A DNA stretch of 32,446 bases from Puniceicoccaceae bacterium. Lineage in GTDB: Bacteria; Verrucomicrobiota; Verrucomicrobiia; Opitutales; Opitutaceae. Position numbers and translations under genes: made by a program. Location: assembly GCA_007695295.1 (NCBI GenBank), contig REEB01000173.1, forward strand, positions 1-32,446. The letters are read 5' to 3'. The first letter of the stretch is position 1, and each line of letters opens with the position of its first letter. Of this stretch, positions 1-32,446 are shown in pieces. Below the pieces are notes generated by a model. The model did not search any database and was not told where the DNA came from. It worked only from the letters and a program-made list of their open reading frames with translations.

Positions 1-55
1 GCTTTGTCGCTTTGGCTGGCGGAACGAGCCTGGCCGAGCCATCGGAATAGGGCAT
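1..55. repeat. Perfect direct repeat of part of the EamA gene, left copy
   Basis: These 55 bases are identical to 807-861, inside the EamA permease gene (codons for roughly residues 200-218). The match starts at the first base of the window, so it may extend further left, and it ends exactly at 55/56, where an element-like end begins. The simplest reading is that a second copy of the permease gene lies to the left on the minus strand and has lost its 5' part at this junction. Confidence 0.9.
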
Positions 56-95
56 CGTTCGGGTATGGGGTCAGGCCGAAATAATGCCAATTCTC
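56..95 (+). repeat. Element end, left copy (pair of 8436-8476)
   Basis: The segment begins CGTTC and contains GGGGTCAGGCCGAAA at 67-81. From 67 to 95 it matches 8448-8476 at 27 of 29 positions in the same orientation, and the preceding CGTTC-GG stretch is also shared with 8436 onward. Beyond 95 the two copies still resemble each other weakly, both reaching a GCTGTTT(A/G)CAC string about 65-70 bases further on. From memory, GGGGTCAGGCC-type strings are common beside REP-associated tyrosine (IS200-like) transposases; that assignment is inference. Confidence 0.75.
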
Positions 96-136
96 CCTCC
101 TCCTTGCCGGGCAGGTGGAAATCAGCGACAGGCTGT

Positions 137-379
137 TTACACCTTGGTCATCCGTCCGGAGCCGCTTGGCCGCTTGATGAAGGGCTTGCCCAGTTCCTCC
201 AGCCGCTGGATCTCCCGTGGATCATCCGGGGCCCGCACCGACTTGACCACTCTGTCGCCGGTGGTCTGGTCGACGACCGGTACGCTGACGGGCCCGGACT
301 GGTTTGGCTTCTTCCTGCCGACCATGGGCCTGTTTGGCTGAGGGACCCCCAATCCGCCGATCCATTCACTTAAATGCAA
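137..379 (-). pseudogene. Possible transposase C-terminal relic
   Basis: An 80-residue minus-strand ORF with a TTG start and no clear ribosome-binding site ends about 40 bases before the conserved element end at 67-95. It contains NRPMVGRKKP and a charged C-terminal half (DDPREIQRLEELGKPF). Just upstream, in another frame at 373-399, a short string YNHLVSRCI resembles the start of Y1-type (RAYT) transposases. The position, next to an element end with the ORF reading toward it, would suit a decayed, internally deleted RAYT element, but no catalytic HUH motif or tyrosine is visible. It may equally be a chance ORF. The rest of 96-529 shows no other gene. Confidence 0.25.
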
Positions 380-529
380 CGACTTACGAGGTGATTATAG
401 GGCAATGATGAATTCAGGTAAAAGTGGGTTGCATCCCCCTCTTCGGTGGCCTTGGCCATGCAAGTTCGCCGACAATAAACAGCACTGCTGCAAACCAGAG
501 GGGGGCGAGCGTGCCTCAGAGCGGGCGCT

Positions 530-1459
530 TCACCCGGCAAACTCCCACAGGAGGCCCGCGACGCCGGACAGCGCGAGCAGGCAACCGATGTAGTAGGCGA
601 GCCCGGGACGGGCCTTCTCGAGCGCGCGAGCAAAGGGAATGGTGATGAGCGTGGACGTGGCGACAACGGCTTGGACAAGGCCGGGATTGTCAACCACGCG
701 AATGGCCCAGAGCATGCACGTCACACCGAGGACGGGTCCGAACAGTGCGTTGAGAGCGACCCATGCCGGCGCCGGCAAGGGTGATTGGGCTCTTGCGAGC
801 TCGCGCGCTTTGTCGCTTTGGCTGGCGGAACGAGCCTGGCCGAGCCATCGGAATAGGGCATAGATCGAGATGGCGACCACGGCGCCGCCAATCAAACGCT
901 GGTAGGCCGCGCTAAGGGCGTCGAGCGATCCTCCGGTTTCGCGAACCAACCTAAAAGCATGGCTCGAAATGTTGAAACTTATCGCTTGAAACAGGGCGGC
1001 AACCATCGCCAGGGAGCATCCGCCCAACACCTGCCGTCGGCTCAAGTTGGGAATCGGTCCTGGAGAGGCGCCGGCAATCACTCCGACAAGAATAAGGGCG
1101 GCAAAACCCATTTCCCTTGTTGTAAGCGCGGCGCCGAACCAAACCCAGCCGATGACAGACGCAATGACGGCAGCCGCGCATTCGACAATAAGCAGGCTCA
1201 GCGTGGATCCGATCCGGCGCAGGGCGTGGAACATGCACCAGCCGCCGAGCCCGAAGCCTATGCCGCCGGCAAGCGCAAGCCACCCAAAGACGCCACCACC
1301 AAGGCCGGCGCCAAAGAGATGCGCCCATAGCGCGAGCATGGCCAGCGCGACCGCGAGCCGCCAGGCGTTTGCTCGGGCCGCTCCAAGAAGACGCGACGAC
1401 TGCGTGGCGCACACCCCGGTGAGCGCAAAAAGCAAGGCGGTCAACAGAGCTGCATGCAT
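530..1459 (-). CDS. EamA/DMT-family permease
   Basis: This 309-residue, very hydrophobic protein has about ten predicted membrane helices arranged as two halves, the usual size and shape of drug/metabolite transporter (EamA) permeases. Helix-like stretches include LLTALLFALTGV at the N-terminus, WLALAGGIGFGLGGW, AALILVGVIAGA, and near the end IGCLLALSGVAGLLW. The substrate cannot be read from sequence; family members export amino acids, metabolites or drugs. The ATG at 1457-1459 gives a plausible first helix, though no strong Shine-Dalgarno is seen. It lies 119 nt downstream of the TonB-dependent receptor on the same strand and could be read through from it. A 55-bp piece of it (807-861) is duplicated at 1-55. 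Confidence 0.8.
   Translation of the reverse strand: MHAALLTALLFALTGVCATQSSRLLGAARANAWRLAVALAMLALWAHLFGAGLGGGVFGWLALAGGIGFGLGGWCMFHALRRIGSTLSLLIVECAAAVIASVIGWVWFGAALTTREMGFAALILVGVIAGASPGPIPNLSRRQVLGGCSLAMVAALFQAISFNISSHAFRLVRETGGSLDALSAAYQRLIGGAVVAISIYALFRWLGQARSASQSDKARELARAQSPLPAPAWVALNALFGPVLGVTCMLWAIRVVDNPGLVQAVVATSTLITIPFARALEKARPGLAYYIGCLLALSGVAGLLWEFAG
807..861. repeat. Perfect direct repeat, right copy inside the EamA gene
   Basis: Identical over all 55 bases to 1-55. Here it sits inside the intact permease reading frame, so this copy looks like the original context and the left one a truncated duplicate. Confidence 0.9.
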
Positions 1460-1578
1460 GCGCGACGTTCTTGAATACTGCTTTTTTCGATCAAGGCGGT
1501 TGTCTGGCGACTGGACATCCTCCCGAATCTCGGCCCGAGAGGACCTCTGGATTGGAACCTAGTATAAACGGGATGGCT

Positions 1579-3654
1579 TTACCAAGTGTATCCGATCGAT
1601 GCGTGAAAGCGGCGGGGAGCGCCAGGGAGAAACAGCGTTGCGAATTCGGCGTCTGGAGCCCGGTCGACGACTCCTGCGGTGCTCGCGATGTAGCCTTTGT
1701 CGAAAATGTTTTCCACCGTCAGCCTGACCTCCCATCCCTTTGGATGACGGCGGCCCACGTCCACGTTCCAAACGTCAAAGCCTCCATAGGAAAGCGTGTT
1801 TTGGTGGTCGGCCCACGTGGGCCCGGACTGCCACCGCAGCGAGGGGATGACAAACCAGCCAGCCGCGTTTTCGGCCCGAAAACCCAGCGACCCCACATTT
1901 TTGGGAACGCCTGCCAGGCGCTTGTCGAGGTGAACGGGGTCAGAGTCGAAGCGGACGAGATTTCGGTGGATTACCGCCCAGGCGCGCACTTCGTAATCCT
2001 CCCGTTCAAAAAGCAGCAGATCGAGGGAGGCTTGCCATCCGTAATGGAGGGTCTTACCCGCATTGACCGTTCCGCGCGGCGACCCATCCGGCTCCGACAG
2101 CATCAAGAGCTCGTTCCGCCAGCTTGAATGGTAGGCCGCCGCGGTCCACGTCAGGCGCTCCGAGACCCAGCGGAGGCCTGTCTCCCACGAACTGGCCCGT
2201 TGCCAATCGAACGACCGGCTTTGCAGCGAGCGCTCGTTCGAGGGGCCGCCGAGGCTCAGCATGTCATTGAACGTCGGCGGCTCGTAGGTACGAGACCACG
2301 ACAAATAGAGCATCGAGGGATTGGTCGGCATCCATGAAAGCGACACGCGGGGAGCAATGGCGAAATCGGATAGGCTTAATTCCGTGGAGGGACGTTGTTC
2401 GCTTGCGGGAAACCGCTCGCCAATCCTGCGCCTGGCATGGATGGCGGACGCTCCCGCTTCGACTTCCACAGCGTTGAAAACCTCGACGGCATGGCTGAGC
2501 GCGATGGTCGAGGTAGAGGGAATAAGGCGATTGTCTCCGATCAAGGGTCCTCGACGGCCGGCGTCGTTTCGGTAGCGCAGATCCTCTCGGGTTCCGGCCT
2601 GAAAGAGAACGCGCAGGTCCGTGCGCGGATGCCGCGCGGCGTCCCAGTTCCATCGTCCACTCCCAAAAAGACTGAGGTCGTATTGGGAGGTCGAAGTGAT
2701 GCCGTTCGCCATCAGCTGTTGAAATTCATCGCGATAGCGAGCCGCCGACAGCCCCATAGAGGCGTATCCTTGAGGTGTCTCCATGGTGAACCGCCATCCA
2801 AGCTGGGCGTATTCACTTGTGCGCTTCGGCCGGCCCCGCGCCACGATGGGCGATACCTGGTCGGGGGTTTCGAGGGCGGCCGCCATGGAAAGGGGACCGG
2901 GCACTTCGATGCTCGGACGCGTCGCGTAGAAGCGAAACATGTGATTACCTTGGCTGTTCGCGCCGGAAAGACGGGCCGAGGCGAGGACGCTTTCGCGCGA
3001 CTGCCGGGACTGAAGCCTCCATCCGTCGGAGCGGAACACCGCTCCAGCTCCCACGAGATCATTTCCCCCTGCCCTGCCGGCGGCCTGTATGGAAAACCAC
3101 CTTTCCTCGTGGCTGCCATAGCCCGCACGAACAGACCGCTCGCCGGAGAACGATCCAGGACGGCTCCAGATCGCCAGACCCCCTCCCAGCGCCGGAACGC
3201 CCGCCGCCGGACCGGCAATGAGCTGCGCCCGGTTGAGCCAGGACGTTTCAACCAGAGTCAGGTTAAACGAACCGTCGGCGAAACTGAGTGGAAATCCGTC
3301 AAACCAAAGCTGAACACCCCGGCTCGTGGGCGCGCTTTGGATGCCCGAACCTCGGACACTTAAGCGAGGCGAATCGATGCCTCCAAAGCTGTCTTGCATC
3401 TGGAGTCCGGGCACCCGTTGAAACGCCTCCCGAAATCTGCGGTCCGACGGTTCCAGTGCCCTGGCGCGCTCGTGGCTGCAAAGACCTGCCAAATCCGGGC
3501 TTCCGCCACTCCATACAAACAGTGGGGGTAAGACATGAAAGAAGGCGACTGAACCAGCATCAAGTTCGCTTTCCAAAGCCGGTGCCGCGCCGAGGGCAGA
3601 CGAGAGCAGGGCCAAGGAGGCCATCGACATGGCGGTGGATTGTAGTTTCGCCAT
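1579..3654 (-). CDS. TonB-dependent outer-membrane receptor
   Basis: The 691-residue protein starts with a signal peptide (MAKLQSTAMSMASLALLSSA, cleavage probably near LGAAPA). A TonB-box-like LPPLFV follows near residue 42. The plug domain has AFQRVPGLQMQDSFGG, LSVRGSG and GVQLWFDGFPL. The remainder is a beta-barrel rich in alternating aromatic strands and ends in the aromatic C-terminus GYTW, as expected for Bam-inserted proteins. It would import a scarce ligand (iron chelate, cobalamin or glycan) using TonB energy; the ligand is not readable. The ATG at 3652-3654 lies only 25 nt after the hydA stop, which suggests co-transcription with the hydrogenase, an unusual partner. An N-terminal carboxypeptidase-like extension, typical of SusC glycan receptors, is absent, and no SusD-like gene is nearby. 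Confidence 0.9.
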   Translation of the reverse strand: MAKLQSTAMSMASLALLSSALGAAPALESELDAGSVAFFHVLPPLFVWSGGSPDLAGLCSHERARALEPSDRRFREAFQRVPGLQMQDSFGGIDSPRLSVRGSGIQSAPTSRGVQLWFDGFPLSFADGSFNLTLVETSWLNRAQLIAGPAAGVPALGGGLAIWSRPGSFSGERSVRAGYGSHEERWFSIQAAGRAGGNDLVGAGAVFRSDGWRLQSRQSRESVLASARLSGANSQGNHMFRFYATRPSIEVPGPLSMAAALETPDQVSPIVARGRPKRTSEYAQLGWRFTMETPQGYASMGLSAARYRDEFQQLMANGITSTSQYDLSLFGSGRWNWDAARHPRTDLRVLFQAGTREDLRYRNDAGRRGPLIGDNRLIPSTSTIALSHAVEVFNAVEVEAGASAIHARRRIGERFPASEQRPSTELSLSDFAIAPRVSLSWMPTNPSMLYLSWSRTYEPPTFNDMLSLGGPSNERSLQSRSFDWQRASSWETGLRWVSERLTWTAAAYHSSWRNELLMLSEPDGSPRGTVNAGKTLHYGWQASLDLLLFEREDYEVRAWAVIHRNLVRFDSDPVHLDKRLAGVPKNVGSLGFRAENAAGWFVIPSLRWQSGPTWADHQNTLSYGGFDVWNVDVGRRHPKGWEVRLTVENIFDKGYIASTAGVVDRAPDAEFATLFLPGAPRRFHASIGYTW

Positions 3655-3679
3655 TTCGAGTCCGGTTACCCCGACTCCC

Positions 3680-5443
3680 CTAACGTTGATAGGCCGGACG
3701 GTCCTTGTAGCGCGTATGGAGCAGCTGGTGGGCCTTTTCGCCGAGGGGCTCTCCGAGAAAGTCCGAGTAGATTTTCTTTATTTCTGGATTTTCGTGTGAA
3801 AAGCGCAGGGCCATTCCCAGGTCGCTGTCGACGATACCCTTCATCCGCTGCCTCCTCAATTCGTCGCAGACCCCATAGGGCTGCCCGCCGCCTCCGATGC
3901 AACCACCCGGGCAGGCCATCACCTCGATAAAGTGATAGGGGGGTGGTTCGCCATTCCGCCGCGCCTGGCGCACCGTTAGCAAAAGACGTTCGACGTTCCC
4001 GAGACCGTGCGCCACGGCGACGCGGACTTCTGTCCCCTGCACGTCGAGGGCGGCGCTCTTAATTCCGTCAAGCCCGCGCACGGGCATAATATTGATCGCC
4101 TCCTTCTCGAGATTCTTTCCCGATACCATAAAATAGGCGGTCCGTAGGGCAGCTTCCATGACACCGCCGGTGTTGCCGAAAAGCACGCCGGCTCCGGAAT
4201 AGGTACCGAGGATGGAATCGGACTTGCCTTCGGGAAGATCGCGAAAGGCGATGCCCGACTGCTTGATCATGCGCGCGAATTCGCGGGTGGTCAGGGCGAC
4301 ATCGACATCCTTGTGGCCAGAGGCGTACATCTCCTCCGACCGCTCCAGCTCGTACTTTTTTGCCGTGCACGGCATAATCGAAACCTGATAAATCGTCGCC
4401 GGATCGATCCCAGACTCGCTGGCGAAATACGTCTTGGCCATGACGCCAAGCATTTGCTGCGGCGACTTGGCGGTTGAAAAATTGGGTATGAAATCGGCGA
4501 AGCGCTTTTCCATATAGTCCACCCAGGCCGGACAGCAGGAAGTGATCAGCGGCAGTTCGCCCTTTCCGCTGGCAAAGCGATCGACGAACTCAGCCGCCTC
4601 CTCCAAAATGGTCAGGTCGGCGGCGAACGTGGTATCGAAAACCGCCTTGAAGCCAAGCCGCCTCAGGACGGAGTAAATCTTCCCCGTCAGGTCGGTGCCA
4701 GGAGGATAGCCAAAAGCCTCGCCAAGCGCCACCCTCACGGACGGGGCCACTTGCACCACGCAGTACTTGCTCGAATCTCTCAGAGCCTCCCATACCGTGG
4801 TGGTTTCGTCATTCTCCACGATGGCTCCAGTGGGACAGTGCGCCGAACATTGCCCGCAACGAACGCAAGGCGACTCGCTGAGCGAAATATCGCCCGCCGG
4901 CGCCATGCGGTTGTTGATACCCCGTTCCAGAAACGAGAGCGCCCAGACGTTCTGCATCTCCTGGCAAACCTGAACGCAGCGCCCGCACTTGATGCACTTC
5001 GTGAAATCCATAATGATCGAGCCGGTCGAGCAGTCGGGCTCCAGATCGCGTACGTATCGGGGAATCACGTCTTGGCGGATGCCGAAATTTCCGGCAATCG
5101 TCTGCAGCTCGCAGTCGCCGTTGCGCCCGCATGTCAGGCATGCGTTGGGATGATTCGAGAGGATCAGCTCGATCGTAGCCTTTCGGATCTCGGTAAGCTC
5201 GGCGTCGTGCGTCACGATCTCCATCCCGTCTTCGATTTCCGTGGCGCAAGCGCGCGGCATCTTGCGGCTGCCGCCGACCTTGACAATGCACAGTCCGCAG
5301 GCCGCCGTGGGCAGGAGGTCCTTGTGCTTGCACAGCGTGGGGATATCGACCTGCACTGCGCGCGCGGCGTCGAGGATGGAGGATCCAAACGGAACCTCCA
5401 CCGCCATTCCGTTGATACTCGCCTTTCTTGCTGCAGGTTTCAT
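3680..5443 (-). CDS. hydA: [FeFe]-hydrogenase catalytic subunit, NAD-linked trimeric type
   Basis: This subunit reduces protons to H2 (or the reverse) at the H-cluster in the cytoplasm. From the chosen ATG (5441-5443, preceded by AGGAG) it has 587 residues. It carries a plant-type [2Fe-2S] site (C38, C49, C52, C66), a His-ligated [4Fe-4S] site (H98, C102, C105, C111) and two [4Fe-4S] sites (C150/153/156/160 and C193/196/199/203). The H-cluster motifs are all intact: TSCCPAW (301-307), MPCTAKKYE (357-365) and ACPGGCIGGGGQP (510-522). The first Cys of TSCC, the usual proton-transfer residue, is kept. It ends at the LLHTRY tail and lacks the extra C-terminal [2Fe-2S] domain of Thermotoga HydA. 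HydB lies 33 nt upstream. Maturases HydE, HydF and HydG are not in the window and must be elsewhere. Confidence 0.95.
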   Translation of the reverse strand: MKPAARKASINGMAVEVPFGSSILDAARAVQVDIPTLCKHKDLLPTAACGLCIVKVGGSRKMPRACATEIEDGMEIVTHDAELTEIRKATIELILSNHPNACLTCGRNGDCELQTIAGNFGIRQDVIPRYVRDLEPDCSTGSIIMDFTKCIKCGRCVQVCQEMQNVWALSFLERGINNRMAPAGDISLSESPCVRCGQCSAHCPTGAIVENDETTTVWEALRDSSKYCVVQVAPSVRVALGEAFGYPPGTDLTGKIYSVLRRLGFKAVFDTTFAADLTILEEAAEFVDRFASGKGELPLITSCCPAWVDYMEKRFADFIPNFSTAKSPQQMLGVMAKTYFASESGIDPATIYQVSIMPCTAKKYELERSEEMYASGHKDVDVALTTREFARMIKQSGIAFRDLPEGKSDSILGTYSGAGVLFGNTGGVMEAALRTAYFMVSGKNLEKEAINIMPVRGLDGIKSAALDVQGTEVRVAVAHGLGNVERLLLTVRQARRNGEPPPYHFIEVMACPGGCIGGGGQPYGVCDELRRQRMKGIVDSDLGMALRFSHENPEIKKIYSDFLGEPLGEKAHQLLHTRYKDRPAYQR

Positions 5444-5476
5444 GACATGCTCCTCTCTCTTCTTCCTAAGCAACGC

Positions 5477-7450
5477 TTAGCCGGCCTCCTTTAGGCTCTT
5501 GCCCTCGGAAAGCGCCCGCTTGCGCTTCCGGGCGTAGCTGGCTCCGCCCTCGATATAGGCCAGGTACTCCTCCTTGAAGAACCGCAACGTCGACAGAACG
5601 GGATTGGGGGCGGTTTGCCCGAGCCCGCAAAGCGAAGCGCACTGCATTGTCTTGCAGATGCGTTCGATCTGCTCGAGGTCTTCCAAAGAGCCGCGACCGC
5701 GCCCGATCTTCAGCAGGAGCTGAAGCATCTGGTAGCCTCCGATCCGACATGGGGCGCATTTTCCGCAGGACTCGTCGACGCAAAACTTCAAGTAGAAGCT
5801 CACGACATCGACCATGCAGTCGTTCTCGTTCATGGCGAGCATCCCGCCCGATCCCATGATGGACCCGAGCGCTTGGAGCGATTCGTAGGCAACGGGGGTG
5901 TCAAGGCGCGACTCGGGGATGATGCCCCCGGAAGGGCCTCCGGTCTGAACCCCCTTGAGGTCGAGATTGTCCTGCATGCCTCCGCATATGTCGTAGATGA
6001 TCTCTCGAACAGGGGTCCCCATCGGAACTTCCACAAGCTGCGAATTCCTCACTTTTCCCGTGACCGCAAAGACTTTCGTTCCCTTGGATTCCCCGGTTCC
6101 GTAGCGGGCATAGGCATCGGCGCCGTGGGCCACGATCCATGGAACGGCGGCCAGCGTCTCAACATTGTTGATGCAGGTAGGCTTTCCCCACAATCCGCTC
6201 ACCGAAGGATAGGGAGGGCGGGGTTCCGGACTGCCGCGCCGGCCTTCGATGGAGGCAATGAGGGCGGTTTCCTCGCCGCAGACAAAGGCTCCCGCACCGA
6301 GACGAACCTCTGCGTCGAAATTCCAGCCGGAACCAAGAATGTCCCTCCCGAGAAGTCCGTGCTCCCGCGCCTGAGTCAGCGCGAGCTCAACCCGCTTCAC
6401 TGCAAGCGGGTACTCGGCCCTGATGTAAAAGAACCCCTTGTCTGCTCCGATCGCATAGGCGGCAAGGATCAGCCCCTCTAGCACCGCATGAGGATCGCCT
6501 TCGAGAATGCTGCGATCCATGAACGCCCCCGGATCGCCTTCATCGGCATTGCAGATGACAAACCTATGGTCCGCCTCGGAGGCGCGGGTGAGCTTCCATT
6601 TCAGGCCGGTGGGGAAACCAGCCCCGCCACGCCCGCGCAGGCCGCTCGCCTGAATGGTTTCGATGACGGCTTCCGGTTTCCCATCCGTGAAGGCGCGGAC
6701 AAGCCCTTCGTATCCGCCGTGCGCAATCGCCGCGTTCAGACTCTCCGGATCCATCTTGCCACAGTTGCGCAGGACGATCCTTACCTGGGTGTCGGGGCGG
6801 GAATGCAGAAGGTCATTCAGGACCGCGCCGGAAGGACCGCAGCCATCGACAATCCGCGCGATGTCGCGGCTAAGGACATTGGTGTAGGTCACGCAAGAGG
6901 GAAGCAACTGGACGACCACCCCCTCCTGATAGATCCCCATATCGAGAGCCCGGACGACCTGGATTCGATCTCCGTAGTCCCGGTTCTTGAGCTCGTCTAG
7001 AATGGAAGCCTGGAGAAACTTGGTCTTGTCCCCGTCCTCCTGCGAGGTGTCCTTGACGAGGATGGCCGTGGTTGGTCCGTCCAAGGCCAGGCCCCGAATG
7101 CGAGAAGCGACGATGTGATCGTTGATGAGACGACCTTGTCCAATATGCTCCTCGACGATCCGGGCCGCGACCGCCTTATCCACCAAGCCGTAAAGGACGG
7201 GCGGATCGGCGGCGGCATTCTTCACTTCAACCAAAGGATCGGCGAAGGCGTATCCGTAAGATCCTGTCCGCACGACCGGAAGGGCCACCTCCCCTCGTTC
7301 ACCGCACTCCCGAAAAAAGCTGACCACGTCTTCGGCCCCGGCCGCAATTCCGCCGCTGTCCATTCCGACCCGAATCCAGGCGGCAGGCGCAGAAGCTCCG
7401 GCGTTTCGCTTAAGTTTTCGCGCGAAATCGCTAGTTCCTTGATTGGCCAT
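5477..7450 (-). CDS. hydB: Hydrogenase NADH-binding flavoprotein subunit (NuoF-like) with degenerate N-terminus
   Basis: The 657-residue NuoF/HydB-type subunit should bind FMN and NAD(H) and pass electrons to HydA. The start is the ATG at 7448-7450, preceded by a purine-rich GGAGGGAGAGAG and overlapping hydC by 20 nt; an in-frame upstream extension lacks support. The core is intact: GRGGAGFPTG (273-282), NADEGDPGAF (301-310), CGEETAL (391-397), and the N3-type [4Fe-4S] ligands C562, C565, C568 and C608. Residues about 26-110 and 127-215 read as two tandem thioredoxin-like domains. The usual cluster cysteines are replaced (TGSYGYAFADPLV where TGC-G-C--GPLV is expected). The chain stops soon after AYIEGG, without the C-terminal 2[4Fe-4S] ferredoxin domain of Thermotoga HydB. 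Confidence 0.93.
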   Translation of the reverse strand: MANQGTSDFARKLKRNAGASAPAAWIRVGMDSGGIAAGAEDVVSFFRECGERGEVALPVVRTGSYGYAFADPLVEVKNAAADPPVLYGLVDKAVAARIVEEHIGQGRLINDHIVASRIRGLALDGPTTAILVKDTSQEDGDKTKFLQASILDELKNRDYGDRIQVVRALDMGIYQEGVVVQLLPSCVTYTNVLSRDIARIVDGCGPSGAVLNDLLHSRPDTQVRIVLRNCGKMDPESLNAAIAHGGYEGLVRAFTDGKPEAVIETIQASGLRGRGGAGFPTGLKWKLTRASEADHRFVICNADEGDPGAFMDRSILEGDPHAVLEGLILAAYAIGADKGFFYIRAEYPLAVKRVELALTQAREHGLLGRDILGSGWNFDAEVRLGAGAFVCGEETALIASIEGRRGSPEPRPPYPSVSGLWGKPTCINNVETLAAVPWIVAHGADAYARYGTGESKGTKVFAVTGKVRNSQLVEVPMGTPVREIIYDICGGMQDNLDLKGVQTGGPSGGIIPESRLDTPVAYESLQALGSIMGSGGMLAMNENDCMVDVVSFYLKFCVDESCGKCAPCRIGGYQMLQLLLKIGRGRGSLEDLEQIERICKTMQCASLCGLGQTAPNPVLSTLRFFKEEYLAYIEGGASYARKRKRALSEGKSLKEAG

Positions 7451-7964
7451 TGCTCTCTCCCTCCTCTCGCTTTCGGATTTTTTCCACGACGCTGGCGACA
7501 TCGTCGGTGGTCAGCTTCCCCATCGCTTTGCCGTCCACAACCATGGCTGGTGCCATCGCGCAGTAGCCAATGCACCGGACCGTTTCCAAGTGAAAGAGCC
7601 GGTCCGAGGTTGTCTTCCCCTCGGAGATGCCTAACCGCCTCTCCAGCTCGCCGAGAACTCGCCCCGAACCCTTCAAGTAGCAAGCGGTGCCGTTGCAGAC
7701 GGTCAGGTTGTGCTTTCCCGGCGGAACGAGCCTGAAGTAATGGTAAAAGGTGAGCACCTCGTAGATCCGTGCCACCGCAACGCCTGTTTCCTGAGCAAGA
7801 AACAGGCTCGCCCCGCGAGGCACGTAGCCATGGCGGTTTTGGATCTCGTGGAGAATCATAATGAGATTGCCGTCCTTCTCCTTCCACTTGTCCAAACAGT
7901 GGCGGATCTCGGCCCGCATCTCCGTATCGAGGTCTTCAAGAGGGGATTTTGTCGCCGTTTGCAT
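7431..7964 (-). CDS. hydC: Hydrogenase NuoE-like [2Fe-2S] subunit
   Basis: The 177-residue protein is first in the hydrogenase operon. An N-terminal helical domain of the NuoE type (LHEIQNRHGYVPRGA, then GVAVARIYEVLTFYHYF) is followed by a thioredoxin-like [2Fe-2S] domain with all four ligands: C90 and C95 in VCNGTACYLKGS, and C131 and C135 in RCIGYCAMAPAM. It is expected to relay electrons beside the FMN of HydB in the cytoplasmic complex. Its tail overlaps the hydB start by 20 nt, indicating translational coupling. It therefore supplies an intact version of the fold that is degenerate in HydB. The start at 7964 is set by family length; the Shine-Dalgarno is weak. Confidence 0.92.
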   Translation of the reverse strand: MQTATKSPLEDLDTEMRAEIRHCLDKWKEKDGNLIMILHEIQNRHGYVPRGASLFLAQETGVAVARIYEVLTFYHYFRLVPPGKHNLTVCNGTACYLKGSGRVLGELERRLGISEGKTTSDRLFHLETVRCIGYCAMAPAMVVDGKAMGKLTTDDVASVVEKIRKREEGESNGQSRN

Positions 7965-8160
7965 AGTCTTTTCAGCGCACGGGGGCTCGGCTCAAGGGGT
8001 AGGGAGCCACCGCTCTCCATCATAAAGTTTTTTTACGTCATGTTAAGTCTATATAAGTTTTTTGTATATTCAAGCTCTCTTTCACGAACTCGCATCGTTT
8101 CTGGATGCTTTTGTGTTATTACTTAAGTAACTATATTACAGCATCTTACAAACCTCTGAT
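7965..8160 (-). promoter_or_regulatory. AT-rich region upstream of the hydrogenase operon
   Basis: This stretch is clearly richer in A+T than its surroundings and should hold the hydCBA promoter. It contains a perfect 12-bp palindrome, TTACTTAAGTAA (8119-8130), and A/T runs at 8026-8072. No convincing -35/-10 pair with normal spacing could be fixed, and no FNR box or full Rex site was seen. The palindrome is a possible operator. Confidence 0.4.
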
Positions 8161-8435
8161 TCGATCCGGCCCAAGCCATCTTGCCTCTAGGTTTCACAAA
8201 TCCGGTCGCGTTGGATCTTTCAGCGGCACCGCCCGCAGAGGCATTGTCGCCATCGGCCTTTTCGACTGAGCGGAAGCCCAGCCAAACCACCCCCCCAGGT
8301 TTCTCTCCCAGCCCTTTCGCTTGCCATCGCCGGCCTACCCCCTCGTTCGCAACTGGAACCGCCGATGCCGCGCCAGTCCGCTTCCCTGCGGGGGGCCGGG
8401 CCAAAGGTCTTCACTACAGGCGTTGAGTCGGCAGC

Positions 8436-8476
8436 CGTTCTGGCAACGGGGTCAGGCCGAAAGAAGGCCAATTCTC
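8436..8476 (+). repeat. Element end, right copy (pair of 56-95)
   Basis: It begins CGTTC and includes GGGGTCAGGCCGAAA at 8448-8462. Positions 8448-8476 match 67-95 at 27 of 29 bases in the same orientation. Together the two copies bracket the hydrogenase, receptor and permease block. The stretch 8161-8435 before it shows no gene. Confidence 0.75.
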
Positions 8477-8974
8477 TCCTTTTTGATCAGCATAATGAGC
8501 AGATTGATTTCAAGGATATGCTGTTTGCACTCAATACTCCGAAGTCGAAACGCTGAAGACACCACGGAGGTTTCAGCGAATCGTACCACTCTCCCTGCCC
8601 TCCGGTCTCCGAAAAGACCCCGAAAACCGCGAACACAGGACGCCGTATTCAGCATCCGTCTTCCGGCCTCGGGCTTCAGGCCACCGCCACCCGACCTCAG
8701 CCTTCCCCTTGCTTTCCCCGCGATCGCACGCCCGCCTCGCCGCCACGGCAGCTCCATCCCCGCACCGCCGCCGGGGAGCAAGAGGCTTCCGCTGCTCTCT
8801 TTGTCCAGCGGCCGCGGAGTCAATGTCCCGAGGCGGCGCGAGCACCCACCTGCCACTCTTTGCTCATCACCCGCCACTCCCCATTCCGTTGTTCTTGATA
8901 TCCACCATTCGGATACCGGGGCAGGCAGGCTTTTTTTCTCGTCCCGCGACGTACCGGACCTAGGCTTCCGGGCC
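8477..8974. other. Intergenic region without a recognisable gene
   Basis: About 500 bases between the element end and the oxidoreductase gene. The plus-strand frame of the oxidoreductase happens to stay open through it, but the translation is low-complexity Pro/Ser/Arg with no domain, and the first oxidoreductase motif comes only after the ATG at 8975. The plus strand is strikingly C-rich from about 8580 to 8900. No hairpin or promoter was assigned. Confidence 0.5.
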
Positions 8975-10015
8975 ATGGCAAAACCACGCTACCAACAGCC
9001 CTCCAGCATCAAAGTCGGCGTCATTGGATACGGCGGTGCCTTCAACATGGGGCGCCAGCACCTGCTCGAGATGCAGCAGGCCGGCATGACTCCAGCCGCC
9101 GTCGCGGAGATCGACGCCGCCCGGCTCGAAGTCGCCACCGCCGACTTCCCCGGCATCGAGACCTATTCCCGCGTCGAGGACATGCTCCGCAAGTCAAATG
9201 TCGACCTCGTCACCATCATCACCCCGCACAATACCCACGCCCGGCTCGCCCGGCAGTGCCTCAAAGCCGGGCGTCACGTGGTTTGCGAGAAGCCGCTGGC
9301 CATCACCACGGCTGAGTGCGACGCCATGATCAAGGACGCCCGGAGGAGCGGGACCACGCTCTCCACCTACCACAACCGCCATTGGGACGGCTGCATTCTC
9401 GAAGCGGTCAAGCGCATCCGTGCCGGCGCCATCGGCGAAGTGGTCCGGCTCGAGGCCCACATGGGCCGCTGGAGCAAACCGGGCGACTGGTGGCGCTCCA
9501 GCAAAAGCATCGCCGGCGGCATCCTCTACGACTGGGGCGTGCATCTGCTCGAATACGCGTTGCAGGTGCTCGACGGCGACTTGGCCGAGGTCTCCGGCTT
9601 CTCCAAGACCGGCTTCTGGGCCAACCAAACCGCTTGGAAAGAAGATACCATCGAAGACGAAGCCTTTGCCGTGGCCCGCTTCTCCTCCGGCAAGTGGCTC
9701 ACACTCTGCATCTCCCACCTCGACTCCAACCCGAAGCGCGGCCTGCTCGAAATCACCGGCGAGAAGGGGACTTACCTGATGGACCACGGACAGTGGGAGA
9801 TCATCTCGCGCAACCTCCGTGGCGAAACCAAACGCGTCTCCGGCCCGAACCCGAAGTCGGAGGGCTGGCGCTATTACCAAAACCTCGCCGACCACCTGGT
9901 CAAAGGCGAGCCGCTGGTCATCACCCCGGAATGGTCGCGCCGCCCCATCCATATCCTCGACCTTGCGGGCCGCAGCGCCGCCCAAGGCAGGAGTCTCAAA
10001 GCCACATACGCCTGA
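8975..10015 (+). CDS. Gfo/Idh/MocA-family NAD(P)-dependent oxidoreductase
   Basis: This is a 346-residue cytoplasmic dehydrogenase of the glucose-fructose oxidoreductase / inositol dehydrogenase family, which oxidises or epimerises sugars and cyclitols. The N-terminal Rossmann fold begins IKVGVIGYGGAFNMGRQHL, and the family's catalytic-lysine motif is VVCEKPLA. The C-terminal alpha/beta domain includes GGILYDWGVHLLEYAL, placing an Asp and a His where family members keep catalytic residues. The start is the ATG at 8975-8977 (MAKPRYQQ), just before the fold. The frame is open for another 650 bases upstream, but that sequence is not protein-like. The substrate is not readable. It is monocistronic and followed by 700 bases of repeat-rich DNA; proximity to glycosidase genes fits a sugar role. 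Confidence 0.88.
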   Translation: MAKPRYQQPSSIKVGVIGYGGAFNMGRQHLLEMQQAGMTPAAVAEIDAARLEVATADFPGIETYSRVEDMLRKSNVDLVTIITPHNTHARLARQCLKAGRHVVCEKPLAITTAECDAMIKDARRSGTTLSTYHNRHWDGCILEAVKRIRAGAIGEVVRLEAHMGRWSKPGDWWRSSKSIAGGILYDWGVHLLEYALQVLDGDLAEVSGFSKTGFWANQTAWKEDTIEDEAFAVARFSSGKWLTLCISHLDSNPKRGLLEITGEKGTYLMDHGQWEIISRNLRGETKRVSGPNPKSEGWRYYQNLADHLVKGEPLVITPEWSRRPIHILDLAGRSAAQGRSLKATYA

Positions 10016-10259
10016 CACTGCGGGCCAGGTGCAATCCCCCACGCAGGGCGCTCATCCGCGAACGCGGGCTGCCCGTTCAAGTAGAGCGCTTGCAGCCACG
10101 GCAGGGCATGATCACCAAGCGCGACGCATTCTGACGGCGCGCTCGGCGAGCACGCCCTACCCCGAGGAGTCGGCGTGGAGCGAACCAGGCCAACCGCCCT
10201 GTCATGCCTCTTTCCTGCAGGCGGCCTTCCCACAAAATATAGCCTGTCCCCAACTGTCC
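10016..10259. other. Intergenic DNA with relic-like strings
   Basis: No gene is seen. Two strings look like dispersed-repeat debris: CGCGCTCGGCGAGCACGCC near 10139-10157, and AGCCTGTCCCCAACTGTCCC at 10241-10260. Reversed, the latter gives the GGGACAG-TTGGGGACAGGC pattern often found beside RAYT transposases (recalled, not checked). Confidence 0.35.
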
Positions 10260-10336
10260 CTAATGTCCTTCAGCGCTGAGTTGCGACAAATTCCGCAACA
10301 TCGCCTTCGTGCCTCGCAGGATCGCCAGGACATTAG
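10260..10336. repeat. 77-bp unit bounded by a 10-bp inverted repeat
   Basis: CTAATGTCCT at 10260-10269 is the exact reverse complement of AGGACATTAG at 10327-10336. Inside is a second small inverted pair, TTGCG...CGCAA, around 10281-10298. The form suits a tiny non-autonomous element or folded intergenic unit; no target-site duplication was identified. Confidence 0.6.
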
Positions 10337-10453
10337 CATCGGGCACCTCAGGCCCGGCGGCGGCAACGGGACATGAGCGGCGGACACCTTAGCCCAGGCA
10401 AGGGCGAAGGGATATGAGCCGGTGGTGCCAACCACCGGAACCAAGTCACCCCA

Positions 10454-10563
10454 ATCCTCCGCCCCGGAGGGGTGGCGGATCACGGCGTTTGCTAATGAGC
10501 ATGTGCGGCGCCCCTGCCGGGGCGCGAACCCATTTGCATGGCCATCTGGTGGCTGGCGCCACC
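10454..10563. repeat. Cluster of three GC-rich hairpins
   Basis: Three stem-loops follow each other: an imperfect one at 10454-10480 (ATCCTCCGCCCC against GGGGTGGCGGAT), a perfect 7-bp stem GCGCCCC/GGGGCGC at 10508-10525, and GGTGGC/GCCACC at 10548-10563. The surrounding 10337-10720 has no gene and more G/C-rich symmetric strings. It looks like a composite of dispersed palindromic repeats downstream of two convergent genes, and may also stop transcription from both sides. Confidence 0.55.
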
Positions 10564-10720
10564 GGCTAAATTCCGACGCGCCTCCGGCGCTGTGACATCC
10601 CCCGGTCGAAGCGCGGCGGCTGGGAGCGGGAGGACCGTCGTCGACCAAACCCAAACCCCAACGGGGAGCACCCAGACAGCCCGGGGCCAAACGTCGGCCC
10701 CGGCCGGTTCTCACACCGCG

Positions 10721-13700
10721 TCACTCCGCCACCAAAGCGCCAATGGCGTTTCCTTCCCGGCGGTCGCGGCCCATGAAGTCGCCGAACTGCGGGCCGGCAA
10801 ACTGCCAGGCATGGAGTTCTTCGATGGTGGTCCGGGCGTCGGCGAGGGTGCCCTGCGCGACCCGGAGGAAATCGAAGGTGGCGGCGAGGTGCTCGAGGTC
10901 CGGTCCTCCGCCGACATAGAAGGCCGTCGGATTGGAGAGCGAACCTTGGGGCAGGGTTCCGGTGGTGCGGGTCTCGACGGCGCGGCCGTCCACGTAAAAT
11001 CTCACCCCGCGCTCGCGGTCGACCTCGGCGACGAGGTGGCGCCACTCGCCATTGGCCAAGTCCACCGCCGCGGCGGCGGTGAGGCTGTTCTGCCCGTCCG
11101 TGAGCCGCAGCCGCGGCCGTCCGTCCATCAGGTCGAGGGCATAGCCGGCCCGGCCGACTTTGCGCACGAGGGTACCGGCGCGTTCCTCGGTTTTGAAAAG
11201 GACCTCGATGAGAAAGTTGCCGCGGTCGATATCCACCGTCCGAATACCGGCGACATTGGCGCCTTCATGGTCCTCGGGGGCGGGGTTGAGGCGTTCCGGG
11301 GAGAGGACGAGGTACTGGTCGCGGCCGTTGAGGCGGAGGGCACCGCCGTCAGTCCAGGTTGCCTGGGGGCTGGCCACGAAATCATCCGCGCCCACGTTGA
11401 CCGCGCGGAGATTGAAGCGCGGGGTGTTGCGGTAGCGGTTGCGGTTCATGTAGGCCGCGGTCATGAACCAGTGCTCGTCGATAATCTCGGCCGGATCGGC
11501 GTTGTTGCGGGTGAACTGCCACTCGCCGACCGTTGCGTAGAGGGCCCAGGGAACGAAAGCCATGACCCCACCGTCGAAGGCGGGCCCGTCGGGAGCGGGG
11601 CGGTAGTCGCGGCCCTCGGCGTCGCGCAGCGGCGGGGTGTCCGCAACCGTGCCCACGCGGGCGGCCTGCGGCCGGAGCCGCTCGAGAGCGCGTTCGAAGT
11701 CGGACACCTCTGCGTAAACGGCCCCCGTCTCCTCGAAAGAGCCAAAGCGGCCGGTTATCCGGTGAAAGAGGTTGTCGGCGTAAGCAAGCGTTGGATACGC
11801 AAAGGTGCCACCGGTGGCATAGTGGGCGGCGTTGGGATCGGGCTCGACGTCGCGGGGGTCGCTGTGGCGGAAAACGAAGCGGGAGGCGTCGTCGATGATA
11901 TTGCCGAGGTAGCGGAAGCGGCCTCCGCTCGGCTCCTGCTGGCGGGTCATCTCCGCGAAGCGGTGGAAGGTGTTGTTGAAAAACCAGTTTTCGAAACTGA
12001 AAATGTTTTGGATGGCGGTGGTGTTGACGGAACGGGTGCCAAGGGTGTTGTTGCGGCCGGCCCCGATGTTGTTGAAGAGGTAGTTTTTGAAGGCCCCGTC
12101 GAAGTAATAGGCATGGCCGAAACTGCCGGTGTTGTCGGGATCGCCCTCGCGCCAAGTCCAGTGCTTGAAGGCGACGGGATTGTGGACGACGTTGTTGAAG
12201 ACGTAGAACGGGCCGCCCTGCCAGGTTTCGACCGCCCCCCAATCGTTGCTCTTAAGGAGCGAATCCTCGACCCGGTTGTGATGGATGAGGTGGCGGCTCA
12301 GGGGCACATCGTAATCGCGCACGCCGCCATGGGAGTGTTTGCCGCCCTGCACGGAGATGCCCCAGCCCGCGATGCGGTAAAGGAAATTGCCCGCCACGTG
12401 GGAGGTGTGCGGATAACGGATGTCGACGGCGTGGCCGTGGGCGCCGCTGAGGTTTCGCCAGCCGATATGGTAAAGGTCGTTGCGGAGAAAATCGATGTGC
12501 TCCATGGGGCCGTAGCGCTCGCGGTCGTTGCCGTCGAAGCGGTTGCCGGCCTTGAGCGCGCCGTGGTCGGTGTGGCGGACGACGTTGTCGTTGAAGCGGA
12601 CCGTGCCGATGCGTTGGTCCGTCCTGCCGACGTGGATACGGGCCGGGATGTTGACGTGTTCGAAGCGGTTGTGGGTGATGGCGATGTCGTCTCCCTCGCC
12701 TTGGAGGCGGATGATGGCGGCGCGGAGGTCCGGGTGCGCCCAGGCGGGGGCGTTGTACTCCCAGCGGACATTGGTGAAGCGGAAGGTCAGTCCACTGACA
12801 TGGACATGGTGGAGCGTAGCGGCGTCGATGATGTTGTAGTGGCGGCCGGCTTCGATGGTGACGGTGTTGGGGTCGCGATCCTCCGGCAGGCGGAGAAAGA
12901 TGCGGCCGCGGTTTTCGGCCAGGCGCTCGACCCAGAATTCGCCCGGCTCGTCCAGCATCCAGGGCATGTTTTCGAGGTGGTATCGGTTGCCGCGAATGAT
13001 GTGCTCAAGCATGTCCATCGTCCAAGGACCGCGAAAAGCGACCGCGCGCTGGTCTTCGAGAAAAGCCTCCACCTCGGCCGGATAGGGGCTGCCCATGACG
13101 ATGCCCCATTCGGTCCAGACGGTGGCGCCGACGTAGTCTTCGGCAGGGCGGGTAAGGTTTTGGGTGTCGATGCCGAGGTGGCGCTCGCGACCGTCGATGG
13201 TGGTGCGGTGGTAGCGGTTGCCGTCTTGCCACCAGAGCGGGTTTTCCCAAGTCGGCCACTCGCGGAGAACGTCGTTGGGATCGGGTTCGCGCCAGTTGGG
13301 CCAGCGGGCGAGGGTGAGGCGCGTGATCTCATCGTCTTCGATCATCCAGAGCGTGCGGGGCAGGAAGTCGACCTCGGCCATCCAGACCTTGTCGCGGTCC
13401 TGCTCGATGCCCGGATGGGCCTGGCGGGTCCAGCCGGTGACAACCCGTGATCCGTAGATTTTGGCCTCGCCTTCGCCCCAGGAAGGATCGCTGGTCAGGC
13501 GGATGGGCTTGCCGGCCTCGCCGCGGTCCCCGCCGGGCCGGAGGATGCCGCGGTAGATCACACCGCGCTTGAAGACGTAGGTATGGGCACCGGAGGTGTC
13601 GCGTGCGACGCCGGTGGCATTGGGATCCCAGGGATGGTGTTTCCAGGGGCGCTCGCGGGTGCCTGGATTGGCGTCGTCGCCGGCGGAGTGGTCGATGTGG

Positions 13701-13879
13701 AACACAGAGTCCCCGGCTTCGAAGACAAAAGGTGCAGGCGTGTACTCCAGCTCGCCCGTGGGCAGCGGACGAGCGTGGGTTTCCTGCCAAGGAAACGAAG
13801 CGGCGTGGAGGCCGGCGGCGAGAAGCAGGCCGGTGCAAGCGGCAAGCAAAGGGCGAATGGGAAGCAGAGTGTGGTTCAT
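10721..13879 (-). CDS. Secreted right-handed beta-helix protein with C-terminal LamG-like domain
   Basis: A 1052-residue protein from the ATG at 13877-13879; an in-frame TTG lies four codons earlier. It has a signal peptide (LLAACTGLLLAAGLHAASF). Next comes a chondroitinase-B/pectate-lyase-like beginning (FHIDHSAGDDANPGTRERPWK; YVFKRGVIYRG), then a long run of Asn/His-rich coils such as IAITHNRFEHVNIPARI, FNDNVVRHTDHGALKAGNRF and LIHHNRVEDSLLKSNDWGAVETW. This pattern is characteristic of right-handed parallel beta-helices. Residues about 870-1040 form a concanavalin/LamG-type jelly roll (FLIEVLFKTEE, GEWRHLVAEVDRERGVRFYVDG). It probably binds or cleaves an extracellular polysaccharide; no active site was assigned. 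It is divergent from the GH106-like gene across 186 nt, so the two may share regulation. Confidence 0.8.
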   Translation of the reverse strand: MNHTLLPIRPLLAACTGLLLAAGLHAASFPWQETHARPLPTGELEYTPAPFVFEAGDSVFHIDHSAGDDANPGTRERPWKHHPWDPNATGVARDTSGAHTYVFKRGVIYRGILRPGGDRGEAGKPIRLTSDPSWGEGEAKIYGSRVVTGWTRQAHPGIEQDRDKVWMAEVDFLPRTLWMIEDDEITRLTLARWPNWREPDPNDVLREWPTWENPLWWQDGNRYHRTTIDGRERHLGIDTQNLTRPAEDYVGATVWTEWGIVMGSPYPAEVEAFLEDQRAVAFRGPWTMDMLEHIIRGNRYHLENMPWMLDEPGEFWVERLAENRGRIFLRLPEDRDPNTVTIEAGRHYNIIDAATLHHVHVSGLTFRFTNVRWEYNAPAWAHPDLRAAIIRLQGEGDDIAITHNRFEHVNIPARIHVGRTDQRIGTVRFNDNVVRHTDHGALKAGNRFDGNDRERYGPMEHIDFLRNDLYHIGWRNLSGAHGHAVDIRYPHTSHVAGNFLYRIAGWGISVQGGKHSHGGVRDYDVPLSRHLIHHNRVEDSLLKSNDWGAVETWQGGPFYVFNNVVHNPVAFKHWTWREGDPDNTGSFGHAYYFDGAFKNYLFNNIGAGRNNTLGTRSVNTTAIQNIFSFENWFFNNTFHRFAEMTRQQEPSGGRFRYLGNIIDDASRFVFRHSDPRDVEPDPNAAHYATGGTFAYPTLAYADNLFHRITGRFGSFEETGAVYAEVSDFERALERLRPQAARVGTVADTPPLRDAEGRDYRPAPDGPAFDGGVMAFVPWALYATVGEWQFTRNNADPAEIIDEHWFMTAAYMNRNRYRNTPRFNLRAVNVGADDFVASPQATWTDGGALRLNGRDQYLVLSPERLNPAPEDHEGANVAGIRTVDIDRGNFLIEVLFKTEERAGTLVRKVGRAGYALDLMDGRPRLRLTDGQNSLTAAAAVDLANGEWRHLVAEVDRERGVRFYVDGRAVETRTTGTLPQGSLSNPTAFYVGGGPDLEHLAATFDFLRVAQGTLADARTTIEELHAWQFAGPQFGDFMGRDRREGNAIGALVAE

Positions 13880-14065
13880 ATCTGAATACAAGATGGCAGG
13901 GGGGCGGGGCGCGATGATGGGGAAGGGTGTATTTAAAGGACAGGACAGCGGGACGATGAAGGCCGCTCAAAAGCAGGCGGGCCGTCGGTTTCTGGAGGAT
14001 TTCCTCGAACAATTCCATCAGGACGATTCGGACAGTCAGGCCACAAACCCGGGATCGGTCTGGCC

Positions 14066-15970
14066 ATGAAAGTGCGGCCTCCCTATCCCGTTGCCATGCC
14101 CGCCTACCCCGCGCCCTGGCCGAACCACGAGTTTGGGTTGACGCCTTTCTGGTTTTGGAACGACCACCTCGACCATGCCGAAATCCGGCGCCGCATCGCG
14201 GACTTCGAGGACCATGGCGTGGGCGGGTTCATTCTCCACCCCCGCGTCGGCCTGCCCAAGGACTGCGGCTGGATGAGTCCGAAACTCCTCGATTTCATGG
14301 AGACCGCACTCATCGAAGCCAGGCGCCGCGGCCTGGTCGTTTACCTCTACGATGAAGGCATGTATCCAAGCGGCTCGGCATCGGGACGGGTGGTGGCGCG
14401 CGATCCCGCCCTCGCCAACCGCGGACTCCAGCGGGTGGTGGTGGCGGCCGGTGAAGCGCAGCAGCCTTGGCAGGCGTTTTTCCGCCCCGGGGATGACGCC
14501 CGCCTCGTCCTCGACTTCACTGACGCCGGGGGCCGGCGCACCCTTATTGTCGACCGAAAAACCCACGCCACCATCCGCGGCCTCCATTACCGGGAGGAGC
14601 CGCCCCCCGGCACCCCGCACGACGACCGCCTCGAGGAAGCACCCCTCGCCGGCGACATCCTCAATCCGGAGGCCGTGCGCGTCTTCATCGAGGAATCCTA
14701 TGACGCCTATGCCCTCCGCTTCGGAGACTACTTCGGCCAACCCGTCGCAGGTGTTTTCACCGATGAACCCTCCCTGCTCGGACGGCTCGGCGACAAAAGC
14801 TTCCGGCCCGGCAACCTGAATTTTGTCAAAACCCTGAGCGACTGGCTCGGCGGGGACTTCACCCCTTCCCTTCCCGCCCTCTGGGACGACACCTTTCCCG
14901 ATGCCGCCCAGCTCCGCCGCGCCTACCACCGCGGCCTCCAACGCTGCCTCGAGGAAAGCTATTACCGCCCGCTGGCCCGCTGGTGCGCGGATCACGGCAT
15001 CAACCTCATCGGCCATCCCGACGAGCCGGACAATCTCGCCCACCTGCGCTGTTTCCAAATCCCCGGCCAGGATCTCGTCTGGCGGTGGGTCGAGCCGGGC
15101 CAACCCTCCGGCCTCGAAGGCCCCCAGTCCACCCAAGCCAAAGCCGCCGCCTCCGCGATGGTGCTGACCGGCGCCCGCCGCAACGCCAACGAATACTGCG
15201 GCGCCTACGGACCGGACTTCACCTTCGAGGAAATGCAGCGACTCACCTGGTGGCTCGCCGTGCGCGGCTGCAACCTGCTCATTCCCCACGCCTTCTACTG
15301 GTCGACCCGCGGCCCACGCCTCACCGAACGTCCCCCCGACGTCGGCCCCAACCAGCCTTGGTGGCCGCGCTTCCGCCCCTTCGCCGACTGTGCCCGCTAC
15401 CTTTGCTGGCTCAACACCGACAGCGAAACCGTCTGCGACGTCGCTCTCCTCGCCAGCGGTGAAGGCCTGCCCTGGCAGCCGGCCAAAGACCTCTTCGAGC
15501 ACCAGGTCGACTTCCTTTATCTCGAGGAGAGCGATCTCCTCGGGGCCGCTGAGGTGAACGCAGATTCGGTGCGGATCGGTCCGCTGACCTTCCGGGCGGT
15601 TGTCTGCGCTGCACCGCCCGGACCGGCGGTGGCGGAGCGGCTGGCGGTTTTCGGGGGCCTGGCACCGGCTGGGCCGGAGGGCGCCGCACCACTCGACCAC
15701 ATCGGCGGCCTCACCCGATGCCGCCCGGTTTTGGACGGATCCCATCCCACCCTGCGCCAGCGCCGGGTGAGGAAAGACGGCCGCGACCACCTCATCTTCT
15801 TCAACGAATCCGACCGGCCAGTGGAGGCGGGTTTTGTATCCAAATACCTGCGACTTGTGCTCGAATGGGATTCAGCCCGTCCACCGCAACAGTTCGATCT
15901 CCAGGACCGGCCCGCCGAGCGGTTCCGTTTCCCTCCTTTCGGGCTGGCGGTCCTGGCGACGTCGGCGTAG
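14066..15970 (+). CDS. GH106-like glycoside hydrolase (alpha-L-rhamnosidase-type), short form
   Basis: The 634-residue protein has hallmarks of the GH106 catalytic barrel: TPFWFWNDHLDHAEI, then DHGVGGFILHPRVGL, YLYDEGMYPSGSASG, GVFTDEPSLLG, and later IGHPDEPDNLAHLRCFQIPGQD. Carboxylates in DEGMYP, TDEPS and HPDEP are candidate catalytic residues. GH106 members remove L-rhamnose from pectin-like glycans and usually exceed 900 residues; this one stops after a short beta domain and so lacks the large C-terminal sandwich modules. No signal peptide is seen, so it would act in the cytoplasm on imported oligosaccharides. An in-frame ATG at 14096 is an alternative start. The family assignment is from recall; the substrate is uncertain. 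Confidence 0.6.
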   Translation: MKVRPPYPVAMPAYPAPWPNHEFGLTPFWFWNDHLDHAEIRRRIADFEDHGVGGFILHPRVGLPKDCGWMSPKLLDFMETALIEARRRGLVVYLYDEGMYPSGSASGRVVARDPALANRGLQRVVVAAGEAQQPWQAFFRPGDDARLVLDFTDAGGRRTLIVDRKTHATIRGLHYREEPPPGTPHDDRLEEAPLAGDILNPEAVRVFIEESYDAYALRFGDYFGQPVAGVFTDEPSLLGRLGDKSFRPGNLNFVKTLSDWLGGDFTPSLPALWDDTFPDAAQLRRAYHRGLQRCLEESYYRPLARWCADHGINLIGHPDEPDNLAHLRCFQIPGQDLVWRWVEPGQPSGLEGPQSTQAKAAASAMVLTGARRNANEYCGAYGPDFTFEEMQRLTWWLAVRGCNLLIPHAFYWSTRGPRLTERPPDVGPNQPWWPRFRPFADCARYLCWLNTDSETVCDVALLASGEGLPWQPAKDLFEHQVDFLYLEESDLLGAAEVNADSVRIGPLTFRAVVCAAPPGPAVAERLAVFGGLAPAGPEGAAPLDHIGGLTRCRPVLDGSHPTLRQRRVRKDGRDHLIFFNESDRPVEAGFVSKYLRLVLEWDSARPPQQFDLQDRPAERFRFPPFGLAVLATSA

Positions 15971-15998
15971 ACAACCGCAAAACCCCGTTCCCCACCGC

Positions 15999-16379
15999 AT
16001 GAATGCCCAGATCCCCGCCGACACCCCCGGAAATCCGGACATCCCCGCAGAGCACGACTATCAGTTCATCGGCCGGCCTTTGACACCGCTCCAAGGCAGC
16101 TTCGACGTCGGCGGTCTGGCCCGAGGCGAACCGGGCCTGCCGGCGGCTTTCCGCAGCGGTCGCGACACCCTCACGATCGCAAAAGTCATCCGCCGCTGGC
16201 GCGAAACGGGGCCGTGCAGCCACGGGAGCGGAGAGCGCTATACGCGCAAACACTGGTTTGAAGTCGAAACCCCGGACGGGCGGCGGGCGCGGCTCTACTT
16301 CGAGCGGAAGGCGCGCCCCGGCCAAAGCAAAGTCCGCTGGCATTGTTACAGTGCCACGGAACCGCCCCCCCCGGTTTGA
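15999..16379 (+). CDS. DUF6504-like small protein
   Basis: A 126-residue protein from the ATG at 15999. The N-terminal 15-20 residues are Pro-rich and disordered. The core reads IGRPLTPLQGSF, then TLTIAKVIRRWRETG, and KHWFEVETPDGRRARLYFERK. This beta-rich layout resembles the DUF6504 family (function unknown, often near DNA-repair genes); the match is from recall and modest. Its TGA overlaps the TTG start of the methyltransferase (TTGA at 16376-16379), so the two are translationally coupled. It starts 28 nt after the GH106-like gene. Confidence 0.5.
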   Translation: MNAQIPADTPGNPDIPAEHDYQFIGRPLTPLQGSFDVGGLARGEPGLPAAFRSGRDTLTIAKVIRRWRETGPCSHGSGERYTRKHWFEVETPDGRRARLYFERKARPGQSKVRWHCYSATEPPPPV

Positions 16380-17128
16380 GCAAGCCGCCCGAGGACCACT
16401 TCTCCCCATTGGCGGGAGCCTATGCGCGCGGTCGTCTTCGCTACCCGGCGAACCTATACTCATTTTTGGCCGACCTCTGCCCCGCCCATGAGCTGGCCTG
16501 GGATTGTGCCACAGGGACGGGACAGGCCGCCACCGGATTGGCCCGGCACTTCGACCAAGTCGTCGCCACCGACCTCAGCCCCGAACTGCTCGCCCTTGCC
16601 CCCACCCTGCCTCGGATCAGCTTCCGGCCGGGCCTGGCGGAGGATTCCGGCCTCCCCGCCGCTTCGGCCGACCTGATCACCGTCGCCCAAGCCGTGCACT
16701 GGTTCGACTTGGAACGGTTCGAACAGGAGGCACGGCGCGTTCTCAAACCCGGGGGCATCCTGGCCGTCTGGGGTTACCTCTGGCCGCGGGTCGATCCAAC
16801 GGTCGACCAACACCTTGAGTTGCTCAAAGCGACCCTGGCACCCTGGTGGCCGGATCGGAGTGCGCTCCTCCATGGCGAGTACCGAGATCTCGCTCTTTCC
16901 CTTCCCGAGCTGAAGGCGCCATCGTTCGCGGCCACGGCGCAATGGAAGGCCGAAGACTACCTCGCCCACCTGCGATCGTGGTCAGCGGTCCGCTATTTCA
17001 GAGAGGCGCAGGGCATGGATCCGACCGAGCCTTTGGCGGAAAAACTCGGCCGGTGCTGGAACGCCGCGGCCAAGGCGGTTCATTGGCCGCTGGCGCTCAG
17101 AATTTATAAAGCCACACCCAAGGCTTGA
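16376..17128 (+). CDS. Class I SAM-dependent methyltransferase
   Basis: A 250-residue Rossmann-fold methyltransferase of the Methyltransf_11 type. The SAM-binding motif I is WDCATGTGQAATGLA, motif II is VVATDLSPELL (acidic Asp for the ribose), and motif IV/post-motif is AVHWFDLERFEQEARRVLKPGG. Proteins with this AVHWFD pattern resemble trans-aconitate or UbiE-like small-molecule methyltransferases; the acceptor is unknown. The start is taken as the TTG at 16376 overlapping the upstream stop; a TTG at 16343 is the only in-frame alternative nearby, and no ATG fits. It is cytoplasmic and last in its operon. Confidence 0.85.
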   Translation: MSKPPEDHFSPLAGAYARGRLRYPANLYSFLADLCPAHELAWDCATGTGQAATGLARHFDQVVATDLSPELLALAPTLPRISFRPGLAEDSGLPAASADLITVAQAVHWFDLERFEQEARRVLKPGGILAVWGYLWPRVDPTVDQHLELLKATLAPWWPDRSALLHGEYRDLALSLPELKAPSFAATAQWKAEDYLAHLRSWSAVRYFREAQGMDPTEPLAEKLGRCWNAAAKAVHWPLALRIYKATPKA

Positions 17129-17251
17129 GCGCAGGGCGACCCGCAGAGGCACCGCAGCACTTTACCCTGGGTGGGGTGGATCCCGGGGGCAGGGAGGAAA
17201 CAGCACCATGGCCCCTCTAGGAGCACTCCTGGGAAGTGATCATTGCCGCAG

Positions 17252-17286
17252 AAAAAAACGCTTCCGGACCAGAGGTCGCGGAAGCG
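17252..17286 (-). terminator. Intrinsic terminator of the pseudopilin gene
   Basis: On the minus strand, CGCTTCCG (17286-17279) pairs with CGGAAGCG (17266-17259) around a 12-base loop and is followed at once by seven T residues (17258-17252). It lies 52 nt past the pseudopilin stop, and the spacing and U-tract are classical. Confidence 0.88.
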
Positions 17287-17338
17287 CCGGGGAATCCCTC
17301 CTCCGCCACGGTCTCAGCCGAGCGGAGAAGGCGAAGTG

Positions 17339-18127
17339 TCAGTTCTGATAGAGAGGATTGAAAATGCCCTCAATGAGTTGGTCGACCGGCAGGGTCCGAA
17401 CATGCCCGTCCATGAAACCGAGCTTGGTCCGCCCGTCGGTGATGCGGAGCGCTCCGTTGATGGTTTCGTTGGGATCAAATGGGACGACGCGGTTGGGATC
17501 CGCGGTGGCGACGCCGCTCCAGACGCCGGACCACTGGCTGTAGTGCACTCCCGGGCCATTGCCCATCCAGAAGGTTCCGGCACCCGGGCCCATGGTGTCG
17601 GCGGCCAAGACCTGGCCGGCCGGTTCACGGTGGTTGTTGACATTGGCAAATCGCATTAAGTGGCGGTGTTCAGGAGATTGGAGCCGGTTCCCGCCGCCGG
17701 AGCCCATATAGCTGGTGAAGGCCTGGAGGTAGGCGAAGTGGTTGGTGCTGTTCTCCGGCCTGTTGCGGTTGGAGGGATCGAGGAATACGGTGGATATACC
17801 GCCCGCAGGCACCGGCTGGCTGAGGTCTCGATTATTGAGGTAGTTGGTCAGCACGGCCCATTGACTGAGGCCAGTGGGCAGACCGTTCTGATGCCAATGA
17901 CCATCGCCCATAAGCCAGCCATTGTTGTCGGCGGCGTAGTTGAGGTTGACCATGGTGGTCTGGCGCAGATTGCTCAAGCCTTGGGACCAGCGCGCGCTTT
18001 CGCGGACTTTGCTGACCACGGGGATGAGGATGGCGGCAAGGATGCCGATAATGGCGATGACCGTCAGGAGTTCAATCAGGGTGAAAGCGGACCGTGCCGG
18101 ACCTTTTGGAAAGGCTTGGGGTTTCAT
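17339..18127 (-). CDS. Type II secretion/pseudopilin-like protein with prepilin N-terminus
   Basis: A 262-residue protein from the ATG at 18125-18127; the frame is open further upstream but lacks sense. The type III signal is a short basic leader, then AFTLIELLTVIAIIGILAAI, with the Glu at +5 of the mature protein and a single hydrophobic helix. The residue before the predicted cleavage is Ala rather than the near-invariant Gly. The C-terminal domain ends with LGFMDGHVRTLPVDQL, the DG-H-type tail of the pseudopilin-like families abundant in Planctomycetes, Lentisphaerae and Verrucomicrobia (H-X9-DG / DUF1559 relatives). Such proteins are thought to be surface or periplasmic; their role is unknown. 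It is monocistronic with its own terminator at 17252-17286. Confidence 0.88.
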   Translation of the reverse strand: MKPQAFPKGPARSAFTLIELLTVIAIIGILAAILIPVVSKVRESARWSQGLSNLRQTTMVNLNYAADNNGWLMGDGHWHQNGLPTGLSQWAVLTNYLNNRDLSQPVPAGGISTVFLDPSNRNRPENSTNHFAYLQAFTSYMGSGGGNRLQSPEHRHLMRFANVNNHREPAGQVLAADTMGPGAGTFWMGNGPGVHYSQWSGVWSGVATADPNRVVPFDPNETINGALRITDGRTKLGFMDGHVRTLPVDQLIEGIFNPLYQN

Positions 18128-18270
18128 AGGGTAAAAAGCAGGTTGGGTATGGGTGGGTATGGGTGGGATGACGAACCGCTGGGTCGCGGTGAAACGCTCC
18201 GCCAGCATGGCCCCATACGCAGGTGGCTAAAGTCAGCGCCTCCCCGCAGTTCGTGCATCCAGACCCATTT

Positions 18271-18282
18271 ATTTGATCAAAT
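18271..18282. promoter_or_regulatory. 12-bp palindrome upstream of the GNAT operon
   Basis: ATTTGATCAAAT is a perfect palindrome in the divergent gap between the pseudopilin (starts 18127) and the first GNAT gene (starts 18350). It may be an operator. It contains TTGATCAA but lacks the four-base spacer of an FNR/DNR site. Confidence 0.3.
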
Positions 18283-18349
18283 CGATCCGTGGTGGCGGTT
18301 GTTTTCGGAGTGACTCCACCGCGGCACCGTGTTTGACCCTTGGCACCCC

Positions 18350-18916
18350 ATGACTGCCCTGAAGCGTTTGCGTGACACCACCATCGAACCGACCCACTAC
18401 CGCGGCATCCTTCAACTCCTGCAGGCGACTTGGCCGTCGCAGGAGTTCAACTTGGAAAACGCGCTGCAGGCGTTTTTGGAGGAGCGGACCGTCCGCCGGA
18501 GCGTGCCCGACTTTCAGCGCCGCAGGCGTTACATCATCATGACCGACGACCGGGTGGCGGCCCATGCCATCACGTTTCCGCGCACCATCCTGACCACCGG
18601 CGGTCCTGTCGAAGTCACCGCCCTCGCGGGGGTCTGCGTTGCCCCGGACCTGCGCGGTGGCGGCCTGGGCAGGCAAGTGGTCGCCGCCGCCTTTGCCGAT
18701 CAGCCGGAGACCGGGACTGCGATCTGCCTATTTCAGACCGGAGTGCCCGGCTTCTACCGCAGGCTGGGCGCCACCGAGGTCCACAACACCTTCATCAACG
18801 GCCGACATCCCGAAGGCTCCATCGCCAACCCTTGGTGGGACGAGTGGGTCATGGTATTCCCCGCGGACGGTCCCTGGCCGGCCGGAAGGATTGATCTCAA
18901 CGGACCGGCTTGGTGA
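18350..18916 (+). CDS. GNAT-family N-acetyltransferase
   Basis: A 188-residue GNAT fold protein that should transfer acetyl from acetyl-CoA to an unknown amine. Motif A, the pyrophosphate-binding loop, is seen in VCVAPDLRGGGLGRQVVAAAF (R-G-G-G-L-G), preceded by a beta strand, EVTALAGV. Motif B-like FYRRLGATEV comes near the end. The start is the ATG at 18350; a GTG at 18329 is in frame. It opens a plus-strand run with the membrane/helical-repeat protein, a cupin and a second GNAT. The gap to the next gene is 72 nt. Confidence 0.82.
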   Translation: MTALKRLRDTTIEPTHYRGILQLLQATWPSQEFNLENALQAFLEERTVRRSVPDFQRRRRYIIMTDDRVAAHAITFPRTILTTGGPVEVTALAGVCVAPDLRGGGLGRQVVAAAFADQPETGTAICLFQTGVPGFYRRLGATEVHNTFINGRHPEGSIANPWWDEWVMVFPADGPWPAGRIDLNGPAW

Positions 18917-18988
18917 GACTTCCCTTGCTCTGACCTTTTCGAGGAGCCTTTCCAAGGCCCGACTGAACCAACCATTGAACAACTCTTC

Positions 18989-21079
18989 ATGCCGTCACCT
19001 TCCCTGAAAGTCCCCTCCGAATGGACACCGGCTTTTGTCCGCGACGAACTCGCGGCCGGCAAGCGTGCCGTGGTTTATCCTTACGCGGTGGGCAGTATCG
19101 TGAGTGCCCGCATCCGAGAGTCCAGCGTGCGCCTCATCGAGCCGCGGCAGGCTCTGGCGGCCGCGCTGCCCTACGTGCTCCTGAGCCTGGCGGCTGGCTG
19201 GTGGGCCCTCCCCCGGGGGCCCTACTACACCGGGCGGGCCCTTTACGGCTGCCTGCGGGGCGGGCGTGATGTCACTCATGAGTTGGCCGGGGTCGTGGGT
19301 TTGGTCCAGCCGAGCCCCGCGGACCGGGCCGGTCTCCGCACCGGGACCGCCGCTTTTCTCGCCGTCACGACGGTGATCCTTGCATTTGCCATCCCGCTTG
19401 CCACGGTCCTTGTCTGGCGCTCCGGACAGGCCAAGTGGCACTTTGTCGGCGGCGCACCCCAGACCTATGTCATCGAAGTTGCGGGTGAGAGCCATCGTCT
19501 GGGTGAAGGAATGAAGGCCCGGCGATCCCTCGGGAACCGGGCCCAAACCATCACCGCTCATCTGCCCACCGGATCTGAAACCTTCACCCTCTCCCCGGAC
19601 ATCCCCCTCTGGCGTTTTCTCTGGAAACCACCGCAAATCATCATCAATCCCGACCGCATGGCCATGCTCGTCATCGAGGAGGCCGCTTACCTGGACGAGG
19701 ATCCCTTCGACGAAGGGCGCGACGAGTACACCATCCTCGATGCCTTCGCCGGGCGCAGGCTTCACCTCGTGCCGCCCACCGATGTCAGCTTCGATGCGTT
19801 TCCCGACGACATCGCGGTCCGCCCTTGGGAGCGGGCTACCCGCACCCGTGTCCGCCAAGAGTGGATCGTCAGCCTCCACCAGCGTATTGAAACACTGGGC
19901 ACAATCGGAAAAACCGAGGACCGCATCCGGCTGTTGCGGGCTTACGGCGATTACAATCCGGAAGATGCCCAGCCCCGCCACCTCGCCTCCACCCTGCTGA
20001 CACTTGAGGACGCCCTCCGGGTCTACGAGCCCATGATCGGGCACCGCCCGCTCCTCCTGGGCTGGCACCAATCCTATCAGAACCTGCTCCTGCAACTCGA
20101 ACCCCCGGCCCGACTCCAGGATTTCTATTTCCGTCTCCTTTCCGAAGAAGGCGAGGATCCCGCCCTCCTCTACCTGGCGAGCCGCATCACTACGGACATC
20201 GGAAGAGCCCTCGATCAGGTGCGGCGTGCCAGCACGGGCCAGCACGGTGACTTTCCCGGCTGGTTTCGTCGTGCGGAGCTGGCCCTGCTCTCCGGACACC
20301 CTGCGGAAGCACTCGATGCCGCCGGGCGCGTGCTCGCGGCTCGGCCGGAGCACTTTTCGGCCCGCCGGATCCAACGGCTGGCCCGGGCCCAAAGCGACGA
20401 CGTGGCGACATGGCTGCGGGAGATCCGATCCGCCCGACAGGCGACGCCCGCCGACCTGAGGCTGTTTACCGATGAACTCTTTGCCCTCAGGCAACTCGGG
20501 CGCGCTGGAGAGGGCATGGAGCTCGTCGGTCCTTTTGCGCGGATCGTGAACGAGACGATCGGGCCTCCGGGCAGCCCCAGCATCATCGCCGAGGCACGTG
20601 CCAAGGCCGCCTACTATGCACGCGACTGGAACGTCTACCGGTCGGTCCTGCGGACCGGCGACAACGATCTAAACGCATTCCAGCTCGCTCTGATCGACGG
20701 CCGCCATGGGGAGGCGCTGCGGCTGGCAGGGCAGTCCCGCGGCCAGACGGTGCAGGCACTGCTCATCGTTGCTCTTGCCGCCGGCCTCCAAGGGCAAACC
20801 GACCTCGCCAGGGAGGCCGTCGAAACGGCGGCCGCTGCGCGTCCCTTCGAGTTTCGCGGCCAGTATCTGATCTCCAATTACATGGCGGATCCATCGGACG
20901 AAAACGCCGAGGCCATGGTGCGGTTTCCCTTTGCCCTCGAATACCGTTCCCTCGTGTTGGCCGCTCTCGCCGTCCACCCCGGCATCCATCGGCAGCGTTT
21001 TCTCCCGCAGGCCGCCCGCACCAATTTGGATCCGGATTTCCCCCACCACTACATCGAGGGGCTCGCCGCCAATCCATGA
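18989..21079 (+). CDS. Membrane-anchored helical-repeat (TPR-like) protein, unknown function
   Basis: A 696-residue protein not matched to a named family. After about 50 soluble residues there are two hydrophobic helices (about 58-77, ALPYVLLSLAAGWWALP; and 121-146, FLAVTTVILAFAIPLATVLVW). A beta-rich segment follows (YVIEVAGESHRLGEGM; TITAHLPTGSETFTLSPDIP), then from about residue 300 a long array of amphipathic helical pairs typical of TPR or Sel1-like solenoids, with Ala-rich helices such as AELALLSGHPAEALDAAGRVLAARPEHFSARR. That suggests a cytoplasmic or periplasmic scaffold tethered to the membrane. Its stop overlaps the cupin start (ATGA at 21076-21079), indicating coupled translation and perhaps a shared task. 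No enzyme motif was seen. Confidence 0.7.
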   Translation: MPSPSLKVPSEWTPAFVRDELAAGKRAVVYPYAVGSIVSARIRESSVRLIEPRQALAAALPYVLLSLAAGWWALPRGPYYTGRALYGCLRGGRDVTHELAGVVGLVQPSPADRAGLRTGTAAFLAVTTVILAFAIPLATVLVWRSGQAKWHFVGGAPQTYVIEVAGESHRLGEGMKARRSLGNRAQTITAHLPTGSETFTLSPDIPLWRFLWKPPQIIINPDRMAMLVIEEAAYLDEDPFDEGRDEYTILDAFAGRRLHLVPPTDVSFDAFPDDIAVRPWERATRTRVRQEWIVSLHQRIETLGTIGKTEDRIRLLRAYGDYNPEDAQPRHLASTLLTLEDALRVYEPMIGHRPLLLGWHQSYQNLLLQLEPPARLQDFYFRLLSEEGEDPALLYLASRITTDIGRALDQVRRASTGQHGDFPGWFRRAELALLSGHPAEALDAAGRVLAARPEHFSARRIQRLARAQSDDVATWLREIRSARQATPADLRLFTDELFALRQLGRAGEGMELVGPFARIVNETIGPPGSPSIIAEARAKAAYYARDWNVYRSVLRTGDNDLNAFQLALIDGRHGEALRLAGQSRGQTVQALLIVALAAGLQGQTDLAREAVETAAAARPFEFRGQYLISNYMADPSDENAEAMVRFPFALEYRSLVLAALAVHPGIHRQRFLPQAARTNLDPDFPHHYIEGLAANP

Positions 21080-21555
21080 AGATCGTCAACACCGACACTA
21101 TTCCGGAAGAGTCCCACTCCTCACCCAAGGGAAAATTCGCCTGCTCATGGCGCGGCGTTTCGATCGCCCTCGGCAGCGAGGAAGCGACTTCCGACGCGCG
21201 CAAACGCCATCCCTTCGATGTCGAAATCGCCCGTATCCCCCCGGGCAAATGCAACTATCCCTTCCACTCCCACAGCGCACAGTGGGAATTCTATCATGTG
21301 CTCGTCGGCACCGGACGCGTGCGTCACGCCGAGGGAGAGTCGCCCATCGGCCCCGGAGACGCCTTTGTCTTCAGTCCGGGGGAGGCTCACCAGCTCATCA
21401 ACGACGGGAACGAGGATTTGGTCGTCTATGTCATCGCGGACAATCCGGTCGGCGAGTCCTGCCACTATCCGGACAGCGGCAAGTGGCTGGTTCGCTCTCC
21501 CGAGGCCCGGATTCTCCGCTCGGAAAACCTGGCCTACTACGACGGCGAGGAATGA
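21076..21555 (+). CDS. Cupin-domain protein
   Basis: A 159-residue single-domain cupin. The metal site is visible in HSHSAQWEFYHVLVGTGRVRH (the HxH...E...G first motif) and in PGDAFVFSPGEAHQLINDG (second motif with its His). Such proteins bind Mn/Fe/Zn and act as sugar isomerases, dioxygenases or ligand sensors; this one resembles the small stand-alone type with unknown substrate. Its ATG overlaps the upstream TGA by 4 nt, and the next GNAT begins 19 nt after its stop, so the three genes are almost certainly one operon. Confidence 0.88.
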   Translation: MKIVNTDTIPEESHSSPKGKFACSWRGVSIALGSEEATSDARKRHPFDVEIARIPPGKCNYPFHSHSAQWEFYHVLVGTGRVRHAEGESPIGPGDAFVFSPGEAHQLINDGNEDLVVYVIADNPVGESCHYPDSGKWLVRSPEARILRSENLAYYDGEE

Positions 21556-21574
21556 GCGACGGCTTTCTCCCCCG

Positions 21575-22462
21575 ATGAACGAGAGGACCAAACTGCGGTG
21601 CGGCTGCCGGGATAATCGGGACGCGGTCTCCGCCCTGCTGGACTTTGTCCCGGCGGTTTTCGAGGGCCTCTCTTTCCGGCCTTGGGTGGAAGCCGGGTAT
21701 TGGGATTCCACCTACGACTGCTGCTCCTTTTTCCATGGTTCACGGATGATCGCCAATGTCGGCTGGTCCCGGCTGGAGGTCCGCCTCGATGGCCGGAGCT
21801 GGAAAGCGGTGCAGTTCGGCACCGTGGGCACCCTGCCGGAGTTTCGCCGGCAAGGCCTGGCGGCCCGGCTAATGCGGCATGTGCTCGACCACCATTGCGA
21901 GGGGACGGATTTCCGGTTTCTCTTCGCCAATCCCTCCGTCTTGGAATTTTACCCCCGCTTCGGCTTCCGCCGGGTCGCGGAAACCGCCTTCACCGCCTGC
22001 ATCGAAGGCCCAACCGTTCCGGATCCATCCTGGCGACAACTGGATGTCGCCCATGCCACCGACCGCCGTCTGCTTGAGGACCTGCTCCGGTCGCGAAAGC
22101 CAGTCAGCGAGCGCTGTGCGGTCGCAAACGGTGCCGCGATCCACCTTTGGCATGCGGTCATCCTGCATGGTGGCAATCTCTGGTGGCACGAAAGCCATCG
22201 CACTTTGCTGGTAGCCGACCGCTCCGCCGGGGAAGGGCCGTTGGACGTGTTCGACGTGATCAGTCGCGAAGCTGTCGACGGAGCCGAGGTGTTGCGGGGC
22301 TTCCTGCCCTCCGCCGACCGCCCGGTGCGGTTTCACTTCGTCCCGGATCAACTGGGGCTCGCCTGGACGAAATCGCCCGATCCGGATTCACTGCTCTTCA
22401 TCGACGGAAATTTCCCGCTCGAAGGCAAAGCCTTCCGCATTCCCGAACTCGCCCGCACCTGA
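21575..22462 (+). CDS. GNAT-family acetyltransferase, two-domain (Eis-like layout)
   Basis: A 295-residue protein from the ATG at 21575. The first half is a GNAT domain with FGTVGTLPEFRRQGLAARLMRHV (R-x-x-G-L-A acetyl-CoA loop) and FYPRFGFRRVAETAF. The second half is a different alpha/beta domain of about 130 residues, a layout seen in Eis-like acetyltransferases, though the SCP2-like tail is not assured. The acceptor is unknown. Its last 75 bases overlap the convergent YdjM-like gene on the opposite strand, so both C-termini are encoded by the same DNA. It is last in the GNAT/helical-repeat/cupin operon. Confidence 0.8.
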   Translation: MNERTKLRCGCRDNRDAVSALLDFVPAVFEGLSFRPWVEAGYWDSTYDCCSFFHGSRMIANVGWSRLEVRLDGRSWKAVQFGTVGTLPEFRRQGLAARLMRHVLDHHCEGTDFRFLFANPSVLEFYPRFGFRRVAETAFTACIEGPTVPDPSWRQLDVAHATDRRLLEDLLRSRKPVSERCAVANGAAIHLWHAVILHGGNLWWHESHRTLLVADRSAGEGPLDVFDVISREAVDGAEVLRGFLPSADRPVRFHFVPDQLGLAWTKSPDPDSLLFIDGNFPLEGKAFRIPELART

Positions 22463-23485
22463 GGTCTCCTCCGGCAGGGCGGCCGGATCCCGCCCCAGCA
22501 TCATGTGGCGGAAAAGCGCCATCATAGTGTCATCGATTTCCCGATACATGGTGTAGTCAACATGCGCGTCGGGCCGGTCGCGGTCGACGGTGATGGTCCA
22601 GAGCGGGCGGATGCTGTTGGGGATGCGCGAATACCGGAGATCGCCGAGCACATCGGGATCGCCGTCGACCAGGTAAACCAGCCCGTGGGAGAAAATCCGG
22701 AAGCGCTCGACCCCCCGGTAAGCGTCCAACCCCGGCTCCAGTCCGGCGAAGAGCACCGCCTCGTCCGGGATCGGCACCTGTTGGCCGGGGTAGACGACCG
22801 CCCGGCTGAACCAGCCAACGCGGACCGCATCGACATGGTAGTGATTTTCCGTCTCGTAGATGGTACGAAAAAGAAAATTGCTGAAGACCGCCGGCTTTGC
22901 TTCCAGGCGGAGCACCGTATGCCCGCGATCCTCGGCCAGCAGCGCCGCCGTGGCTTCCGCCCTCTCCCTTTGGATGACTCCAAGAAGTAGATACACCACG
23001 GCCCAGGCGACGCCCCAAACTGCCGCGGAGCGGCGTTGCCGCCACCAAGAAACGAGGCAGAAAACGATCAACGGAAGGGTATAGAGCGGATCAATGATGG
23101 CCACATTGCTCCAGGCCACCCGGGTGTCGCTGAAGGGCCACCACAGCACTGTGCCATAGCTGGTACAGGCATCGAGCAGGCCATGCGGCAGGATTCCGAG
23201 AAAGGCGAAGAGCCAGATCCGGGCGAAGCTGAGCCCGCGCCGGAAAAGCGGCCAGGCCACGACCGCACAAAGCAGTGCCAGCACCGGCGCGAAAGCCAGG
23301 GAGTGCGTGAAGTGGCGGTGAAACTCAAGGTAGAGGAGGGGATTGGTCTCCGAGCGGATGAAGGCGTCGAGATCCGGCGACATGCCGGCCAGACCGCCGA
23401 TGAGCGCAGCCCGCCCGAGATCGGCCCGATGGGCCGCTGACTGCGCGACAAGTGCTCCCGTGACCGCATGGCTGAGTGGATCCAT
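22388..23485 (-). CDS. YdjM-like inner-membrane metal-dependent hydrolase
   Basis: A 365-residue membrane protein. It starts at the ATG at 23483-23485, giving the family's typical N-terminus MDPLSHAVTGALVAQ. Conserved metal-type residues follow: SPDLDAFI, FHRHFTHSL and PHGLLDACTSYGT. There are about five membrane helices to residue 180, then a soluble C-terminal domain of about 180 residues (beta-rich, IYETENHYHVDAV). The family (PF04307) is annotated as an inner-membrane putative hydrolase, some members being LexA-controlled; the reaction is not known. An in-frame extension upstream to 23599 lacks sense as protein. It overlaps the GNAT gene tail-to-tail by 75 bp. Confidence 0.85.
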   Translation of the reverse strand: MDPLSHAVTGALVAQSAAHRADLGRAALIGGLAGMSPDLDAFIRSETNPLLYLEFHRHFTHSLAFAPVLALLCAVVAWPLFRRGLSFARIWLFAFLGILPHGLLDACTSYGTVLWWPFSDTRVAWSNVAIIDPLYTLPLIVFCLVSWWRQRRSAAVWGVAWAVVYLLLGVIQRERAEATAALLAEDRGHTVLRLEAKPAVFSNFLFRTIYETENHYHVDAVRVGWFSRAVVYPGQQVPIPDEAVLFAGLEPGLDAYRGVERFRIFSHGLVYLVDGDPDVLGDLRYSRIPNSIRPLWTITVDRDRPDAHVDYTMYREIDDTMMALFRHMMLGRDPAALPEETSGAGEFGNAEGFAFEREISVDEEQ

Positions 23486-23558
23486 GAAGGCAGTAAACGG
23501 CCCCACGCGAACTCCGCAACCCACAGGTGCGGGCTGCTTCAACCACCGCTGCTGGGAG

Positions 23559-23610
23559 GTTCCCGGCTGGCGGTATTCCTGCCGCCCACGGGGGCACACC
23601 AGCCGGGAAC
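23559..23610. repeat. 52-bp inverted repeat upstream of the YdjM-like gene
   Basis: GTTCCCGGCTGG (23559-23570) is the exact reverse complement of CCAGCCGGGAAC (23599-23610), and flanking GGAG/CTCC extends the stem with one bulged base. It lies between the start of the YdjM-like gene and the end of the GH31 gene, both on the minus strand. The form could be a terminator without a U-tract for GH31, or a dispersed palindromic repeat. Confidence 0.6.
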
Positions 23611-23667
23611 TCCGGCCGAAGCGGAGGACTGGTGAAAGGCTGGTCGGTATCCGCTATGTAAATACGA

Positions 23668-25995
23668 TCAAGGATGAAGCTCGATCTTCATCCCGGAACT
23701 TCCCTCCGCGGGAGCAAGGACCACGCCCCCGTCGCCTTCCTGCGCGGACCCGCCTTCGACCCGGGCCACCGATGGGATACCCACCAGCTCCAGCCTCCAG
23801 TCCGCACGGTCCGAAGGGTTGGCCTCGACTTCCAGTACCCGTCCACGGCGGTGCACGCGCAGCCGCAGCCCGTCTTCGCCCGTCAGGGTGGGCACGATGC
23901 GTTCGGTGCTCTGTCCCTCCGCCAGCTCATAAAGCCGGAAGCGCACGTCTTGAGAAAATGCGTAGTCCGGCCGGTCTTCACATGTTCCCATGGGCAGGAG
24001 GGTGCCGGGGCGCACGAACAGGGGGAGACTGAGAAAGTCGTGGCGATCGCGCCGCCAGCGGCCTCCGTCCACCGTTTCACCGGTCAGGAGGTGCGTCCAT
24101 CGACCTTCCGGCAGGTAGAAATCGCACTCTCCGCCGGATGAAAGCACCGGGGCGACGAGGAGGGCATCCCCGAGTAGGTACTGCCGATCGAGGGTGTCAC
24201 AGGCCGGATCGCCCGGAAACTCCAGAACCATGGCCCGCATCATCGGCAGGCCCTCGCGGTGGGCTTGAACCGCGCTGCCATAGAGGTAGGGCATGAGGCG
24301 GCACTTCAGCCGGGTGAAGAAACGGAGGACATCGCAGGCCTCGTCGTCGTAGTTCCACGGCACCCGATAGGATGAACTGCCATGCAACCGGCTGTGCGAA
24401 GAGAGCAAACCGAAGGCGATCCACCGTTTGTAGATGTCCGCCCGGGGCAGGCCCTCGAATCCTCCGATGTCATGGCTCCAATAGCCGAATCCGCAGAGGC
24501 TGAGGGAAAGCCCGCCGCGCAGGCTTTCGGCCATGGATTCGTAGGTCGAGTCACAGTCGCCTCCCCAGTGGACGGGAAACCGCTGGCCTGAGGTGGTCGC
24601 GGAGCGGGCGAAAACGACCGCCTCTCCCCGGCCCCGCTCCTCTTCCAGCAGTTCGAAAACCGTCTCATTGTAGAGTACGGAGTAGTAGTTGTGCATTCGA
24701 TACGGATCCGATCCATCATGCCAGGCCACGTCGGTGGGGATGCGCTCGCCGAAGTCGGTCTTGTAACAGTCCACCCCCATCCGCAGCAGCCGGCGGAGGT
24801 GGCCTTGGTACCATTCGCGGGCCCGGGGATTGGTGAAGTCGACGATTCCCATGCCGGGCTGCCACTGGTTGGTCTGCCAGACCGAGCCGTCCGTCCGGCG
24901 GAGCAGGAAGCCGCCCGCTTTCCCCTCCTCGAAGAGCGGAGAACGTTGGCCGATGTAGGGATTGATCCAGAGGCAGACCCGCAGGCCGCGGTCGTGCAGC
25001 CGCCGGAGCAGACCCGCGGGATCCGGAAAGACACGCGGATCCCACTCGAAGTCGCACCAGTTGAACTCCCGCATCCAGAAGCAGTCGAAGTGAAAGACAT
25101 GCAGGGGGAGTTGACGCTGTTTCATCCCGTCGATGAAGGACATGACCGTCTCTTCATTGTAGTTGGTGGTGAAGGACGTGGTCAGCCAGAGCCCGAAGGA
25201 CCACGCCGGCGGCAGGGCGGGACGTCCGGTCAGGCGGGTCAGGCGGCGGAGCACATCCTTGGGTTCAGGCCCGAGGAAAACGAAATACTCCAGCCGTTCA
25301 CCGGGCAGGCTGAACTGGACCCGGGAGACCTTTTCCGAAGCGACTTCGAAACTGACCGGCCCGGTGTCGTTGACGAGGACCCCGTAACCGCGGTTGGTGA
25401 GGTAGAAAGGAACCGCCTTGTAGGCTTGGTCGCAGCCGGTGCCGCCGTCCTTGTTCCAGGTCTCCACAACTTGGCCGTTCTTGACCAGGGCGGTGAAGCG
25501 CTCGCCCAAGCCGTAAACCGCCTCCCCCACCCCGAGACTGAGCTGCTCATGGATGAAACGCCCCGCCTCCCGATGCTCGATCAAGCCCATGCCGCGGAAG
25601 CCGCTGCGGGTCAGCATCCGCCCTACATGAAGGAAGGCCACTTCCCAGTTTTTCCGTGAGAACCTTACCGTGAGTTCTCCCGAGGTGAGGGTGGCCGCAT
25701 CGGCGGAATCGGCGATTTCGACCGGTGTTGTATCCAGATTTTGGAGCGGAATGCGGGGCTGTGTTTCCGGACCTCCGGTATAGTGCTCGATCCGGACGCC
25801 AATCACGCCCTCGCAAGGCGAGAACAGCCGGATCGTAAGGAGGGGTCCCTGCAGGGTGTCGCCACGATGGCGAATCGGGCGGGTCGGAGCATGCACCACA
25901 AGGGCATCGCCTTCGCGGGTAATGTCGTGCACCTCGGCGGGATAGTGGGCGGTTACATCCGGCTGGTGCATCCAGTTGCCATCGGTGAATTTCAT
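23668..25995 (-). CDS. yicI: GH31 alpha-xylosidase (YicI/XylS type)
   Basis: A 775-residue cytoplasmic glycosidase that releases alpha-linked xylose from xyloglucan oligosaccharides such as isoprimeverose. The N-terminal beta-sandwich is followed by the (beta/alpha)8 barrel. The nucleophile is D414 in KTDFGERIPTD (412-422), a string matching E. coli YicI, and the acid/base is D480 in HWGGDCDSTYESMAESLRGG. Other barrel motifs are HVFHFDCFWM and LCLWINPYIGQRSPLFEEG-like RVCLWINPYIGQ. C-terminal beta domains follow (PLFVRPGTLLPMG). The length is normal for the family. The start at 25995 (MKFTDGNW) is set by homology; no Shine-Dalgarno is seen, and upstream DNA is full of hairpins. No partner transporter is adjacent. 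Confidence 0.93.
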   Translation of the reverse strand: MKFTDGNWMHQPDVTAHYPAEVHDITREGDALVVHAPTRPIRHRGDTLQGPLLTIRLFSPCEGVIGVRIEHYTGGPETQPRIPLQNLDTTPVEIADSADAATLTSGELTVRFSRKNWEVAFLHVGRMLTRSGFRGMGLIEHREAGRFIHEQLSLGVGEAVYGLGERFTALVKNGQVVETWNKDGGTGCDQAYKAVPFYLTNRGYGVLVNDTGPVSFEVASEKVSRVQFSLPGERLEYFVFLGPEPKDVLRRLTRLTGRPALPPAWSFGLWLTTSFTTNYNEETVMSFIDGMKQRQLPLHVFHFDCFWMREFNWCDFEWDPRVFPDPAGLLRRLHDRGLRVCLWINPYIGQRSPLFEEGKAGGFLLRRTDGSVWQTNQWQPGMGIVDFTNPRAREWYQGHLRRLLRMGVDCYKTDFGERIPTDVAWHDGSDPYRMHNYYSVLYNETVFELLEEERGRGEAVVFARSATTSGQRFPVHWGGDCDSTYESMAESLRGGLSLSLCGFGYWSHDIGGFEGLPRADIYKRWIAFGLLSSHSRLHGSSSYRVPWNYDDEACDVLRFFTRLKCRLMPYLYGSAVQAHREGLPMMRAMVLEFPGDPACDTLDRQYLLGDALLVAPVLSSGGECDFYLPEGRWTHLLTGETVDGGRWRRDRHDFLSLPLFVRPGTLLPMGTCEDRPDYAFSQDVRFRLYELAEGQSTERIVPTLTGEDGLRLRVHRRGRVLEVEANPSDRADWRLELVGIPSVARVEGGSAQEGDGGVVLAPAEGSSGMKIELHP

Positions 25996-26018
25996 GAAGT
26001 TGGGGGGGTGATGAGCAA

Positions 26019-26117
26019 GGGAGGCAGACCTCCCACAGGAGGACAACCCAAGCCCGCGTTTACCCGTAAAGAGGAGGTGGCGCCAGCCTGCATTGCGCGG
26101 AAACCTTCCTGGCGCAA
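26019..26117 (-). promoter_or_regulatory. Structured 5' leader of the GH31 gene
   Basis: Four short stem-loops sit 24-122 nt upstream of the GH31 ATG. GGGAGG/CCTCCC (26019-26034) and CCTCC/GGAGG (26029-26042) share the middle CCTCC strand, so only one can form at a time. TTTAC/GTAAA (26059-26070) and TTGCGC/GCGCAA (26093-26117) follow. Alternative pairing could act as a switch or attenuator; no known riboswitch was recognised. Confidence 0.35.
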
Positions 26118-26242
26118 CTATCCTGCCTCGCATCAGGTTTTTGCGAAAGACAGGGCCGCGGGTTTGGCTCTGCAGGGCTGCGCCATCTCTGCTCTCCGTT
26201 TCCAGCAAGCAGTTTCCGAATACATCAAGCGGCAGCGCATTA

Positions 26243-26280
26243 ATTCCGAAGCCGGCCCCAGTGTCAGGGCCGGCCGGAAT
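26243..26280. terminator. Strong hairpin, probable bidirectional transcription barrier
   Basis: ATTCCG (26243-26248) pairs with CGGAAT (26275-26280), and GCCGGCCC (26251-26258) pairs exactly with GGGCCGGC (26267-26274) around an 8-base loop; AA is bulged. It lies between the end of the small membrane ORF and the GH31 leader. It has no U-tract, so the terminator role is inferred from position and strength. Confidence 0.45.
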
Positions 26281-26331
26281 GCGTTACTCGGGATCAGGAT
26301 TTCACCTGCTGGCAGGCTGAGGACACCGAGA

Positions 26332-26547
26332 CTACCCGCCGGAACGCGGGACACTGTGGTGGATCGGTCGCCTGGCTGCTTCCTGCAAGAGGGCGAGACC
26401 AAAGAGCAGTGCGACGATGGCGAGATAGGAGTTAAGCGACAGTGACGGCGTCTGTGAGACCAAAGGCGCGGAAAGGGCTCCGATGCCCAGAAGAATCATC
26501 GTTGCGAGAGCGATCGCATCGATGGAGCGGGATGGGATGGTTTTCAT
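26332..26547 (-). CDS. Small two-helix membrane protein, hypothetical
   Basis: A 71-residue ORF from the ATG at 26545-26547 (MKTIPSRSIDAIALATMIL). Two hydrophobic stretches (about residues 11-26, ALATMILLGIGALSAP; and 38-54, YLAIVALLFGLALLQ) predict a hairpin in the membrane with a basic tail, RRPIHHSVPRSG. No family was recognised and no Shine-Dalgarno is visible. Support is the sensible helix layout and the positively charged ends. It lies 94 nt downstream of the heme-copper-like gene on the same strand, beyond a long palindrome, so it may be separately transcribed. Confidence 0.45.
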   Translation of the reverse strand: MKTIPSRSIDAIALATMILLGIGALSAPLVSQTPSLSLNSYLAIVALLFGLALLQEAARRPIHHSVPRSGG

Positions 26548-26560
26548 GGCTGCTGGCGTT

Positions 26561-26594
26561 AGATGGCTGCAGGCACCTGCCTGCATTACCATCT
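26561..26594. repeat. Long interrupted palindrome
   Basis: TGCAGGCA (26568-26575) and TGCCTGCA (26578-26585) are perfect complements with a 2-base centre. The arms extend with AGATGG (26561-26566) against CCATCT (26589-26594). It follows the stop of the heme-copper-like gene by 47 nt and precedes the small membrane ORF by 13 nt. Without a T-run it is either a terminator of weak form or a protein-binding site. Confidence 0.6.
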
Positions 26595-26641
26595 ACCCCG
26601 CAGCCGGTTCACAAGTCGCAGCAGTTTGCCAAAATCCAGAA

Positions 26642-27988
26642 CTATTGCGTCAATGCATCAGCAAACCTTCTGGGTGCGGAACTGACATCCGGCCAAGACG
26701 ATGCCGGTGAAGAGGCCTTCCCCGGCAGCCGGACCGGCCGCAACAGTCGGACCAGATTCAGCAGGGTCGCCAGCATGGCCGCGGCCAGGAAGCCGAGACC
26801 GATCTGCAGCAGAACGGGCATGCTCATCCAGAACCCCAGCAGCAACAGCGGCAACACGGGCATCAAAAGCAGGAACCCCACCGGCACCAAGAAGTGATTC
26901 GCCATCGACTCGGCCTCCGGCACCTCCTCCAGGCCGATCCGATGGGCGTAGCGCATCTGCCAAACCAGAAACGGGACCACCCGATTCGCCACCCCGAGAA
27001 TGCACGGGGCCAGCACTCCGAAGCCGAACAATGCCACCAGCAGCACTTCATTCAACTCGGGTCCGTGGGCGAGCCAACCCACGCGGCCTCCGCCGAGCAG
27101 GCCGAGCAGGATCGCCAAAGGGAGCAGGCCCGCCAAGCCGAGCAAATGAATCCGCAGCGGCCAGCCGACCGCCCCCGAACGGCGCAAGACCAAGCTGACC
27201 ACCTCGGCCAGAAACAGCACCACCCCGGTCGCCAGCAGAAGCAGGGCCACGCCGGTCACGCCAGCCATCGGCAGCAGCAATGCCGGCACGAGCAGAAAGA
27301 GGCCGGCATTAACGACCAGGGTCGACCACCATCCGCAAAGACCCCCACGAGTCGCGGTGACGAGGAACATCGGCAAGAGGCGGTACGTGGCTCCGGCGAG
27401 GGTCAGGAAAAGAAAACCGATCAGCCCGGCAGTTGCGTGCAGGGAAAGAATCGAGCCGGCCCCAAGGGGCGGCATCGGCAGGTAGGTTTTCGCCAGGTAG
27501 AACCCGGCCAGACCCGCCGCCACCGCCAGCCAGAACAGCGCCGAGGCGAGGGTGATGGAAGCCGTCTGCCAGGGAGAGCGGCGGTTCAAGGTCGCCGCAA
27601 GGTTGAGCACGAAAAACAGCATGCCCAGCGCAACCGGCCAGCCCCACTGCGCGACGATAAGGTAGTCCTCCCGCCAGAAGCCCACCACCATCCCGGGCAG
27701 AGCAACGGCATGCAACACGAGGTGCATCCGGGCGAGCGTCAGGCTGCGCAGGCGGGTTTCAGCGATCAGGGGGATGAGTTGGTAGGCGGCGCCGAAGATG
27801 ATCGAAGCCACTCCGCCAAGGAAAAACAGGTGCACCAATGCCAGCAGCGCGGGTTGGTTGGCTTCTCCCGTCAACAGATCGGGACGGCCCAGCAGGACCG
27901 CCAGCACGACCGCAAAGGAAAGGAAGCCAAATGCGAAGAAGGGCAGGGTCAGGAGAGCCTGCCGCCAGAAGGTGCGGCCGGCCTTCAC
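26642..27988 (-). CDS. Heme-copper-oxidase subunit I-like / NnrS-like 12-helix membrane protein
   Basis: A 448-residue integral membrane protein with about 12 hydrophobic helices. The start is GTG at 27986-27988, overlapping the DUF2249 stop (GTGA) and preceded by GGAGG, clearly better than the in-frame upstream ATG. Histidines sit in helix contexts like those of heme-copper oxidase-type and NnrS proteins: H53 (LVHLFFLGG), H89 and H93 (RMHLVLHAV), H184 (LHATAGLIGF) and H281 (RIHLLGLAGL). GAAYQLIPLI after helix 2 is typical of HCO subunit I-like orphan proteins. It probably binds heme and takes part in NO or O2-related metabolism; catalytic competence is not shown. It is translationally coupled to the DUF2249 protein and controlled with it. 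Confidence 0.6.
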   Translation of the reverse strand: MKAGRTFWRQALLTLPFFAFGFLSFAVVLAVLLGRPDLLTGEANQPALLALVHLFFLGGVASIIFGAAYQLIPLIAETRLRSLTLARMHLVLHAVALPGMVVGFWREDYLIVAQWGWPVALGMLFFVLNLAATLNRRSPWQTASITLASALFWLAVAAGLAGFYLAKTYLPMPPLGAGSILSLHATAGLIGFLFLTLAGATYRLLPMFLVTATRGGLCGWWSTLVVNAGLFLLVPALLLPMAGVTGVALLLLATGVVLFLAEVVSLVLRRSGAVGWPLRIHLLGLAGLLPLAILLGLLGGGRVGWLAHGPELNEVLLVALFGFGVLAPCILGVANRVVPFLVWQMRYAHRIGLEEVPEAESMANHFLVPVGFLLLMPVLPLLLLGFWMSMPVLLQIGLGFLAAAMLATLLNLVRLLRPVRLPGKASSPASSWPDVSSAPRRFADALTQ

Positions 27989-28458
27989 TTCGGGTCCTCC
28001 CCACGGGTGATCATCGTTTCCCAGTAACCCTCGGGTGCCTCGCGGGAGGAGCCTTGCCAAGAGCGCTCCTCCAGGATGTCGAGCAGGTGCACCGGCCGGA
28101 AACGGGTCCAGGCGCCGAGCCGCGCTCCCGGGGGAAGCCCCGCCAGCCGCTGCAGGATCCGGCTCATCGGCTCCGGCGGAGTCAACTCGCGCAGATCGAG
28201 GATTTCCTCAGGCTCTTCCTCGCTGGAACGCTGGTAAAAGGTCACCGCCACTTCCTCAGCCCCGCGGGGCTCGATGATGTGCGCCCAGCCGCGTTCGGCC
28301 AACATCCGGTACAGTGGCGTGGGCTCGAAAGGCACCAGGAGACGAAGGCAATCTCCGGGGGCCAGCTCATTAACTTTGGCCAGGATCATGGGCAGGGGAC
28401 TGCCGCCTGAGGCCAGCACCGATCGGACGTCCAATTCAACAGGGGGTGGTAAGGTCAT
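27985..28458 (-). CDS. Protein with two tandem DUF2249 domains
   Basis: A 157-residue protein built of two copies of the TusA-like DUF2249 fold. Repeat 1 is LDVRSVLASGGSPLPMILAK with GDCLRLLVPFEPTPLYRMLAERGW. Repeat 2 is LDLRELTPPEPMSRILQRL with GARLGAWTRFRPVHLLDILEERSW. DUF2249 proteins cluster with denitrification, hemerythrin and NnrS-type genes in many bacteria; their biochemical role is unknown. Neither repeat keeps the TusA-type catalytic Cys at the start of the helix; the only Cys is in GDCLRL. The ATG at 28456-28458 has no Shine-Dalgarno, and a predicted FNR-type promoter would start transcription at this codon. It is the first gene of a two-gene operon. Confidence 0.82.
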   Translation of the reverse strand: MTLPPPVELDVRSVLASGGSPLPMILAKVNELAPGDCLRLLVPFEPTPLYRMLAERGWAHIIEPRGAEEVAVTFYQRSSEEEPEEILDLRELTPPEPMSRILQRLAGLPPGARLGAWTRFRPVHLLDILEERSWQGSSREAPEGYWETMITRGEDPK

Positions 28459-28464
28459 GACCCT

Positions 28465-28470
28465 ACCCTA
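28465..28470 (-). promoter_or_regulatory. Candidate -10 element of the DUF2249 operon
   Basis: On the minus strand TAGGGT begins exactly 22 nt after the FNR-type site at 28493-28506, the spacing of a class II FNR promoter (site centred at -41.5). It would place +1 at 28458, the A of the DUF2249 ATG, giving a leaderless transcript. The hexamer itself matches TATAAT at only three positions. Confidence 0.4.
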
Positions 28471-28492
28471 CGGTGTCGGACGGGCTTTTTCC

Positions 28493-28506
28493 TTGATTCG
28501 GATCAA
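28493..28506. promoter_or_regulatory. FNR/DNR-type operator TTGATTCGGATCAA
   Basis: A perfect TTGAT-N4-ATCAA site lies in the 69-nt gap between the divergent DUF2249 and Crp/Fnr genes. It is 34 nt from the DUF2249 start and 21 nt from the regulator start. The adjacent regulator has the E..SR recognition helix known to read TTGAT, so activation of DUF2249 and repression of itself are both plausible. Confidence 0.88.
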
Positions 28507-28527
28507 GCAGACTCGAAGAACTGTGCC

Positions 28528-29250
28528 ATGCCCCTCACCAGTCGAGATACCGGTGCATTTCGGCAGGCGGCCATCGCGGAAGCACTACGGGGCTGTCGTC
28601 TGTTTACCGACCTCGACCCGACCGCACTGGCGGAAGTCGTCGATGCCTGTGCGCTCAAGTCCCTCTCCAAGGGCGAGTACCTTTTCCGGGAAGGCGATCC
28701 CTCCGAAGGGTTCTACGTCCTGCGCCGTGGCTCAATCAACATCCACCGGATCAGCTCCGAGGGCAAGGAGCAGGTCATCTGTATCTTCCACCCGCCGGAA
28801 TCCTTTGCCGAGGTCGGCTTGGCCACGGTGGACACTTACCCGGCCAATGCCATCGCCTTGGAGAGCAGCCAGGTGGTTCTGGTCCGCAAGCACGACTTCC
28901 GCGAGCTGATCCGTCGGCGACCGGAGCTGGCCTTGCGGATGCTCGGTTCCATGAGTTTCCACCTCAAGCACCTCGTTCAGCTCATCGAGGATCTCAAATT
29001 CAAGCAGATCGAGGCCCGATTCGCGAGTTGGCTGCTCCGCCAAGCCGGGTCGCCGAGTGGCGCCACCCCCGCGGTGGTACACTTGGAAATGAGCAAAAAG
29101 ACCCTCGCCGCGCAACTCGGCGTGGCCAGCGAAACCCTTTCCCGAACCCTGGCCAAGTTTCGCGACGAGGGCCTGATCCTCGTCGAGGGCAAGGCCATCA
29201 CGTTGTTGAATCCAGCGGGCATAATGCGCTACCAGAGCCATGAGGTCTGA
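28528..29250 (+). CDS. Crp/Fnr-family transcription regulator
   Basis: A 240-residue regulator. The N-terminal cyclic-nucleotide-binding-like beta roll (LFREGDPSEGFYVLRRGSINI; ESFAEVGLATVDTYPANAIAL) leads to a long dimer helix and a winged HTH (SKKTLAAQLGVASETLSRTLAKF). The recognition helix has E202, S205 and R206, the FNR set that reads TTGAT. Only three cysteines exist (C23, C41, C85), so an FNR-type [4Fe-4S] oxygen sensor is unlikely. The E-S-R-S cAMP-binding pattern of Crp is not seen either. A Dnr/NnrR-type NO or redox sensor is the best inference from the DUF2249 and heme-copper-like neighbours. The ATG at 28528 follows the operator by 21 nt, and no strong Shine-Dalgarno is seen. Confidence 0.9.
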   Translation: MPLTSRDTGAFRQAAIAEALRGCRLFTDLDPTALAEVVDACALKSLSKGEYLFREGDPSEGFYVLRRGSINIHRISSEGKEQVICIFHPPESFAEVGLATVDTYPANAIALESSQVVLVRKHDFRELIRRRPELALRMLGSMSFHLKHLVQLIEDLKFKQIEARFASWLLRQAGSPSGATPAVVHLEMSKKTLAAQLGVASETLSRTLAKFRDEGLILVEGKAITLLNPAGIMRYQSHEV

Positions 29251-29323
29251 GAGGGAAGCGAGCAGGAAAAACAACTGCTCATCCAAGGCTGGCACTGCCG
29301 ACAAGACCGGGCGCGATCCTGTC

Positions 29324-29672
29324 GTAGCGGAAGCGCGGAGCGCTTTCGGCGGCGGCCGGGGAAGCGTAGCGGAAGCGCGGAGCGCTTTCGGTGGGTGCGG
29401 CGGCCGGGGTCGCGGGGCAGGGCCGAAGCCGCTCCGCGGCTCCGCTACGGTGGCGGCGACAGGTCTTGAAAGCGCCGGCGGCTAGGGGCGCGGGCGTAGC
29501 GGAAGCGCGGGGCGCTTTCGGCGGGTTCGACAGCCGGGGTCGCGGGGCAGGGCCGAAGCCGCTCCGCGGCTCCGCTACGGTGGCGGCGACGGGTCTTGAA
29601 TGCGGCGGCGGCCAGGGGCGGGCGTAGCGGAAGCGCGGAGCGCTTTCGGCGGGTGCGGCGGCCGGGGTCGCG
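29324..29672. repeat. Tandem 128-130-bp repeat with palindromic arms
   Basis: Each unit starts GTAGCGGAAGCGCGG. There is a short unit (29324-29365), two full units (29366-29495, 130 bp; 29496-29623, 128 bp) and a last partial one (29624-29672). The full units are highly similar. Within each, the start (GTAGCGGAAGCGCGGAGCG) is nearly the reverse complement of a later stretch ending CTCCGCGGCTCCGCTAC, so each unit can fold into a long stem. The region 29251-29747 holds no convincing gene: ORFs across it are Gly/Arg/Ala-rich artefacts of the repeat. Confidence 0.88.
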
Positions 29673-29718
29673 CGGTGGGGACTGGCCGGGACCAACCGTC
29701 CGGGACTGCTGGCGAAAT

Positions 29719-29740
29719 CCCACCGTCTCACGACGGTAGG
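29719..29740 (-). terminator. Hairpin just after the Ig-like protein gene
   Basis: ACCGTC (29722-29727) and GACGGT (29732-29737) pair around TCAC, and flanking CC/GG adds to the stem. It lies 7 nt beyond the stop at 29748 on the minus strand. Only a short T-run (ATTTC) follows, so this would be a weak or Rho-assisted terminator. Confidence 0.5.
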
Positions 29741-29747
29741 TACGAAC

Positions 29748-31362
29748 TCAGGGCAGGGTGAACAACTCGATCCGACCGATGCCGGGGCGGTTTTCCGAGT
29801 CTCGGAGTTGCACCGTGTAGGCTCCCGGTTCCAAGGTGATGAGGAGTGCCGCCTCCAGGTCGTCCCCGGGTGCAAAACCAGTCGACTCGATCAGTTCGGC
29901 CTCGGGATGATCGCGCCAGTATTCATTAAGGTCGATCCGCTCGCGATCGGCATTCCAGACCGAGAGGACCGGATCGGGAAGCGGGTTGGCCACACCGAAG
30001 GCCGCCATCGAAGGCCCGCCGCCACGGATAAGCAAACGGCGCGGACCGCCGACGTGGTCAATGACAAACCCGGCGATCATGATCTTGCTCCCGCCCTCGA
30101 CTTTGCCGCGGATGGAGAGATTGATCAGGCGCGAATTACCGGACACGCCCGCGATGCGGTCGAGGTCGAAGAGCTCGACCAGGCCGATGCCGGTTTCGTT
30201 GCCGAGATTGCGCAGATGGACGGTGTAAGGGCGGTTCGGTTCGATCGTGGCCAGTAGCGTCGCCTCGGTTTCGCGGTTGGGGGCGAAACCGCTGTCGTCG
30301 ATGAGGTCGCTGTCCGGCCCTTCCTCCCAGCGGGTGTTGCGGGCGATCTCCTGGCCATTCTGGTCGAAGAGGATGAGCGTCGGGTCGGGCAGCAGCCCGG
30401 TGAGGTTGAAATCGGCCAGGGACGGACCTTTGCCGGTGAGCAGAACGCTCCGTACCTCCGAGCCGCCGAGCACAAAACCGGCGATCATGATCTCGGATCC
30501 GAGCAGGTTCTGGCCGCGGCTGGAAAGGTTGATCAACTCCGCCGCCGGACTCACCGCAAGCGTGGCGGCCTCACTGATGGTGGTGCCGCCGGGGCCGGAG
30601 ACCTCCACCGTATATGCACCGGCTTGTCCTGGGGACACGAAGGGAATCCGGTGGCTGCTCTCAGTGGCTCCAGCGATGGGCTGACCGTTGCGAAACCACT
30701 GGAAGGTGAAAGGGCCTGTTCCCTCGGGATCAACCGTGAAAAGAGCGGTTTGTCCGGCCACCAGACTGGCGGATGCCGGCGGCGTGGGGATTAAAGGAGG
30801 CGGCGGAAGTTCGAGCGGAGCCGTGCGGAGCTGGCCGTCGGCTAGAGAACCGCGGAGGATGTCCGCCGGTTCGACGTGGGCGGCGTTCAAGGTGACGGTT
30901 CCGAGGGCGGGCAGGAGCCAGTTGTCCCGGCTGAAAATCAGCCACTCGGAGGCTTCACCCACCGGCTCGGCCTCGGGCTGGTTGAAGATCCAGACCGCCA
31001 GTCGGGCGTTGGGAGGCGTGGAGACATTCGAGAGGAGCCGCAGGGTCTCGCCGGGGCCAGCCACGGAATCGGGCTGACCGATCAGGCCGCTCCCGAGGGT
31101 GACGAAGACCTCCTCAGCTGGCTGCCTCGACCGAAGCACCTGAAATCAGCGCGTCCGGCGCCGCATCCGGCACCAGGTAGCCGATCCGGACAAGGCTGCC
31201 GACCGGCAGGAGGGTGCCGTCGCTGTCCGCAAGCAGAGGGCTGCCCTCGGTGAGATTGTTGAAGTTGACGCCGGCGGAGGCCAGCAGGCCGGGTCCGGCG
31301 GGAAGCAGGAAAGCCGCCCCCAAAGCGAAGGCGGCGAAGATGCGTCGGGGCATGGTCACCAT
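29748..31362 (-). pseudogene. Secreted Ig-like protein gene split by a +1 frameshift
   Basis: Two overlapping minus-strand frames make one protein. The first (31114-31362, 82 residues) has a signal peptide (FAAFALGAAFLLPAGPGLLASA) and a Verrucomicrobia-type start, VNFNNLTEGSPLLADSDG, ending SGASVEAAS then TGA. The second (29748-31139, 463 residues; its GTG start is probably an artefact) continues with EEVFVTLGSGL. Skipping the T of TGA would join AAS to EEV directly. The rest holds an Ig-like domain (LVAGQTALFTVDPEG; FQWFRNGQPIAGA) and two tandem repeats, each INLS-RG, then MIAGFV, GPS, and LPDP-L. These repeats are common in Verrucomicrobia surface proteins of unknown function. A sequencing error would give the same picture; the long intact second frame argues for a recent event. 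Confidence 0.7.
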
Positions 31363-31405
31363 GGCTCAGACATCGACAGAAAGCGCCGGTTGCTGAAGGC
31401 AGCAA

Positions 31406-31433
31406 AAAGCCGCAGGCTTTCGCCTGCGGCTTT
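31406..31433 (-). terminator. Intrinsic terminator of the PEP-CTERM gene
   Basis: AAAGCCGCAGGC (31406-31417) and GCCTGCGGCTTT (31422-31433) form a perfect 12-bp stem around a 4-base loop. Read on the minus strand it ends in TTTTT. It lies 25 nt past the PEP-CTERM gene stop and upstream of the Ig-like protein gene, separating the two transcripts. Confidence 0.92.
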
Positions 31434-31458
31434 CCGAGTTAGCGAAGTTCGCTAGCGC

Positions 31459-32037
31459 TTATTTACGGAACCGACGGATAACAACAAATCCAAGGGCGCC
31501 AAGACCGGCCAGCAGGGCGAAGACCCTCGGCTCGGGGATGGCGACAAGTTCATAACTACCGACTCGGCCCAACACGGCGGTGTCCAAACGGGCAGTGGTC
31601 AGGGCATCTGCACCAAGAGGAGCAACCCGAAACACACTGGTGGTAAAGAGGCCGGCCATATCATCCGAGGTGATCTGGTCGATGGGGGAGGTAGTGAAGA
31701 GAACGAAGGGGCGAGCGCCTTCAGGCAGAGCCATGTTGTTCTGCGAGAAGTGAACGGGGAATTCAGCGGGCCGGGCGGAAACAGTGTGGTTCCAATCGAA
31801 GAGATCAACCAAGGAGAGGAAGTTTTCGAAAGGAGAGACACCTTCCATGACAAGCCCACCAAGCTCCTGTGCGGCCCCAATGCTGGCGTCAGCTTTGAGG
31901 ACTCCGACATAAGCGTTGCTGGGAAGGGCAGGAGAGAACAGCTCGCGCTGGAGAGTAAGGTTCACTGCTTGACCAAAGGCCAAGACAGGAATGAATAACG
32001 CAGTGCTGATTGCGAGGATAGATTTAGTTACTTTCAT
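31459..32037 (-). CDS. PEP-CTERM sorting-domain surface protein
   Basis: A 192-residue exported protein. The N-terminal signal peptide is MKVTKSILAISTALFIPVLA, followed by a beta-rich domain of about 135 residues. The C-terminal sorting tag has IPEPRVF, a hydrophobic helix (ALLAGLGALGFVVI) and the basic end RRFRK, i.e. the PEP-CTERM signal that exosortase recognises. The middle domain (LQRELFSPALPSNAYVGVLK; GARPFVLFTTSP) was not recognised. Such proteins are linked to exopolysaccharide-producing envelopes. It lies 42 nt downstream of the partial gene at the window edge and ends at a strong terminator, so the two are likely co-transcribed. Exosortase itself is not in the window. Confidence 0.9.
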   Translation of the reverse strand: MKVTKSILAISTALFIPVLAFGQAVNLTLQRELFSPALPSNAYVGVLKADASIGAAQELGGLVMEGVSPFENFLSLVDLFDWNHTVSARPAEFPVHFSQNNMALPEGARPFVLFTTSPIDQITSDDMAGLFTTSVFRVAPLGADALTTARLDTAVLGRVGSYELVAIPEPRVFALLAGLGALGFVVIRRFRK

Positions 32038-32079
32038 AGGTGGAGGGTATTGAGATTTAATCCGGATGTGGTGAGATTG

Positions 32080-32446
32080 TTAGTTCTGAGAAACAACGGT
32101 TCCAGGAAGGGAGACGAGTTTGTCGGAAGAAACTGAGAAGACAAGCCCATTGACGGAAGGAACGCCTACATCACTTTGATCTTCGAAATCATCGTCGATG
32201 AACATGCCACCGAAGGTAAGATAGACGGCGTCGGAGGAGAGAGCTCCATCAGCAGAGTAGTAAGTCACGGAGTCGGCAAAATCGTCCATCGAGGGGCCGA
32301 TTCCACTGCTGCCAAGTGTCAAACCATCAACCGGCTGGATTGAACCAACGAGGTTGGGAACACCAGCGGACAGCAGGACCATAGTGGGGGTAACCTTCAC
32401 TGTGCCAAGGAAGGTGACATCGACAGCGCTTCCGACGGAGATCACC
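32080..32446 (-). CDS. Secreted protein, C-terminal part (gene continues beyond the window)
   Basis: The reading frame is open to the right edge; only about 121 C-terminal residues are visible, so the start and any signal peptide lie outside. The sequence is rich in Ser, Val, Asp and Gly, with VDVTFLGTVKVTP, NLVGSIQPVDGLTLGSSGI, and a TYYSADGA stretch. It resembles the TIGR02597-type secreted proteins of Verrucomicrobia (tentative, from recall), which often precede PEP-CTERM genes. No anchor is seen at its C-terminus (LPGTVVSQN). Confidence 0.55.
   Translation of the reverse strand, partial: VISVGSAVDVTFLGTVKVTPTMVLLSAGVPNLVGSIQPVDGLTLGSSGIGPSMDDFADSVTYYSADGALSSDAVYLTFGGMFIDDDFEDQSDVGVPSVNGLVFSVSSDKLVSLPGTVVSQN

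Follow-up and report, generated by a model that had tools for sequence, protein, structure and literature searches.

The locus analysed here raises the question of what a CRP/FNR-type regulator controls when its gene diverges from an operon for a DUF2249 protein and an oxidase-like membrane protein, and whether such a module acts alone. The initial annotation had regarded it as a candidate stand-alone unit for defence against NO or redox stress or for respiration. The window, which means the whole stretch of DNA analysed (32,446 nt), carries the following features of the module.

26642..27988, minus strand: 12-helix membrane protein of the heme-copper oxidase (HCO) fold, from a predicted structure and fold comparison
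27985..28458, minus strand: double DUF2249 protein, 157 aa, with two Pfam stretches (2.4e-29)
28465..28470, minus strand: putative -10 element TAGGGT, 22 nt downstream of the operator
28493..28506, no strand assigned: operator TTGATTCGGATCAA, a perfect FNR/DNR-type box TTGAT-N4-ATCAA, by sequence match
28528..29250, plus strand: DNR-like regulator of the CRP/FNR family, 240 aa, with cNMP_binding and HTH_Crp_2 domain matches

The perfect TTGAT-N4-ATCAA site described earlier between the divergent genes was confirmed, and TTGATTCGGATCAA has a single exact match within the window. The putative -10 element is followed after 6 nt by the start codon of the DUF2249 gene, and this order of site, 22 nt, TAnnnT and start codon looks, from the sequence, like a class II activator promoter oriented toward the DUF2249 operon. 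The earlier proposal that the operon is a target of the regulator is supported. On the regulator side of the site, TAnnnT was looked for at 22 nt and was not found; activation of the regulator gene from this site is, therefore, unsupported, and its autorepression is possible.

The genome search for more such sites that the initial annotation had proposed gave seven exact TTGAT-N4-ATCAA sites in the 4.6 Mb genome, compared with one for the reversed control, and three sites (control, 0) when TAnnnT was required 22 nt downstream. These three exact promoters precede the DUF2249-membrane operon, nnrS and ric (ytfE; iron-sulfur repair), and the design they represent is TTGAT-N4-ATCAA, 22 nt, TAnnnT and then a start codon 2-6 nt on. 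There were two matches to the promoter with a single mismatch, one of which precedes NO-related genes, namely, an eNOR-type NO reductase operon; the other, on contig C253, lies within a 330-aa open frame and was taken as chance. None of the other four perfect sites had TAnnnT at 22 nt, and they were likewise taken as chance; in a simple ORF listing (minimum 90 aa), those on C28, C264 and C274 fall within open frames, and that on C42 is 22 bp away from one. Across the 19 kb stretch of the NirK-like gene of the genome, and around the partial HCO-like gene of C157, neither a perfect nor a one-mismatch site was present.

The apparent absence of denitrification reductases nearby held on the window contig for COX1/NorB, NirK and NosZ, to which there were no matches, and did not hold for the genome, since other contigs carry genes for a NirK-like protein, NnrS and RIC and an operon for an eNOR-type NO reductase. 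The search for norB, nirK and nosZ suggested earlier thus found eNOR-type and NirK-like genes, and NosZ was not found in the genome. In the eNOR-type genes (locus L041 on contig C167, outside the window), alignment of subunit I to ba3 oxidase placed Gln at the position of the cross-link Tyr, and six His were read from it at the canonical places. The adjoining subunit II is a cupredoxin of the CuA type, with a COX2 Pfam score of 27.7 against a cut-off of 22 and an NCBIfam CoxB match under its cut-off. Gln at the cross-link position is given as a criterion for eNOR in sections of PMC8756737; the operon is predicted to encode an NO reductase of the eNOR type. The module was, therefore, rejected as a stand-alone unit, its promoter being shared exactly by nnrS and ric and with one mismatch by the eNOR-type operon, with the NirK-like gene also on another contig; the earlier link of the module to NO is supported. 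As regards distribution, this genome is the sole member of its family among 33 genomes with NnrS, and NnrS gave no match in six genomes of the family in which the membrane protein is present (G010, G018, G088, G091, G099 and G143).

A DNR-like NO/denitrification regulon in this Opitutaceae-related genome is well supported in silico. That the regulator and the DUF2249-membrane operon belong to it, with promoter, targets and roles taken as one reading, is in our view reasonably probable; NO as the signal and the biochemical roles of the products are what we infer.

The promoter was also found in relatives. There were 25 exact promoters in seven of the 11 genomes having the membrane protein (control, 0), with no exact match in the other four, and none in 11 genomes of the same family without it, which were the first listed and not a random draw. 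The loci of 42 relatives contained 26 perfect sites, compared with no more than one for any of 19 permuted half-sites, and such a site was near the module starts in 12 loci (permuted half-sites, 0). TAnnnT at exactly 22 nt accompanied 16 of 58 oriented sites and any other spacing at most two; in a second count, the values were 33 of 146 and at most three. The promoter precedes nirK, DUF2249, cupredoxin, sco, hemN and other genes, many of them nitrogen-oxide genes or likely accessories, and nosZ was present in nine and nirK in seven of the fetched stretches of the 42 loci. Just seven of the 33 promoters in the 42 loci are directly before DUF2249, and a simple gene caller as the source of gene starts leaves only five passing loci, so that most operons of the relatives were not seen with the promoter directly ahead.

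According to sections of PMC1274295, the DNR motif CTTGATnnnnATCAAG occurs in Proteobacteria, and DNR targets nir, nor, nos, nnrS and hemN. The regulon described here resembles the DNR regulons of Pseudomonas and beta-proteobacteria in having this box, a CRP/FNR regulator and nitrogen-oxide targets, and differs from known ones in its verrucomicrobial host, in the eNOR-type and DUF2249-HCO-fold operons as targets, and in start codons located a few bases past the -10 element.

The earlier identification of a fused double-DUF2249 protein was borne out by two stretches matching DUF2249 (PF10006) at 101 bits, against a cut-off of 29.5. One half of its model shares the fold of TusA/SirA sulfurtransferases (3hz7, 3lvj). 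The catalytic Cys of TusA is in the first loop, in a CPxP motif; unlike these enzymes, the DUF2249 protein lacks it, its only cysteine being Cys37 and the family alignment having none at that place. The carrier fold raises the alternative that the operon is a maturation unit inserting heme, copper or Fe-S into denitrification enzymes and not itself dealing with NO, in line with which a DUF59 gene (named by eye) is present in 18 and SCO in eight of the 42 loci, and SCO-, CtaB- and HemN-like genes, of which HemN alone was family-tested, have the same promoter in relatives. We consider this unlikely, given that the sulfur-carrier Cys is missing, that the operon in the window was not seen to have a DUF59 gene next to it, and that the module adjoins NirK in two relatives (L033 and L036) whose fetched stretch is without nosZ.

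As to the signal, the recognition helix of the regulator reads E202-T-L-S-R206, which agrees with the exact E..SR residues noted earlier, and E-x-x-S-R is present in 15 of 15 homologues (the window protein counted in). The initial annotation had also argued from three cysteines that the protein is not an Fe-S FNR. Cysteines are found at 23, 41 and 85 only, fewer than the four-Cys [4Fe-4S] set, and none is invariant among the 15 homologues, itself included, by which an Fe-S FNR identity was ruled out. The proposed DNR type is supported by the cNMP-binding and Crp-type HTH domains, by E-x-x-S-R and by boxes before nitrogen-oxide genes; DNR (3dkw) was the best PDB sequence match (2.6e-27). No second homologue was detected in the genome at E<=1e-5 besides the window gene. 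Pseudomonas DNR senses NO by heme, and the invariance of His145 (15 of 15 homologues) is only suggestive of heme/NO sensing here. The regulator could instead answer anoxia or redox and drive general anaerobic genes, as its box also equals the FNR consensus (a section of PMC1274295) and downstream genes in relatives include HemN, SCO-like and cytochrome genes, but this is unlikely in that the conserved Fe-S cysteine set is lacking and all three exact promoters and one of the two with a single mismatch precede NO-related genes or the DUF2249-membrane operon.

It would also be conceivable that the DUF2249-membrane pair is a sensor feeding back on the regulator. DrpA and DrpB of Thermus have been put forward as nitrate sensors; in sections of PMC6282519, they are DUF2249 proteins that need the master regulator DnrT for expression and modulate DnrT back. 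The regulator adjoins the pair here. DUF2249 proteins of Thermus and Haloferax, expressed under DnrT or in denitrifying cells (sections of PMC6282519 and PMC11218638), share the domain with the window protein; however, DrpB is DUF1858 plus two DUF2249, these sections mention no HCO-fold partner for the proteins of either genus, DrpA and DrpB included, and a close regulator homologue was within the fetched stretch in only 14 of the 42 loci. The sensor role is, hence, very doubtful, and an NO-responsive regulon of which the pair is a target remains our preferred reading.

The open frame of the membrane protein extends to TTG at 28060, and GTG at 27988 is the likelier start because of its position overlapping the DUF2249 stop (GTGA). 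Its model has twelve membrane-length helices, two of them broken, and compares with CcoN at Z 33.7 (predicted model), cNOR also being close. The internal repeat is exactly 133 residues, and the offsets of 133 and 266, together with the fold, fit three homologous four-helix units. The description of a His-rich, oxidase-like 12-helix protein was thus right as to the helices and the HCO fold and overstated as to His, of which there are nine, four being conserved among 43 homologues: His77 (39/43), His113 (41/43), His117 (39/43) and His208 (41/43). They are located in TM2, TM3 and TM6, and no conserved His was found in TM7 or TM10 across the 43 homologues; an HxH motif in TM6 is present in 34 of 43 members, with Thr210 instead in the window protein. 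In one relative (L061), an 831-aa open frame spans the membrane protein into NirK; it was rejected as a fusion and taken for an assembly frameshift, and its His pattern is counted in the family tally. Among plasmid sequences, one match came up, a weak and partial one in Aliarcobacter butzleri (30% over 36% of the query).

The absence of the binuclear-centre ligands in TM7 and TM10 makes the proposed respiration role of the membrane protein unlikely. We also weighed a rotated full binuclear centre, in which His113/117 would play the part of the TM7 pair. In oxidases, that pair sits toward the end of its helix, but His113/117 come early in TM3, and the idea was dropped for this reason. As conserved His are confined to TM2, TM3 and TM6, the protein most likely binds one heme via His77 and His208, which occupy matching repeat positions, from which their facing is inferred. 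Its probable role, played together with the TusA-like DUF2249 protein, is that of a single-heme protein for NO tolerance or an accessory function, and not that of a reductase. It is quite doubtful, as a further step, that this heme fills a pore that known oxidases leave empty, with the two low-spin heme ligands shifted by one repeat from TM10/TM2 to TM2 (His77)/TM6 (His208), and that the protein forms with its TusA-like DUF2249 partner an uncharacterised NO-handling system able to replace NnrS. That it is itself a new type of NO reductase or oxidase, as the fold near CcoN and cNOR and the four conserved His might suggest, is highly improbable with no conserved His in TM7 and TM10 and an eNOR-type subunit I with its six canonical His already in the genome.

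HCO-homology (HCOH) families, including NnrS, were reportedly described by Pei et al. 2014 as having twelve helices, three repeats and few conserved His, and are said to be linked to denitrification, with two conserved His for one heme. The window protein shares the helices, the repeats, the few conserved His and the denitrification link, and differs in that its family conserves His in TM2, TM3 and TM6; the conserved positions number four. That study is cited in sections of PMC11218638. In this genome, the window protein and NnrS (PF05940) are both HCO-like membrane proteins with the same promoter; unlike NnrS, the window protein has no Pfam match (E<=1) and no NCBIfam match. The similarity of its family to the NnrS profile was modest (hhalign probability 88, E 2.9e-6), and residue mapping was not used because the C-terminal alignment was poor; NnrS conserves, in contrast, His73 (28/29), His325 (27/29) and His347 (26/29).

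In the regulon that we favour, the dimeric regulator would sense NO via heme, bind at about -41.5 and recruit polymerase as a class II activator, and the resulting mRNAs would be leaderless or near-leaderless. The eNOR would reduce NO, RIC would repair iron centres, NnrS would protect against NO, and the DUF2249-membrane pair would perform a job related to NO handling, possibly NO binding, tolerance or an accessory role, and not that of an oxidase or NO reductase.

This analysis provides a testable genome-wide promoter rule for the NO response in Opitutaceae and relatives within the Verrucomicrobiota. It also ties to NO handling, at the level of prediction, an unstudied HCO-fold membrane family, missed by Pfam and NCBIfam in the window protein, and likewise DUF2249, and it marks the conserved residues of the membrane family as targets for mutation.

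The regulator and DUF2249 genes are divergently arranged in the window, and the 69-bp gap that separates them contains one perfect TTGAT-N4-ATCAA site, as claimed in the initial annotation:

26642-27988, minus strand, gene of the 12-helix heme-copper-oxidase (HCO)-fold membrane protein
27985-28458, minus strand, DUF2249 gene, divergent from the regulator gene
28528-29250, plus strand, regulator gene, CRP/FNR family

The regulator has cNMP-binding and Crp HTH domains, and both the E..SR recognition residues (E202-T-L-S-R206) and the count of three cysteines ascribed to it were confirmed. The membrane protein gene is the next after that of DUF2249 on the same strand, and its likely start, a GTG at 27988, shares bases with the stop codon of DUF2249 as GTGA, which suggests that their translation may be coupled; the alternative upstream limit of its open frame is a TTG at 28060. 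DUF2249 was found at no other place in the genome. Because the regulator was the sole match to itself there at 1e-5, it is the best candidate, judging from sequence, to read all boxes of this genome. On the 3' side of the regulator gene (29323-29748) are G+C-rich repeats resembling REP-like palindromes, with a 127-nt unit in three copies (one just 64% alike), a 39-nt unit in four copies and 28-nt inverted arms. The window also has, at 10546-10591 on the plus strand, an Rfam Acido-Lenti-1 RNA match scoring 41.4, above the gathering score of 37.

Reading along the minus strand, the site is separated by 22 nt from TAGGGT, which in turn lies 6 nt ahead of the DUF2249 ATG. The pattern site-N22-TAnnnT, designated the exact promoter, occurs exactly three times in the 4.6-Mb genome, the control giving 0:

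Exact promoter 1, window, before the DUF2249 operon, TAnnnT 6 nt from the start codon
Exact promoter 2, before NnrS (PF05940 match), 6 nt
Exact promoter 3, before RIC, the iron-sulfur repair gene (TIGR03652, above cut-off), 2 nt, with a second ATG 8 nt past TAnnnT

In class II activation by FNR-type regulators, the centre of the site lies 41.5 bp ahead of the transcription start; with that spacing, transcription would begin at the DUF2249 ATG and at the nnrS GTG. When one mismatch was allowed, two further matches appeared, on contigs C167 and C253. The former precedes an operon encoding a CuA-type subunit II and an eNOR-like subunit I, which has Gln at the cross-link Tyr position, as in eNOR. 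The latter lies inside an open frame and is probably a chance match. Separately, a MOSC-domain gene (L038 7151-7927, contig C177) is divergent from ric across its box; on the MOSC side, no TAnnnT stands at the 22-nt distance.

Of 387 genomes surveyed in the phylum, 11, including its own, had matches to the membrane protein. Named records supplied 33 loci with a match, 30 of which were from Verrucomicrobiota or a subgroup, one from a "bacterium" and two from Ktedonobacterales. After duplicates were dropped (L060 = L029 and L073 = L028), 42 loci besides the window were left, the mutually close L051, L057 and L063 all being retained. These contained 26 perfect sites in 581 kb, compared with 0 or 1 for each of 19 permuted half-sites, and in 12 loci a site was near the start of the DUF2249, membrane-protein or regulator gene (permuted half-sites, 0). 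TAnnnT lay exactly 22 nt downstream of 16 of 58 perfect oriented sites, a set that takes in the window and two loci of its genome, and at any other downstream spacing for at most two. With up to one mismatch, the figures for the 42 loci, window left out, were 33 of 146 and at most three elsewhere. Downstream genes were named by similarity to genes identified by family search, those for SCO, CtaB, cupin, cupredoxin, cytochrome c and DUF59 being named by eye. The 33 promoters preceded genes for DUF2249 (seven), cupredoxin (six), cupin (six), SCO (four), NirK (two), and RIC, HemN, CtaB and cytochrome c (one each), with four unassigned. Since DUF2249 follows only seven of them, no exact-spacing promoter was seen directly before it in most loci; in L031 and L053, a cupin gene is directly 5' of DUF2249. 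When 22 genomes were compared, the exact promoter had 25 matches in seven of the 11 that encode the membrane protein and none in the other four; it had no match in any of 11 genomes of the same family that lack the protein, which were the first 11 listed. A truncated-hemoglobin-like gene (named by eye) in L106/L107 of the relative G091 also has an exact promoter.

DUF2249 was present in the fetched stretch of at least 33 of the 42 loci, a lower bound, as the gene caller missed the L036 copy seen in the promoter analysis. A close regulator homologue (E < 1e-40) was present in 14, DUF59 in 18, NosZ in nine, NirK in seven and NnrS in three, in stretches of unequal length, some stopping at contig ends.

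By sequence, the membrane protein matched nothing in Pfam, NCBIfam or PDB. Its AlphaFold2 model (12 sequences; pLDDT 83.9, pTM 0.84) was aligned by VIA-align with CcoN (8smr; Z 33.7, rmsd 3.1 over 392) and cNOR NorB (3o0r; Z 30.9, rmsd 2.9 over 378), and Foldseek agreed. Two relatives gave weak sub-cut-off COX1 matches (3.5e-5 and 0.0012), in both of which the first repeat aligned with positions 305-400 of the 436 in the profile, which would be about TM9-10. The family profile has an internal repeat at offsets of 133 and 266 residues, the former being best for TM2 (17.1 bits) and TM6 (10.6 bits) and the latter a weak second best for TM2 (2.6 bits). At the HxH repeat positions, TM2 has x-x-His77, TM6 has His208-x-His210 and TM10 has none. 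Among 43 sequences, His77 is conserved in 39, His113 in 41, His117 in 39, His208 in 41 and His210 in 34, the window protein having Thr at the last. It also lacks the loop His preceding TM2, unlike most relatives (position 67, 28/43; 69, 22/43; 71, 16/43). His77 is missing in four relatives beside a long NirK (L033, L036, L061 and L064), two of which also lack His208. From this His pattern, therefore, the protein would not be expected to form a canonical binuclear centre, and the simplest reading would be one heme between TM2 and TM6.

As for the DUF2249 protein (pLDDT 90.9, pTM 0.59), Foldseek aligned one half of the model (74-77 columns) to SirA-like 3hz7 and TusA 3lvj, with TM-scores by target length of 0.81 and 0.76, respectively, and the other half has an identical strand/helix order. 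The catalytic residue of TusA is a Cys, which is missing from the DUF2249 protein, whose sole Cys is Cys37. In published work on Thermus and Haloferax, the domain has been tied to nitrate respiration, and its role is described as unknown or as a proposed sensor (PMC6282519, PMC11218638).

PF00115 gave three strong matches in the genome, two cbb3-like (by eye) and one eNOR-type, and one weak partial match. For NosZ, the sole match was a short CuA-domain-like one on C167. The eNOR-type operon of the same contig begins with a gene for another membrane protein that looks oxidase-like by eye (L041 2152-3642). Because genes resembling it in L086 and L103 are behind an exact promoter, it may represent a conserved partner of eNOR. 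Contig C75 encodes a long NirK-like protein (L046 9604-11472) that is extended at its N-terminus and has a cupredoxin-like part at its C-terminus. Its score of 124 bits falls short of the curated cut-off of 296, and its gene has no near-perfect box. The protein resembles the NirK-like protein beside the module in L033, likewise below cut-off, and homologues adjoin the module in L033, L036, L061 and L064.

The predicted regulon is DNR-like, of a kind already known; what is unusual in it is the HCO-fold protein, whose histidines are displaced.
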